NCBI GenBank assembly: GCA_030154185.1
Contig: JASKKK010000001.1
Location: 1-64,000, forward strand
DNA: 64,000 bases
Direction of reading: 5' to 3'
Source: Desulfuromonadales bacterium
GTDB taxonomy: Bacteria > Desulfobacterota > Desulfuromonadia > Desulfuromonadales > Syntrophotaleaceae
The position numbers and the translations under genes were made by a program. The notes below the pieces were generated by a model that saw nothing but the letters and a program-made list of their open reading frames with translations, was not told the DNA's origin and made no database searches. Positions 1 to 64,000 of the stretch are shown here, piece after piece (the stretch's first letter is position 1; each line of letters opens with the position of its first letter).

Positions 1-91
1 GAAGAGCTGGACGACTCCCCAGCTCTTCCCTCAGCCGCATAAGTTAAGCCGGAGAATGGCCCCGGTGGCTTCTTACACCACTTGACAGGAC

Positions 92-385
92 GTGACCCTG
101 ATCTGGATCGGTACCATATTTTTCGGATTCATTCCCGGCCTGATTTTCTACCTGGTTAAAAAAGACGATGCTTATGTCATGGATCAGGCGAAGGAAGCCC
201 TGAACTGGTCGATTACCGCGGCTATCGCTTTGGTCGTGGGGGGGATCTTGACGGTGATCGTCATCGGGTTCCTGGTGGTGTTAGCCGTCTGGGCCTGCAA
301 TCTTATCTTCTGCATCATGGGGGCGGTAGCTTGCTCCAACGGCAAGGAATTCAGGGTCCCCTGGACTCTGCGGCTTGTCAAGTAA
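92..385 (+). CDS. DUF4870-like small membrane protein (possibly 5'-truncated)
   Basis: Hydrophobic ORF with GLIFYLVKKDD..QAKEALNWSITAAIA..., the DUF4870 pattern. GTG start directly after an in-frame stop, no convincing RBS. Resembles the ORF at 13350-13724. Confidence 0.6.
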   Translation: MTLIWIGTIFFGFIPGLIFYLVKKDDAYVMDQAKEALNWSITAAIALVVGGILTVIVIGFLVVLAVWACNLIFCIMGAVACSNGKEFRVPWTLRLVK

Positions 386-637
386 AGTACACCGGCATCG
401 GTCGGGGGCATCTCCCCGGCCATGCTTGCGATTACGAAAGAGGCGACGGATACCGACCGGCATCAGCCGGAGGCCGTCGCTTCTTTTTTGGGGCTGAACT
501 TACGATGGGGGGGAGGGGCGATGCGGATCTGGTACTGAAGGCCTGTCGGTTGAGCGTCGCGAAGGTTCCTGTTACATTGACCTTCCCGGGATTTTCTATG
601 TCCCTCGTCAGATCGCCCCGAAGCCATGGAGAATTGA

Positions 638-1621
638 ATGTCCAATGAGAAACACCCCTTTCAGACTCTGACCCCCGGTTTTATCATGGATGCCGTGGAA
701 ACTCAGGGATATATGTGCGATTGCCGAACCCTGGCCCTTAGCAGTTACGAAAACCGGGTCTATCAGGTCGGCATCGAAGGGGACGGCCCCCTGGTAGCGA
801 AATTTTATCGTCCGGAGCGTTGGAGTGACGAGCAGATTCTCGAAGAGCATCGGTTCTGTTTCGAACTGGTCGAGCACGAACTGCCGGTGGTCGCCCCCCT
901 GTGCAACGAGCAGGGGGAGAGCCTGTTTTTTTACGGCGGCTTCCGTTTTGCCCTCTACCCGCGCAAGGGAGGACATGCGCCGGAACTGGACAACCTCGAA
1001 AACCTGCTGATTCTCGGACGGCTCATGGCGCGTATCCACAGCGTCGGTGCCTTGCGCCCCTTTGAAGCCAGGCCGCGACTCGACAGTCATAGCTTCGGCC
1101 ATCAAGCCGCCGCCCTGGTCAGCGAGCGGTACGTGCCCGCCGAGTTCAAGAGCCATTACGACGCCCTGACCCGTGACTTGCTGCAGGGGATCGACGAGCT
1201 CATGGCGCGAACGAAGCCGGTGAGGTATATCCGCACCCACGGCGATTGCCATGTCGGCAACATGCTGTGGCGCGACGGCAGCCCCCATTTCGTCGATTTC
1301 GACGATGCCCGCATGGCTCCGGCGGTGCAGGACCTGTGGATGATGCTGTCCGGGGATCGCGCCGCTAAAACGGTCCAGCTTTCGGAAATCCTGGAAGGCT
1401 ATGCCGAATTCAACGATTTCGATTTGCGCGAACTGCAGTTCATCGAAGCTTTGCGCAGCTTGCGTATCCTGCACTTCACTGCCTGGTTGGCCCAGCGCTG
1501 GGAAGACCCGGCGTTCCCACCGAGCTTCCCCTGGTTCAACACCCCCCGTTACTGGGGTGATCATATTCTTGAATTGCGTGAGCAGATCGCGGCCTTGCGG
1601 GAACCGGCGTTACAGGTGTGA
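638..1621 (+). CDS. srkA: Stress response serine/threonine kinase SrkA/YihE-like
   Basis: MSNEKHPFQTLTPGFIMDAVETQGY...; THGDCHVGNMLWRD and HFVDFDDARMAPAVQDLWM kinase/phosphotransferase motifs typical of YihE. Confidence 0.9.
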   Translation: MSNEKHPFQTLTPGFIMDAVETQGYMCDCRTLALSSYENRVYQVGIEGDGPLVAKFYRPERWSDEQILEEHRFCFELVEHELPVVAPLCNEQGESLFFYGGFRFALYPRKGGHAPELDNLENLLILGRLMARIHSVGALRPFEARPRLDSHSFGHQAAALVSERYVPAEFKSHYDALTRDLLQGIDELMARTKPVRYIRTHGDCHVGNMLWRDGSPHFVDFDDARMAPAVQDLWMMLSGDRAAKTVQLSEILEGYAEFNDFDLRELQFIEALRSLRILHFTAWLAQRWEDPAFPPSFPWFNTPRYWGDHILELREQIAALREPALQV

Positions 1622-1634
1622 GAGCAAAAGGCGA

Positions 1635-1853
1635 GTGATTGTTGACTGGTGATTTGTGATTGGATTCCGGTGCCCGGAAAGCGAAAACCAGGTGACCAGG
1701 AAAATCAATTTACCGCGGAGAACGCAGGGTACGCAGAGAGAATCCAAAACCGCTTTTAAAGGTTTGCCTTTCTCTGCGCTCTCGGCGATCTCTGCGGTTA
1801 AACATGGGTTTTCACGTTCAAAAGCAAAGGACCAATGACAAGTGACAAATGAC
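1635..1853. repeat. Nested imperfect inverted repeat with heptad-repeat outer arms
   Basis: Outer arms gtgattgttgactggtgatttgtgattgg / accaatgacaagtgacaaatgac; inner arms taccgcggagaacgcagggtacgcagagag / ttctctgcgctctcggcgatctctgcggtta. Confidence 0.75.
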
Positions 1854-1863
1854 GGTTTTACCG

Positions 1864-2550
1864 TCACTTCACCTCCAACAGCTCCACATCAAATATCAAC
1901 GTCGAGTTCGGTTCGATGGTCGGTGTACCCTTTTTCCCGTAGGCGAGTTCAGGGGGGATGAAAAGCCGCCATTTCGCCCCGGGTTTCATCATCTGCAAAG
2001 CCTCGGTCCATCCGGGGATGACGCCTTGCACGGCAAAGGTTGCAGGCTTGCCTCGTTTGTAGGAACTGTCGAATTCCGTACCGTCGAGCAGGCGGCCGCG
2101 ATAGTGAACCGTGACGCGGTCCTGTAACCCGGGGCGCCTGCCCGCACCGGGCTCGATTATTTTGTACTGCAGGCCGGTAGCGCTGCTGATGACCCCTGGT
2201 TTCTGTCGGTTTTTATTTAAAAAAGCTCTGCCTTCCCACAGATTTTTATCCGCTAACTGGTTTTTCACCATCTGCTGACGACCGGCTACCCGCTTCTGCA
2301 AGGCACCGAGAGCTTCCCGCCGCTGCTTCTCGGTAAGCGCCGGCGTTTCATCGTTCAGCGCGTCCTTCAGCCCCCGCAACAGCAGGTTGGGATCGACGAC
2401 GATCTGCTGCGCTTTAAAATCGCTGCCGATTTTATGTCCGAGGCTGTAACTGGCCCTGGCTTCCGGGGTTGTCAGATCCGGTGCACCCTGTGCCGAGGAG
2501 AGAGTGGGTAGACAAGTCAGAGCAAACAGAGCGCAAACAAGGTATTTCAT
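1864..2550 (-). CDS. FKBP-type peptidyl-prolyl cis-trans isomerase, exported
   Basis: Signal peptide MKYLVCALFALTCLPTLSSA; C-terminal VTVHYRGRLLDGTEFDSSYKRGKPATFAVQGVIPGWTEALQMMKPGAKWRLFIPPELAYG. Start moved to internal ATG at 2550. Confidence 0.93.
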   Translation of the reverse strand: MKYLVCALFALTCLPTLSSAQGAPDLTTPEARASYSLGHKIGSDFKAQQIVVDPNLLLRGLKDALNDETPALTEKQRREALGALQKRVAGRQQMVKNQLADKNLWEGRAFLNKNRQKPGVISSATGLQYKIIEPGAGRRPGLQDRVTVHYRGRLLDGTEFDSSYKRGKPATFAVQGVIPGWTEALQMMKPGAKWRLFIPPELAYGKKGTPTIEPNSTLIFDVELLEVK

Positions 2551-2974
2551 GGCAAATCCTTTTATGTTTAGGTCTCGTCGATGGCAAAGCTTTCCGCGTT
2601 GCGGTTCGGATACCTTAAAAGACCGGCAGAGCCCTGTCAATATGTGGGTGAGGTTGGTCGCGGCTGCAGTCCTGCGGATGTGTGGATGCGGAGAATTTGT
2701 TTATGTAGCACTTTCCAAATAAAACCCTTTTATTCGCCATGGGACAGGGGCATGTTGGGGTGTCTGGTTGCCGTTTCTATCGGTGAGCCGCACCCTGTCT
2801 TGGGACCATTCTCAACAGGAAAAATCAATCTGATGTTTTCGCGAAACCAGGGAAGAGCGCAAAGAAGAACGGAATGCCATATTATGTTCAACCTTGCGGG
2901 AATTTATGGGAATTTATTACTTTAAAGTCATAGGCATGGTTTGCAATCAACCCTGTTTCGCAAAACTCCGCATT

Positions 2975-3211
2975 CTAATGACGTGTTGCCTCTTTCCCGG
3001 TTACCGCGTTGTTTAACGCCTCCAGCAATTCTTCCAGATCGATGTGATGGGCGTGGGCTGCCGTGCGCACTTTCATGAAGTGAGACTGGATCGCAAAGCT
3101 GCCTCTACGGATGTCGGGGCAGCCGAATTGCAGGAATATGCCGTAGGTCTCGGGGTAATCCTGGATGATGTCCCATACCTTCATTTCCGCATTGATGAGT
3201 TGTCGTTTCAT
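2975..3211 (-). CDS. DUF1858-like small protein
   Basis: MKRQLINAEMKVWDIIQDYPETYGIFLQFGCPDIRRG..., typical DUF1858 pattern. Confidence 0.75.
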   Translation of the reverse strand: MKRQLINAEMKVWDIIQDYPETYGIFLQFGCPDIRRGSFAIQSHFMKVRTAAHAHHIDLEELLEALNNAVTGKEATRH

Positions 3212-3432
3212 AAAGGCCTCCCGAAAAAGTTTCCATTATGTTTTTATTGTCCATCTATCCGGTTTGCGGCGTCAAGACCGGTCCCTAATCGGATATGGAT
3301 ATTTCTGAAAACTTCCCGCGCTCCCGTAAGCCAGGCCTCCGAATCGGTTTGCCGCTTGCCTCCGCTCAAAGGCATGATAGCTTTTTTATGAAATGAATCA
3401 CGGAATGCAAACCAACAAACGAGGAGGTTGTC

Positions 3433-4623
3433 ATGCAGGGTTTCATAGACGAGTTTCTGGGCACATTGGGTCAGTTTTTCCCCAGTGTCATCGGGGCGCT
3501 GCTTATCCTTCTGGTGGGGTGGCTTTTTGCCATCGGTATCCGCAAGGGTCTGGCCATGGTGTTGAAAAAGTTGGAAGTGGACAAACGTCTGGAAAATAAA
3601 TCCGGCGAGCATCTGACCGTGGAAAAGTTGATCAGCGGACTGGCCTACTATCTGGTGTTGCTGTTTGTATTGTTGCTGGCCCTCGGGGCTCTGGGCATCG
3701 AGGGGGTGCTTGATCCGCTTAAGAACCTGGTGGACGATTTTGTCGCCATCCTGCCAAATCTGGTGGCCGCGGTGGTTATCGGGGTCGCGGGTTACGTTAT
3801 CGCCAAGATATGCGCCAATGCCATTCTGGTGGTGGGTAAAGGGTTGGATACTTTGGCCACAAAGGCGGGGATCTCCGAAAAGATCCAGATGGCACGGGTG
3901 GTTTCCCAGATCGTTTTTTTACTGGTCTTCGTACCGGTCCTGATTTCAGCCCTCGGGGTATTGGGCATCGCGGCGATCTCGGACCCGGCCACGGATATGC
4001 TCATGGTATTCATGGGGGCGATACCGGATATCCTGGCGGCGGCCCTGATTCTGGCCGTGGCATATGTACTCGGACGCTGGATTACGAATATCCTGCGTGA
4101 ATTGCTGGAAGGTGTCGGTGCCGACGAATGGCCTCAAAAACTGGGCGCCGGCGGCTTGCTTGGGCCGGAGCGGCATTTTTCCTGCTTCTGCGCCCGGGTT
4201 GCCTTCTTTTTTATTCTGTTGGCCGCGGCTGTTTCGGCGGTGGAAAAGCTCGGTATCGAACTGCTGGCCGGGGTGCTCGGCGAACTTCTGGTCTTTTCCG
4301 GGCAGGTTCTGCTGGGCCTGGTGATCCTGTTGATCGGGAACTACCTGGCAACGCTGGCGCATCAGGCCTTGAGCCGTTCCCCCGAGCGGATGGGGCTGGC
4401 CAACATCGCCCGCTATGCCATTCTGGCCCTGGTGGTTGCCATGGGCCTCAAGGCCATGGGCATTGCCGACGAAATCGTCAATTTGGCTTTTGGGCTTGCA
4501 TTGGGTTCGGTAGCGGTGGCATTGGCCCTGGCGTATGGATTGGGCGGTCGCGAAACCGCCGGACGTCATCTCGAGCAGTGTTTATCGCGTTTGCGGGAAG
4601 GGGTACATAAGAAGGGCGAATGA
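3433..4623 (+). CDS. Mechanosensitive-channel-like membrane protein with conserved TM-helix repeats
   Basis: Repeated PNLVAAVVIGVAGYVIAKI / PDILAAALILAVAYVLGRWI blocks; ends GLALGSVAVALALAYGLGGRETAGRHLEQ with no obvious MscS beta-domain after it. Confidence 0.8.
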   Translation: MQGFIDEFLGTLGQFFPSVIGALLILLVGWLFAIGIRKGLAMVLKKLEVDKRLENKSGEHLTVEKLISGLAYYLVLLFVLLLALGALGIEGVLDPLKNLVDDFVAILPNLVAAVVIGVAGYVIAKICANAILVVGKGLDTLATKAGISEKIQMARVVSQIVFLLVFVPVLISALGVLGIAAISDPATDMLMVFMGAIPDILAAALILAVAYVLGRWITNILRELLEGVGADEWPQKLGAGGLLGPERHFSCFCARVAFFFILLAAAVSAVEKLGIELLAGVLGELLVFSGQVLLGLVILLIGNYLATLAHQALSRSPERMGLANIARYAILALVVAMGLKAMGIADEIVNLAFGLALGSVAVALALAYGLGGRETAGRHLEQCLSRLREGVHKKGE

Positions 4624-4681
4624 GGAAGCTCCCCAGCGCTTGCACCGGTGTTCTTTGTTGCATTTTTATTTTGAGGTTATC

Positions 4682-5122
4682 ATGAAATGTCTGCTCGATC
4701 ATATCGTGCTCAACGTTACGGACATGGAAGACATGTTGAGCTTTTATGTGGATATTCTGGGGCTGGCCACCGAGCGGTTGGGTTTGTACCGTAACGGCAA
4801 GGTGCCGTTTCCTTCCGTGAGGCTGGGCGAGGATACGGTTGTTGATTTTTTCCCGGCCGGTATGTGGTCGGCAGATTCCGAGGCCGGCCCGTGCGGGATG
4901 CATCTTAATCATTTTTGTCTGGCTATGGGCAAGCCGGCCTGGGATGAGCTGTCCGTCAGGTTGGCCCAAGAGGGAGTGGCCATCGAAACCGGTCCCGTAA
5001 AACGTTGGGGAGCCCACGGCACGGGCATATCCATTTACTTCCGGGATCCGGAGAACAATCTTATCGAAGCCCGTTATTACCGGGGTGAAAATGATCGCGA
5101 TCGTTGCCTGCTCGATTCCTGA
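4682..5122 (+). CDS. VOC (glyoxalase/dioxygenase fold) family protein
   Basis: MKCLLDHIVLNVTDMEDMLSFYVDILGLATER...HLNHFCLAM...SIYFRDPENNLIEARYY; start ATG 4682. Confidence 0.9.
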   Translation: MKCLLDHIVLNVTDMEDMLSFYVDILGLATERLGLYRNGKVPFPSVRLGEDTVVDFFPAGMWSADSEAGPCGMHLNHFCLAMGKPAWDELSVRLAQEGVAIETGPVKRWGAHGTGISIYFRDPENNLIEARYYRGENDRDRCLLDS

Positions 5123-5172
5123 AATTGTTTGATGATCTGTGTTGGCCGGAGCGGATCCGGCGGTAGGCAAAG

Positions 5173-5202
5173 AAAAGGCGGAACCGTGAGGTTCCGCCTT
5201 TT
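5173..5202. terminator. Bidirectional rho-independent terminator
   Basis: AAAAGGCGGAACC-GTGA-GGTTCCGCCTTTT perfect hairpin between convergent genes. Confidence 0.93.
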
Positions 5203-5228
5203 CTTGCAGCTCATGCAGTGAGGAAAAA

Positions 5229-7544
5229 TCAGAAAATGACTTTTTCTATCTGCCAGATACCGCACGGGCAGACGCCGGCGCAGAGGCCGCAGCCGATGCA
5301 GTATTTTTCATCGGATATGTACTCGAAAGAGCCGTCCGGTTTTTCCTCGCGCACAATGGCGCCTTCGGGACAGGTTTCGAGACACATGGTACAGTCGCGG
5401 CAGGTACCGCAGCTGATGCAGCGATTGACTTCGCTGCAGGCGTCTTCGACCCGGAAGCGACCGCGGTTTTGCGGCATGAACGATTCCTTGTGAAGTTTGG
5501 ACTGGGGAATCATCACCGGTTCAGGTTTGGCAACCAGTTCCCGACCGCAGAGGTAGTCGTCGATGTAGTCGGCGACCTTGCGTCCGCTGCCGATGGCATG
5601 GGTCAGCAGGCCCGGTTGGATGGTATCGCCGAGGGCGAACACGCCGGGAGCCTTTTTCACCTGCAAGCAGTCGTCGGCTTCCATCATGCCGCGGTCGGTG
5701 AGCCATTCGCGTGGCACGTAGGACAGGTCGGGGCGTTCGCCGATGGAGATGATTACGGTATCGGCCTCGATCAGGCGGCCGTCCTTGGTGTGCAGACCTT
5801 CCTCGGTGATACGCTCGGTGAAGACCGGCCATGCGATCTTTCCGCCCAGGGCTTCAAACTGATCGATCTCCTTCTGGTAGGCGGCGGGACGCTGAACATC
5901 GATGGCCGTAACCTGTTCGGCGCCCATGTGATAGGCTCCGATCGCAACGTCCATACCGGCGTTGCCTGCCCCGATAACGACAACTTTGCGGCCGACTTTC
6001 GGCTGCAGGCCGCTGTTGATTTCCTTCAGGAATTCGAGTCCCTTAACCAGTCGCTCGTGACCGGGGAAAGGGATGACCACGGGGTTGTGGGCGCCGGTGG
6101 CAACCACCACAGCATCGACTTCAGCGCGGATGGTTTCGAAGGCATCTTTGTCGATTTTGCTTTCGGTACGGATATCGACGCCGATGTTCTTGATGCGGTT
6201 GATCTCGTCGTTGAGCACTTCTCTCGGCAGGCGCTCGGCGGGGATCGCCTGGCGCAGTTTGCCGCCGACTTCCTTGTCCGCTTCGTGAAGGACAACGCTG
6301 TGGCCGCGCAAGGCGAGTTGCCAGGCAATCGATAGACCGGCAGGACCACCGCCGAGTACCGCCACCTTTTTTCCGGTGGCAGGCTGCATCTCGGGGGCTT
6401 CGATCTTTTGGGACAGGCGGCCGAGTTCCTTCATGGCCACCGGATGGTCGAGATAGCGCCGGCTGCAGGCATCCATGCACAGGTTCGGACAGACCTGACC
6501 ACAGACGCTGGCGGGGAACGGCGAATAATTCAGCACCAGTTCCAGCGCTTCCCTGGTCTTGTTTTCACGCAGCAGACGGATGCGGTCCTGGGTCGGAATA
6601 CCGGTGGGACAGGCCGACTGGCATGGAGCGGCATAAGCTTTGTTTTTCCAGTGCGGTACCTTCAGACGCATGTCTCCGGTATTTACCAGGTCGGCGACGT
6701 TATCGTAGTCGTCTTCCACGACATCGCCGAAAATACCGCCTTCGACCCACTTGCCAAGGCGGAATTCACGCAAAGAGATGCGTTCGGCGGCCTGACGTTC
6801 ATCGTAGGATTTGGCGACGATTTTTTTCCATTGGGAGAGGTCGGTGAGTTCTTCCAACAGCTGCGGTCTGTCGATTCTTTCGAGAAACGCCGGCATGTTG
6901 CTGGTAAGAAACTCTTTGTCGGCTTCATCCAGGTCCATCAACCAGACGTTTTTGTCGAGGTTTTGGATGGGGCCGCGGACATAGATGGTGCCGCCGACCA
7001 TGCCGACACAGGCACGGTCGCCGAGGACCGATTCGAATTCTTCGCTGTCGTAGCCGCAGACCACGGCGATGCCGCCGCCCATGAACTCGAAGGAAAAGGA
7101 GCCGACGTTTTTCAACACCCACAGTTCGGGTGACTCGTGAGCCGGGTCGCGTTTCATCAAAGAGCCGGTACGGGTTCCTGCGCGGCCGCCGACATAGATC
7201 TTGCCGCTTGCGGCACAGTGGGCAGTGGTGTCGCCGCCGTCCCCTTTGAGGACCAGGGTTGCGCCGGCGTTGAGCCAGCCGACGTCGGCCGGGGCCGGAC
7301 CGTTGATAACGATCTCGGTGCCCGCAAGACCGAAGGCGCCGACACGCTGGCCGGGGTTCTTGACGGTGAATTTCAGCGGGCTTCCGTCCTTGGTCCAGAG
7401 CGGTCCGCCGATGTCGTGATGGCCGGACGAGAGTACTTCGAATTCGGTCTCGCCGGACTCCAGGGCAGCGTAGATCTTCTGCAGCAGTTGCTGGGTGGAA
7501 ATACGCCGGTTATTTTCATCAAAGCCGTTGATAAAGGCTGCCAT
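5229..7544 (-). CDS. Glutamate synthase-type protein: N-terminal GXGXG (GltB C-terminal-type) domain fused to GltD-like NAD(P)/FAD oxidoreductase with C-terminal 4Fe-4S ferredoxin domain
   Basis: GLAGTEIVINGPAPADVGW..KIYVGGRAGTRTG..GGIAVVCG beta-helix; CQSACPTGIPTQDRIRLL; VAVLGGGPAGLSIAWQLA; CISCGTCRDCTMCLETCPEGAIV; CIGCGLCAGVCPCGIW. Confidence 0.93.
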   Translation of the reverse strand: MAAFINGFDENNRRISTQQLLQKIYAALESGETEFEVLSSGHHDIGGPLWTKDGSPLKFTVKNPGQRVGAFGLAGTEIVINGPAPADVGWLNAGATLVLKGDGGDTTAHCAASGKIYVGGRAGTRTGSLMKRDPAHESPELWVLKNVGSFSFEFMGGGIAVVCGYDSEEFESVLGDRACVGMVGGTIYVRGPIQNLDKNVWLMDLDEADKEFLTSNMPAFLERIDRPQLLEELTDLSQWKKIVAKSYDERQAAERISLREFRLGKWVEGGIFGDVVEDDYDNVADLVNTGDMRLKVPHWKNKAYAAPCQSACPTGIPTQDRIRLLRENKTREALELVLNYSPFPASVCGQVCPNLCMDACSRRYLDHPVAMKELGRLSQKIEAPEMQPATGKKVAVLGGGPAGLSIAWQLALRGHSVVLHEADKEVGGKLRQAIPAERLPREVLNDEINRIKNIGVDIRTESKIDKDAFETIRAEVDAVVVATGAHNPVVIPFPGHERLVKGLEFLKEINSGLQPKVGRKVVVIGAGNAGMDVAIGAYHMGAEQVTAIDVQRPAAYQKEIDQFEALGGKIAWPVFTERITEEGLHTKDGRLIEADTVIISIGERPDLSYVPREWLTDRGMMEADDCLQVKKAPGVFALGDTIQPGLLTHAIGSGRKVADYIDDYLCGRELVAKPEPVMIPQSKLHKESFMPQNRGRFRVEDACSEVNRCISCGTCRDCTMCLETCPEGAIVREEKPDGSFEYISDEKYCIGCGLCAGVCPCGIWQIEKVIF

Positions 7545-7558
7545 TACTTAAAACCTCC

Positions 7559-9202
7559 TTAACAGACGTACTGAACCTGCAGACGATCGGCGACGGCCTT
7601 GTCGGACGAGACCAGACAGTCGGAGCGACCGATGGGCAGGGAGGAGTTGCCGATGGGGGCCATGAGTTTGCGCAACTCGACATCCATGGCCAGGAAGTAG
7701 TTGACGATGTTTTCCGCCACCCGTTCCGGATCGAGGCGTTTGACCAGAACCGGTTGCTGAGTGGTGATGCCAACTGGACAAAGACCGGTGTTGCAGGCGT
7801 TGCAGCGGCCGTGGTCGTTGCCAAGGCAGCCGGCCATCTGCAGAATGAGTTTGCCGGTGAATACGCCGTTGGCGCCGAGACACATCATCTTGAAGGCGTC
7901 GGCTGCCAGGTTGCCGGTTTTGCCGAGGCCGCCGGCCGCCCACAGGGGGATCTGACCCTGACGTCCCTGGGCCACGGCGGCGAGGTAGCAGTCGCGCAGT
8001 TTGCTGACCGCCGGATGGCCGGTGTGGTCGAGGCTGATGTCGTGGGCCGCGCCGGTGCCGCCGTCGATACCGTCGAGGAAGAAGCCGCCGACGATGTTGT
8101 AGGGGTCACGCACCAGGTTGTTGAAGACCGATACCGAGGTAGCGCTGGCGGCCACCTTGATGGCGACCGGCACGCGGAATTTGAAAGCGGCGTTGAAGGA
8201 CAGGAACATCTTCTGCACGCTTTCCTCGATGGAGTACAGGCCCTGGTGGTTGGGCGGCGAAAGCAGATCGGCCTTGGGCACGCCGCGAATGGCCTGAATG
8301 TGCTCGGCCACTTTGGCTGCCATCAGCAGACCGCCGTCGCCCGGCTTGGCGCCCTGGCCGATTTTGATCAGAACGCCGGCCGGATCTTCGATCATGTGCG
8401 GCATGGCCTGGATGATGCGGTTCCAGCCGAAATGACCGGAAGCGATCTGCAAAATCATGTATTTCAGATAACGGCTTTTCAACAGGCGCACCGGCATGCC
8501 GCCTTCGCCGGAGCACATGCGTACCGGCAGACCGCATTCCTCGTTGAGATAGGCCACCGCCATGGACACGGCTTCCCACATACGCCAGGACAGAGCGCCG
8601 ATGGACATGTCGCCGATGATGATCGGATAAATCCAGCGGACCGGCGGAGTCTGGCCGTCCTGCACCAGCTTGCCGTCGGCGGTCTGATTGAGCGGCAGGG
8701 TGCCGGCCGGGAGGATGCGGCCCAATGGCGCCAGGCAGTCGAAGGTATGACGCTGGGCATCGAGACTCGGGTCGGTCATCTGCGAAATGCGGCCGACCCT
8801 CAGGGTGTCGAGGGTGCGGGACTGAACTTCGAGATTGTTGCGACCGCCACGCTTGGGGCCGGTGCCGGTCGAGGTCGCGTAGACCACATTGAAGCGCGAG
8901 TCCGGGTTGCGGCTGGAACTGATGGCGTTGTTAGGGCATACACGCTCGCAGACCCCGCAGCCGCGACAGAAATTCTTGATGGCATTCTGCTGGCCGATGA
9001 CCGGTTGGGCAACGAACCGGGTCTTCGGTTCGGGGGTTGCGCTGTCGGTAAAGGTGAGCCGGCGCCGCTCCATTTTCGGCCCGATGGCGTCGAAGGTGCA
9101 GGCCGCGATACAGGATCCGCACAGAGTGCAGCGCTCGGGGTGATACTGAATCTTCCAGGGAAGATCGTTACAGGCGATGTCGTTTATTTTTACTGTTTCC
9201 AT
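7559..9202 (-). CDS. Glutamate synthase central/FMN-binding domain protein with N-terminal ferredoxin domain (archaeal-type GltB)
   Basis: CTLCGSCIAACTFDAIG, CRGCGVCERVCPNNAI; GQGAKPGDGGLLMAAKV..IRGVPKADLLSPPNH; GGTGAAHDISLDHTGHP; GRCNACNTGLCPVGITTQ. Confidence 0.95.
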   Translation of the reverse strand: METVKINDIACNDLPWKIQYHPERCTLCGSCIAACTFDAIGPKMERRRLTFTDSATPEPKTRFVAQPVIGQQNAIKNFCRGCGVCERVCPNNAISSSRNPDSRFNVVYATSTGTGPKRGGRNNLEVQSRTLDTLRVGRISQMTDPSLDAQRHTFDCLAPLGRILPAGTLPLNQTADGKLVQDGQTPPVRWIYPIIIGDMSIGALSWRMWEAVSMAVAYLNEECGLPVRMCSGEGGMPVRLLKSRYLKYMILQIASGHFGWNRIIQAMPHMIEDPAGVLIKIGQGAKPGDGGLLMAAKVAEHIQAIRGVPKADLLSPPNHQGLYSIEESVQKMFLSFNAAFKFRVPVAIKVAASATSVSVFNNLVRDPYNIVGGFFLDGIDGGTGAAHDISLDHTGHPAVSKLRDCYLAAVAQGRQGQIPLWAAGGLGKTGNLAADAFKMMCLGANGVFTGKLILQMAGCLGNDHGRCNACNTGLCPVGITTQQPVLVKRLDPERVAENIVNYFLAMDVELRKLMAPIGNSSLPIGRSDCLVSSDKAVADRLQVQYVC

Positions 9203-10296
9203 CGCTGGACCTCCAGGTTGTTGTCGATGACCACGATTTCACGCTCATTGGGATACATGTCCGTCTCCCAGTTGCGGTTCGGCAGAATCTCGTTGACGCC
9301 GCAGACTTCCGAAGACAGCACCACGGTATCCTCATCCCGTCCGAGCACCACCGGCCGAAGTTTCTTGGCGTCGCAGCAGGTGAACATGGTGTTATCCGGC
9401 AGCACGCCGATGATGGTGTTGGGGCCGTTGATTTCCAGGTGCGCCAGGGACTGCCGCATGGCCAGCAGTTGCTGCTGGTCCTCGCGTTTCACGACGTCCT
9501 CGAAAGGCAGCGGCGTGATGACGTGCTTGTAGTAGGACAGGGGCCAGCCCAACTCGCGATGGGTGTGGTGCAGGGTGTACAGGAAACACTGCGAATCGGA
9601 TTCGAAGCCGATGTAGCCGCGGTGCAGGTTCTGCTGAAATTCCTTGTTTTTCTGATAAAAGGTGTTTTCACCGTTGGCCAGTGCCGTGTAACCCTGCAGG
9701 AAGAAGGGGTGGGCGGCATAGCGAACGATGGCATAGTTGGTGTTCTGTCGGCACTGGGCGGTAATGACCTTCGCAGTGAATTGATCATCAGGTTCCCAGA
9801 TATTGAAAAAAGTACCGATGTCGCGCGGATCGCCGATCTCTTTCAGAGTGATGACGTCGGGCCAGAAAGAGTAGGCAAAGCCTTTGCAGTCCTCTTCCAT
9901 GCCGCGGCGCAGTTCCAGGCGGGTATCGAGGAGCAATTGCTCCTTTTCTTCCTGGCTGGCGTCGGCGTACGCGTCGGGATAGTCAAATGTCTGGTAGACA
10001 TAGTGCGGCATGGCCTGAATGTCCAGACCCGGTTGCCGGTTGGTTTCGGGTTCCCATTCATGAACCAGGCGGAATCCGCGCGCGTCCATGATGGCTTTGG
10101 TGATCTGCAGACCTTCATCGGTGCAGGCCAGCGACAAGGTGGGCAGATGCTTGTAGTTTTCGAAGATGCCCCCGAGGTCCTGCATGACCATGGCGAAGCC
10201 GGAATTGTCATGTCCCTTCTGTTGGGACTGCATGAGCAAAAGGGCTTGGCTGGGGTGCACATAGTGGCGGCTTTTAATAGCTCCAATACGACACAT
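9190..10296 (-). CDS. Class II (Ntn) glutamine amidotransferase domain protein, glutamate synthase subunit
   Basis: M-C-RIGAIKSRHYVHPSQALLLMQSQQKGHDNSGFAMVMQDLGG: catalytic Cys2 directly after Met. 3' end overlaps the FMN subunit gene by 13 nt. Confidence 0.92.
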   Translation of the reverse strand: MCRIGAIKSRHYVHPSQALLLMQSQQKGHDNSGFAMVMQDLGGIFENYKHLPTLSLACTDEGLQITKAIMDARGFRLVHEWEPETNRQPGLDIQAMPHYVYQTFDYPDAYADASQEEKEQLLLDTRLELRRGMEEDCKGFAYSFWPDVITLKEIGDPRDIGTFFNIWEPDDQFTAKVITAQCRQNTNYAIVRYAAHPFFLQGYTALANGENTFYQKNKEFQQNLHRGYIGFESDSQCFLYTLHHTHRELGWPLSYYKHVITPLPFEDVVKREDQQQLLAMRQSLAHLEINGPNTIIGVLPDNTMFTCCDAKKLRPVVLGRDEDTVVLSSEVCGVNEILPNRNWETDMYPNEREIVVIDNNLEVQRWKQ

Positions 10297-10364
10297 TCGA
10301 TTCAACCTCCGGATGGTGTGTACACATACAACCACGTATGGGTTTGGTGTGGTTGATACTCAAT

Positions 10365-10380
10365 TGCAAAGTAAATGCCA
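10365..10380 (-). promoter_or_regulatory. Sigma-54 (RpoN)-type promoter upstream of glutamate synthase operon
   Basis: Minus strand TGGCATTTACTTTGCA matches TGGCAC-N5-TTGCW with exact -24/-12 spacing; ~70 nt upstream of the start codon; AT-rich tract upstream. Confidence 0.75.
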
Positions 10381-10553
10381 ACCTTTTTTTTGTTGGCTTT
10401 TTAACCGCTTTTTCAAGCGATTTTTCGACAAAAAAAATAATTAAAACGGGGTCTTAGGTGGTTTGTGGGAGGGTGGAGGCGCTCGGGCGCCAAGGTCTGT
10501 CGAGTTTACAGTGGGGGGAGGGGATATTACACGGATGGAGTAGTTCGGTTACT

Positions 10554-10593
10554 CAAAAAATGCCCGACGCCCCCGGGAGGAGGGGCGTCGGGC
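10554..10593 (-). terminator. Rho-independent terminator of amtB
   Basis: Minus strand GCCCGACGCCCC / GGGGCGTCGGGC hairpin followed by ATTTTTTG. Confidence 0.88.
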
Positions 10594-10611
10594 CACGAAC
10601 CCGAGGCTGGG

Positions 10612-11883
10612 TTAAAAATCGTAACCGCTTTCAGAGTGCAGGGTCTGGTCGAGGCCCATGACTTCTTCGTCGCGTGTAACGCGCAGGCCGATGGTCTTTT
10701 TGAGTATCCACAGCAACGCGAAGGTGACGATGGCCGCGTAAGCGCCTGCTGCCAGCACGCCGACAATCTGAATCCAGAGCTGGTGCAGGTCGCCGGTAAT
10801 CAGGCTGGTAGCGCCTACCGTCGCGAATATGCCGGTAACTACGGCGCCGAAAGCTCCGCCCACGCCATGTACGCCGAAAGCGTCGAGGGAATCGTCGTAG
10901 CCGAGTTTGTGCTTGAGCATGACGCCGCCGTAGCAGACAGCGCCTGCCATCAGGCCCATGACCAGGGCCCATCCGGGAAGAACGAAGCCCGCTGCGGGGG
11001 TTATGACGACCAGGCCGGCTACGATACCGGAGGCTGCGCCCAGGGCGCTGGGTTTTCCGGTAAATCGCCATTCGACCAGCATCCAGGACAAGGCTCCTGC
11101 GGCGGCGGCCGTCTGGGTGGTCGTGAAGGCCAGGGCGGCGCTGCCGCCGGCGGCCAGGGCGCTGCCGGCGTTGAAGCCGAACCAGCCGAACCATAGCAGG
11201 CCTGCGCCGAGCAGCGTCATGGGCAGGTTGTGCGGAGCCATGCGCTCATGGGGAAAGCCGTGCCGTTTGCCGAGAAAAATCGCAACAAGCAGGGCCGAGA
11301 GGCCGGAAGACAGGTGTACGACCGTCCCCCCGGCAAAGTCCAGGGCTCCCATTTCCAGCAACCAGCCACCATCGCCCCAGACCCAGTGTGCCAACGGATC
11401 GTAGACCAGGGTGGCCCACAGGACGATGAAAATGCAGTAGCTGGAAAACTTCATGCGGCCGGCCACGGCGCCGGAAATGAGCGCCGGGGTGATGATGGCG
11501 AACATGCCCTGAAACATGACGAAAACGTATGTGGGTATGGTGCCGGTCACGCTGTCGGGGGTGATGCCCGAGAGAAACATGTTGCCAAACCCGCCGATAA
11601 AAGTACCTTCTCCACCGAAGGCCAGGCTGTAGCCGATAACCACCCATTGCACTCCGATGATGCCAAGGGCTGCGAAGGTATGCATGCTGGTCGAAAGAAC
11701 GTTCTTGGATCGTACCATCCCGGCATAAAACAGTGCCAGGCCGGGCATCATGATCAGAACCAGGGCGGAAGATACGAGCATCCAGGCGGTATCGCCCGGA
11801 TTGGCGCTTTCCGCGGCTCTCGCCATGGCCGGAAAGGCCGTAAAAAATAGAGCGGTTGTCAGGATAAAGGGAATACGAAACAT
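10612..11883 (-). CDS. amtB: Ammonium transporter (Amt/Rh family)
   Basis: DTAWMLVSSALVLIMMPGLALFYAGMVRSKNVLSTSMHTFAALGIIGVQWVVIGYSLAF..., DFAGGTVVHLSSG, DDSLDAFGVHGVGGAFGAVVTGIFA. Confidence 0.97.
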   Translation of the reverse strand: MFRIPFILTTALFFTAFPAMARAAESANPGDTAWMLVSSALVLIMMPGLALFYAGMVRSKNVLSTSMHTFAALGIIGVQWVVIGYSLAFGGEGTFIGGFGNMFLSGITPDSVTGTIPTYVFVMFQGMFAIITPALISGAVAGRMKFSSYCIFIVLWATLVYDPLAHWVWGDGGWLLEMGALDFAGGTVVHLSSGLSALLVAIFLGKRHGFPHERMAPHNLPMTLLGAGLLWFGWFGFNAGSALAAGGSAALAFTTTQTAAAAGALSWMLVEWRFTGKPSALGAASGIVAGLVVITPAAGFVLPGWALVMGLMAGAVCYGGVMLKHKLGYDDSLDAFGVHGVGGAFGAVVTGIFATVGATSLITGDLHQLWIQIVGVLAAGAYAAIVTFALLWILKKTIGLRVTRDEEVMGLDQTLHSESGYDF

Positions 11884-11960
11884 CGATTTTTCCTCCATTG
11901 CGTCTTTGCAGTGATGTGCCTGTCGGGGCGGACGTTGTCCCGGCTATGTTTCTCCCAGGT

Positions 11961-11976
11961 AGCAAACCTCGAACCA
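11961..11976 (-). promoter_or_regulatory. Sigma-54-like promoter upstream of amtB
   Basis: Minus strand TGGTTCGAGGTTTGCT: GG(-24)/GC(-12) elements at the same spacing as the consensus; ~80 nt upstream of the amtB start. Confidence 0.6.
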
Positions 11977-12111
11977 AGTTTTATTTTACTGTAATATCAG
12001 TGGCTTACAATGCCGCATAAAATAAAATGGAGCGTTTTTGCCTAAAAAAAGGACAGGCGTGCCGATAATTGAGGCGTCGCTGGAAAGGTCGTCGGAACCG
12101 GAGGGTAAAAA

Positions 12112-12132
12112 AGCCCCCGTCGGGCGGGGGCT
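12112..12132 (-). terminator. Rho-independent terminator of ilvE
   Basis: Minus strand AAGCCCCCGCCCGACGGGGGCTTTTTTACC. Confidence 0.9.
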
Positions 12133-12157
12133 TGAAATGATTGGTATGGTCGGCAGA

Positions 12158-13222
12158 TCAGATTTTCACGACCCAATCGTGAGGATCGGGGTGGCGGCCG
12201 TATTGAATGCTTGTCAGGGCTTTAAAGAGTTTCAGGGTTAATTCGCCCACCTGTCCGTCGCCGATGGTGACGGTGCGATCCTGGTAGGTCAGCTGGCCGA
12301 CGGGGCTGACAACGGCCGCCGTGCCGGTGCCGAAGGCTTCGGCCAGACGTCCGGATTCGGCTCCGTCGAGAAGCTCGTCGACACTCATGGCGCGCTCCTC
12401 GATTTGGTAGCCCATTTCCGTCGCCAGTTGAAGGATGGATCGGCGGGTGACGCCGTTAAGGATAGTCCCGTGCAGAGGCGAGGTGACGATCTTGCCGTCG
12501 TACAGAAAGCAGATGTTCATGCTGCCGACTTCCTCGACGTATTTGCGCTCCACGGCATCGAGCCAGAGGACCTGGTCGAAACCTTTTTCGGCCGCCTGTC
12601 TGGCCGCCAGAAGGCTGGCCGCATAGTTGCCGCCACACTTGACTTCGCCGGTGCCGCCGGGGGCGCTGCGGATAAACTGGTCGGAAATCCAGATCTTGAC
12701 CGGCTTGAAGCCGCCTTTGTAGTAGGCGCCGACCGGCGACAGAATAATGTAGCACAGGTATTTATCCGAAGGCTTGACGCCCAGCACCGCTTCGGTGGCG
12801 ATCATCGTGGGGCGAATGTAGAGGCTGGTGCCCTCGGCGGAGGGGATCCAGTCGGATTCGAGGCGAATCAGTTCTTTAAGGGCCTTGAGAAAGAACTTTT
12901 CGTCGACAGGCGGCATGCAGAGGCGTTGGGCGCTGCGATTGAACCGTCGGATGTTGTCCATGGGGCGGAACAGTGCGATGGCGCCGTCCTGGTGGCGGAA
13001 GGCTTTGAGCCCTTCGAAGATTTCCTGAGCGTAATGCAAAACCAGGGCGGCCGGATCGAGGGAGAACGGCGCGTAAGGCTGGATGCGGGCAGAATGCCAT
13101 CCGCGCCCGGCGTCGTATTCCATAACGAACATGCGGTCGGTGAACTGACGCCCGAAAACCAGTTGGGATTCATCCTCAAGCCGGGTTTTCGGTTGGGTGA
13201 CCGGCTGAATCTCTATGTCCAT
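12158..13222 (-). CDS. ilvE: Branched-chain amino acid aminotransferase
   Basis: FVMEYDAGRGWHSARIQPYAPFSLDPAALVLHYAQEIFEGLKAFR; GGNYAASLLAARQAAEKGFDQVLWLDAVERKYVEEVGSMNICF. Confidence 0.97.
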   Translation of the reverse strand: MDIEIQPVTQPKTRLEDESQLVFGRQFTDRMFVMEYDAGRGWHSARIQPYAPFSLDPAALVLHYAQEIFEGLKAFRHQDGAIALFRPMDNIRRFNRSAQRLCMPPVDEKFFLKALKELIRLESDWIPSAEGTSLYIRPTMIATEAVLGVKPSDKYLCYIILSPVGAYYKGGFKPVKIWISDQFIRSAPGGTGEVKCGGNYAASLLAARQAAEKGFDQVLWLDAVERKYVEEVGSMNICFLYDGKIVTSPLHGTILNGVTRRSILQLATEMGYQIEERAMSVDELLDGAESGRLAEAFGTGTAAVVSPVGQLTYQDRTVTIGDGQVGELTLKLFKALTSIQYGRHPDPHDWVVKI

Positions 13223-13349
13223 GGTGCGTGCCTCCGATCCGTTAAAAAATGTAATATCAAAGCATTCTGCTGGTTTAGCATAACCCCGTATCCGCTGGCA
13301 AGAAGTTTCGTTTACTCAAATATTTGTTAAGAAGGATGCCGGGAAAGTT

Positions 13350-13724
13350 TCAGGTGAGGAAACGAATGGTCAGGGGATAGCGTACCGGCCGACCGTTTTT
13401 GCAGCGCACTGCGGCGACGATGGTCATGATGAAGTCAAAAGCGGCCAGAAGCATAAGCAGCGGCAAGCCGATAATCACAAAAGCAAGAGGGGTGGCTGCA
13501 AGGCCGTAGATCATCATGCTGATCTGAAAATTGAGGGCTTCCTTGCCGTGGCGGTCGACTTCGGCATCGTCCCTACGCTTTATCAGCCAGACAATCAACG
13601 GCCCCAGGATGAAACCGAAGGGGCCGAAAAGGAATCCGGCCATGGCCGAAAGGTGGCAGATGGTAGCCCAGTTGCGTTCGTTTGTCGGGACGATGGTTAT
13701 CGGCTTTTTTTCTTCCGCTGACAC
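13350..13724 (-). CDS. DUF4870 domain-containing membrane protein
   Basis: NERNWATICHLSAMAGFLFGPFGFILGPLIVWLIKRRDDAEVDRHGKEALNFQISMMIY. Confidence 0.85.
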   Translation of the reverse strand: MSAEEKKPITIVPTNERNWATICHLSAMAGFLFGPFGFILGPLIVWLIKRRDDAEVDRHGKEALNFQISMMIYGLAATPLAFVIIGLPLLMLLAAFDFIMTIVAAVRCKNGRPVRYPLTIRFLT

Positions 13725-13735
13725 TGCGGCACCTT

Positions 13736-14458
13736 TCAGTCGGTTAATCCGAGGAAGTCAAGAGTCGCTTCCAGGGATCTGTTGATGATCTGGTCGGGAT
13801 CCACGCCGGCGGCGGACAGGGCCTCGAACACGTGGCCGAAATGCCCTACGCTCTGGGCGATGTGTGCGTCGCTGCCGAGGGACACCGGGCCGCCGAACCG
13901 GGCACAGAGGCGGGCGATGAGCCGGCAGTTGTCGGCACTGCCGATGCGGCTTGTGACAAAGGAGGAATTGTTCAATTCCAGTGCGGTGCCGGTGGCTGCG
14001 GCCTGCCGTGCGACCGCTTCGTAATCGAGAGGGTATTCGGGGTTGCCCGGATGGCAGATAATATGGATGCTGGGGTTTTCCATCAATTCCATAACGGCGC
14101 TGGTGTTGGCTCTGCGATCGCTCGGTCCGTAGCCGCAATCGTGATGAAAACCTGCCAGCACCAGGTCCATTTTGGCCAGCAATCTGTCCGAAAGATCGAC
14201 GCGGCCCGGCGCGATGATGTTGGTTTCCGCACCTTTGAGAATACGCACCCCCGACAGGTAGTCGGGGATCATGTAAAGGCATTCGAAGTGGTAGGAGTGG
14301 GGCGCGGCGGGCATGGCCGGCCCATGATCGGTCATGGCTATGCCCCGTAACCCGCGACTGGCGGCTTCTGCGGCGATTTCGTTGATGGTGCTGTAGGCGT
14401 GTCCCGAAGCGAGGCTGTGAACATGCAGGTCCACTTCGGCCTTGTATGTGTTGGTCAT
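13736..14458 (-). CDS. PHP-domain phosphatase (YcdX family)
   Basis: DLHVHSLASGHAYSTINEIAAEAASRGLRGIAMTDHGPAMPAAPHSYHF; HICHPGNPEYP; SLGSDAH. Confidence 0.92.
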   Translation of the reverse strand: MTNTYKAEVDLHVHSLASGHAYSTINEIAAEAASRGLRGIAMTDHGPAMPAAPHSYHFECLYMIPDYLSGVRILKGAETNIIAPGRVDLSDRLLAKMDLVLAGFHHDCGYGPSDRRANTSAVMELMENPSIHIICHPGNPEYPLDYEAVARQAAATGTALELNNSSFVTSRIGSADNCRLIARLCARFGGPVSLGSDAHIAQSVGHFGHVFEALSAAGVDPDQIINRSLEATLDFLGLTD

Positions 14459-14513
14459 GGCTGATCCTTCCCGGCTTGGCCGGTGAACTATTTTTTAAAG
14501 TTTTTAAAGACGG

Positions 14514-14712
14514 TATAATTGCGATATCCCCGTGCCGTGCTGGTTCTCGGGGGCTCGGATTCTCCGGTGGCTTGCGGGGTGCTTGCGGTGGATGTTAAAC
14601 CTGTCGCCGGGCGGCACCTATTGGTCGGCGTCAAGGTGGTCAGGCTGCAAGGAACCGGTTCTTTGCTGTTACCGGAAGGTCATGTTAGCACGACGAGGAC
14701 GCCCGCACAATT
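14514..14712 (+). ncRNA. Candidate structured non-coding RNA with promoter -10 TATAAT
   Basis: Perfect TATAAT at 14514-14519, then a ~170-nt non-coding GC-rich segment with several hairpins (GGTGC..GCACC; CCGGT..ACCGG) and a possible closing stem CGTGCT (14536-14541)/AGCACG (14697-14702). RNA family not identified. Confidence 0.35.
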
Positions 14713-14825
14713 CCATCGCTGATGCGCAAGGTCGGTCCTCTTGTTGTTTCCAGAGGGAGTATCGTGCTATAACAACCACTCTTTTCGGCAGTATGCAAAA
14801 CTTAATCCCTTTAAGGGTTGAATAG

Positions 14826-17321
14826 ATGAAACAATTTGACGATTTTCTTCATCAGGTCAGCCGCCCGGCCCGCTACCTCGGAGACGAACTCGGAAGTGTG
14901 CGCAAGGACTGGCGGCAGGTCGACGTGACCATGGCCCTGGCTTTTCCTGATGTTTACGAAGTCGGTATGAGCCATATCGGCCTGCCTCTTCTTTACCAGG
15001 TGGTCAATGGTCTCGATTGGGCGCTGGCCGAGCGAGTATATGCGCCATGGCCCGATCTCGAGGCCGGTCTGCGCGAGGCCGGCTTGCCTCTGGCATCGCT
15101 GGAATCCCGCCGTTCCCTGGCCGAGTTTCAGGTGCTGGGCTTCACGCTGCAGTATGAACTTTCTTACAGCAACGTTTTGAATATGCTCGACCTGGCCGGT
15201 ATACCGCTGCGACGCGAGCTGCGGGACGGGCGCCATCCGCTGGTGGTGGCAGGAGGGCCTGGGGCTTTCAATCCCGAACCGCTGGCGGATTTTATCGATT
15301 GCGCCGTGGTCGGTGATGGCGAAGAGGCCATTGTCGAACTGTGTGAAGCGGTGCGTGCATCGCGCCTTGCCGCAGAGGGCCGCCCAGCGTTGCTGCGGCG
15401 CCTGGCGGCCATTGAGGGTGTCTACGTACCCGCGCTGTTCGAGGTTTCCTACCATCCCGACGGCAAAGTAGCGGCCATACGGCCTCTCGCCGACGATTGT
15501 GCACGTGTGCGGCGGAGGGTGGTGGCGGATCTCAACAGCGCCGTTTCTCCGAATCGGCCGCTGGTGCCTTTTATGAACGCCGTTCATGATCGGGTCGCGG
15601 TGGAAATCGCCCGCGGTTGCACGCGAGGCTGCCGGTTCTGCCAGGCGGGGTTTGTTACTCGGCCGGTGCGGGAGCGCGCCCCCCGGCTGGTTGCCGACAA
15701 TATCGCCGCTTCGCTGGACTGTTCAGGTTACGACGAGGTTTCGCTGTTGTCCCTTTCGACCGGGGATTACAGCCAGATCGGTCCCTTGCTCAAAGGGTTG
15801 ATGGATCGTTATCGTCAGGAACAGGTTGCGCTGTCGTTGCCCAGTCTGCGGGTCGGGTCTCTGACCGAAGAGCTGATGGAGGAAGTGCGCAAGGTGCGCA
15901 AGACCGGCTTCACCCTGGCGCCGGAAGCCGGCAGCGAGCGTCTTCGCCAGGTCGTCAACAAGGGAATCAGCGAAGAGGATCTGCTGGAAACAGCGCGTAC
16001 CGCTTTCGGACTGGGCTGGCGGGTCATCAAGCTCTATTTCATGATGGGGCTGCCGACGGAAACCGAGGCGGATCTGGCGGCCATCGTCGATCTGGCGACG
16101 CGGGTCAAGCGGGCCGGCAAAGGTACCGAGGGGGGCGCGGACGTCAATGTTTCCGTGTCGACCTTTGTGCCCAAGCCGCATACGCCTTTTCAGTGGGAGG
16201 CGCAGTTGGGGTTGGAGGAGACCCTTTCCCGCCAGGCGTATCTCCGGGACGCTCTGCGCAGCAAGAAACTGCGATTGAAATGGCATGAGGCGCAGATGTC
16301 CTTCATGGAGGGGGTGTTCGCCCGCGGTGACCGCCGACTCGGCAGAGTCCTGGAGCGGGCGGTGAAGCTGGGTTGTCGTTTCGACGGCTGGCGCGACCAT
16401 TTTCGTTTCGAACTCTGGCAACAGGCTTTTGACGAGTGTGGTATCGATCCCCGATGGTATCTGCGAGAGCGCGGTGAGAATGAAGTCTTGCCCTGGTCGC
16501 ATATCGACTGCGGTTTTACCGAAGGGTTTCTGCTTGATGAGCGGCATCGCGCCCTGCGTTGCGACTATACATCGGATTGTCGCTCGGGCAGATGCTCCGG
16601 TTGCGGGGTGTGTGATTTTTCCCGAGTGAAGCCGCGCGTTGCCGAAGTCGACACATGGCAGGTTCCGTCCGCCGAAACCGTGCCGGAAAGTCCCGAAGAA
16701 CTTTGCAGGATTCGTCTGCAGGTGCGCAAGGAAGGACGGGTGCGCTTTGTCGGGCATCTCGATTTCATGTCGCTGTTTCACCGAGCCGCGCGTCGCGCCA
16801 GGCTTCCGGTTCGTTTTTCCGGAGGGTTTCATCCGGCACCTCAGGTATCTTTCCCCGACGCTCTGCCCACCGGCGTGGAGAGCGATGCCGAGATCATTGA
16901 CGTAAAACTGTATCGGCGCTGCGAACCGGAAGACCTGATGGAGGCATTTAACGCTCAGTTGCCCAAGGGGGTGGAGGTGCTTAACGCCTGGGATGTACCC
17001 TGGAAGGCCCAGGCTCCTGCCGTCGCCATACGCAGCTCCGTTTACCGGATCGAGATTCCTGCACAGTCGCTGGAAAAGCTTTCCAAACGGGCCGAGATGT
17101 TGCAGGGATTGGATGAGCTGCTCGTGACGCGTTTGAAAAAGGGCCGGGAAAAAACCTTCGATCTGCGTCCGGCGGTCGAGGGTGTGCGCATTGAAGACGG
17201 GGCGCTCCGGCTGGCCCTGACCAAGGGCAGTCCGATGCCGCTGCTGGGCTGGCTGTTCGAACTGCCCGCCGAAGAAGCAGCCAGGCTGCCGGTGCGTAAG
17301 GTTTCCGTGCGGTTGGACTAA
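14826..17321 (+). CDS. TIGR03960-type B12-binding/radical SAM protein fused to C-terminal TIGR03936/DUF2344 domain
   Basis: FPDVYEVGMSHIGLPLLYQVVN; ARGCTRGCRFCQAGFVTRPVRER (radical SAM CxxxCxxC); C-terminal RIRLQVRKEGRVRFVGHLDFMSLFHRAARRARLPVRFSGGFHPAPQVSFPDALPTGVES. Confidence 0.92.
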   Translation: MKQFDDFLHQVSRPARYLGDELGSVRKDWRQVDVTMALAFPDVYEVGMSHIGLPLLYQVVNGLDWALAERVYAPWPDLEAGLREAGLPLASLESRRSLAEFQVLGFTLQYELSYSNVLNMLDLAGIPLRRELRDGRHPLVVAGGPGAFNPEPLADFIDCAVVGDGEEAIVELCEAVRASRLAAEGRPALLRRLAAIEGVYVPALFEVSYHPDGKVAAIRPLADDCARVRRRVVADLNSAVSPNRPLVPFMNAVHDRVAVEIARGCTRGCRFCQAGFVTRPVRERAPRLVADNIAASLDCSGYDEVSLLSLSTGDYSQIGPLLKGLMDRYRQEQVALSLPSLRVGSLTEELMEEVRKVRKTGFTLAPEAGSERLRQVVNKGISEEDLLETARTAFGLGWRVIKLYFMMGLPTETEADLAAIVDLATRVKRAGKGTEGGADVNVSVSTFVPKPHTPFQWEAQLGLEETLSRQAYLRDALRSKKLRLKWHEAQMSFMEGVFARGDRRLGRVLERAVKLGCRFDGWRDHFRFELWQQAFDECGIDPRWYLRERGENEVLPWSHIDCGFTEGFLLDERHRALRCDYTSDCRSGRCSGCGVCDFSRVKPRVAEVDTWQVPSAETVPESPEELCRIRLQVRKEGRVRFVGHLDFMSLFHRAARRARLPVRFSGGFHPAPQVSFPDALPTGVESDAEIIDVKLYRRCEPEDLMEAFNAQLPKGVEVLNAWDVPWKAQAPAVAIRSSVYRIEIPAQSLEKLSKRAEMLQGLDELLVTRLKKGREKTFDLRPAVEGVRIEDGALRLALTKGSPMPLLGWLFELPAEEAARLPVRKVSVRLD

Positions 17322-17534
17322 CAGCCCTTTAGCGTATAAGTTTGTATTTATATATGTTCCTGTTTTGAACCGGGTTGCATCATCGAGGTCGGATTCAGAG
17401 GGCTGCGACGCGATGCGGTTTTTTGCGGCGATCCCGATGAAAACAAACCCCAACAAATCCGTTCGGAGAACGGCTTGTCGCCGTACCTGGCTTCGGCCTT
17501 GTCAAGCCGGTTCGAACGATGCCCTGGAGGTGTC

Positions 17535-19046
17535 ATGACCAAAGACCTGGTCATCAATACTACATCCCACGAAACGCGGGTGGCTTTGCTCGAAAACGGC
17601 CACATCGCGGAGTTGTACATCGAACGGACGCGCGAACGTGGGATTGTGGGGAATATTTATAAAGGGAAGGTGCTGCGCGTGCTCCCCGGCATGCAGGCGG
17701 CATTTGTCGATATCGGTCTCGAAAAGGCGGCTTTTCTGTATGTCGCGGATGTGCTGGATCAGGTCCAGGCTCTGGAGCGATTTATCGACGAGGGAGACAG
17801 TGAAAACGGCCTTCCGACTGAGGATGAGCGTGGATCTGTCGCTCTGCCGCCTATCGAGGAGTTGCTGACCGAAGGGCAGGAGTTGCTGGTACAGGTGTCC
17901 AAGGAACCCATTGGAACCAAGGGGGCCAGGATTACCGCCAATATTTCTCTGCCCGGACGACATCTGGTTTACATGCCGACAGTCGACCACGTAGGCATTT
18001 CCCGCCGTATTGAAAACGAGGAGGAAAAGGAACGCCTGCGCGAACTCATCGAAGGGATCCGCTCGCCGGGATCCGGGTTTATCGTGCGTACCGCCGCGGA
18101 GGGCAAGAGCGCGGAGGATCTGCAATCCGACGTGGAGTTTCTGGCCGGGTTGTGGAACGGTATCTGTTCGTTGCGCGAATGCAAGGGGGCGCCCTGTCTG
18201 ATCTATTCCGATCTCGATGTAACCAGCAAGGTGTTGCGGGATATCCTCACCGAAGATGTGCGGCGCATCGTTGTCGACTCCGCCCGCGAGTACGATAAGA
18301 TCGTTCGTTTCATAGAGACGTTCATGCCCAAGCTTACCTATCGTATCGAACTGTACGAGGGGGAGGAGCCGGTATTCGATGCCTTCGGTCTGGAGGTGGA
18401 GATCGACCGGGCTCTGGGGCGCAAGGTATGGCTGAAAAGCGGCGGATACATAATTATCGAGCAGACCGAGGCGTTGGCTGCCATCGATATCAATACCGGA
18501 CGCTTCGTCGGCAAGCATAACCTGGAAGATACGATACTCAAAACCAACCTCGAGGCTGTCAGGGAAGTCGCTTACCAACTGCGTTTACGCAACCTCGGCG
18601 GTCTGATCATCATCGATTTTATCGATATGGAAAAAGAGGCCCACCGGGAAAAAGTCTTCGTGGCGCTGGAGGAGGCGTTGAAAGGCGACCGTTCCAAAAC
18701 CAACATTCTTAAGATCTCGGAACTCGGTCTTGTGGAGATGACGCGCAAACGCGTGCGCGAAAATCTGACCCGCACCTTATGCGAGCCTTGTCCCTACTGC
18801 GAAGGCAAGGGGTATGTCAAAAGCCGCTCAACCATGGTTTACGAAATTTTCCGGGAATTGCGGCGCGAGATCCGAAACCTGCCGGGGAAGCAGGTCACGC
18901 TGCTGGTGCATCCCAGTATCGCTTCGGTGATCTGCGACGAGGAGCGTTGGGAAATCGATGACCTGGAGCAGGCCTTCGGCAAACAGATCGCCATTACCGC
19001 CCGTTTCGACTTCCACCAGGAACAGTTCGAGATACTTTGCGATTAG
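17535..19046 (+). CDS. rng: Ribonuclease G (Rne/Rng family)
   Basis: MTKDLVINTTSHETRVALLENGHIAELYIER...GNIYKGKVLRVLPGMQAAFVDIGLEKAAFLY; AAIDINTGRFVGKHNLEDTILKTNLEA; CEPCPYCEGKG. Start at 17535 with GGAGG RBS. Confidence 0.97.
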   Translation: MTKDLVINTTSHETRVALLENGHIAELYIERTRERGIVGNIYKGKVLRVLPGMQAAFVDIGLEKAAFLYVADVLDQVQALERFIDEGDSENGLPTEDERGSVALPPIEELLTEGQELLVQVSKEPIGTKGARITANISLPGRHLVYMPTVDHVGISRRIENEEEKERLRELIEGIRSPGSGFIVRTAAEGKSAEDLQSDVEFLAGLWNGICSLRECKGAPCLIYSDLDVTSKVLRDILTEDVRRIVVDSAREYDKIVRFIETFMPKLTYRIELYEGEEPVFDAFGLEVEIDRALGRKVWLKSGGYIIIEQTEALAAIDINTGRFVGKHNLEDTILKTNLEAVREVAYQLRLRNLGGLIIIDFIDMEKEAHREKVFVALEEALKGDRSKTNILKISELGLVEMTRKRVRENLTRTLCEPCPYCEGKGYVKSRSTMVYEIFRELRREIRNLPGKQVTLLVHPSIASVICDEERWEIDDLEQAFGKQIAITARFDFHQEQFEILCD

Positions 19047-19141
19047 TCTGGAGTTTCCGGATGGATACAGTGCGGTTTTTCATATGGGAGCGGTCCTGTG
19101 CCGTGGGGCCGGCTGGGGGTTGGGTTGACCGAGGTTTTCCC

Positions 19142-19171
19142 TTGACAGCCAGCAGTCAACGGAGCTATATT
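19142..19171 (+). promoter_or_regulatory. Sigma-70-type promoter for rplU-rpmA
   Basis: TTGACA (19142-19147), 18-nt spacer, TATATT (19166-19171), upstream of rplU. Confidence 0.7.
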
Positions 19172-19218
19172 GCGCTTTCGGTTTAGGCCGAAATATCTAA
19201 AAAGTGAGGTGAAACGGG

Positions 19219-19527
19219 ATGTATGCGGTGATCAAGACCGGGGGAAAACAGTATAAAGTTTCCGAAGGCGACCTGGTAAAGGTCGAGAAGATCGAAGGCG
19301 TGGTGGGTGACACCATCGAGCTGAACGAGGTCCTCATGGTCGGCGGAGAAGAGGTTAAGATCGGAACACCTCTATTGCCTGGAGCGAAAGTCAAAGCCCG
19401 TATTGTACAACAGGGTAAAGACAAAAAGGTGCTGGTTTTTCACAGCAAACGGCGCAAAGGCTATCGCAAGACCTACGGACACCGTCAGCCCATCACCCGC
19501 CTGCAAGTTACAGGCATCGAGGCTTAA
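19219..19527 (+). CDS. rplU: 50S ribosomal protein L21
   Basis: MYAVIKTGGKQYKVSEGDLVKVEKIEG...FHSKRRKGYRKTYGHRQPITRLQVTGI. Confidence 0.99.
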   Translation: MYAVIKTGGKQYKVSEGDLVKVEKIEGVVGDTIELNEVLMVGGEEVKIGTPLLPGAKVKARIVQQGKDKKVLVFHSKRRKGYRKTYGHRQPITRLQVTGIEA

Positions 19528-19539
19528 GGAGGTTTAGCC

Positions 19540-21128
<1,589 letters not shown>

Positions 21129-21282
21129 CAAAGGACTTCGGGGGTGGGTAGAATTCTTCTTTTTCTTCTGTATTTTAAAGTAGTTTCGAAGAGCGGAGGC
21201 ACTCTTTCCTGGAGGGGGATGTCGTCTGCATTAGCTCAGAATTTCGCTGGTTTTTGGGTCCCGTTCCGGAAAGTGAAAAACT

Positions 21283-22404
21283 ATGCGCAATGACCTGCTA
21301 TCCCGGGTTAAACGGATAGTCATCAAGGTTGGCAGCGGGGTTATCTTCGGTCAGGATGGTCTCGACCTGGAGGTGATCGGCGCCCTGTCCCGAGATATAT
21401 GCACCCTGCTTTCCCGGGGCTATGAGGTCGTTCTGGTGTCGTCCGGGGCCGTGGCTACCGGCAAGGGCGATCTCGGAATTGTCGGCCGCCCCCCGACCAT
21501 ACCCCTCAAACAGGCTGCCGCCGCCATCGGTCAGAGTCGTCTGATGAGGGCCTGGAAAGACGCTTTCCGACCATGCGGCCGGTGTGTGGCGCAGATCCTC
21601 CTAACCCGGGACGATCTGGCCAACCGTCGACGGTTTCTAAACGCCCGAAATACCCTGATGACCCTCCTCGAGTACGGGGTGGTGCCGGTTATCAATGAAA
21701 ACGATACGGTCGTCGTCGAAGAAATTCGTTTCGGCGATAACGATAATCTTTCCGCTTTGATTACTTCCCTGGCCGAAGCCGATCTGCTGGTGATTCTGTC
21801 GGATGTCGACGGTTTATACGACAGCAATCCGAAGACGAACCCCGCTGCGAAACGTTTTTCCGTGGTCGAGCGCATTACCGAAGAGATTGAAAAAATGGCC
21901 GGCGGCGCCGGCTCGGTTGTCGGCACGGGCGGGATGAGCACCAAAATCGAAGCGGCCAAGCGTGCCACGCTGTACGGGATCGGCACCATTATCGTCGACG
22001 GCCGTCAGGCGGGGGTGCTGCCCAGGGTCGTGGAAGGTGAAGAACTCGGCACCCTTTTTCTGCCTGTTCGACAGCATATGACGGCTCGCAAGCACTGGAT
22101 TTCGTTCACCAAAACAAGTCGCGGAAAATTACTGGTCGACAAAGGGGCGCGCCGCGCCGTTATGGAAAAAGGAAAAAGCCTTTTGCCGTCCGGAATCTTC
22201 GCCATCGAAGGCAAGTTCGACCGTGGCGATGCGGTGCGTATTTGCGATGTCGACGGAATCGAGTTCGCCAAGGGCATAGCCAGTTATTCGAAACAGGAAC
22301 TGGACCGCATCATGGGGCGAAATTCGTCGGAGATCGAAGCGATTCTCGGGTATAAATACGGTGACGAAGTTGTCCACCGCGACAATCTGGTCGTAAAGAA
22401 ATGA
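21283..22404 (+). CDS. proB: Glutamate 5-kinase
   Basis: [68 protein letters not shown]-terminal PUA domain. Confidence 0.98.
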
Positions 22405-22451
22405 CTTTGCGCAGTCGTGCAAAGTCGCAAGCTTATGACAGGAGATTCTTG

Positions 22452-23708
22452 ATGATGCTACAGGATGAAATAAAGCAATTGGCAAAAGAGGCGCGGGAGG
22501 CCTCGCGGACCCTGGCCCAGGTTTCGACAACGGCCAAGAACGATCTGCTCAAAGGCATGGCCGATGCTCTGGTCGCGGCCACCACCGCTCTTTGTGCGGA
22601 AAATGCCAAAGACCTGCAAGCCGGAAAGGAAAAAGGCCTGTCCGATGCCATGATCGATCGTCTGCGGTTGGACGAAGCCCGTATCCTCGGCATGGCCGAC
22701 GGCCTGCGTGAAGTCGCCGAACTGCCCGACCCGGTCGGAGAGATAACAGGCATGTGGCGTCGCCCCAACGGCATCCAGGTGGGGCGCATGCGTATCCCGC
22801 TCGGCGTGATCGGCATCATCTACGAGTCGCGTCCCAATGTCACCGCCGATGCGGCGGGCCTGTGCCTCAAAAGCGGCAATGCCGTGGTGTTGCGGGGCGG
22901 TTCCGAGGCTATCCATTCCAATCGAGCCATCGCCGGCGTGCTCAAAGGCGTGCTGGCAGCCAAGGGGTTGCCGTCCGGCGCTTTGCAACTGGTCGGCACC
23001 ACGGACCGGGCTGCAGTGACCGAACTGCTTAAACAGGAGGAATACATCGACCTGATCATTCCGCGCGGTGGCGAGGGGCTGATCCGGTTCGTCAGCGAGA
23101 ACTCCCGAATTCCCGTCATCAAGCATTACAAGGGTGTTTGTCACACCTTCGTCGACGCCGACGCCGATCTCGATATGGCTGAAAAAATCTGCGTCAACGC
23201 CAAGGTTCAACGTCCCGGCGTGTGCAATGCCATGGAGACCCTGCTGATTCACAAGGATGCCGCGGAGGCATTCGTTCCGCGCATAGCCCGTGTACTCGGC
23301 GGGTTGGGAGTGGAGTTGCGCGGCTGCCCGGAAACCTGTCGGCTGGCTCCCGGTGCTACTCCGGCGCAGGATGAGGATTGGGGAGCGGAATATCTCGATC
23401 TGATTCTGGCGGTCAAGGTTGTGGATAGCCTGGATGCAGCGGTTGAGCATATTCAGAAATACAGTTCGCTGCATACCGAGGTTATCGTTACCCGCGACTA
23501 CGCCAATTCTCAGCGTTTTTTGCGCGAGGTCAATTCCAGTGTGGTCATGGTCAACGCCTCGTCACGCTTCTCCGACGGCAACCAGTTCGGCCTGGGTGCC
23601 GAGATCGGAATTTCCACCACCAAGCTGCACTCCTTCGGTCCCATGGGGCTGGAGGACTTGACCACCCGCAAGTTCATCGTCTTCGGGGAAGGGCAGGTCA
23701 GGGAATAG
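22452..23708 (+). CDS. proA: Glutamate-5-semialdehyde dehydrogenase (gamma-glutamyl phosphate reductase)
   Basis: [62 protein letters not shown]. Start 22452 preceded by CAGGAGA. Confidence 0.98.
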
Positions 23709-23744
23709 ATCCGAGTGCAGAGTAGTGAGAAAAGCGTAACAATT

Positions 23745-23829
23745 TTCAGCACTCAGCACCCACCTTCGCCTATGGCTTCGGCGTGACAAGCTCAGCACTG
23801 AGGCGAAGCGCAGCGTAGCGTAGCGAAAG
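23745..23829. repeat. Intergenic repeat with heptad (CAGCACT-like) units and inverted CTTCGCCT/AGGCGAAG arms
   Basis: cagcactcagcaccc..ccttcgcctatggcttcggcgtgacaagctcagcactgaggcgaagcgcagcgtagcgtagcgaaag between proA and nadD. Confidence 0.6.
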
Positions 23830-23837
23830 ATGAACCC

Positions 23838-24494
23838 ATGAAGCTCGGCATCCTCGGCGGCACATTCAACCCCATCCACATGGCGCATCTGCGTATTGCC
23901 GAGGAGGTGCGGGAACGCTGCGGACTCGATCGGGTTCTGTTCATTCCGGCGGCGACGCCACCCCACAAGGTGCTGGCCGACGACATCCCCTTTGTCGACC
24001 GACATGCCATGGTAGCTGCCGCCATCGCCGATAATCCCGATTTCATGGTCACCGATCTGGAAAACCGGCGTGCGGGAAAGAGTTACTCGGTACACACTCT
24101 GGAGCTTTTGCGCGAGGAGTATCCGGATGACGCGTTCTATTTCATCATCGGCATGGACTCCTACCGCTCCCTCGGTATCTGGAAGGATTTTCCGCGCCTT
24201 TTCGCGTTGACCAATCTGGTGGTGGCGGCCCGCCCCGGGAGCCCCTGCGATGATCCGTTAGGGGTGCTGCCCGTTGTCATACAGCAGGAGTTCTGTTACG
24301 ATGAAAACGCTCACATGCTGCGTCATCGAAGCGGCAATGCGGTGATTTTTCTGGAGGAAACGTTTCTCGATATTTCCTCGACGCACGTTCGTCAGCTGGT
24401 GGCGCAAGGGCGTTCCATTCGCTATCTGCTGCCCGACGCGGTTGAACGCTATATCTACCGGCACGGTCTTTACCGCAGCCAAGAAAGGTCCTGA
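23838..24494 (+). CDS. nadD: Nicotinate-nucleotide adenylyltransferase
   Basis: MKLGILGGTFNPIHMAHLRIAEEVRERCGLDRVLFIPAATPPHK; ISSTHVRQLVAQGRSIRYLLPDAVERYI. Confidence 0.98.
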   Translation: MKLGILGGTFNPIHMAHLRIAEEVRERCGLDRVLFIPAATPPHKVLADDIPFVDRHAMVAAAIADNPDFMVTDLENRRAGKSYSVHTLELLREEYPDDAFYFIIGMDSYRSLGIWKDFPRLFALTNLVVAARPGSPCDDPLGVLPVVIQQEFCYDENAHMLRHRSGNAVIFLEETFLDISSTHVRQLVAQGRSIRYLLPDAVERYIYRHGLYRSQERS

Positions 24495-24497
24495 ATT

Positions 24498-24857
24498 TTG
24501 CAAGCAAAACAACAAGCGCTGTTGTGCGCTGCCTATGCTTTGGAAAAAAAAGCTTTTGACGTCAGATTGCTGGATGTTGCCGGCCTGTCGTCACTGACCG
24601 ATTTTCTTTTGATCGTCTCCGGCGGATCGGATCGTCAGGTAATGGCTATCGCCGAAGCGATCGAACTCGGCATGAAAAAAGAACACGATGTGCTGCCTCT
24701 GGCTATCGAAGGCAAGCGGGAGGGGCGTTGGGTGTTACTCGATTACGGGGATGTCATGGTGCACGTGTTTCAACAGCCGGTGCGCCAGTATTATGACTTG
24801 GAAGGCCTGTGGACCGAGGCACCTGAAGTTCCCGTCGAGGAGATCGAAAAGGCATGA
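24498..24857 (+). CDS. rsfS: Ribosomal silencing factor RsfS (TTG start)
   Basis: KKAFDVRLLDVAGLSSLTDFLLIVSGGSDRQVMAIAEAIE..GRWVLLDYGDVMVHVFQQPVRQYYDLEGLW. Confidence 0.96.
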   Translation: MQAKQQALLCAAYALEKKAFDVRLLDVAGLSSLTDFLLIVSGGSDRQVMAIAEAIELGMKKEHDVLPLAIEGKREGRWVLLDYGDVMVHVFQQPVRQYYDLEGLWTEAPEVPVEEIEKA

Positions 24858-25324
24858 AGCTCTGCCTGCTTTGCGTCGGGCGTCTCTCCATCGGGTACCT
24901 GCGCGAAGGGGCTGCCGATTTCGAGGCGAGGCTGCGTCGTTACGCGCCTTTGCGGATTGTCGAACTGAAGGAGGAAAAAGGCGGAAAGAACGACCCGGTT
25001 TTTATCCGCAGGCAGGAAGGCCGCCGGATTCTCGACAGGATTCCGCAGGGAGCGTTTGTCGTTGCGCTGGATGAGCGGGGGCGTTCCATGTCCTCAGAGG
25101 CGCTGGCCGGGATGTTGGAGAGGCATATGCTTGACTCCACCCCCGAGTTGACCCTGATCATCGGCGGCGCTTATGGTCTTAGCGACGAGGTCAAACAGCG
25201 CGCCGAGTTGCTGCTTTCCCTGTCGGATATGACCCTGACGCATCAGATGGCCCGCCTGCTGCTGCTTGAACAGCTGTATCGCGGTTTTACGATTGTAAGA
25301 AACGAGCCGTACCATAACCGTTGA
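24854..25324 (+). CDS. rlmH: 23S rRNA (pseudouridine1915-N3)-methyltransferase RlmH
   Basis: LTLIIGGAYGLSDEVKQRAELLLSLSDMTLTHQMARLLLLEQLYRGFTIVRNEPYHN; ATGA overlap with rsfS. Confidence 0.97.
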   Translation: MKLCLLCVGRLSIGYLREGAADFEARLRRYAPLRIVELKEEKGGKNDPVFIRRQEGRRILDRIPQGAFVVALDERGRSMSSEALAGMLERHMLDSTPELTLIIGGAYGLSDEVKQRAELLLSLSDMTLTHQMARLLLLEQLYRGFTIVRNEPYHNR

Positions 25325-25387
25325 CGCTTTGTCTGGCCGTCGGCTCCGGGGGCATCAGTTTCTGCCGAGCCGAAGGAGGAGAAAACC

Positions 25388-26743
25388 ATGATTCTGATGG
25401 CTTTTGTCTTTTTGCTGTTGGTTATTTTTTTTCTGCTGTTTTATATCCTCAATCCCCAGACCGTTGCGGTGTTCTACTGGTTCGGTAATGAGGTTTCCAC
25501 ATCCCTGGCGGTGATCGTCGCCGCTTCGGTGCTGTCCGGTTTGCTGATCGGGTACCTCCTCTATATCTACGGGACGACGGGACACCTGCTGAGAAATTGG
25601 CGTCGAAAACGGGAGGACAAACGCAACCGCGCTATCATGGATCTCTATCGGCAGGCCATGGACCGGCTGGTTGCCGGGGATTATAAAAAATCCCGCCGTT
25701 TGCTGGTCAAAGCTCACGGTCAGGACGGCAGACAGTTGGATGTACTGCTGGCACTGGCACGAGTGTGCCGCGCCGAGGGGCGGTTTTCCGAAGCCCTGGA
25801 GTTTCTGCTGCGGGCCCGCAAACAGGCGACGGATAGTCTGCAGGTTCTTTTTTTGCTGGCCGATACCTACCTGAAGGCAGGGCAGGCCGAGGATGCGGTG
25901 GCGACCTACCGTTCCATCCTCGCTGTGGAACCTGACAACCTCGAGGCTTTGCGCCGTCTGCGCGATGAGCACATGCGCAATGAACTCTGGAACGAAGCGC
26001 TCGATCTGCAGAAACGTCTGCTCAAAAAACTTGGCGGTAACGTCGAGGATGAGGAACTTCGTATTCGTAACGGTTTGCGACTGGAAACGGCCCGCATGGC
26101 TCTGGAGGCTGGACGCGCAGATGCTGCTGTGACCGACCTGAAGGCTTTGGTGAAAGAACAGCCCGATTTCGTGCCGACCCGGGTGTTGTTGGGTGATGGC
26201 TTTGAAGCTGCCGGTCAACCGCAGGAGGCGGCTGGTGTGTGGCAGGAAGGTTACCGTCGTTTCGGCGAGGCTGTGTTTCTTGCGCGTCTGGAAGACCTTG
26301 CCATGACCAATGAAAATCCCACCGAGCTTCTTGAGTTTTACCGCGCCACCGCTCTGAACCGTACCGAAGATCTGCTTCTCAGACTGTTTTACGGTAAGTT
26401 TTGCCTGCGTTTGGAAATGGTCGAGGAAGCTCTGGAACAGCTTTCGGAGATCGAGAAGGCCGGCGCCGATTTCCCGCAACTGCACCTGCTGCTGGCCGAG
26501 GCGCATGCGCGTCGCAGCCGTCTGGACGAATCGATCCAGGAATTTCGGAAGGTCGTCGATTCCGACAGACGCTCCAATTTCGGTTATGCCTGCGATGTTT
26601 GCGGCAGCCAATCGGTTGAATGGAACGGACGCTGCGAAGATTGCGGAACCTGGGGAAACTGCCGTCTGGTCGGGCATGAAATGATCAAAAATCCGCCTGC
26701 CACCGAGCTGCGGGAGATTCATCACGGGGAGCAAAGCGCATGA
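25388..26743 (+). CDS. LapA-domain (DUF1049) + LapB/YciM-like TPR protein with C-terminal rubredoxin-type metal-binding domain
   Basis: Two N-terminal TMs with [45 protein letters not shown] repeats, C-terminal [26 protein letters not shown]. Confidence 0.85.
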
Positions 26744-28284
26744 GTTCTGCAATCCGTCGTCCCGTAACCCTGGTTATTCTGGATGGCTGGGGCATCAACC
26801 CCGTCTGCGATCACAATGCTGTCTGTCAGGCCGATACGCCGCACCTGCGTCAACTTCTGAAGGACTGGCCCCATGCCCATATCGGGGCATCCGGTCTCGA
26901 TGTGGGCCTCCCCGACGGGCAGATGGGCAATTCGGAAGTCGGCCACCTCAATATCGGTGCCGGTCGCGTCATCTATCAGGATCTGACACGTATAAATCTG
27001 AGTATCGAAAACGGCGAGTTTTTTCAGAATGCCGAACTGCTCAAGCTGATGCAACGGACTGTCAGCGGTGACGGCAAGCTGCACCTGATGGGATTGCTGT
27101 CGGACGGTGGCGTACATTCACACAATACTCATCTTTATGCCCTGGTGGAAATGGCCCGCAGAGTCGGGGTCAGGCAGGTATGCATCCATGCTTTCATGGA
27201 TGGACGTGACACCCCCCCGAAAAGTGGTGCCGGTTATCTGGAGCAGCTTGAAAAAAAGTTGCAGGAAATCGAGCTGGGACGGGTGGCAACGGTGATCGGA
27301 CGTTACTGGGCCATGGACCGCGATAACCGCTGGGAGCGGGTGGAGCGAGCGTACCGTGCCATGACCGAGGGAGTTGGGAAGCGTTTTCCAAGCAGTGCCG
27401 ATGCCATTGCGGATGCCTATGCCGAAGATCAGACCGATGAGTTCGTCGAGCCGCGTATCGTTGCCGGTGACAAATCCTGTACGGTGGATGATGGTGACGG
27501 GATGGTCTTTTTCAACTTTCGCGCCGATCGGGCTCGAGAAATCACGCGTGCCTTTACGGCCTCGGGCTTGGACGGTTTCAACAGGAAGAAGACGCCGCGC
27601 CTCGCCGGCTATGTCTGCCTGACCGAATACGATGCTACGTTCGGTCTGCCCATCGCCTTTCCGCCGGAAACCCATCCCGAACTGCTGGGCGAGGTAGTCG
27701 CCCGGTCCGGGCGTAAACAGCTGCGTATCGCGGAAACCGAGAAATACGCTCATGTCACTTTCTTTTTTAACGGCGGCAGCGAGGAGCCTTACGATGGTGA
27801 GGACCGGGTGCTGATCCCCTCGCCGAAGGACGTGGCAACTTACGATCTCAAACCGGAGATGAGCGCGCCGGCCGTGACCGATGCCATGCTCGAGCAGGTG
27901 GCCTCCGGGCGGTACGATCTGATCGTACTGAATTTTGCCAACCCCGACATGGTCGGACACACGGGAGTGGAAAGTGCCGCGGTTCGGGCCATGGAGACGG
28001 TCGACACATGCGTCGGACGGGTGATGGAAGCCGTCCTCGCCGCCGGTGGCAGCCTGCTGATCACTGCCGATCATGGCAATTGCGAACAGATGGCCGATGG
28101 CAACGGCGCCCCCCATACGGCTCATACCTCAAATCCGGTCCCGGTTATTCTGGTCGATCCCGATCGCTCCGGCGCGACCTTGCGTGACGGTATTCTGGCA
28201 GATCTCGCTCCGACGCTGCTGGAGATGATGGGGCTGGAAAAACCTTCCGCAATGACCGGTCGCAGTCTGCTGGGAAAATCCTGA
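26740..28284 (+). CDS. gpmI: 2,3-bisphosphoglycerate-independent phosphoglycerate mutase
   Basis: [72 protein letters not shown]. Confidence 0.98.
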
Positions 28285-28325
28285 AATCCCGCCGATGATC
28301 GGAGCGGGCCCGGACGGAGGAGACT

Positions 28326-29069
28326 GTGCTGTCTTATCTGCGTGCCGAACTGAAGGGCTTGCTCGACCTGGTGTTGCCACCGAGCTGTCCGTTGTGCGGC
28401 GGTGTGCTGAAGGTCGGACCGGCAACCGCCTTTTGTCCCGATTGCCTGGACGATTTCCCCTTCCTAAAGCATTCCCGTTGCCCTCGCTGTGCTCTGCCCT
28501 ATCCTCTGGCATCCGGCAGCGATCATCTGTGCGAAGCCTGTCTGCGCGAAAAGCCGCCTTTTGAGAGGGTCGAGTGTCTCGGGCTGTACGACGGCGGATT
28601 GCGCGAAGCCATACGCCGCTTCAAATTTCACGGGGCGGTTCATTTAGACAGGGCATTTGCCCGCCTTCTGGCGACAAGGCTCGAATACTTTCGTCGTTCG
28701 TACCGGCCCGAAGTCCTCGTTGCGGTACCGCTGCACCGGCAGCGGTTGCGATCCCGAACCTACAATCAGTCGCTTTTGCTGGCGCGCGAACTGGGCCGTT
28801 TCTGGCGGCTTCCGGCTCCGGCGCGGCTGCTTCGGCGGATAAGGCCGGGGTTGCAACAACAGGGCTTGACCGGAGAACAGCGTCGGCGCAATCTGAAGGG
28901 GGCTTTCGCCCTGCATGGAAAACTTGATGGAGAACGGGTCTTGCTGGTGGACGACGTACTGACCACCGGTGCCACTGCGCGCGAATGCAGCTCAGCCCTG
29001 CTTGCCGGCGGGGCTTCCCGGGTAGCTGTGGCGGTACTGGCGCGGGCGCGTTTGGAAAAACTTCAATGA
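28326..29069 (+). CDS. ComF family phosphoribosyltransferase
   Basis: CPLCGG..FCPDCLDDFP..CPRCALPY zinc fingers; VLLVDDVLTTGATARECSSALLAGGASRVAVAVLAR. Confidence 0.95.
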   Translation: MLSYLRAELKGLLDLVLPPSCPLCGGVLKVGPATAFCPDCLDDFPFLKHSRCPRCALPYPLASGSDHLCEACLREKPPFERVECLGLYDGGLREAIRRFKFHGAVHLDRAFARLLATRLEYFRRSYRPEVLVAVPLHRQRLRSRTYNQSLLLARELGRFWRLPAPARLLRRIRPGLQQQGLTGEQRRRNLKGAFALHGKLDGERVLLVDDVLTTGATARECSSALLAGGASRVAVAVLARARLEKLQ

Positions 29070-29764
29070 GGCGCGGTAAGCGGCAGGAATACGACCGGTT
29101 CAGGGTAGAGAATTTGAAAGATACGCTGCTTTTCATATGCAACCGGCTGGCGGAGCATTTCGGGCCACTGCACTGGTGGCCGGCGGATAGCCCGTTCGAA
29201 GTGGTCATCGGAGCTTTCCTGACCCAGAATACGGCATGGCGCAACGTGGAACTGGCGATTGCCGCTCTCAAACGTGCCGTTCCCCTGACACCGCAGGCGA
29301 TATGCGGTCTCGAAAGGCAGCGGCTGGAAGAATTGATCCGCCCGGCGGGGTTTTTCAGGCAGAAGGCGCAGCGGCTGCAACTCTTTTCGGGTGACCTGCT
29401 GGAACATTACCAGGGGGATCTCGATGCCATGCTGGCCGGGCCGTTACCGCAGGTGCGCCGGTACCTTCTCGAGTTCAAGGGGGTCGGACCGGAAACCGCC
29501 GACTCCATTCTGCTGTATGCCGCCCATCGCCCGTCTTTTGTCGTCGATGCCTACACCCGGCGCCTGCTGCAACGCTACGGTATCTTGCAAGGCGGCGAAA
29601 GTTACGAGCAGATCCGTACTCTGTTTATGGAAAACCTGCCTCTTCAGACAGACCTGTTCAATGAATATCACGCCCTGATCGTCGAACAGTGCAAAACCTT
29701 TTGTCGCAAACGACCGCTGTGCGATTCCTGCCCCTTACAACCGCATTGCGCGGTCATCCTCTGA
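29066..29764 (+). CDS. Endonuclease III-related HhH-GPD DNA glycosylase
   Basis: PFEVVIGAFLTQNTAWRNVELAIAAL; LLEFKGVGPETADSILLYAAHRPSFVVDAYTRRLLQRYG; C-terminal Cys cluster CKTFCRKRPLCDSCPLQPHC. Confidence 0.93.
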   Translation: MRRGKRQEYDRFRVENLKDTLLFICNRLAEHFGPLHWWPADSPFEVVIGAFLTQNTAWRNVELAIAALKRAVPLTPQAICGLERQRLEELIRPAGFFRQKAQRLQLFSGDLLEHYQGDLDAMLAGPLPQVRRYLLEFKGVGPETADSILLYAAHRPSFVVDAYTRRLLQRYGILQGGESYEQIRTLFMENLPLQTDLFNEYHALIVEQCKTFCRKRPLCDSCPLQPHCAVIL

Positions 29765-30841
29765 CTCTGTCTCCGATATCACGGCCGTTGCCGGTGGCCG
29801 CATAGCCTGCCTTGTCAGCCAGACCAGGACCGCCACGCCTGCCAGCAGTACGGTTGCGAAAAGCAACAGGGCGCCGTTTTGCCAGAGGACCGGCATGTTC
29901 GCCGGGAGCAGTTGTCCCGCCAGGCTCGCATGGCGCACCACTTCCCGAAGTCCGCTCATGACGAAGACCTGCATGACGAGCAGGACAGTGCATAATCCCG
30001 GCAGCCGCTGTGCGGCGCATGCCAGCATGGCCAGGGCAATGCCGCTGGCAGCGACAAGCAGCAATCCCCCGGTAAGGCTGCCGCCGAGGATGAACCATCG
30101 GACCGGTTGCGGCAGTTGCCAAAGAAACAGTATGCCTATCCCGAACTGCAGCAGGGTCATGCGGCTGAAAAGTCGCAATCCGATCCTTTCTGCATAGGCT
30201 CCGAGGGGCGGGTTGCGCCTTCCCAGCCGTCTTCCCGTCAGAGCGGTAAAAAGCCCTCCGACAGCCATGGCCGCCACCATGAAATGCAGATACCGGGGCC
30301 AAACGGTTGGATCTTTCAGGTTGAGAAGAGAGCCTCCGTCTTCGCTGAAATAGGCTCGCCAGTGCGTCAGGTCAAGCATGGTCGTCTGCTGGTTGGTGAA
30401 GAAAAACGGCACGGTCAGCAACAGGGCCAGAATCAAGCAAAGGGCTGGAAGGGGGCGGGACCGAAATACGGCCAGGTCGGCATCCAGCATATACAGCCCG
30501 GCGTAGGCCGTCATCAGCAGGGGAATGATGGCCAGCCAGTATCGTCCCATGAGGATGGCCGCCGGATAGAAAAACTGCCCGTACAGGGTCTGGGAAAAGA
30601 GCAGGCTCGCCACGCCCAGGTTGATGGTCAGTGCCATCAATATCGGAAGGGAAGCGGTCAATCGGGGTGCCAGGGCGCGATCCAGCGGTCTGTTGCGCCG
30701 CCGGATCAGCAAGACCACGGCCGTGGTGCCGAGCAGTCCGTTCATGGCCAGCAGATGGAGAGGGAAAACCAGCAGCAGCAGGCCCTGCAGCAGGGGCCAC
30801 CCCGCCGGCAGGGCTTCGGCCGTCGGGACGAGTACATTCAT
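29735..30841 (-). CDS. Polytopic membrane protein, putative second subunit of a bd-like terminal oxidase (CydA'-like?)
   Basis: About nine hydrophobic segments; overlaps (ATGA) the CydA-like cytochrome gene upstream; VWPRYLHFMVAAMAVGGLF and GWPLLQGLLLLVFPLHLLAMNGLLGTT segments. Confidence 0.55.
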   Translation of the reverse strand: MNVLVPTAEALPAGWPLLQGLLLLVFPLHLLAMNGLLGTTAVVLLIRRRNRPLDRALAPRLTASLPILMALTINLGVASLLFSQTLYGQFFYPAAILMGRYWLAIIPLLMTAYAGLYMLDADLAVFRSRPLPALCLILALLLTVPFFFTNQQTTMLDLTHWRAYFSEDGGSLLNLKDPTVWPRYLHFMVAAMAVGGLFTALTGRRLGRRNPPLGAYAERIGLRLFSRMTLLQFGIGILFLWQLPQPVRWFILGGSLTGGLLLVAASGIALAMLACAAQRLPGLCTVLLVMQVFVMSGLREVVRHASLAGQLLPANMPVLWQNGALLLFATVLLAGVAVLVWLTRQAMRPPATAVISETESEDDRAMRL

Positions 30842-32097
30842 GGTTTGCTCCCGGATCGTTGTTGGTTCGCCAGCCAGACCGCCAGGTCCCGGCGTTCGTC
30901 CGGGCTGCCGATAAAAGGCGGCATGAAGGGCCGGATGGCATGCAGCTGCGAAATATAGGCCTCAAGCGCTGGTGCGTCCATGCCCTGCGTGCGCTGCAAA
31001 ATATCGTTGTTGATCCCTCCGAGGGTGTGACAGGCATAACATTGGAATTTAAATAATTCCCGACCGGGTTCGGTGCTTTTGCTCCAGGGGGTGGATGACA
31101 AAAACGGCTCTTTCAGCGGGCGGTCTGCGCGCTGCCCGTTGGAATAAATGCTGCCTTGCAGCACGTAGGGACGCCTTGCCGCTTCTCTTGTCCATTCGAA
31201 ACTGCCCATGAGCAGCAGTCCTGCAGCGAGGCCGATCATGGCTGCAGGTTTGCCGATGCGCCCCGGACGCCACAGGGCCAGCAATGCGCCGACTGACAGA
31301 ATCGCGGCAGCCGGCCGGGCTACCGCCAGGCTGCGGACTATGGTAGGAGAGGCTCCTTCCACCAGGGTGCGTACCGGCGCCGGCAGGTTTTTCAGATACC
31401 AGAAAACTGCCGGCAAAGCGGCGCCCAGGGCAACAAGGCATCCAGCGCCGGCGATGCGTATCAGGCGCCGGGCCAGAGGGCGGTCTTTCGAAAATGCCGC
31501 GACCGCCGTCACGAAAAGCCCCGACAGGAGTATCGCCAGGCAGGTGCGCAGAAGCAGCGAGGGGAAAAAAGTCGGATTGAAAAAAGCGCTGAACACTTCC
31601 CCCTGTCGTGCAACGGCACCGGGAGTGAGCATGAAGGTGATGATGCCGTTGATGGCGAACAGGCTAAGCCAGCTTGCTGCGCAGTAGATGCCGCCGATGG
31701 CCAGGTGCCGGCGGGACGACAGGCGGTCGAAGGTATGCAGGTAGACGATGATGGACACGATTTCGACCAGAAAGAGGACCCACTCGGCGGCCCAGACAAA
31801 GACGAAACGATGGATCAGGGCGGAGGTGCCTGACGGTTGTACCAGGGAAATGGCAAACCAGATCCCGACGCCGGTCAGTGCTCCGCAAACCAGGGTGGCG
31901 AAAAGGAAGAAGCGGGCGAAGTTGCGGGTGAAGCGATAAAGCGGACGGTCGCGACGGTGCCTGGCACAGCCTTCCAGCAGCACCAGCCAGAACCCGCCGC
32001 CGACGGCGAAATGCGAGATGAAGACGTGGATGATCGCAATGGTGGCGATGATGGTTCCGCCGCCGATAGAAGGTATGTACCAGACCGGATAGTTCAT
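30838..32097 (-). CDS. Divergent cytochrome bd subunit I (CydA)-like membrane protein with C-terminal c-type heme domain
   Basis: HVFISHFAVGGGFWLVLLE and TGVGIWFAISLVQPS..FVWAAEWVLFLVEIVS resemble CydA helices; C-terminal FQCYACHTLGG single CXXCH. Start ATG 32097. Confidence 0.7.
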   Translation of the reverse strand: MNYPVWYIPSIGGGTIIATIAIIHVFISHFAVGGGFWLVLLEGCARHRRDRPLYRFTRNFARFFLFATLVCGALTGVGIWFAISLVQPSGTSALIHRFVFVWAAEWVLFLVEIVSIIVYLHTFDRLSSRRHLAIGGIYCAASWLSLFAINGIITFMLTPGAVARQGEVFSAFFNPTFFPSLLLRTCLAILLSGLFVTAVAAFSKDRPLARRLIRIAGAGCLVALGAALPAVFWYLKNLPAPVRTLVEGASPTIVRSLAVARPAAAILSVGALLALWRPGRIGKPAAMIGLAAGLLLMGSFEWTREAARRPYVLQGSIYSNGQRADRPLKEPFLSSTPWSKSTEPGRELFKFQCYACHTLGGINNDILQRTQGMDAPALEAYISQLHAIRPFMPPFIGSPDERRDLAVWLANQQRSGSKP

Positions 32098-32383
32098 GGA
32101 TATCCATCCTGTTGGGGGGAGATGAATCTGGTCCCGGCGCGTCGTGGACATTTTGCCACGTTCCGGATAACCGGGATTTTTGACGGGGCAACATATTGTC
32201 GACGTTTAAATAACCTTACCGGTAAGCGGGATTGTATATGATAACATCAAAATATATCGTCTGCACGCCGTTGTCCGAGGCAGGGGGGCAGTGTTCTTCC
32301 ATGGGAGAAAATACCTTCGATCCAGTGTGTCGGCCTGCTTTATTGCCGCCATATTGCATGTTTGAAACCGCAAGGGGCGTCTC

Positions 32384-33514
32384 GTGATAGTTCGTCCGGC
32401 CCACTTCATTCTGTTGTCCTTTCTGCTGGTGCTTGGTTTATTCGTCACTCTCTGGGGACGCTCTGTGCTGCGATATGTCGAGGCCGGCATTTTGCTGGTC
32501 GATATTGTTGCCGACAGGGAGGAGCGGCATGAGGTGCAAAGACAGCATATAGACTACCGGCATAAGGGACGCAATCGAAAAGCCGACCTGTACCGGGCTC
32601 CCGGCGAGATCAAAGCGGGACTTATCTTGCTTCCGGGGGTTGCCGAACTGGGTGGGGACGATCCTCGTTTGATCCGGTTTGCCTCTTCTTTGAGCCGTGC
32701 CGGTTTCGCGGTGCTGGTACCGGAGCTCCCCGGGCTGCGGCGACTGCGGGTGTCCTCCAGCGATACGGAGGAGGTTGCCGATGCGTTTGCCTGGCTGTCT
32801 GCTCAGACCGATCTTGTGCCATCGGGTCGGATGGGGTTGGCGGCTTTCAGTTATGCCTCGGGACCGGCGATACTGGCGGCTCTGCATGAAAGGATTCGTG
32901 AGCAGGTCGGCTTTGTCTTTGTGGTGGGCGGGTATTACGACCTGCTTCGCGTCGTGACCTTTTTAACTACCGGATATTTTACCTACCAGGGGCGGCAATA
33001 TTATCTGCCGCCGGACAATTACGGCAAGTGGGCCTTTGTCGTCGGCAATATCGACCGACTCGAAAATAGGGAGGATCAGCGTCTTCTGCGTCTCATGGCA
33101 CGGCGCCTGGGACGCAACCCCGACGCGGCAACGCAAGATATCGTATCGAAACTGAGCGCGGGGGGCCGGGCCCTTCTGTCCTTTATATCCAACCGCGACC
33201 CGGCGCGGGTAGCCGATCTGCTGTCGGATTTGCCGCACGACATCCGGGAGGAGTTGTCCGCTCTCAATCTGGCAGGTCAGGATCTGTCCAAGCTGCGCGC
33301 CCCTCTTATTTTGGTTCACGGGTATGAAGATCCCATGATTCCTTTCCCGGAGAGCATTGCTTTGGCACAGGCCGCATCCGGCAATCGCAATCGTCTTTAC
33401 CTGGTGCATGGACTCATGCATGTCGATATCGTGCCTGGGTTGGCCGATCGCTGGCGATTGCTGCAGGCTCTGCACGACTTGCTGGCAGCCAGGGACGGTG
33501 TTCTTCCTAACTGA
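32384..33514 (+). CDS. Membrane-anchored alpha/beta hydrolase
   Basis: N-terminal TM; LILLPGVAELGGDDPRL; GLAAFSYASGPAIL; LILVHGYEDPMIPFPESIALA; GLMHVDIV. Confidence 0.8.
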   Translation: MIVRPAHFILLSFLLVLGLFVTLWGRSVLRYVEAGILLVDIVADREERHEVQRQHIDYRHKGRNRKADLYRAPGEIKAGLILLPGVAELGGDDPRLIRFASSLSRAGFAVLVPELPGLRRLRVSSSDTEEVADAFAWLSAQTDLVPSGRMGLAAFSYASGPAILAALHERIREQVGFVFVVGGYYDLLRVVTFLTTGYFTYQGRQYYLPPDNYGKWAFVVGNIDRLENREDQRLLRLMARRLGRNPDAATQDIVSKLSAGGRALLSFISNRDPARVADLLSDLPHDIREELSALNLAGQDLSKLRAPLILVHGYEDPMIPFPESIALAQAASGNRNRLYLVHGLMHVDIVPGLADRWRLLQALHDLLAARDGVLPN

Positions 33515-33746
33515 TATTTGTCCCGGCGACGATAGTCCCCAGGTCGATCAAATTTGCAGCAGCCTGCCTGTCTTGTCGGCAACTGTTGACCTTGGGCTCG
33601 TATGCGAAGAGGTTCGCTTAAACCGCAAAGGCCGCTAAACTGCCTTGTTTCAGAGAAGGAAAAATTTTTACCGCTGGGTTCGCTTTTTGCATTTGCGATA
33701 AAAGCAAAAATATGCATATGGAATTTTTCGAGCCTGGAGTATAAGG

Positions 33747-34457
33747 ATGGGATATCTTGCCATAATCGAGGCGGGAAGGACATTTCCCCGGTTGGCCGTA
33801 CGCTTGGGGGATTTTTCCGATTGGATGATTGCGGGCCTGGAAATCGAGCGGAGACGTCTGCGGGTATTGCCTGCCTTTTCCGGGGGTGAACTGCCTTCGC
33901 CATCTACCTTGTCAGGGGTTGTGGTTACCGGATCCCACGCCATGGTAACCGACTGTTGCCCGTGGATGCGGCAGCTTGCAGGATGGCTGAAGGAGGCTGT
34001 GGCCCGGTCCGTTCCGGTGTTGGGAATCTGTTTCGGACACCAGCTTCTGGCACATGCTCTCGGCGGGGTAGTCGCCTATCATCCCCAGGGCAGGGAAGTC
34101 GGGACGGTCAAGGTGTGCCTGAAGGAAGATGCCGGGGACGACCCTCTGTTTGCAGGAATTCCAAAGATTTTTTCCGCACAGGTCTTTCATGCTCAGAGCG
34201 TGTTGAAGGTTCCGCCCGGCTCCCGGGTCTTGGCCTCCAGCGACTTCGAGCCCCATCAGGCCGTGGCTTACGGGACAGGTGCCTGGGGCTTGCAGTTTCA
34301 TCCCGAATTCGATGCCGGCATCATGCGGTCCTATATCGCCGCGGAAGCCGGAACATTACTGAGCGAGGGCCATGACGTCGGAAAGTTGCTGGCCGGCGTG
34401 CAGGACACCCCCGTCAGTGCCGGCTTGCTCGCCGGTTTCGCCAAGTTTGTCGGGTAA
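33747..34457 (+). CDS. Class I glutamine amidotransferase (GMP synthase-like)
   Basis: VPVLGICFGHQLLAHALGG; AWGLQFHPEFDAGIM triad. Confidence 0.92.
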   Translation: MGYLAIIEAGRTFPRLAVRLGDFSDWMIAGLEIERRRLRVLPAFSGGELPSPSTLSGVVVTGSHAMVTDCCPWMRQLAGWLKEAVARSVPVLGICFGHQLLAHALGGVVAYHPQGREVGTVKVCLKEDAGDDPLFAGIPKIFSAQVFHAQSVLKVPPGSRVLASSDFEPHQAVAYGTGAWGLQFHPEFDAGIMRSYIAAEAGTLLSEGHDVGKLLAGVQDTPVSAGLLAGFAKFVG

Positions 34458-34461
34458 AATA

Positions 34462-34539
34462 GTCACTTGTCACTTGTCACTTGCATTAGGGAGTTTTTAT
34501 AGAGTTTTTACAAATCACCAATGACAAATGACCAATGAC
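34462..34539. repeat. Inverted heptad repeat element
   Basis: gtcactt x3 (34462-34484) facing caccaatgacaaatgaccaatgac (to 34539). Confidence 0.75.
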
Positions 34540-34565
34540 GCATAAAAAAATAACAATCCCCGCCT

Positions 34566-35237
34566 TTAATCCTTCCCTTCACTGTCAAATCCCGCCATCA
34601 GCTGGATCGATTTACCGCTGACCCGGATGGTCTCTTCGTCCGAGAGCTTTTTCAGCAGGCGCGAAAAGGTTTCGGGGGTGGTGCCGAGCAACAGGGCGAT
34701 TTCGCGTTTCGGAGCCGGCAACTGTACCACTCCCGTGCGATGTTTTGCATCGAGAGCCCGCAGGTAACCGATGAAGCGTTCGCGAATATCGGCTATGGCC
34801 AGCTGCTCGACGCGATTGAGCATAAAGATGAGGCGCTGGGACAGTGTGCCGACCAGATGCATCGCCAGTTCGGGTGATTGCTGTAGGCAGCCGAAAAGCT
34901 TGTGGACATCGATGAGCAGCAAAGAGCAATCCTCCAGGGTCATGGCGTTGACCGGAAAGCGATTTTTCAGGTCGAGAAGAATCTCCGCAAAGAACTCTCC
35001 CGGTTGGACAAAGCGGATAACCGCTTCTTTGCCCTCCTCGTTGGCGCGGTACAGTTTGACCCGGCCGCGCAGCAGGAAGTGGACGGCATGCCCTTCTTCT
35101 CCCTCCAGGAACAGAATCTCTTTGCGCTTACGCTTCTGGAATACACTGATGTCATCAATCAGTTTATAGAGCTCAGGTTCGCTGGAACCGAAAAATCTCA
35201 CCAGAAATTGCTCGATCGCTTTTTGTCGTTCCGACAT
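34566..35237 (-). CDS. Crp/Fnr family transcriptional regulator
   Basis: cNMP-binding RKRKEILFLEGEEGHAVHFLLRGRVKLYRANEEGKEAVIRFVQPGEFFAE; HTH REIALLLGTTPETFSRLLKKLSDEETIRVSG. Confidence 0.95.
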   Translation of the reverse strand: MSERQKAIEQFLVRFFGSSEPELYKLIDDISVFQKRKRKEILFLEGEEGHAVHFLLRGRVKLYRANEEGKEAVIRFVQPGEFFAEILLDLKNRFPVNAMTLEDCSLLLIDVHKLFGCLQQSPELAMHLVGTLSQRLIFMLNRVEQLAIADIRERFIGYLRALDAKHRTGVVQLPAPKREIALLLGTTPETFSRLLKKLSDEETIRVSGKSIQLMAGFDSEGKD

Positions 35238-35276
35238 CGCTATTGACCTTTCGAAAATATCTTAACCTTACCCTGT

Positions 35277-35744
35277 ATGAGCCTTTTCTCCAAGTGCAAC
35301 TTTTTCATTGACAATGTTGCGCTGCCGTATATGCAGGGCAGCCTGAATGCCGGGACCGATGAAATCACCTGGGTGTTAACCTCCTATCTGGTGAGCAACG
35401 CCGTTGTCTTGCCCATGACCGGTTGGCTGGCCCGGATGTTCGGACGCAAACGCTTTTTGCTGACCTGCATCGTGCTGTTTACGGTGATTTCATTTGTAGC
35501 CCATATCAATCCCTATAGTCCGGTTTTTCAACAGCGTTTCGCCGCCCTTCAGGAAACGGCTCTGGCGAAAGGGGGCATGCCCGGTCAAGTGGAGAGCAAA
35601 GTCATGGCCCTGTTGTACGGCGAGGTCGGGCGGCAGGCCGGGGTTCAGTCGTATAATCGAATTTTCTGGTTGCTTGGAATCATGTATATCGCCATGATAC
35701 CGCTGGTTTTACTGTTGAAGCGCGAAAAGACCGATCATTCCTGA
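35277..35744 (+). pseudogene. Remnant of DHA2/EmrB-type MFS transporter with 5' truncation and large in-frame internal deletion
   Basis: N-part DNVALPYMQGSLNAGTDEITWVLTSYLVSNAVVLPMTGWLARMFGRKRFLL is joined near codon ~72 directly to EmrB C-terminal-type VAHINPYSPVFQQRFAALQ...YNRIFWLLGIMYIAMIPLVLLLKR. Confidence 0.85.
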
Positions 35745-35764
35745 AACCGGACTGGGAAGTCGAC

Positions 35765-35803
35765 AAAAAAGCCGCCAGGTCTCTGCAACCCGGCGGCTTT
35801 TGG
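35765..35803. terminator. Rho-independent terminator between convergent genes
   Basis: AAAAAAGCCGCCaggt...acccGGCGGCTTTTGGGTTTT. Confidence 0.85.
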
Positions 35804-35877
35804 GTTTTGGGATCGGGGCTTTAAGCGAATCGGGCAAGCCCTTTGTTATTCGGAGGCGGCCTGTGCTTGGGCCGGCC

Positions 35878-37557
35878 TCAGCCGTATTTCTGACCGGTGA
35901 TGGCCTGGGCGATATTGAAGCAATACCCGCCGATGCGCTCGAGGTAGGACATGATGTCGATGTACCAGAGCCCCGGTTCGATAGAGCAGTCGCGCTCCTG
36001 CAGTCGCTGGATCTTCTGCATGCGCATTTTGTTGAATTGCAGGTTGATGCCGGTTTCGTGTTTGTAGGCCTCCTGCATGAAGGTCTCGTCCGGGGTCTGG
36101 AGTTGCTCGATAATCAGGTCGAGGAACTTCAGGGCCCGGTGCGACATTTCCTCCATATCCTCGACCGATTGATCGGAAAAGGTCAGCTTGTTTTCGAACA
36201 ACTTTTCCGCCAGATGCGCCAGATGTTCCACGGCGTCCCCGATTTTTTCGATGTTGCTGGCCATGCGGAAAAAGCTGTGGATTTCCTTGGCGGATTCCTC
36301 GTTGATTTCCAACTGGTAGATTTTCATCAGGTAGTGGGTGATTTCCTTGCGGGCCTGATCGAGCCATTTCTCCTGGGCTTTCCAACCGGTAAGCATGTCG
36401 GGGTCGCGGTGCTTGATGGCCGGGATGACATTTTCCAGGGTCTGGCGGGCTTTTTTGGCCATTTTGAGGATTTCACTGCGTACCTGCGTCAGGGCCGCGA
36501 TGGGCGACTCGTCGTAAAAATCGTTGAACTCGGGAACCGGTTCGGTATAAGGCGCGGTTTTTTTCTGCGGTGAGAGCTTGATGGCGGCTTTGACCAGAGA
36601 CGGCAGGAAGATGAGGAAGAACAGGGCGTTGGTGATATTGAAAAGCGTATGGCCGTTGGCCAGGTAGCGGGCGACATAAACGTATTCGTTGTTTACCATG
36701 GTGTCCGGTGGCGCCACTCCGGACATCATGGTCACCTTCTGGATGAAAGTGACGAAGTGCGGGAAAATCAGGATCATGATGCCCACGCCGATGACATTGA
36801 ACATGGTGTGGGCCCGCGCCGCTCGATGCGCCTCGATGTTCGGGGTGCCGATAGTGGCCAGTTCGGCGGTGATGGTGGTGCCGATGTTTTCACCCAGAAC
36901 CAGGGCGATGGCGGCGGGGAAGGTCAGCAGCCCTTGAGTGGCCATGGTCATGGTGAGGCCGACGGTTGCCGATGAAGATTGAACCGCCATGGTCAACAGA
37001 GCGCCGGTCAGCACGCACAGCAGCAGGCCGGCCATGGTGCTCGGGTCGAAGCGGGTGAAAAAAGACAGAAAGGTCGGGTCGGTTCGCAGGGGTTTGAGGC
37101 CGTGCTTCATGGTCTCCATGCCCAGAAAGAGCAGACCGAATCCGAGGATGACCTCTCCGGCATAATGAAACTTTTTCTGTTTGGCGAAAAATCTCATCGA
37201 GACGCCGAGGGCGATAGCCGGCAGCGAAAGGCTCGAAAGCTTGAAGGCGATCAATTGGGAGGTCATGGTCGTGCCGATGTTGGCTCCCAGAATAACGCCG
37301 ACCGCTTGCTGCAGGGACAACAGGCCGGCGCTGACGAAGCCGATGAGCATGACCGTGGTCGCGGAAGAGGATTGAACCATGGCCGTCACCATCGCTCCGG
37401 TTGCACAACCGATGACGCGGTTTGAGGAGATGGCGCAAAGGATTTTTTTGATACGGGGGCCTGCCGCCATCTGCAGCCCCTCGGTCATGGTTTTCATTCC
37501 CAGGACGAACAGTCCAAGGCCGCCGATGGTTTCGATAAGGATCTGGACGAAAAGCAA
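35878..37557 (-). CDS. Na/Pi cotransporter family protein with C-terminal PhoU-like domain
   Basis: GLGLFVLGMKTMTEGLQ..GAMVTAMVQSSSATTVMLIGFVSAGLL, second QSSSAT repeat; C-terminal helical PhoU-like region. Confidence 0.95.
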   Translation of the reverse strand: MLFVQILIETIGGLGLFVLGMKTMTEGLQMAAGPRIKKILCAISSNRVIGCATGAMVTAMVQSSSATTVMLIGFVSAGLLSLQQAVGVILGANIGTTMTSQLIAFKLSSLSLPAIALGVSMRFFAKQKKFHYAGEVILGFGLLFLGMETMKHGLKPLRTDPTFLSFFTRFDPSTMAGLLLCVLTGALLTMAVQSSSATVGLTMTMATQGLLTFPAAIALVLGENIGTTITAELATIGTPNIEAHRAARAHTMFNVIGVGIMILIFPHFVTFIQKVTMMSGVAPPDTMVNNEYVYVARYLANGHTLFNITNALFFLIFLPSLVKAAIKLSPQKKTAPYTEPVPEFNDFYDESPIAALTQVRSEILKMAKKARQTLENVIPAIKHRDPDMLTGWKAQEKWLDQARKEITHYLMKIYQLEINEESAKEIHSFFRMASNIEKIGDAVEHLAHLAEKLFENKLTFSDQSVEDMEEMSHRALKFLDLIIEQLQTPDETFMQEAYKHETGINLQFNKMRMQKIQRLQERDCSIEPGLWYIDIMSYLERIGGYCFNIAQAITGQKYG

Positions 37558-37880
37558 AGTACGATCTCCTTGTCAGGACCGCCTGCTTGACGGCAAGGCG
37601 ATTGTTTCTCGAATATCCCGTGATTTCAGGGGGTTCTCCCCTGTCGGCGCCTGTAGACAGCCCGACCTTGTCCGGACAAACCAGCCGATACTAGCAGAAA
37701 ACGCGGTTTTTTTGAAGTAGAGTTTGTTTTGTAAGGTGTGCAGAGCAAAGACCTGCAGATCCTTCGATAACAACAAAAGCGAGCGTGTTGGAGGATATTC
37801 TTCAACAAGGCTGCGGCAAGTGTGATCGATGCGCAAGGGAACCGCGGTTGCATAACTGAAGGCGGCAAAGGAGAAAAGAC

Positions 37881-38123
37881 ATGACCATTTCAACCGTTCA
37901 GACATTTTTCATGTGGTGCACCATCATCGACGGCGTTTTACTGATCTTTTCGGCCCTGGTTTGCGCTTTTGCGGGAGACTGGATTTATCGTATGCACGGG
38001 GCCCTGTTCCAGCTGAAACGCGAGTCCTTCAATGTGGTGCTGTACGGTTTTATCGGGGTTTTCAAGATATGTTTTCTGGTATTCAATCTTGTGCCCTGGC
38101 TGGCGGTGCTGATCATGTCCTGA
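37881..38123 (+). CDS. Small two-TM membrane protein (DUF6868-like)
   Basis: FFMWCTIIDGVLLIFSALVCAFAGDWIYRMHGALFQLKRESFNVVLYGFIGVFKICFLVFNLVPWLAVLIM. Confidence 0.7.
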   Translation: MTISTVQTFFMWCTIIDGVLLIFSALVCAFAGDWIYRMHGALFQLKRESFNVVLYGFIGVFKICFLVFNLVPWLAVLIMS

Positions 38124-38177
38124 AAACCCGGACACGGCCATCCCCCTGCGCTGCGCAGGCTGATCTTTAACAGGTTG

Positions 38178-41100
38178 CTAAGGGGTGTGCCGGCGCAGCA
38201 TTTCCGTAAAATCGCCAACGGCAAGGGGCGGACTGAACAGGTAGCCCTGGTAGCTGTCGCAACCGCATTTGCGCAGAAACTCCCGTTGCCGTTCGGTTTC
38301 CAGACCTTCGGCGACGGCTTGCAGGCCCAGGCTGTGGGCGATAGCGATGATACTGGTGGCAACTGCCGAAGCGCTGTCGTCCTCGGCGACATCGGCGATG
38401 AAGGAACGATCGATTTTGAGGCAGTCGACCGGGAAGCGTCGCAGGTAATTGAGGGACGAATATCCGGTGCCGAAATCGTCAAGGGCCAGGCTGACGCCCA
38501 GCTCATTCAGTTCCTGCATGGTTTTTGCCGCCGCTTGAGGATCGCGCATGATCATGCTTTCGGTCAGTTCCAGTTCGAGCAGTCGGGGGGGCAGTTCGGT
38601 TTCCTGCATAATGCGGCTTACCGTTGTCACCAGGTCGTCGTTACGGAACTGACGGGCGGAAAGATTGGCCGCAATGGGCACGACCTTCAGACCGGAAGCC
38701 TGCCAGGTTTTTATCTGTGCGCAGATCTCTTGCAGTACCCACTCTCCGATGGGCAGGATCAGACCGGTTTCTTCAGCCAGGGGAATGAATGTTCCTGGAG
38801 AAATCATGCCGCGAACCGGGTGCTGCCAGCGCAGCAGAGCTTCAGCACCTTCGATTTCATCGGTCGCCAGGTCGATTTTGGGCTGATAATGCAGCAACAA
38901 TTCGTCGCGCTCCAGCGCTCGGCGCAGGTCAGCCTCCATTTCCATCGCTTCATGGACGACCAGGTTCATTTCCGGGGCGTAGAGGCGGAAAGAGTTGCCT
39001 TCCTCCTTGGCCCGATACATGGCGATGTCGGCATTGCGGATCAGGGTTTCCTCGTCTCCGCCGTCCCGTGGGTAGATGCTGATGCCGAGACTTGCCGTAA
39101 CCGTGATTTCACGATCTCCGATCTGGAATGGGGCGGTGAGTTTGTCGAGGATCTTTTTGGCCACCTTGCCCACATCCTCCTCGTTGGCCACCTCCGCGAG
39201 GAGGATGACGAATTCGTCTCCTCCCAGGCGCGCGACGGTGTCCGCACCCCGTACCGACTCCTGCAAACGCTGGGCGGCAATCTGAAGAAGCCGGTCGCCG
39301 AAGCTGTGTCCGAGGCTGTCGTTGATGATCTTGAAGCGGTCGAGATCGAGCAGCAGGACCGCTACCAGGCGTTTCGACCTTTTGGCAAACAGAATCGACT
39401 GTTCGAGACGATCCTGCAACAGGGCGCGGTTGGCCAATCCGGTAAGATCGTCATGGGTGGCGAGGTGCTGCAGCTGTTCCTCGTATCTTTTGCGGTCGGT
39501 GATGTCCTCTTTGATGGCCAGGTAATGGCTGATGACGCCATTGGCGTCACGCACCGGCGAAATGGAGGTGTGCTCCCAGACAAGGGATCCATCCTTGCGT
39601 TTATTGTGAAATTCGCCGCGCCATTCCTTTCCAACGGTTATGGTATCCCAGAGGTCGCGATATTCCTCCGAGGAGGTTTCGCCCGACTTGAGAAAACGAG
39701 GATTTTTACCGATGACTTCTTCTTGAGAGTAGCCGGTGGTTTGGGTGAATTTGGGGTTGACGTATTCGATGTTTCCGTCGGGATCGGTCAGGACGACGGC
39801 CGTCGGGCTTTGTTCCACCGCCTGCGAGAGTTTACGCAAGGCATCTTCCTGACGTTTGCTCGTGGTAATGTCCTGAGCAATGCCGAGGTAGCCGACGGTT
39901 TTTCCACGAGGGGACCGCATGGCGGTAATTACCAGGGAGACGGCGATATGCATGCCGCTTTTTCCGACGTAGGTCCATTCCCGATGTTCGGCACCGGTAC
40001 GGGTGGCTCGCGCCATGAATTCTGCAAAGTTCGTTACGGGAGGTTCGCCGTCGGTCTTCAATTCCCGGTAGCTGGCTTTCAGTTCCGATTTCAGATGAAA
40101 AAAATCCGCTTTTTTGCATCCGACCATCTCTTCGGCGCTGTATCCCAGCATTTTTTCCGCGCCACGATTGAAGACCGTGATGATCCCTTCGGGATCGGTG
40201 GCGATAATGGATACCTCGGAGGCTGCATTAAGTACTCCCGACAGCAGGCGCGAAGTGCGCTCGATTTCCGCCGAGGCCAGTTTCTGCTCTTCAAACAGGC
40301 GCTGTAAGGTCAACCGTGCCTGCTGTGCTTCTTCCAGCAGGCGTGCTTTGTCCTGTTCCGCTTTACGGGTCTGCTCTTCTGCCAGGCGGCGTTCGGTGAT
40401 GTCGGACAGGGTTCCGAGCATGCGCAGCGGCTGTCCATGGGAATCATTTTCCACCAGCTTGCCTATGGAAAGGAACCATCTCCATGCACCGCAACAGGTG
40501 CGTTGCCGGAATTCCAAACAAAATTCCTCTGTTTTTCCGGAAAGATAGTCCTTAAAGGTTCCCAGGACTGCCGAGCGGTCCTCGGGATGGGTGCGCGCAA
40601 TCATATCCGCATTCGTTTCACGGAAGCCTTCCGGGTCGTAACCGAGCATCAATGCGTATTCGGCATTGACGATGATTTGCCCGGTCTGCAGGTTGAGGTC
40701 GTAAAGACCCAGGTGCGAAGCCTTGAGAGCCAGCCGCAGGCGTTCCTCGCTGGTCTGCAGGTCCCTGGATGTCTGGTCCCGGCGCCCGCGGATAACCATC
40801 AAAGTGCCGAGCATGGCCGTGGCCAGCGGGTAGATGAGGAGGACCGGCAGGGAGATGTAGCGCAAAACCCACAGTGCGGTTTCCCACGGCAACAACAGCA
40901 TGAGGGCCAGCATGACGACATGGATGACGATGCCGAAAAAATAGAGTTGCCACCAGGTCAACTCCTCCGTCGCGTTTCGGTGACGGTGTTTCCACAGAAT
41001 GCCCAGCGTTCCCGAGGCAAAGATGACGCCCACTCCGACCCACGCGGCAGCTCCGCCCTGGATAAGTCGGAAAAGCGCCGTCATGACCATGGCGATGATG

Positions 41101-41351
41101 GTCGGCACGGCGCCGAAAAAAAGCCCGGAAATGCCCAGAAGTACGGAACGCGTGTCGAATACGATCCCCGGCACGTACTGCCAGGGGGTCAGCATGAGGA
41201 TGATGCCGAGAAGGCCAAGGGACAGGCCGACAAAAATTTGCACGACCAGGCGGTGCCGCAGGCGATACCGACTGGTCATCACGTCATAGATGAACGCCAT
41301 GGCGAGCAGCAGGGCGGCGTTTTTCATCAGCTCGAAAAAGACATTATCCAT
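38178..41351 (-). CDS. 5TM-LYT + PAS/PAC + GGDEF + EAL c-di-GMP enzyme
   Basis: N-terminal LytS-type 5TM region; multiple PAS blocks; RLGGDEFVILLAEV; EGAEALLRWQHPVRGMISPGTFI and DDFGTGYSSLNYLRRFPVDCLKIDRSFI. Confidence 0.95.
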   Translation of the reverse strand: MDNVFFELMKNAALLLAMAFIYDVMTSRYRLRHRLVVQIFVGLSLGLLGIILMLTPWQYVPGIVFDTRSVLLGISGLFFGAVPTIIAMVMTALFRLIQGGAAAWVGVGVIFASGTLGILWKHRHRNATEELTWWQLYFFGIVIHVVMLALMLLLPWETALWVLRYISLPVLLIYPLATAMLGTLMVIRGRRDQTSRDLQTSEERLRLALKASHLGLYDLNLQTGQIIVNAEYALMLGYDPEGFRETNADMIARTHPEDRSAVLGTFKDYLSGKTEEFCLEFRQRTCCGAWRWFLSIGKLVENDSHGQPLRMLGTLSDITERRLAEEQTRKAEQDKARLLEEAQQARLTLQRLFEEQKLASAEIERTSRLLSGVLNAASEVSIIATDPEGIITVFNRGAEKMLGYSAEEMVGCKKADFFHLKSELKASYRELKTDGEPPVTNFAEFMARATRTGAEHREWTYVGKSGMHIAVSLVITAMRSPRGKTVGYLGIAQDITTSKRQEDALRKLSQAVEQSPTAVVLTDPDGNIEYVNPKFTQTTGYSQEEVIGKNPRFLKSGETSSEEYRDLWDTITVGKEWRGEFHNKRKDGSLVWEHTSISPVRDANGVISHYLAIKEDITDRKRYEEQLQHLATHDDLTGLANRALLQDRLEQSILFAKRSKRLVAVLLLDLDRFKIINDSLGHSFGDRLLQIAAQRLQESVRGADTVARLGGDEFVILLAEVANEEDVGKVAKKILDKLTAPFQIGDREITVTASLGISIYPRDGGDEETLIRNADIAMYRAKEEGNSFRLYAPEMNLVVHEAMEMEADLRRALERDELLLHYQPKIDLATDEIEGAEALLRWQHPVRGMISPGTFIPLAEETGLILPIGEWVLQEICAQIKTWQASGLKVVPIAANLSARQFRNDDLVTTVSRIMQETELPPRLLELELTESMIMRDPQAAAKTMQELNELGVSLALDDFGTGYSSLNYLRRFPVDCLKIDRSFIADVAEDDSASAVATSIIAIAHSLGLQAVAEGLETERQREFLRKCGCDSYQGYLFSPPLAVGDFTEMLRRHTP

Positions 41352-41649
41352 CAGCTTTAATCTCCACAGTGTCCGAGCCTGTCGGAGGATGGAAGATGTG
41401 AAATCGTGTTCGTGGTCGCTGGTGAAGGACGAAGGCTGTGAGCATAACAACTTTAAGCACGCTTGTCACGGCATGAAACTTTTGTCTGGGTTGGCTTGGA
41501 GTCATGGGAAAAAGGGTAAACTGGGGCGAGACTTGATACGGAAACGCTCGAAGCATTCACGCCGAACTTGTTGAAAAGGTGCAAAATGGTTAGTATGTAC
41601 CTTTGTGACAGGATCAAATCTTCGTTCCTCCCCTTGGAGACCGGTTCGG

Positions 41650-43938
41650 ATGATGGCAAAACGCAAGTTCAATAAAATTAAACTGTTCGCAATGATCGTG
41701 CTGGCCGGCTTGTTCGTCGCCGGTATTTATACGATCTATCTCGACTTCACCATCCGGGAACGCTTTGAGGGCAAACGTTTTGCTTTGCCCGCGAGGGTGT
41801 ATGCACGCCCCCTGGAGATCTATCCTGGGCTGCAACTCGAACCGGCCGAACTGAATGCCGAGCTTGCTCTGCTCGGTTACCGGCAGACCGCCAAGGCGGA
41901 CGAGCCGGGGACCTATCGCTGGCGGGGGCGGGAGCTTGACCTTACCACCCGCACCTTCGTGTTCGGGGACGGGCCCCAGCCATCCACAGCTTGCGTCGTG
42001 AGGTTTGCCGACTCGCAGATCGTAGCGCTGACCGACCGTTTCACAGAATCGAATCTGGATCTGGTCCGTCTCGACCCCGCTTTGATCGGCGGAATTTATC
42101 CCGGAGAAAACGAGGACCGCGTTCTGGTCAAGCTGGACGAGGTGCCGCAATCGGTCGTGGAAGCCTTGATCGCGGTTGAGGATCGTCGATTTTATCAGCA
42201 CCATGGCATCGATCCGCGCGGCATCGCCCGGGCTCTCTTTATGACTCTAAGCGGCAAGAGCGTTCAGGGCGGCAGTACCCTTACCCAGCAATTGATCAAA
42301 AACTTTTATTTGACTTCCGAGCGCACCGTGCGACGCAAACTCACGGAAATGGTCATGGCTGTTTTGCTGGAGATGCATTACAGCAAGGAAGAAATTCTCG
42401 AAACCTATCTCAACGAAGTCTATCTGGGGCAGGACGGCAACCGGGCCATTCACGGATTCGGACTTGCCAGCGCGTACTTTTTCGATAAACCCCTGCCTCA
42501 TCTCGGTCTCAGTGAAGGGGCTCTGCTTGTAGGCATGTTGAAGGGGCCTGCCTATTACAGCCCGCGCAAGCATCCCAAACGGGCCATGGAGCGTCGCAAC
42601 CTGGTCCTGGCCCAGATGGTCGATGCCGGGTTCATTTCCGAACAACAGTATCGCGACTTTCGGGCGACCCCTCTGGGCGTGGTCGACAGACCGCCGCGCG
42701 GCACATCCCCGTATCCCGCTTTTGTCGATCTGGTGCACCGTCAGTTGCAGCGTGATTATCGGGACGAAGATCTGCGTTCGGAAGGGCTGCAGGTTTTCAC
42801 CACTCTCGATCCCCAGGTGCAGCGCATCGCTGAAAAATCTTTGCAGGACCGATTGGCACGGCTGGAAAAAGCACGTGACATAGGTTCGGGGACGCTGCAG
42901 GGGGCGGCGGTGGTGACCGCCAACCAGAATGCCGAAGTTTTAGCCTGTGTCGGCGGGCGCGATCCGCGCTTCGAAGGCTTCAACCGGGTGCTTGATGCCC
43001 GACGGCCTGTCGGTTCCCTGATCAAGCCGGTGGTTTTTCTTACCGCCTTGCAGCATCCTACCCGCTACACCCTGGCAACCCTGCTCGACGACAGCCCCCT
43101 GACGCTAAAACAGCCCGGAGCCGAGGACTGGATGCCGCAGAATTATGATAAGCGTTTTCACGGCAATGTGCCGTTGCGTGACGCCCTGATGCATTCTTAC
43201 AACGTAGCCACAGCCAGACTCGGCCTGGCCCTTGGTGTCGATTCGGTTATGGCCAATGTCAGGCGATTGGGGCTGGATCGTGAAGTTCCCGCTTATGCTT
43301 CCGGCCTCTTGGGGGTTAACGCACTGTCCCCTCTGGAGGTTGCCCAAATCTATCAGAGCATTGCAAGCGGTGGTTTCCGTACACCTCTGCGCGCCATTCG
43401 CGAAGTGTTGACGGCCGAAGGGGATACGTTGCAGCGCTATCCCTTGAATGTCGAGCAGGTCATAGAGCCCGGTCCCAACTATCTGCTCACCACCGCCATG
43501 CAGGCCGTTGTGCATGAGGGGACGGCCCAGGGGTTATACAACCGTTTGTCTCCTGATCTGAACGTCGCCGGGAAGACCGGTACCACCGATGATTACCGCG
43601 ATAGCTGGTTCGCCGGATTCACCGGCGATAGTCTCGCCGTTGTCTGGGTCGGGCGGGACGACAATGAATCGACGGGGCTTACCGGCGCCAGTGGCGCCAT
43701 GGCGGTCTGGGGGGACATGATGGTGTCGATGGATCCGCTTCCCCTGGTGCTGTCGCAGCTGGACAATGTCGAGCGCCTCTGGATCGACCGATCCTCGGGG
43801 TTGCTGAGCAATGAAGGCTGTCCCGATGCCGTCGAATTGCCTTTTATCGTGGGTTCGGCACCGACCAAAAGCGCCTCCTGCGGACCTGGTTCGATGGGGA
43901 ATTCCATCAAAAACTGGTTTAAAAGGATATTTCAATGA
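41650..43938 (+). CDS. Penicillin-binding protein 1B-type bifunctional transglycosylase/transpeptidase
   Basis: AVEDRRFYQHHGIDPRGIARALF..GGSTLTQQLIKNFYLTSERTVRRKLTEM; RPVGSLIKPVVFLTAL; AGKTGTTDDYRDSWFAGFTGD. Confidence 0.96.
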   Translation: MMAKRKFNKIKLFAMIVLAGLFVAGIYTIYLDFTIRERFEGKRFALPARVYARPLEIYPGLQLEPAELNAELALLGYRQTAKADEPGTYRWRGRELDLTTRTFVFGDGPQPSTACVVRFADSQIVALTDRFTESNLDLVRLDPALIGGIYPGENEDRVLVKLDEVPQSVVEALIAVEDRRFYQHHGIDPRGIARALFMTLSGKSVQGGSTLTQQLIKNFYLTSERTVRRKLTEMVMAVLLEMHYSKEEILETYLNEVYLGQDGNRAIHGFGLASAYFFDKPLPHLGLSEGALLVGMLKGPAYYSPRKHPKRAMERRNLVLAQMVDAGFISEQQYRDFRATPLGVVDRPPRGTSPYPAFVDLVHRQLQRDYRDEDLRSEGLQVFTTLDPQVQRIAEKSLQDRLARLEKARDIGSGTLQGAAVVTANQNAEVLACVGGRDPRFEGFNRVLDARRPVGSLIKPVVFLTALQHPTRYTLATLLDDSPLTLKQPGAEDWMPQNYDKRFHGNVPLRDALMHSYNVATARLGLALGVDSVMANVRRLGLDREVPAYASGLLGVNALSPLEVAQIYQSIASGGFRTPLRAIREVLTAEGDTLQRYPLNVEQVIEPGPNYLLTTAMQAVVHEGTAQGLYNRLSPDLNVAGKTGTTDDYRDSWFAGFTGDSLAVVWVGRDDNESTGLTGASGAMAVWGDMMVSMDPLPLVLSQLDNVERLWIDRSSGLLSNEGCPDAVELPFIVGSAPTKSASCGPGSMGNSIKNWFKRIFQ

Positions 43939-44348
43939 CCAAGACCACGATCCTTCGATGGGCCTGTATAACCGTTGTGTTGTTGACGGGATGTACGGCA
44001 CTTCAGTCCCCCCCTCAACAGACCGAGCCATCCGCCAATAACGCCGTGGTGGCGTTACTCGGCAAGGCCCGGTTGCAAGGCGAGCAGGGACGCCTGCCCG
44101 AGGCCAGTGCCTCTCTGGAACGTGCCCTGCGTATCGAGCCGCGCAATCCGCTGCTGTGGCAGGAACTGGCTCGTGTGCGACTGGCCCAGGGACAATATCG
44201 GCAGGCGGAGAACCTCGCTGTAAAATCCAATACTCTCGGTTACGGAAATAGTGTCCTGTGCCGCGAAAACTGGCGCATCATCGGGCAGGCCCGCACCCGT
44301 CTCGGCGATCTGCAGGGAGCCCGGGAAGCATTCTCCAAGGCCGAGTAG
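43935..44348 (+). CDS. TPR-containing lipoprotein
   Basis: Lipobox VVLLTGCTAL; GRLPEASASLERALRIEPRNPLLWQELARVRLAQGQYRQAENLA; overlaps the PBP stop. Confidence 0.85.
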   Translation: MTKTTILRWACITVVLLTGCTALQSPPQQTEPSANNAVVALLGKARLQGEQGRLPEASASLERALRIEPRNPLLWQELARVRLAQGQYRQAENLAVKSNTLGYGNSVLCRENWRIIGQARTRLGDLQGAREAFSKAE

Positions 44349-44350
44349 CC

Positions 44351-44390
44351 TAAAAACAAATGGCCCGTGCGCTCCTGTACACACGGGCCA
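44351..44390 (-). terminator. Rho-independent terminator (ferritin; possibly bidirectional)
   Basis: TGGCCCGTG / CACGGGCCA stem; minus-strand downstream TTTGTTTTTAGG. Confidence 0.85.
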
Positions 44391-44418
44391 CCCCTTAATA
44401 AATTTCAGCTTACAGCTT

Positions 44419-44943
44419 TTACATCCCGGTAATGTTCATGCCGGTGGGGGGGGCAAAGGTACGCTGTCCCATCTCCTGGTCCATCATCATCAGACCGCGC
44501 CCGTCTCCAGCCAGTCTGTTCAATTTTTTCAGAACCAGTCCGAAGCTGGCCTCTTCCTCCACCTGCTCGGTGATAAACCATTGCAGGAAGATTTCGGTTG
44601 CGTGGTTGCCTTCCTGTTTCGCCAGCGTCATGAGTTGATTGATGCTTTCGCTCACGAATTGTTCGTGTTTCAAGGAAAAATCGAATACCCCCAGAGGGGA
44701 ATCGTAATCGGCCGGCGGGGCATCGATGGCACGCAGGGCTGCGCGACCACCGGCTTCGCAGATGTAGTCGAAGAATTTCTCTCCATGACACAGTTCCTCA
44801 AGGGCCTGCAGTTTCATCCAGTGGGCAAAGCCCGGCAGGTCTTCGGCTTCGAAATAGGCCGCCATGGCCTTGTAAAGATAGGCTGAATAAAACTCGTTTT
44901 TCATCTGTTCGTTCAAGGCATCCAGCAGTTTTTCGCTTAACAT
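44419..44943 (-). CDS. Ferritin
   Basis: MLSEKLLDALNEQMKNEFYSAYLYKAMAAYFEAEDLPGFAHWMKLQALEELCHGEKFFDYI...EIFLQWFITEQVEEEAS. Confidence 0.96.
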   Translation of the reverse strand: MLSEKLLDALNEQMKNEFYSAYLYKAMAAYFEAEDLPGFAHWMKLQALEELCHGEKFFDYICEAGGRAALRAIDAPPADYDSPLGVFDFSLKHEQFVSESINQLMTLAKQEGNHATEIFLQWFITEQVEEEASFGLVLKKLNRLAGDGRGLMMMDQEMGQRTFAPPTGMNITGM

Positions 44944-45242
44944 GAAAACCTCCTCTGTGTCGGAATGTCGGGAGAATATTTCTGCCATGATAAACTTTCA
45001 TCATTATCCAATAAGCGGAGCCGGATGTCCAGGTGACCCCACTAATCTTTACAGGCCTGTCCCTGCCGATCCTGATGGTTTGATCGGTTTCGAAAGGATT
45101 GTTCGACCTGGATATCGTCATGCTTTTGGGTCACCGGGCGCCTTTTCTTTTATACCCCGGGAAAACATGGCGTCCCTTAGGGTTTCAACTCAACGCCCTG
45201 CCCATACCAACCGGCACACCCCATGACGAATATCAAAATAAA

Positions 45243-45270
45243 AAGGGTTACGGCAAAAACCGTAACCCTT
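45243..45270 (-). terminator. Terminator downstream of tRNA-Arg
   Basis: AAGGGTTACGG-CAAAAA-CCGTAACCCTT; minus-strand downstream TTTTATTTTG. Confidence 0.85.
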
Positions 45271-45280
45271 TGATTTTATT

Positions 45281-45357
<77 letters not shown>

Positions 45358-45422
45358 GCGGACTCAACTGTATAACCCATCCCCGTAAAAATTGCAACGG
45401 CTAATTGTGCCGCCGCTCCGGT

Positions 45423-46463
45423 TCAGTCCGCCGACGCGGAGACATGCATACTGCTGTGCAGCATGAGCAATGCCACGGCGATCAACAGCAGGTTATAGAA
45501 CAGCAGGGCGCCCGCATGCAGCGGCACGGTCGGCATGACCAGGCACAGCCGCTCGATGAACAGACCGCCCAGAACGGTGCAGGATACTGCGGCAATCATA
45601 TGGCGGCTTTGCTTGACGGGGGCACCCAGCAACAGGATGAACGGAGCCAGGAAAAGGGCCAGCGGGAACAACCAGGCAAGCTCCCGTCCCGGGCTGTTGG
45701 AAATGATGTCGAGGATGTAACCGACCTCCTCAGGAAGATTGCCATACCACAACAGCAGAAACTGGGCGAAGAACAGACCTGTCCACAATACGCTGAAGCC
45801 GAACATCAACAGACCTATGTCGCGCAGGTGGTTGCCGACGGCAAGGCTGGTATCGCGGGTCTTGCCCTGGAAATAAAGCACCATCAATAAACCGCTGGCC
45901 GCCGTTGCGGCATACAGTGCTTCCGTAAAGAAATAGGCGCCAAGCAGGGTGCTGATCCATGGCCAGACCAGGGACATGACCCAGTCGAAGGCCGCCAGGG
46001 TCTGGCTGGTTACGAACAACAGCAGGTAGATTACGGCAGCCGGGCCGGTGGTCTGTCCGTCCAGGGAGCGTTTTGCCAGGTGGCGCCCGGCGAGAAAAAC
46101 CGCCAGTAGAATTGCGAGGTTGCGCAGCATGAAAAAAGGTCTGTTGAGCCACAGGGTGGGGTGATCCGTCCACGGATAGAGGTCGAGTTGCGGCCATAGA
46201 AACAGAAACAGCAGCGGCAGCAGCAATAACAGGGGATAGAGGGACAGCAGTTCGCGGCGCAGCGAGGCGATCCAGCGGGCGTTCACCAGTTCGCAGGCGG
46301 CCGCCAGGGCGATGCAGCCCTGGGCGATGCATGACCAGAAAAGGAGGGTCAATAAAAGCGATCCCGGTTTGCCCGACAGACCGAATTCGGTCAGGCCGAT
46401 AAGCAGAGCCGAGATGACCAGCAGTGCGTAAATGCCGGATTTGTTGAGCACCATGGAGGTCAT
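45423..46463 (-). CDS. actF: Alternative complex III subunit ActF-like (quinol:cytochrome c oxidoreductase membrane subunit)
   Basis: Polytopic; WLNRPFFMLRNLAILLAVFLAGRHL, TLAAFDWVMSLVWPWISTLLGAYFF; last gene of the act-like cluster. Confidence 0.82.
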   Translation of the reverse strand: MTSMVLNKSGIYALLVISALLIGLTEFGLSGKPGSLLLTLLFWSCIAQGCIALAAACELVNARWIASLRRELLSLYPLLLLLPLLFLFLWPQLDLYPWTDHPTLWLNRPFFMLRNLAILLAVFLAGRHLAKRSLDGQTTGPAAVIYLLLFVTSQTLAAFDWVMSLVWPWISTLLGAYFFTEALYAATAASGLLMVLYFQGKTRDTSLAVGNHLRDIGLLMFGFSVLWTGLFFAQFLLLWYGNLPEEVGYILDIISNSPGRELAWLFPLALFLAPFILLLGAPVKQSRHMIAAVSCTVLGGLFIERLCLVMPTVPLHAGALLFYNLLLIAVALLMLHSSMHVSASAD

Positions 46464-46897
46464 GACGCCTCCTCGTCGTTGATAGTGAGTACGAAGCGCG
46501 GATCGAAAGGGTCGTCGCTGACCAACGGACCGGGGTCGGGCAGGCGGGAAAGCCATAAAAAACCGGCGAAGCAGGACAGGGACCCTATCAGGATGGTCAG
46601 CAGGTAGCCTATGAGCAGAAACGGTGGAACCGAGACGATCGGCTTGCCGCCGGTCACTATGGGCCAGTCGACAGAGGTAAGCATGGCCAGCAGAAATCCG
46701 CCGCCGAAGCCGGCCAGCCCGCCGCCAAGGGCGAAATAACGCAGGCGGCTTGGACGGCCGATGAGCAACTCTTCCGCCTCATGCAGGTGGAAGGGCAGAC
46801 GGGCTCGCAGCCGACGGCGCGGAATGCCGGCATTCAGCTGGGCGCGCAGTTCTTCCAGAAAGGCGTCCGGCGTATCGAAATAGAGCTGGCGTGGCAT
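46460..46897 (-). CDS. actD: Alternative complex III subunit ActD-like (DUF3341)
   Basis: FHLHEAEELLIGRPSRLRYFALGGGLAGFGGGFLLAMLTSVDWPIVTGGKPIVSVPPFLLIGYLLTILIGSL. Confidence 0.88.
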   Translation of the reverse strand: MPRQLYFDTPDAFLEELRAQLNAGIPRRRLRARLPFHLHEAEELLIGRPSRLRYFALGGGLAGFGGGFLLAMLTSVDWPIVTGGKPIVSVPPFLLIGYLLTILIGSLSCFAGFLWLSRLPDPGPLVSDDPFDPRFVLTINDEEAS

Positions 46898-46898
46898 G

Positions 46899-48191
46899 TC
46901 AACGCTCCTTCAATTCGGTGATGGACAGTACCGGCAAGGTTTTGACGAAAACCAGAAATGCCGCGAAAAACAGTCCGAAGCTGCCCAGAGTGATGCCGCA
47001 TTCGACCGGGGACGGCAGATAATTGCCCCAGTTATAGGGATCGAAATCGCGGGCCAGAGAGCAGACCACGATGACGAAGCGTTCCAGCCACATGCCGACG
47101 TTGACCAAAAGGCTCAGAACGAACAGGAATGCCAGGCTGCGCCGCAGACGGCGTATGAACAACAGTAGCGGCAAGACGGCATTACACATGATCATGATCC
47201 AGAACAACAGGCTGTAATGCCCCAGAGCGCGGAAGCGGAACTGCTCCATTTCGAACAGGTTTTCGCCGTAAAACGCCATGCCGTGCTCAATCACGTAGGA
47301 AAACCCGACAATCAGGGACGTCAGCAACAGGATCTTGGCGATGGCTTCGATATGATCGATGGGGATGTGTTCTTGCAGGTTCAGCACGCGACGCATGGGT
47401 ATGACCAGGGTGAGGACCATGGCCGTGCCCGAAAAGATCGCGCCGGCGACGAAATAAGGGGCGAAAATGGTGGTATGCCATCCCGGGATGATGCTGACGG
47501 CGAAATCCCAGGATACGATGGAATGCACCGAAGCTACCAGCGGTGTGGCGAATGCGGCCAGAAACATGTAAAGGCGTCCGTAGTGGCGCCATTGCCGTAG
47601 GTTTCCGGTCCACCCCAGAGAAAGGATGCGATACAACTTCCCCGCCCGGCCGCTGCGGTGGCGGGCGGCGATGGCCAGATCGGGCATCAGGCCCACGTAG
47701 AAAAAGACCAGGCTGACCAGGAAGTAGGTGGAGACGGCGAACACATCCCAGATCAGCGGAGATCGGAAGTTGACCCACAGCTGGCGCTGGTTGGGGTACG
47801 GGAAGAGATAGTAAAAACGCCATACCCGTCCCAGATGAATGAGGGGGAACAGGCCTGCCACCATGAGGGCGAAGATGGTCATGGCTTCGGCGGCGCGGTT
47901 GAAGCTGGTGCGGAAGCGGGCGCGGAAGATGAACAGCACCGCCGAAATCAGAGTGCCGCTGTGGGCAATACCGACCCAGAAAACGAAGTCGGTGATATAC
48001 ACTCCCCAGCCGACGGGGTGGGTGATGCCGGCCACTCCCATGCCGTGCATGATCTGGTAAGCCCAGAGCGCCAGACCTCCGGCAAACAGCAGGCCGGCAA
48101 GACCGAGGCCGGTCAGCCAGGCAGGGCCGGGGCGGCGCATGGCTGTCAGTACATCGGTTTCAACCTGTGGGGCGGAAATGTCGTTGTTCAT
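46899..48191 (-). CDS. actC: Alternative complex III subunit ActC-like (NrfD family)
   Basis: GWGVYITDFVFWVGIAHSGTLISAVLFIFRARFRTSFNRAAEAMTIFALMVAGLFPLIHLGR..W; SIVSWDFAVSIIPGWHTTIFAPYFVAGAIFSG. Confidence 0.92.
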   Translation of the reverse strand: MNNDISAPQVETDVLTAMRRPGPAWLTGLGLAGLLFAGGLALWAYQIMHGMGVAGITHPVGWGVYITDFVFWVGIAHSGTLISAVLFIFRARFRTSFNRAAEAMTIFALMVAGLFPLIHLGRVWRFYYLFPYPNQRQLWVNFRSPLIWDVFAVSTYFLVSLVFFYVGLMPDLAIAARHRSGRAGKLYRILSLGWTGNLRQWRHYGRLYMFLAAFATPLVASVHSIVSWDFAVSIIPGWHTTIFAPYFVAGAIFSGTAMVLTLVIPMRRVLNLQEHIPIDHIEAIAKILLLTSLIVGFSYVIEHGMAFYGENLFEMEQFRFRALGHYSLLFWIMIMCNAVLPLLLFIRRLRRSLAFLFVLSLLVNVGMWLERFVIVVCSLARDFDPYNWGNYLPSPVECGITLGSFGLFFAAFLVFVKTLPVLSITELKER

Positions 48192-48226
48192 AATGAAACG
48201 TTTCCCTCTTGCGTTTGACGACGAAT

Positions 48227-51010
<2,784 letters not shown>

Positions 51011-51022
51011 GGCCGATCCGTT

Positions 51023-51568
51023 CTATTTGTGACAGGTGGCGCAGTCGCGCGGCGCTCCCCGGGAGCGATGGCAGGAGATGCACCATCCCATTTTGAGGGA
51101 ACGGACGCGTTGCACTTCAAGCATCCGCTCTACCGCTCCGTGACAGGCGGCACAGGGTTGTTCCGCCTGGATGTGTCGTTGATGAGTGAAATGAATAAAG
51201 TCGGGCAGGTTGTGCAGTCTTTGCCAACGCACCGGTTCGCCGCGACGTTCATAACCCAGCAGCTTTTCGATTTCCGGCCTGTCGGTGGCGATGGCCCGAT
51301 GGCAGGACAGACACACGGACAGAGCCGGTACCCCGGCGCTCGCTTCCTGTTTCACTCCGCTATGGCAGAAGTCGCAGGCGAGATTCAGTTTGTCGGCATG
51401 AGTGGTATGGGGAAAAGCTATGGGCTGTGTTGTCGGGGGTGCGAAAAAACCACGCACAAGGCTCGCCGACAAGGTTGCCAGCACAAGCAGGGCGAAATAG
51501 GAGAATACAGCCAGGCAGAAAAGTTTTCTTAGCCGTGTTCCGGGTCGTTTCGGCGCCTTGTCACTCAT
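51023..51568 (-). CDS. actA: Alternative complex III subunit ActA-like pentaheme cytochrome c
   Basis: Five CXXCH motifs (CDFCH, CLSCH, CAACH, CISCH, CATCH) with N-terminal TM. Confidence 0.88.
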   Translation of the reverse strand: MSDKAPKRPGTRLRKLFCLAVFSYFALLVLATLSASLVRGFFAPPTTQPIAFPHTTHADKLNLACDFCHSGVKQEASAGVPALSVCLSCHRAIATDRPEIEKLLGYERRGEPVRWQRLHNLPDFIHFTHQRHIQAEQPCAACHGAVERMLEVQRVRSLKMGWCISCHRSRGAPRDCATCHK

Positions 51569-51575
51569 CTGGGCC

Positions 51576-52844
51576 TCATGGTTCAGCGTTTTGGAAGAGG
51601 TAGTCGGCGATGGCTTCTGCCTGATCGGCAGTCAAGCCGAGATTGGGCATGGCCGGATAGTTGGGGTTCCGTTTTACAGGTTGCATGAGAAAGGCCGTCA
51701 ATGTCTCGGGATCGGACCGGTAACCGGGTACTACCGAATTCAATGGCGGACCAACCACTCGCTGATCGAAGCGGTGACAGACGCTGCATTTTTGCTCGAA
51801 AAGTTCCTTGCCGTTGAGAACCTTCGCCGCTTTTGATGGGCTGACTTCCGGCGGAATGGATTCCCCTTCGGTCGCAAGTGCTGGCGTAGGCGTTTCGACG
51901 GCCAGTCCGGCAAGTGCAACAGGCGTAAGGGTACGCTCTCTGGCTACATGCCCCATGAATGCCCAGCACCAGAACAGCAGTATGATCATGGCAAAAAAAG
52001 TTTTCGGGGCATGTATCTTTCCATACAGGGTCATGCCCAGTAAGAAGGTGCAGAAAGCGGCGAGAAGAATGGACGCGACTGCCAATGCGGTCAAAAGACG
52101 CCCGCCGGCAAGAGATGGAATCAGGGCCATTTCGAGACCGAGTGCCAAGGGCCAGAGCAGGAGGGCCCCGAGTGAAAGGCCTGCTCCTATGCGTCGCGCG
52201 ACACAGTCTGCCGCAGGGGGCGGAATCGACGTTGGGTATGGCGAAGTGGTTGAAAAAAGCAGCGCATTGCCTGTGATGGCGCAAGTCAGTAAAAGAAATT
52301 CTGCAAAGCGTGTGAAGCCATGCCAGGATAAAAACAGGTATGGCAGGTGGGACAGGTGTGGCCAGAACTCGGGAGTCAGTAGAATGCTTTCGGTGCAGGC
52401 CAAAGCCAGACAACAGGCAGCAACGATGGTGACACCCGCCCCGCCTATAGCCAGTGCCGTCCTGTCGAGCGGGCGTTGATCGACAAGCCTGTATCGGCAG
52501 CATACCATCAAGCCGAGACCGGCGGTAAGCAGCAGGATGAGCACGATCCAGGCGGCATTGGAAAAAAGTTGCGGCCGGTAAATGATCTTGAACAACAACA
52601 GGCTTGCGATAATCGTCAATACGACGAGGGTGTCATGCTCTACGGATGGATTTGCGCGTCTCAGGAGACCGTCAATCCAGGGCGGCGTTTCCTTTTCGCC
52701 GGTCCTGTGCTTCAGGCTCGCACTGGCGAGCGATACAGTCGTACCGCCGAGCATGAGAGCCAACAGCGGGCATACCAGCGCAATCAGGATTATCAGTAGC
52801 CATTTCAATTGTTCAAGATGGGTTTGTATTTCCGGCAACATCAT
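51576..52844 (-). CDS. Polytopic membrane protein with C-terminal monoheme cytochrome c domain (ActE-like heme domain?)
   Basis: About nine hydrophobic segments, then GKELFEQKCSVCHRFDQRVVGPPLNSVVPGYRSDPETLTAFLMQPVKRNPNYPAMPNLGLTADQAEAIADYLF; first gene of the act-like cluster. Confidence 0.8.
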   Translation of the reverse strand: MMLPEIQTHLEQLKWLLIILIALVCPLLALMLGGTTVSLASASLKHRTGEKETPPWIDGLLRRANPSVEHDTLVVLTIIASLLLFKIIYRPQLFSNAAWIVLILLLTAGLGLMVCCRYRLVDQRPLDRTALAIGGAGVTIVAACCLALACTESILLTPEFWPHLSHLPYLFLSWHGFTRFAEFLLLTCAITGNALLFSTTSPYPTSIPPPAADCVARRIGAGLSLGALLLWPLALGLEMALIPSLAGGRLLTALAVASILLAAFCTFLLGMTLYGKIHAPKTFFAMIILLFWCWAFMGHVARERTLTPVALAGLAVETPTPALATEGESIPPEVSPSKAAKVLNGKELFEQKCSVCHRFDQRVVGPPLNSVVPGYRSDPETLTAFLMQPVKRNPNYPAMPNLGLTADQAEAIADYLFQNAEP

Positions 52845-53052
52845 CCACTCGCAGGTATTTCAAAGGTTCATGTCAAAAGAAGGGTACAGACCGGATTCCA
52901 CAATCCGGCCCGCATGAAAATTCAAGCATATTCCACCCGGATTGCAAATTTACGAACATGGCGCGAATATCGCAAAGCCTTGGCGATGTGTTGAAATCTT
53001 TTTTTCCGGACCTGTGGGTTCATAAACTCCCGGATCAACGCCATGGTCGTTT

Positions 53053-53751
53053 TCAGGGTGTCTGCCTGCGGACGATACCGAAAACGGAAATGCGAATTTT
53101 CGGCGTTCGGGGACTGCTTGTGGTGAGGTGGATATAGCCGTTCTGGTGCGTTTTGTCAGATGGTACGTGCAGGCGGATCTTGATTTTAGTCGAAGCTCCG
53201 GGGGGCAATCGTGTGTCGGACAAGGTTGCCGACAAAGCCTCAGGGACGGTTTTGAGGTTTGACAGAAATACAGGTTGTTCGCTGTTGTTGGTCAGAGTGA
53301 TAAAGGCTTCGCGCATCTCTCCCGGCCGCATATCGGTAAGGCGCAGGCGCGCCGGAGTGACGTCGATTTCGGGTTGAACGATGCCGTTGATCTGCATGCG
53401 CGCCTTCGGCGTACCGGGATCGTTGCTGTAAAGGTAGATCCATTTGACGACCGGTCCTCGCATGCCCCTGGAATTGAAGATGATTTTAACCTCTCCCGAT
53501 TTTCCGGGAGGGATTTCCTTCTGGGACAGCAAGGTCCCCGTGCAGCCACAAGTGGAACGCACCCGCTCGATGAGGAGTGTTTCGTCTCCGCGGTTGGTGA
53601 AGGAGAAAACGTGTTCAAGTTTGCTGCCCTCGGCGATCGTACCAAAATGATAGGCCGGGCTGGGTATGACGAGTTGTGGCGCTGCCAGAACCCGACCGCA
53701 AAACAGCGTGAGGAGAATAAGCGGAAAGAAGAGAGAGAAAAGCTTTTTCAT
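53053..53751 (-). CDS. DUF1573 domain-containing exported protein
   Basis: YHFGTIAEGSKLEHVFSFTNRGDETLLIERVRSTCGCTGTLLSQKEIPPGKSGEVKIIFNSRG. Confidence 0.88.
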   Translation of the reverse strand: MKKLFSLFFPLILLTLFCGRVLAAPQLVIPSPAYHFGTIAEGSKLEHVFSFTNRGDETLLIERVRSTCGCTGTLLSQKEIPPGKSGEVKIIFNSRGMRGPVVKWIYLYSNDPGTPKARMQINGIVQPEIDVTPARLRLTDMRPGEMREAFITLTNNSEQPVFLSNLKTVPEALSATLSDTRLPPGASTKIKIRLHVPSDKTHQNGYIHLTTSSPRTPKIRISVFGIVRRQTP

Positions 53752-53778
53752 GACTGGCCTCCATCAGGAAAACGGTCA

Positions 53779-53938
53779 ATTGATGCTTTCGCAAAAAACA
53801 TCAAATGGGATGGCTAAGCAAAAAGCGCCGGCTGCAAGGCGCGCGATTGTCGAGCCACGAGGCGCACTTACGTACGTTGAAGCAGCGAGGCAATCGCAGC
53901 AACGCAGCAGTTGGCGAGTTTTTGCGACGCCATCAATT
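53779..53938. repeat. MITE/REP-like palindromic intergenic element
   Basis: Terminal inverted repeats attgatgctttcgcaaaaaac / gtttttgcgacgccatcaat; imperfect inner palindrome around acgtacgt (53870-53877). Confidence 0.8.
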
Positions 53939-54228
53939 CAATGATGATTATTATCCGTATAGAACGGGCAGCGCGGTTTTCTGGCTTTATAACATAAATC
54001 TAAGGATCCGAGCCACCTTTTCGCGCAGTATCATGGATTCAAGGGGGGCTGGGTCATTGCCGCAGGCGTGTCGGGGAGCAGCGACATGCGTGGAGTAAGC
54101 GGCCATATTTACGCATGTTTCGCCCAAGAAAACGAACCGAGAGTCATTTGCAATAAGATTGACAGTCCCCGTCAGTGTTGTTATAAATTCCGGACTTGAA
54201 AAGGGTTTTATTTTATTGGCGGATTTTC

Positions 54229-54780
54229 ATGTTTGATTTCCTCAGAATTCTCTACACACGTGATCAGATAGCGGATCAGGTTCACAGACTTGGTAAAGAA
54301 ATCGACCGCGATTATGCAGGTCGGGAAATTCTGCTGGTTTGTGTTCTGAAAGGCTCTTTTTTGTTTTTTGCCGATCTGGTTCGCAGCATTTCCCGTCCCA
54401 TGGTCATGGATTTCGTGCGCATGGCGAGTTACGGATGCGACACGATTTCCTCCGGAGTGGTGGAAATGCGTAAGGATCTGGAGTTTTCCGTCACTGACCG
54501 GGATGTCATCATTGTCGAGGATATTGTCGATACCGGCTATACTCTGCAGACCTTGTACCATCGTCTGCTCGATCGGAAGCCGCGCTCGTTGAAGGTCTGC
54601 ACCTTGTTGGACAAACGATCCGACCGTCGGGTTCAGATCGAAGCGGATTACGTCGGCTTATCTCTGGATGAGGGGTTTGTCGTCGGTTATGGACTCGATC
54701 ATCAGGAAAAATATCGGGAACTTCCGGATCTGTATGTGCTTGAAGGTTCTCCATGCGTTGACAAAGAGAGGCCGATATGA
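54229..54780 (+). CDS. hpt: Hypoxanthine phosphoribosyltransferase
   Basis: LLVCVLKGSFLFFADLVRSI; VIIVEDIVDTGYTLQTLYHRL; YGLDHQEKYRELPDLYVL. Confidence 0.96.
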   Translation: MFDFLRILYTRDQIADQVHRLGKEIDRDYAGREILLVCVLKGSFLFFADLVRSISRPMVMDFVRMASYGCDTISSGVVEMRKDLEFSVTDRDVIIVEDIVDTGYTLQTLYHRLLDRKPRSLKVCTLLDKRSDRRVQIEADYVGLSLDEGFVVGYGLDHQEKYRELPDLYVLEGSPCVDKERPI

Positions 54781-56000
54781 TTGTGCAATGCCCCGACTGT
54801 TCCAGTCGGTTTCGCCTGGCTGAAGAGAAGATAAAACCCAGCGGTACCAAGATCCGTTGTTCCAATTGTAAGAAAATATTTACGGTCATGCCGCCGGAGC
54901 AGGAACCGCCCGTTCCAGACCGGGGGGAATTGAACCGGAAGCCTGAGCAGAAACTTTCGAATCAGAACGAGCAATCCTTTTTTGGCGACGATGCCGACGT
55001 CGGATCAGAAACGCCGGAGCCGGGCGGAGTGGCGTTTCATGAGCTCGACCTGGGAGCCGACATGGACGATGCCGGTGAATCGAAGGAGGGCGCTTTTGAT
55101 GGCGGTTTTTCCGACGAGTTCGATTTCAAGGCTTTTGACGATGAGGAAAACCCGGAATCGGATGCCTTTTTCGGCGAATCGTCAGGTGTGTCGGAGGATG
55201 ATTTTTCTTTTGGGGATCATGTTTCCTTTGAGGATGATGACGATTTTCCCTCGGATGGAAACGCGGAAAAGCCTGACATCGATGCTCCCTCCGAATCGTT
55301 CGGTTTCTCCAGTTCCGAATCCATGGAGATGTCTTCGCCGGAGGAGCAGGAATCGTTTGACATGGATACGGCGGAGGGTGGCACCGGTCTTTTCGACGAG
55401 GATATTTCCAAGCAGAACGATCCGGGGGTATTGCCTCCTCCGGTGAAAACGCGCCATGTACGCAAATCGGGGCGCAAGGGAGTGGCTTTTCTGGTTATCC
55501 TGCTGCTGGTGGGGGTTGCTGCAGGCGGTTATTTCGTCTGGCAAAAGGGGCTGCTCAACAAGGATCGAATCTTCACGCTGCTGCACATTAAAACGCCTTC
55601 GGAGTCATCCGTTGGCCAGATTGGTACGTCCGGCCTGCAAGGTTTTTTTCTGCAAAACGGCAAGGTGGGGCGTTTGTTCGTCATTCAGGGGGAGGCGGTC
55701 AATGAGTTCCAGGAGCCACGTTCCGCCATCTCCGTCAAAGGCATGTTGTTTGACGATAAGGGGGCATTGTTGCTGCAACAGACGGTGTTTTGCGGAAACC
55801 CTCTCCGGGTAGCTGATTTGCGAACCATGCCTTTTGAGCGTATTGTCGAAAGAATGGATAACCAGTTTGGCGATTCTCTGAGCAATTTGAACGTACCCCC
55901 GGGAAAATCCATTCCCTTCACCATTGTTTTTCGCAACCTTCCGGACAGTTTGAGTGAGTTTTCCGTCGAGGTGGTCGATTCCAAGCCCGTATCCCATTAG
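54777..56000 (+). CDS. MJ0042-type zinc-ribbon protein with acidic linker, TM and C-terminal DUF3426-like domain
   Basis: MIVQCPDCSSRFRLAEEKIKPSGTKIRCSNCKKIFTV; long Asp/Glu-rich segment; TM VAFLVILLLVGVAAGGYFVW; IQGEAVNEFQEPRSAISVKGMLFDDKGALL. Confidence 0.85.
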   Translation: MIVQCPDCSSRFRLAEEKIKPSGTKIRCSNCKKIFTVMPPEQEPPVPDRGELNRKPEQKLSNQNEQSFFGDDADVGSETPEPGGVAFHELDLGADMDDAGESKEGAFDGGFSDEFDFKAFDDEENPESDAFFGESSGVSEDDFSFGDHVSFEDDDDFPSDGNAEKPDIDAPSESFGFSSSESMEMSSPEEQESFDMDTAEGGTGLFDEDISKQNDPGVLPPPVKTRHVRKSGRKGVAFLVILLLVGVAAGGYFVWQKGLLNKDRIFTLLHIKTPSESSVGQIGTSGLQGFFLQNGKVGRLFVIQGEAVNEFQEPRSAISVKGMLFDDKGALLLQQTVFCGNPLRVADLRTMPFERIVERMDNQFGDSLSNLNVPPGKSIPFTIVFRNLPDSLSEFSVEVVDSKPVSH

Positions 56001-56121
56001 TGTTTCGTGCGGATAAGTGCCTCGTCTTTTTCGGTTCGCGGAATATCTCTCTCGGGGGGATTTCTGAATCGTCGTGAAAATTGTGTGGAGTTGCGGTCGC
56101 TGTGGAGGAGGGGCTGAAGTT

Positions 56122-56304
56122 TCAGTTCTCATCCCGGAAGGATTCCCGGTCATCCGAAGCCTCGGCATCTTTCCCCGAACGGAGGCTTTTCTGAAAGTTG
56201 GAAAGGCTTTTGCCCAGGCCGGCACCTATTTCCGGCAGTCTGCGCGCGCCGAAAAGCAAGAGGCAGATCACGATAAGCAGAATCAGTTCCCAGAAACCGG
56301 GCAT
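56122..56304 (-). CDS. tatA: Sec-independent translocase TatA/TatE-like
   Basis: [44 protein letters not shown]. Confidence 0.93.
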
Positions 56305-56353
56305 GGTATCGATGCTCTCTTCTTTAGAAGTGAATTTTGCGGTCCGATTAAAG

Positions 56354-56393
56354 GAATAGCGGGAGAATCCGGTGACGGTTCCTCCCGCTATTC
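56354..56393 (-). terminator. Hairpin downstream of ferredoxin gene
   Basis: GAATAGCGGGAG / CTCCCGCTATTC with inner stem AACCG/CGGTT; weak T tract. Confidence 0.6.
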
Positions 56394-56411
56394 ACATGTT
56401 GTACTTGATTC

Positions 56412-56579
56412 TTAGCCTTTGATGGCGTCTACGGGGCAGCTGTCAACACAGGCGCCGCAGTCGGTGCAGGCATCGGCGTCGATGACGCGAGCTTCGCCTT
56501 TCTCTTCGATAGCGCCCAGGGGGCAGCTGTCGTCACAAGCACCGCAGTTAATGCAATCGTCAGTGATAGTATGAGCCAA
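56412..56579 (-). CDS. 2x[4Fe-4S] ferredoxin (TTG start; not in supplied ORF track)
   Basis: My translation: (M)AHTITDDCINCGACDDSCPLGAIEEKGEARVIDADACTDCGACVDSCPVDAIKG*; AAGGAGGTGAATACC RBS upstream of TTG at 56577-56579. Confidence 0.95.
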   Translation of the reverse strand: MAHTITDDCINCGACDDSCPLGAIEEKGEARVIDADACTDCGACVDSCPVDAIKG

Positions 56580-56822
56580 GGTATTCACCTCCTTTGCGTT
56601 GAAATCACTTGCTTCTTCCCTTGTTAATTCTTGGAGCGAATTCTACAACACCTTTTCAGGGATTGTCCACCCCAAATCATGTAAAAGATGTTGTAGACAA
56701 AGGCCTTGCATTTAAATGGGGCATCTTATAGTATTTATCCGTTTGACTTAGCCTGACCAATGGGCGGAAAGGGGCCGGCCTTTTCGCCCGTAACACTTTA
56801 AATAGGAGGTAAGTTAAGTTCT

Positions 56823-58088
56823 ATGGATATTCTTGCTTTGAACTGCGGAAGTTCATCCGTAAAATACCAGCTCTACAGCTGGGAGCGTCGCGAAGTTATC
56901 GCCAAGGGTGTCGTCGAGCGGGTCGGTATCGGTGATTCGTTCATTTCTCACGAGGTCCCCGGGCGCGAAGATTACAAGAGTGAACACGATTGCCCCGATC
57001 ACACCGTCGCTATCGAGCTGATTATCAGGACTCTGTCCGACGAAAAGGTCGGCGTGGTCAAGGCCATGAATGAAATTTCCGCCGTTGGTCACCGTGTCGT
57101 GCATGGCGGCGAGAAGTTTTCCAGCTCGGTTCTGATCACCGACGAAGTCCTCCAGGGGATCAAAGACGTTCAGCATCTGGCCCCCTTGCACAATCCGCCC
57201 AACATCATGGGTATCGAGGCGGCCAAAAAGGTTCTGCCCGACGTTCCTCACGTAGCCATTTTCGATACTGCCTTCCATCAGACCATGCCCGAAGAAGCCT
57301 ACATGTATCCGCTGCCTTACGAGTGGTACGAAAAGCACAGCGTACGTCGTTACGGCTTCCACGGCACCTCGCATCTTTATGTCTCCAAGCGGGCCGCCGT
57401 GCTGCTCGGCAAGGATGCCAAGGACTGCAACATTATTACCCTGCACATCGGTAACGGTGCCTCTCATGCCGCCATCCGCGGCGGTGTCTGCATCGATACC
57501 AGCATGGGCCTGACTCCTCTCGAAGGTGCGGTTATGGGTACCCGTTGCGGCGATATCGACCCCGCCATCCCGACCTTCATCATGGAGCGTGAAGGTTACA
57601 CCGCCAAGGAGATGGACAGCATCCTGAACAAAAAGTCCGGTTTGCTCGGCGTTACCGGCAAGTACACGGACCGCCGCGATATCGGTGAGGGGATCAAAGC
57701 CGGCGACAAGCGCTGCAAGCTGGCCAACGATATCGAAGCCTATCGCATCAAGAAGTACATCGGTGCCTATATGGCTGCCCTGGGCAAGGTCGATGCCATC
57801 GTCTTTACCGCCGGTGTCGGTGAAATGGGCGCCGAGATCCGTCAGCAGGCACTCGAAGGTCTCGAGGCTCTGGGCATCAAGGTCAATAAGGAACTCAATC
57901 TCAAGACCCGTACCAAGAAAGCCGAAGTGGAGATTTCCGCACCCGACTCTCCGGTCAAGGTGTTCGTCATTCCCACTGACGAAGAACTGGTCTTTACCGA
58001 AGACGTGGTCGGTATTTTGGAAAACACCTACAGCGACCACATGAGCTTCGAATACAGCTTCAAGTCCAAGGACTACGAGCGTAAGTAA
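56823..58088 (+). CDS. ackA: Acetate kinase
   Basis: MDILALNCGSSSVKYQLY; HRVVHGGEKFSSS; FDTAFHQTMPEEAYMYPLPYEWY; RRYGFHGTSHLYVSKRA; HIGNGASHAAIRGGVCIDTSMGLTPLEG. Confidence 0.98.
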   Translation: MDILALNCGSSSVKYQLYSWERREVIAKGVVERVGIGDSFISHEVPGREDYKSEHDCPDHTVAIELIIRTLSDEKVGVVKAMNEISAVGHRVVHGGEKFSSSVLITDEVLQGIKDVQHLAPLHNPPNIMGIEAAKKVLPDVPHVAIFDTAFHQTMPEEAYMYPLPYEWYEKHSVRRYGFHGTSHLYVSKRAAVLLGKDAKDCNIITLHIGNGASHAAIRGGVCIDTSMGLTPLEGAVMGTRCGDIDPAIPTFIMEREGYTAKEMDSILNKKSGLLGVTGKYTDRRDIGEGIKAGDKRCKLANDIEAYRIKKYIGAYMAALGKVDAIVFTAGVGEMGAEIRQQALEGLEALGIKVNKELNLKTRTKKAEVEISAPDSPVKVFVIPTDEELVFTEDVVGILENTYSDHMSFEYSFKSKDYERK

Positions 58089-58112
58089 GCCGAATATTTT
58101 GTTGTATGTAAA

Positions 58113-58141
58113 AAGGCCGGTGGAGTTGCTCCACCGGCCTT
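58113..58141. terminator. Bidirectional terminator between convergent ackA and pta
   Basis: AAGGCCGGTGGAG-TTG-CTCCACCGGCCTT. Confidence 0.9.
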
Positions 58142-58163
58142 CTTACTTTGTATGTTGATTCGC

Positions 58164-59168
58164 TCAACAGCCCTGAGCCTGGACCGCGGTGATGGCGGTG
58201 ACGCTGATAATGTCGTCCACCGAGCAGCCACGGGACAGATCGTTGACCGGTTTGGCCAGTCCCTGGATGATGGGACCGACGGCTTCCGCCCCGGCCAGAC
58301 GCTGGACCAGTTTGTAACCGATGTTGCCGGCGTCGAGGTCGGGGAAAACCAGGGTGTTGGCTTTGCCGGCGACGTTGGAGCCGGGTGCTTTGCTGGCGCC
58401 GACTTTGGGCACCAGGGCGGCATCGGCCTGCAGCTCCCCGTCGATTTGCAGTTCCGGGGCCATTTCCTTGGCGATGCCCAGAGCTTCGATGACCTTTTCC
58501 GGATCTTCATGTTTGGCGCTGCCCTTGGTGGAGAAGGAAAGCATGGCCACCCGTGCGTCGACACCGAGGAAGCTTCTGCAGCTGCATGCGGTCGATACGG
58601 CGATTTCGGCCAGGGCCCGAGCATCGGGATTCGGGTTGACAGCGCAGTCGGCGAAAATCAGCGAGCCGTTTTCACCGAATTCCGGAGTCTTGGTAACCAT
58701 GATGAAGCAGGAAGAGACTGTCTTCATGCCGGGTGCGGGGCCGATGACCTGAAATGCGGCACGAAGGACATTGCCGGTGGTGTTGTAAGCTCCGGCAACG
58801 CAACCGCCGGCATCGCCCCGGCGCACCATCATGGCAGCGAAGAACAGGTTGTCATCGGCGGTCAGCAGTTTCAGCGCGTCATCTCTGGAGAGACCTTTTT
58901 TCTTGCGGATTTCGACCAGTTCGTCGGCATAGGCGTCGAGCTGGGGAGCTTTTTTGGGATCCAGCAGGGTAACGCCTTCGAGGGAGACGCCGAGTTCGTC
59001 AGCTTTGGCCTGCAGAGTGGCAGGGTCGCCGAGCAGGACGACGTCGGAAAGATTGTCCTTCACGATCGGCCCGGCAGCCTGAATCATGCGGTCGTCGTAG
59101 CCCTCGGGCAGAACGACGATCTGGCGGTTTTCACGAGCCTTGGTTTTGATTTGATCTACTAAGTGCAT
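58164..59168 (-). CDS. pta: Phosphate acetyltransferase (short form)
   Basis: [103 protein letters not shown]. Confidence 0.96.
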
Positions 59169-59370
59169 GGGGAATCCTCCTTCGAGTATAGAAGTTTCGA
59201 GCGCCTCATTTATACTTTATGCCCCCGGGGGGGTCAACCTCTTTTCCTCATGGTGATGGTGCCTTTTGCCGCATCCCTGCAAAGATTCCCGGCTGGCCAA
59301 ATGCCGGTGCCTTCATGTATAATGGCCTGTAAAAACAACCTCCCACCTTTCGGTGGAAACAAAGGTCGAG

Positions 59371-60192
59371 ATGAGTCCAAGCTTCCGTCAAGATATCCTT
59401 CTGGCCGTTTTCATCATTCTGTCCCTGCTGTTGCATCTGCTCTTGTTGTATGTTCTGCCGGCCCACAGGTTGCTGGAAACAACCGTCCGCAAAGAACCTG
59501 TAGTGGTCGAGATGCGACCGCCACAGACCAAACCTCGGGAACTCGATGTGCCGCCTCAGGTACGCCCCACAGAACCACGTCGGAAGCCGGCCAAAAGGGT
59601 GGCTCCCGAGGAACGGGTGGTGTCGAAAGAGACGGCGCCCAAGGGAAAGGCGCCCGAGGATCGCCAGCCTTCCCATTCTGCGACTCCCCCCCCGGCGAGT
59701 GTGGCTGCCGTACCGAGTCCCGGACCCGGCACCCGCAAGCCGGCAGTGCCCGAGTCTCTGGATCTCGGTCTGCCTGAAACAACGCAGGAACGCCTGCGGG
59801 AGGGGATGGCTCGTAAATACAGGGAGGATGTGGAGGAGGGAGAGGCTGTCTGGCTCGATACGGAAAAGGATTTGCTTTCATCCTTTTTCAAACGGTTTCG
59901 CGACAATATCTACCAGGTCTGGAATTATCCGCGAGTTGCTGCCGAACGCGGTGAATCGGGGGTTTGCCTGCTTAAAATCGTTATCAACCGGGATGGCAGC
60001 GTCAAAGATGTCAACGTTCTTGAAAGCTCCGGTTATTCGACCCTTGATCGTGAAGCTTTTGCAGCTGTTTATCGCGGAGCCTCCTATGGCAATCTGCCAT
60101 CCTCTTATCCTAAGGATCGCCTTACCATCATGGCTTATTTCCAGTACAGGCTCTCCTCCGGAGGGGAGTTCCGCAATATTACCGGTCGTTAA
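59371..60192 (+). CDS. Energy transducer TonB-like protein
   Basis: N-terminal TM, Pro-rich linker, C-terminal VWNYPRVAAERGESGVCLLKIVINRDGSVKDVNVLESSGYSTLDREAFAAV. Confidence 0.88.
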   Translation: MSPSFRQDILLAVFIILSLLLHLLLLYVLPAHRLLETTVRKEPVVVEMRPPQTKPRELDVPPQVRPTEPRRKPAKRVAPEERVVSKETAPKGKAPEDRQPSHSATPPPASVAAVPSPGPGTRKPAVPESLDLGLPETTQERLREGMARKYREDVEEGEAVWLDTEKDLLSSFFKRFRDNIYQVWNYPRVAAERGESGVCLLKIVINRDGSVKDVNVLESSGYSTLDREAFAAVYRGASYGNLPSSYPKDRLTIMAYFQYRLSSGGEFRNITGR

Positions 60193-60297
60193 ACAGCGTT
60201 TATCTCTGAATTTCGCATGAGAACGCACTATAGCGCTTTCGTTTTTTCCCAAGACGGATGCATGGTGACGACTGCAGGCGAGAACGTCTTCTGCTTT

Positions 60298-60678
60298 TTA
60301 TCCCTGCACGAATTCCGTGTAATCATCGGCATCCATCAGGTCTTCAAGCTCTTCTGTCTCCGTCATTTTCACGCAGATGATCCAGCCATCCTCATATGGC
60401 GAGGAATTCAGCCACTCCGGCGAATCGACCAGATCCTGGTTGATCTCCAGCACTTCGCCGGAAAGGGGAGAGTATATTTCCATTACCCCCTGGGGTAATT
60501 CGATGGTCGCCAGAGTGTCCCCCAGTTCGATTTCGCTACCGATCTCGGGCATCTCGACAGACAGAATCTGCTCCATTTCATCCTGGAGATACTCAGTGAT
60601 GCCGATGGTGGCCTGACCCGCTTCCTCCTCAACCCACACATGATCCTCGTTGTAAAGCAATTCTTCTGGAAAGAACAT
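60298..60678 (-). CDS. gcvH: Glycine cleavage system H protein
   Basis: LLYNEDHVWVEEEAGQATIGITEYLQDEMEQILSVEMPEIGSEIELGDTLATIE..; start ATG 60678. Confidence 0.93.
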   Translation of the reverse strand: MFFPEELLYNEDHVWVEEEAGQATIGITEYLQDEMEQILSVEMPEIGSEIELGDTLATIELPQGVMEIYSPLSGEVLEINQDLVDSPEWLNSSPYEDGWIICVKMTETEELEDLMDADDYTEFVQG

Positions 60679-60928
60679 GCGGCCTCCCTTGCAGCAATTT
60701 GGTTCCGCATTTTTCCGGCGGAACATCGGCGTTTTAGTTTTTCGAAGCGTCTGATCGTGTGCCTGTGACCGGTGAGTTGAAAAAACTGCCGGTTTTTGCG
60801 AAATATACGGAAAAGAATTCCCAATGTAAAGGCAAGAGGCGATAAAGAATTTTGTGTTGAACCGGTTGGAGCGCCAGGGACGGTTGCTGCCGGGAAGGAA
60901 ATGACGAAAGGCAAGGAGCTGCAGTAAC

Positions 60929-60962
60929 AAAGCGCCCGCCGGTACAGCCGGCGGGCGCTTTG
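60929..60962 (-). terminator. Rho-independent terminator of fmdB-type gene
   Basis: AAAGCGCCCGCCGGTACAGCCGGCGGGCGCTTT. Confidence 0.82.
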
Positions 60963-60967
60963 GTCTT

Positions 60968-61225
60968 TCAGGCGTTGCTGGCTGCTTTCGGGCATCCACC
61001 GCAGCCTGCTCCCGGGGTGCCGGAACCGCACGCGGCAGGTTTTTTGCCGGAGGAATAACCCTGCTGATACCATCCTCCTCCCTTGAGGGCGAATGCGGAC
61101 TGGGAGATAAGCTTTTGTACAGAGCCGCCACACTCCTTGCATTCACTCAAAGGTTTGTCGGAAAATTTCTGACGCGCTTCAAAGACAAGGCCGCATGCAT
61201 CGCATTGGTATTCGTAAATAGGCAT
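60968..61225 (-). CDS. FmdB-type zinc ribbon protein
   Basis: MPIYEYQCDACGLVFEARQKFSDKPLSECKECGGSVQKLISQSAFALKGGGWY. Confidence 0.93.
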   Translation of the reverse strand: MPIYEYQCDACGLVFEARQKFSDKPLSECKECGGSVQKLISQSAFALKGGGWYQQGYSSGKKPAACGSGTPGAGCGGCPKAASNA

Positions 61226-61508
61226 TTGAAAAACCTCCATATGTTCTGATTTGGCCACTAATGTAGACATTCGGATACTCTTTTGTCAAGGGGCGGACGT
61301 TCCAACCGCCGCTGTCATGGGGTGTTTTCAGGTTTCAGAATGCCGGTGCCTGGTACCCGCACCCACAAGGAAACATCCTCATGAGTAAAAAAATTATAAA
61401 ATGTTGAGAAAAAGCGAAAAGAGTGTAAACTGTCTCTTTGATAGTCTTATCTAATTTGAAAAATCCAAGAGTATTGCAGGCGATGATTCGAACAAGTACG
61501 AACGGAAA

Positions 61509-61566
61509 GGCAAACCCCAGTCGCCGGTTTGCCTTAACCCGGCATTTTGATGCCGGCGTGGCAAAC
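61509..61566 (+). promoter_or_regulatory. Tandem hairpin leader with alternative pairing upstream of GGDEF gene
   Basis: GGCAAACC(61509-61516)/GGTTTGCC(61526-61533) hairpin, CCGGCA/TGCCGG hairpin, then a second GGCAAAC (61560-61566) able to compete for the same GTTTGCC. Confidence 0.35.
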
Positions 61567-61656
61567 GGATAAAGAATGCGTTCTTGCCTTGGTCGAAGTG
61601 ACGAATATGTATGACAACTTTGCATACCGTAAGGCGGTGGTTTTATGGCATGTATG

Positions 61657-63180
61657 AAGGTTTTCATCATCGATTTCAAAGGACGGTTCCATGCCGGTGG
61701 CGCCGCCGGAAGTATGGTTGCAGTGATGATGTTGCTGGTATGGCTGGTGATGGGGGGATGGACTTGCGCCAGGGCCCAGGGGCATGGATGGCAGGAGCCG
61801 AGTGAAATTGAAGGCCTGTCCCTCGCCACGGCAACAACGCTGGCTGCTGCCGGCACCGCATCTTCCTTGGAGATGTCCGGCCCTTCGTATCGTCGGACTA
61901 TCGACCCGGCGGAGGTTGCCGAAAGCCGCCCGGCAGACGCGAATGTTGCCTCCTGGCTTCGCTTTGGCCTGGAACTGGGAATATTCGCGGCTCTTTCATT
62001 CTATTGCCTTATTCTTTTTGCATCCCTTCGTGAGGTCAGCTTTCTCTGGTGCGCCCTGACGGTATTGCTGCTGGGAGTCTTTTTTGTGTCCGTTCATCCT
62101 CTGCCGCGGACCTGTCTGAACGATGTATCTGCAAAAGAGGTCGCACGATTCGCATGGGTAACCATCGGCATTTTTTTCGTCGCCTTGGGATATTTTTCCA
62201 GATCCTTTTTGCATAGTGCCGCGCGGGCTTCGGATCTGTCACGGGTAGACTTCCTGCTGTGGATATTTATCGCGCAGGGTGGTGTTCTGGTTCTGCTGGT
62301 TTATGCAGGTGGCGCTCGGGTAAGCGGTCCGGCGATTTTATTCATGACGAGTCCCTCTGTCGTCCTGTTGAGTGCAGCGAGCCTGGACGCCTGGCATAAG
62401 GGAATCGAAAAGGCGCGTTTCCTGTTCGGAGCAAGTGTTCTTGCGGGCGCTGAAGCAGTCGCGCAGGTTGTCGTATTGTCGGACGATTTGCCCTTTCCTC
62501 AAGCGGGAAGTTATCTGTTGGAAGTTGGCTGTACGGGGGTAGGGTTGTTGCTGGTGTGTGCGCTTGGCGACAGGATCGGGGCGTTACAAAAAGAGAAGGA
62601 GGTGCTACGGGTTTCCGAGCGGCGGCATATGCTTCTGGCTTTTACAGATGGTCTGACCGGTTTGTTCAATATGAGGTATTTTCGGACTCGGCTTGAGTTG
62701 GAGATTCGCAGTGCAGAACAATTGGATCAGCCCCTTACCCTGATGATGATGGACATCGACAACTTCAAGTTGTTCAACGATTCTTTCGGACATCTCGAAG
62801 GGGATCGTGTATTGCGCCGGTTGGGGGAGTTGATAACCAAGGTGAGCCGAGAGGATGATGTAGCCTGCCGCTACGGGGGGGAAGATTTCGCCGTCATTCT
62901 TCCGGCAAGTGCTCCGCATGGGGCCATCGATATCCATGAACGTCTGCAACAGGCTCTACAGCAATGGGCCGGGCGCGAAAAAGAGGGCTTCCCGTATCTG
63001 GTGACATTGAGCGTCGGAGTTGCCGAACACCTGCCCGGCCAAATGGCCGACGATCTCATAGCAAGGGCCGATGCCGCTTTGTATGCCGCCAAGGAAGGTG
63101 GCCGCAACCAGCTTGTGATGAGCGATCCTTGTGCTACGGTCGACGAAGGGGTGTATGACGCCAGTTTTACAGGCTGGTGA
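61657..63180 (+). CDS. Membrane-bound diguanylate cyclase (GGDEF)
   Basis: Hydrophobic N-terminal region; DGLTGLFNMRYFRTRLELEI; MDIDNFKLFNDSFGHLEGDRVLRRLGELI..SREDDVACRYGGEDFAVILP (GGEDF, RxxD I-site). Confidence 0.93.
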   Translation, partial: KVFIIDFKGRFHAGGAAGSMVAVMMLLVWLVMGGWTCARAQGHGWQEPSEIEGLSLATATTLAAAGTASSLEMSGPSYRRTIDPAEVAESRPADANVASWLRFGLELGIFAALSFYCLILFASLREVSFLWCALTVLLLGVFFVSVHPLPRTCLNDVSAKEVARFAWVTIGIFFVALGYFSRSFLHSAARASDLSRVDFLLWIFIAQGGVLVLLVYAGGARVSGPAILFMTSPSVVLLSAASLDAWHKGIEKARFLFGASVLAGAEAVAQVVVLSDDLPFPQAGSYLLEVGCTGVGLLLVCALGDRIGALQKEKEVLRVSERRHMLLAFTDGLTGLFNMRYFRTRLELEIRSAEQLDQPLTLMMMDIDNFKLFNDSFGHLEGDRVLRRLGELITKVSREDDVACRYGGEDFAVILPASAPHGAIDIHERLQQALQQWAGREKEGFPYLVTLSVGVAEHLPGQMADDLIARADAALYAAKEGGRNQLVMSDPCATVDEGVYDASFTGW

Positions 63181-63207
63181 AAAACGGCCTGTAAACGCTG
63201 AAGCGTT

Positions 63208-63996
63208 CTACAGTTCGAGAGCACGAACGGCCTGCAGAGCCACCCGTATGGCATTCTGCTGGGCCAACTCCTTCCGATCCGGATCGATGCTTTCACTTGC
63301 AGTTCGTCCAGCCAGGACTCCGCAGATGCACCCGGCCGAAAATCCGTAAACTCCAGCCATTTTAAAAAGAGTTCCAGCTTCCATTTCATAATTCAGAATA
63401 TTCAGACGACGATATTCCTCGGTGACTCCCTGCAGATGGCGCAGCAGATAGGGGTTGGCCGACGTGGTTACACGTTCCTGCCCTTCATAGAATGTGTCGA
63501 CGGAGGCGGTCAGGCCTACATGATGCTCGATGCGCAGGTTGCGTGCAGCTTCCGCCAGGGCCACGGTAAGGAAAGGGTCCGCCGCGGCCGGATATTCCGG
63601 AGGGGCGACATCGTTGGCGGCTCCCTGCCGGCACAAAGCTGCATTGGAAATGACGACGCTGCCGACCCTGACACGTTCCTGAATGGAGCCGCAGGTTCCG
63701 ACCCGAATAATGCGGCGAATGCCGGCGGCAAACAGTTCGTTGACCACGATGCTCAGGGATGGGGCACCCATGCCACTGGTGGCTGCAAGCAACGGTTGGC
63801 CCGTATCGAGGGCGAGCAGATAGCTGTGCAAGCCCCGGTTTTCCGATAAAGTTTTCAGGCAGGATACGCCTTCGGTGGTCATGGCAATCTGTCTTGTGCG
63901 TTCGGGTGCTCCGCATAACAAGGCGGTAACCGGAGGAAGCTCACCGAGGTCCCCGGTATTGAAACCTATATGGTAAAGAGGTCGATGATCGGTCAT
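63208..63996 (-). CDS. Nucleoside phosphorylase (uridine phosphorylase-like)
   Basis: TSGMGAPSLSIVVNELFAAGIRRIIRVGTCGSIQERVRVGSVVISNAALCRQG; ILNYEMEAGTLFKMAGVYGFSAGCICGVLAGR. Confidence 0.93.
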   Translation of the reverse strand: MTDHRPLYHIGFNTGDLGELPPVTALLCGAPERTRQIAMTTEGVSCLKTLSENRGLHSYLLALDTGQPLLAATSGMGAPSLSIVVNELFAAGIRRIIRVGTCGSIQERVRVGSVVISNAALCRQGAANDVAPPEYPAAADPFLTVALAEAARNLRIEHHVGLTASVDTFYEGQERVTTSANPYLLRHLQGVTEEYRRLNILNYEMEAGTLFKMAGVYGFSAGCICGVLAGRTASESIDPDRKELAQQNAIRVALQAVRALEL

Positions 63997-64000
63997 GAAA

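Follow-up and report, generated by a model that had tools for sequence, protein, structure and literature searches.

Background

Canonical alternative complex III (ACIII) comprises the subunits ActABCDEF and is represented by the complexes of Rhodothermus marinus (6F0K) and Flavobacterium johnsoniae (6BTM). In Rhodothermus, electrons pass from quinol at ActC through FeS1 of ActB and the five hemes of ActA to ActE, and from there to the CoxII-c subunit of a caa3 oxidase (PMC5928083). Rhodothermus ActE is a lipoprotein that sits atop ActA and gives electrons directly to caa3 (PMC5928083). In Nitrospirales, ACIII gene clusters have an OR-N5 CydAA' directly downstream (PMC12342949).

A different kind of ActE has been described in Pelobacter carbinolicus. 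The 2012 genome paper assigned this protein ‘eight predicted transmembrane segments’, termed it unique and proposed that it forms a cysteine channel (PMC3543383). P. carbinolicus has since been noted as lacking a normal ActE (PMC8552683). Its expression of ActA and PpcA is Fe(III)-dependent (PMC3543383).

An ACIII gene cluster that begins with a fusion gene

We analyzed a 64,000-nucleotide stretch of a Desulfuromonadales genome (the window). The window contains a minus-strand gene cluster in the order EX-ActA-ActB-ActC-ActD-ActF-like, where EX is the name used here for the fusion protein encoded first. The cluster and its upstream neighbor comprise the following features:

53053..53751, minus strand: DUF1573 protein, a conserved neighbor upstream of EX with a putative link to the system only
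51576..52844, minus strand: EX, fusion protein of 422 aa (open reading frame, Pfam, AF2, Foldseek and profiles)
51023..51568, minus strand: ActA, 181 aa, pentaheme cytochrome c with 5 CxxCH motifs (QrcA/c7-type matches; synteny)
48227..51010, minus strand: ActB, 927 aa, molybdopterin-oxidoreductase domain fused to a 4Fe-4S domain (Pfam accessions PF00384 and PF04879)
46899..48191, minus strand: ActC, 430 aa, NrfD-type membrane subunit (PF03916, E 8.9e-29)
46460..46897, minus strand: ActD, 145 aa (PF11821, E 5e-28)
45423..46556, minus strand: ActF-like polytopic subunit, 377 aa (syntenic, 43-76% identical in relatives)

By the sequence features tested for ActA, ActB, ActC and ActD, this cluster is an ACIII that lacks the canonical ActE feature. 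In its canonical form ActE is a small monoheme cytochrome c with a lipid anchor, and the c domain of EX instead sits on a protein with eight transmembrane (TM) helices. The cluster has no CxxCH gene besides EX and ActA, and no separate ActE. A true ActE of another phylum, used as a query, found no match in the window's genome, which is weak evidence. The original prediction of an act-like gene order with no free ActE in the cluster was thus borne out, with coordinates and order right. The cluster's ActA carries five hemes and lacks a sixth-heme domain.

The ActF-like protein has no Pfam match. Its listed start overlaps ActD, and the true start is probably internal. An ActC query matches ActF of two relatives, locally only (E 7e-6 and 4e-4). 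The DUF1573 gene and, at 54196-56000 on the plus strand, the hpt-like phosphoribosyltransferase and DUF3426 genes form a conserved flank of the EX locus, which is retained even where the act operon is absent (locus L042).

EX joins a membrane module to a monoheme cytochrome c

EX consists of an 8-TM module (residues ~10-314), a disordered linker (316-339) and a monoheme cytochrome c domain (~340-422) with a CSVCH motif at 353-357. The AF2 model, built on an alignment of 49 homologues, has a pLDDT of 88 and a pTM of 0.85. It places TM helices at residues 10-48, 68-89, 96-122, 128-155, 174-196, 211-241, 249-273 and 280-314, eight in all where nine had been predicted. Pfam recognizes the cytochrome c domain (residues 342-416, E 1.5e-7), and this domain is the sole match of EX in Pfam, NCBIfam and PDB sequence searches. 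The original reading of this frame as a polytopic protein ending in a CSVCH cytochrome c is therefore correct, and the AF2 model and Pfam support its view that an extra integral-membrane module tethers a monoheme c domain.

The open frame, the fusion and the synteny are kept in relatives down to ~30% identity, so the fusion is not a chance event. In a genome of the same genus (G004), EX is 66-67% identical over its full length and the gene order is the same. The helix number is even and the loops after TM1, TM3 and TM5 are basic, which predicts a periplasmic location for the C-terminal end of TM8 and for the c domain. The architecture had been thought unreported, but the 8-TM ActE of P. carbinolicus was already in print (PMC3543383; PMC8552683).

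EX is found in 11 phyla

A search with an alignment of 14 homologues located EX at 80 loci in named genomes, and further genomes of the class encode it too. The rows to which a phylum could be assigned represent 11 phyla: Thermodesulfobacteriota, Ignavibacteriota, Bacteroidota, Chlorobiota, Myxococcota, Latescibacterota, Acidobacteriota, Calditrichota, Poribacteria, Armatimonadota and Nitrospinota. The fused protein is encoded nearly always beside ACIII genes. Because it occurs in 11 phyla, EX is not unique to one species. We found no earlier statement of this wide distribution in the literature searched, the main papers on ACIII composition and the bd family lying outside it.

EX precedes ActA in 33 of 84 rows, follows the act genes in another 33 and is unplaced in 18, several of which lie at contig ends; some unplaced EX genes follow oxidase genes and CtaB. 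Loci in Latescibacterota, Acidobacteriota and Armatimonadota have the order SCO-CoxI-CoxIII-CoxII(c)-CtaB-EX-ActA-B-C-D-F. Those in Bacteroidota, Ignavibacteriota and Chlorobiota have the act genes followed by ActE-SCO-CoxI-CoxIII-CoxII-CtaB-EX. Either way, EX comes after CtaB, and the EX tree shows a single switch between the two orders. EX is thus placed at the boundary of the caa3/aa3 oxidase genes with the ACIII genes. A reading of the Ignavibacteria loci as ActF followed directly by EX was rejected, as the two are kept apart by the oxidase genes and a distinct ActE gene.

The simplest alternative account of these loci is that EX is an ActE with an enlarged membrane anchor, in which the module only anchors and has no special tie to the oxidase. 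The P. carbinolicus protein was named ActE (PMC3543383). EX lies directly before ActA in EX-first clusters, the window's included, and is the only monoheme subunit there. The module is also the fastest-evolving part of the system (mean identity 25%, compared to 49% for ActB and 68% for ActC). Against this account, EX-last loci in Bacteroidota and Ignavibacteriota encode a separate ActE-type protein (306 aa) alongside EX, which matches the ActE chains 6lod_E (E 4e-7) and 6f0k_E (E 8e-4). The single EX sequence matches no ActE chain in the PDB at E<=1, and its c domain is nearest to c551/c552 and a Rhodothermus cytochrome c (3cp5). A 300-residue, 8-TM anchor kept in 11 phyla would also be costly for anchoring alone. 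We consider this account unlikely, if still the strongest of the competitors.

Because a true ActE coexists with EX in one clade, the view that EX is simply an ActE fused to something else is not supported. The prospect that relatives carry a separate ActE in the cluster, raised with the original prediction, is realized in Bacteroidota and Ignavibacteriota and not in EX-first loci such as that of the window.

Several loci depart from these patterns. Four Bacteroidota/Ignavibacteriota loci (L062, L068, L072 and L083) encode an ActD of 379-400 aa with its own C-terminal CxxCH, which brings the monoheme c domains of a cluster to three. Melioribacter reportedly has an ActDE fusion, an ActD with a C-terminal CxxCH. 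One Bacteroidetes EX gene (L102:8983-10257) has no act or oxidase genes within 9 kb; near it, on the opposite strand, are two genes for four-heme proteins resembling NrfH/NrfA. We also identified ActD domains in ~630-aa open frames in class genomes without EX (L180-L204, families f24/f25), which may belong to a further ACIII-like class that has ActD in fused form.

EX co-occurs with ACIII and heme-copper oxidase

Among 277 genomes of the class, all 23 that encode EX also encode ActD (76/277 overall, p 8e-15) and COX1 (200/277 overall, p 4e-4), by Fisher tests that count related genomes as independent and ignore phylogeny. Two of the 23 EX genes (G012 and G021) are cut by contig ends. Eight genomes of the window's family encode all of EX, ActD and COX1; in six others, none of the three is intact. 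Consistent with a shared history, EX distances track those of ActA, ActB and ActC (r 0.77-0.83).

In Desulfuromonadales, EX has no adjoining COX genes. The window's genome encodes a caa3-type cluster (SCO-CoxI-CoxIII-CoxII-c-CtaB) on the EX strand, where 18.9 kb separate EX from the upstream CoxI. Five relatives likewise have COX1 upstream on the same strand, at 17-22 kb. In the assembly of the window's genome, a frameshift divides CtaB (heme O synthase), next to the caa3 cluster, between two frames (L210:4841-5594; C60 ~68841-69594), while CtaB is one unbroken match in three other genomes (G002, G004 and G007). The split is recent decay or an assembly error. Because of this frameshift, either the oxidase of the window's genome may be inactive or the assembly is wrong.

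Three genomes have lost the act operon (G008, G010 and G038). Their EX lacks the c domain and COX1 is absent too. The orphan modules of G008 (L043:3507-4616) and G010 (L044:805-1791) show a dN/dS of ~0.33 between the two species, and 0.20 over the first 100 codons. These values hint at either retained function or recent loss. An IS200/IS605-like transposase pair (L043:1187-3117) adjoins the G008 remnant.

The membrane module has a predicted bd-type fold

EX residues 1-330 have no Pfam match, and neither EX nor any of 14 homologues matches PF01654 or PF02322. A Foldseek search of the PDB with the EX model returned CydB and CydA chains at the top (7nkz_B, 7d5i_B, 9fka_B, 9r2g_A, 8b4o_B and 7d5i_A). 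These bd matches all have a probability of 1.00 and target TM-scores of 0.43-0.59 (0.52-0.59 for the first five); E-values are modest, from 7e-3, and whole-query TM-scores are ~0.46-0.50.

Profile comparison with hhalign gives an independent match. EX residues 1-320 align over 296 columns with a CydA'-like family of ~357-aa proteins (Prob 98.9, E 2.9e-17), and the module also matches a CydA-like family whose members match PF01654 (Prob 92.5, E 4.9e-7). Control profiles (ActC, ActF and reversed) score at most 1.3%. The match to canonical CydA, represented by two sequences only, is not significant (Prob 10%). The best 60 of 173 matches in a PDB search with the EX alignment profile are cytochrome c domains, with no bd chains. 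Homology of the module to NrfD or to ActC/ActF was considered and rejected (hhalign at most 0.4%).

The Foldseek probabilities, the consistent top matches and the independent profile match together assign the modeled module, by fold, to the CydA/CydB/CydA' superfamily. The original prediction had left room for the N-terminal region being an accessory protein already described. This is half the case, in that the region has no Pfam match and belongs, by fold and profile, to the bd superfamily. Such a membership is not stated in the literature that we searched, main work on the bd family lying outside it.

Two window genes belong to the families concerned:

29735..30841, minus strand: CydA'-like membrane protein without heme c, a paralogue ~21 kb from EX
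30838..32151, minus strand: CydA-like membrane domain plus cytochrome c (PF01654, E 1.1e-11), partner of the CydA'-like gene

The first belongs to the CydA'-like family that contains the closest profile relatives of the EX module. Genes of this family adjoin genes for CydA-like proteins with an added cytochrome c, which match PF01654 (E 7e-13). A BLASTP comparison of EX with the window's CydA'-like protein gives no significant match (E 0.32); the relation is visible by profiles only. The gene pair itself (29735-32151, minus strand) is an uncharacterized bd-like pair, probably of OR-N/CydAA' type.

These relatives raise the alternative that EX is a CydA'-type subunit of a bd-like oxygen reductase, paired with a CydA-like protein such as that encoded at 30838-32151, with its c domain feeding O2 reduction. 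The presence of one such pair in the window and the CydAA' genes downstream of Nitrospirales ACIII clusters (PMC12342949) favor this account. Gene content speaks against it: the CydA-like-c gene already has an adjoining CydA'-like partner, EX loci carry caa3/aa3 genes and not CydA, and 6 of 10 EX genomes tested have no divergent CydA-like match, with two (G020 and G056) lacking any PF01654 match. We regard a reductase role as quite improbable.

Heme ligands and cysteines are not conserved

Across 49 sequences, the EX module has no invariant His or Cys. At the TM1 position that seemingly matches CydA His19, 13 of 49 sequences have His, with ligand positions assigned from sequence pattern and not by structure superposition. 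As no His or Cys is conserved in the module, EX is, judged by its ligands, not an oxygen reductase subunit. By model and profile the module looks like a retired, heme-less relative of bd-type oxygen reductase subunits.

The published cysteine-channel proposal (PMC3543383) could draw on the ten Cys that the window protein, too, has before its c domain, but it is barely credible: no module Cys is conserved among 49 homologues, which have a median of one and in 14 cases none at all, so the basis in conservation is gone and the model was rejected, and EX presence tracks ACIII and COX1.

A predicted electron-exit cytochrome

We consider it probable that EX is a membrane-tethered electron-exit cytochrome that couples ACIII to heme-copper oxidase. 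Its N-terminal 8-TM, heme-less bd-fold module would serve as an anchor and docking scaffold, and TM8 would lead through a flexible linker to the periplasmic monoheme c domain. Menaquinol would be oxidized at ActC, and electrons would pass through ActB (FeS1) to the five hemes of ActA. As no sixth-heme domain accompanies the five hemes of the window's ActA, electrons would leave the complex through a further c domain, which EX provides. EX would accept electrons from the last ActA heme and pass them to a caa3-type heme-copper oxidase (CoxII-c) or another periplasmic acceptor. We infer from gene linkage that EX docks on both ACIII and the oxidase and transfers electrons between them.

Since the oxidase link is conserved, O2 is likelier than sulfur to be the final acceptor. 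Acceptors other than O2 are possible, given that P. carbinolicus expresses ActA and PpcA in an Fe(III)-dependent manner (PMC3543383).

More tentatively, EX may define an ACIII class, present in at least 11 phyla, in which a repurposed heme-less bd subunit, as a physical bridge, keeps a mobile cytochrome c between ACIII and heme-copper oxidase. A gene once called unique to one species becomes a subunit across at least 11 phyla, likely of bd-oxidase-fold origin, and the cysteine-channel model is deprived of conservation support. EX offers a predicted route, open to testing, by which ACIII could reach heme-copper oxidase. It also bears on why many ACIII clusters miss or can dispense with ActE.

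Comparison with known systems

The closest described protein is the 8-TM ActE of P. carbinolicus, which shares with EX the accompanying act genes and the type of fusion. It was described as a unique cysteine channel, whereas EX occurs in 11 phyla, has no conserved Cys and is assigned a bd-type fold.

The window's cluster shares with canonical ACIII the pentaheme ActA, ActB, ActC, ActD and ActF-like genes and a monoheme c exit, and EX loci, like those of canonical ACIII, are often linked to oxygen reductase genes. The ActE of canonical complexes is a small lipoprotein. In the window, by contrast, the c domain is carried by an 8-TM protein with a predicted bd fold, and there is no separate ActE.

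The CydA'-like partner family of the CydAA' bd-like enzymes (OR-N type, Nitrospirota/Nitrospinota) aligns with the entire EX module. Unlike these enzymes, EX has no conserved heme ligands, has its own C-terminal cytochrome c and is encoded alongside ACIII and heme-copper oxidase, not alongside CydA.

The sixth-heme domain of Flavobacterium ActA and the CoxII-c of caa3 oxidases are c domains to which electron transfer from ACIII to the oxidase is also ascribed. In contrast to EX, these domains are tethered to other proteins and have no bd-fold scaffold. If EX does act as a bridge, it would represent a third design for coupling within a supercomplex, beside those of Rhodothermus (ActE/CoxII-c) and Flavobacterium (ActA sixth heme).
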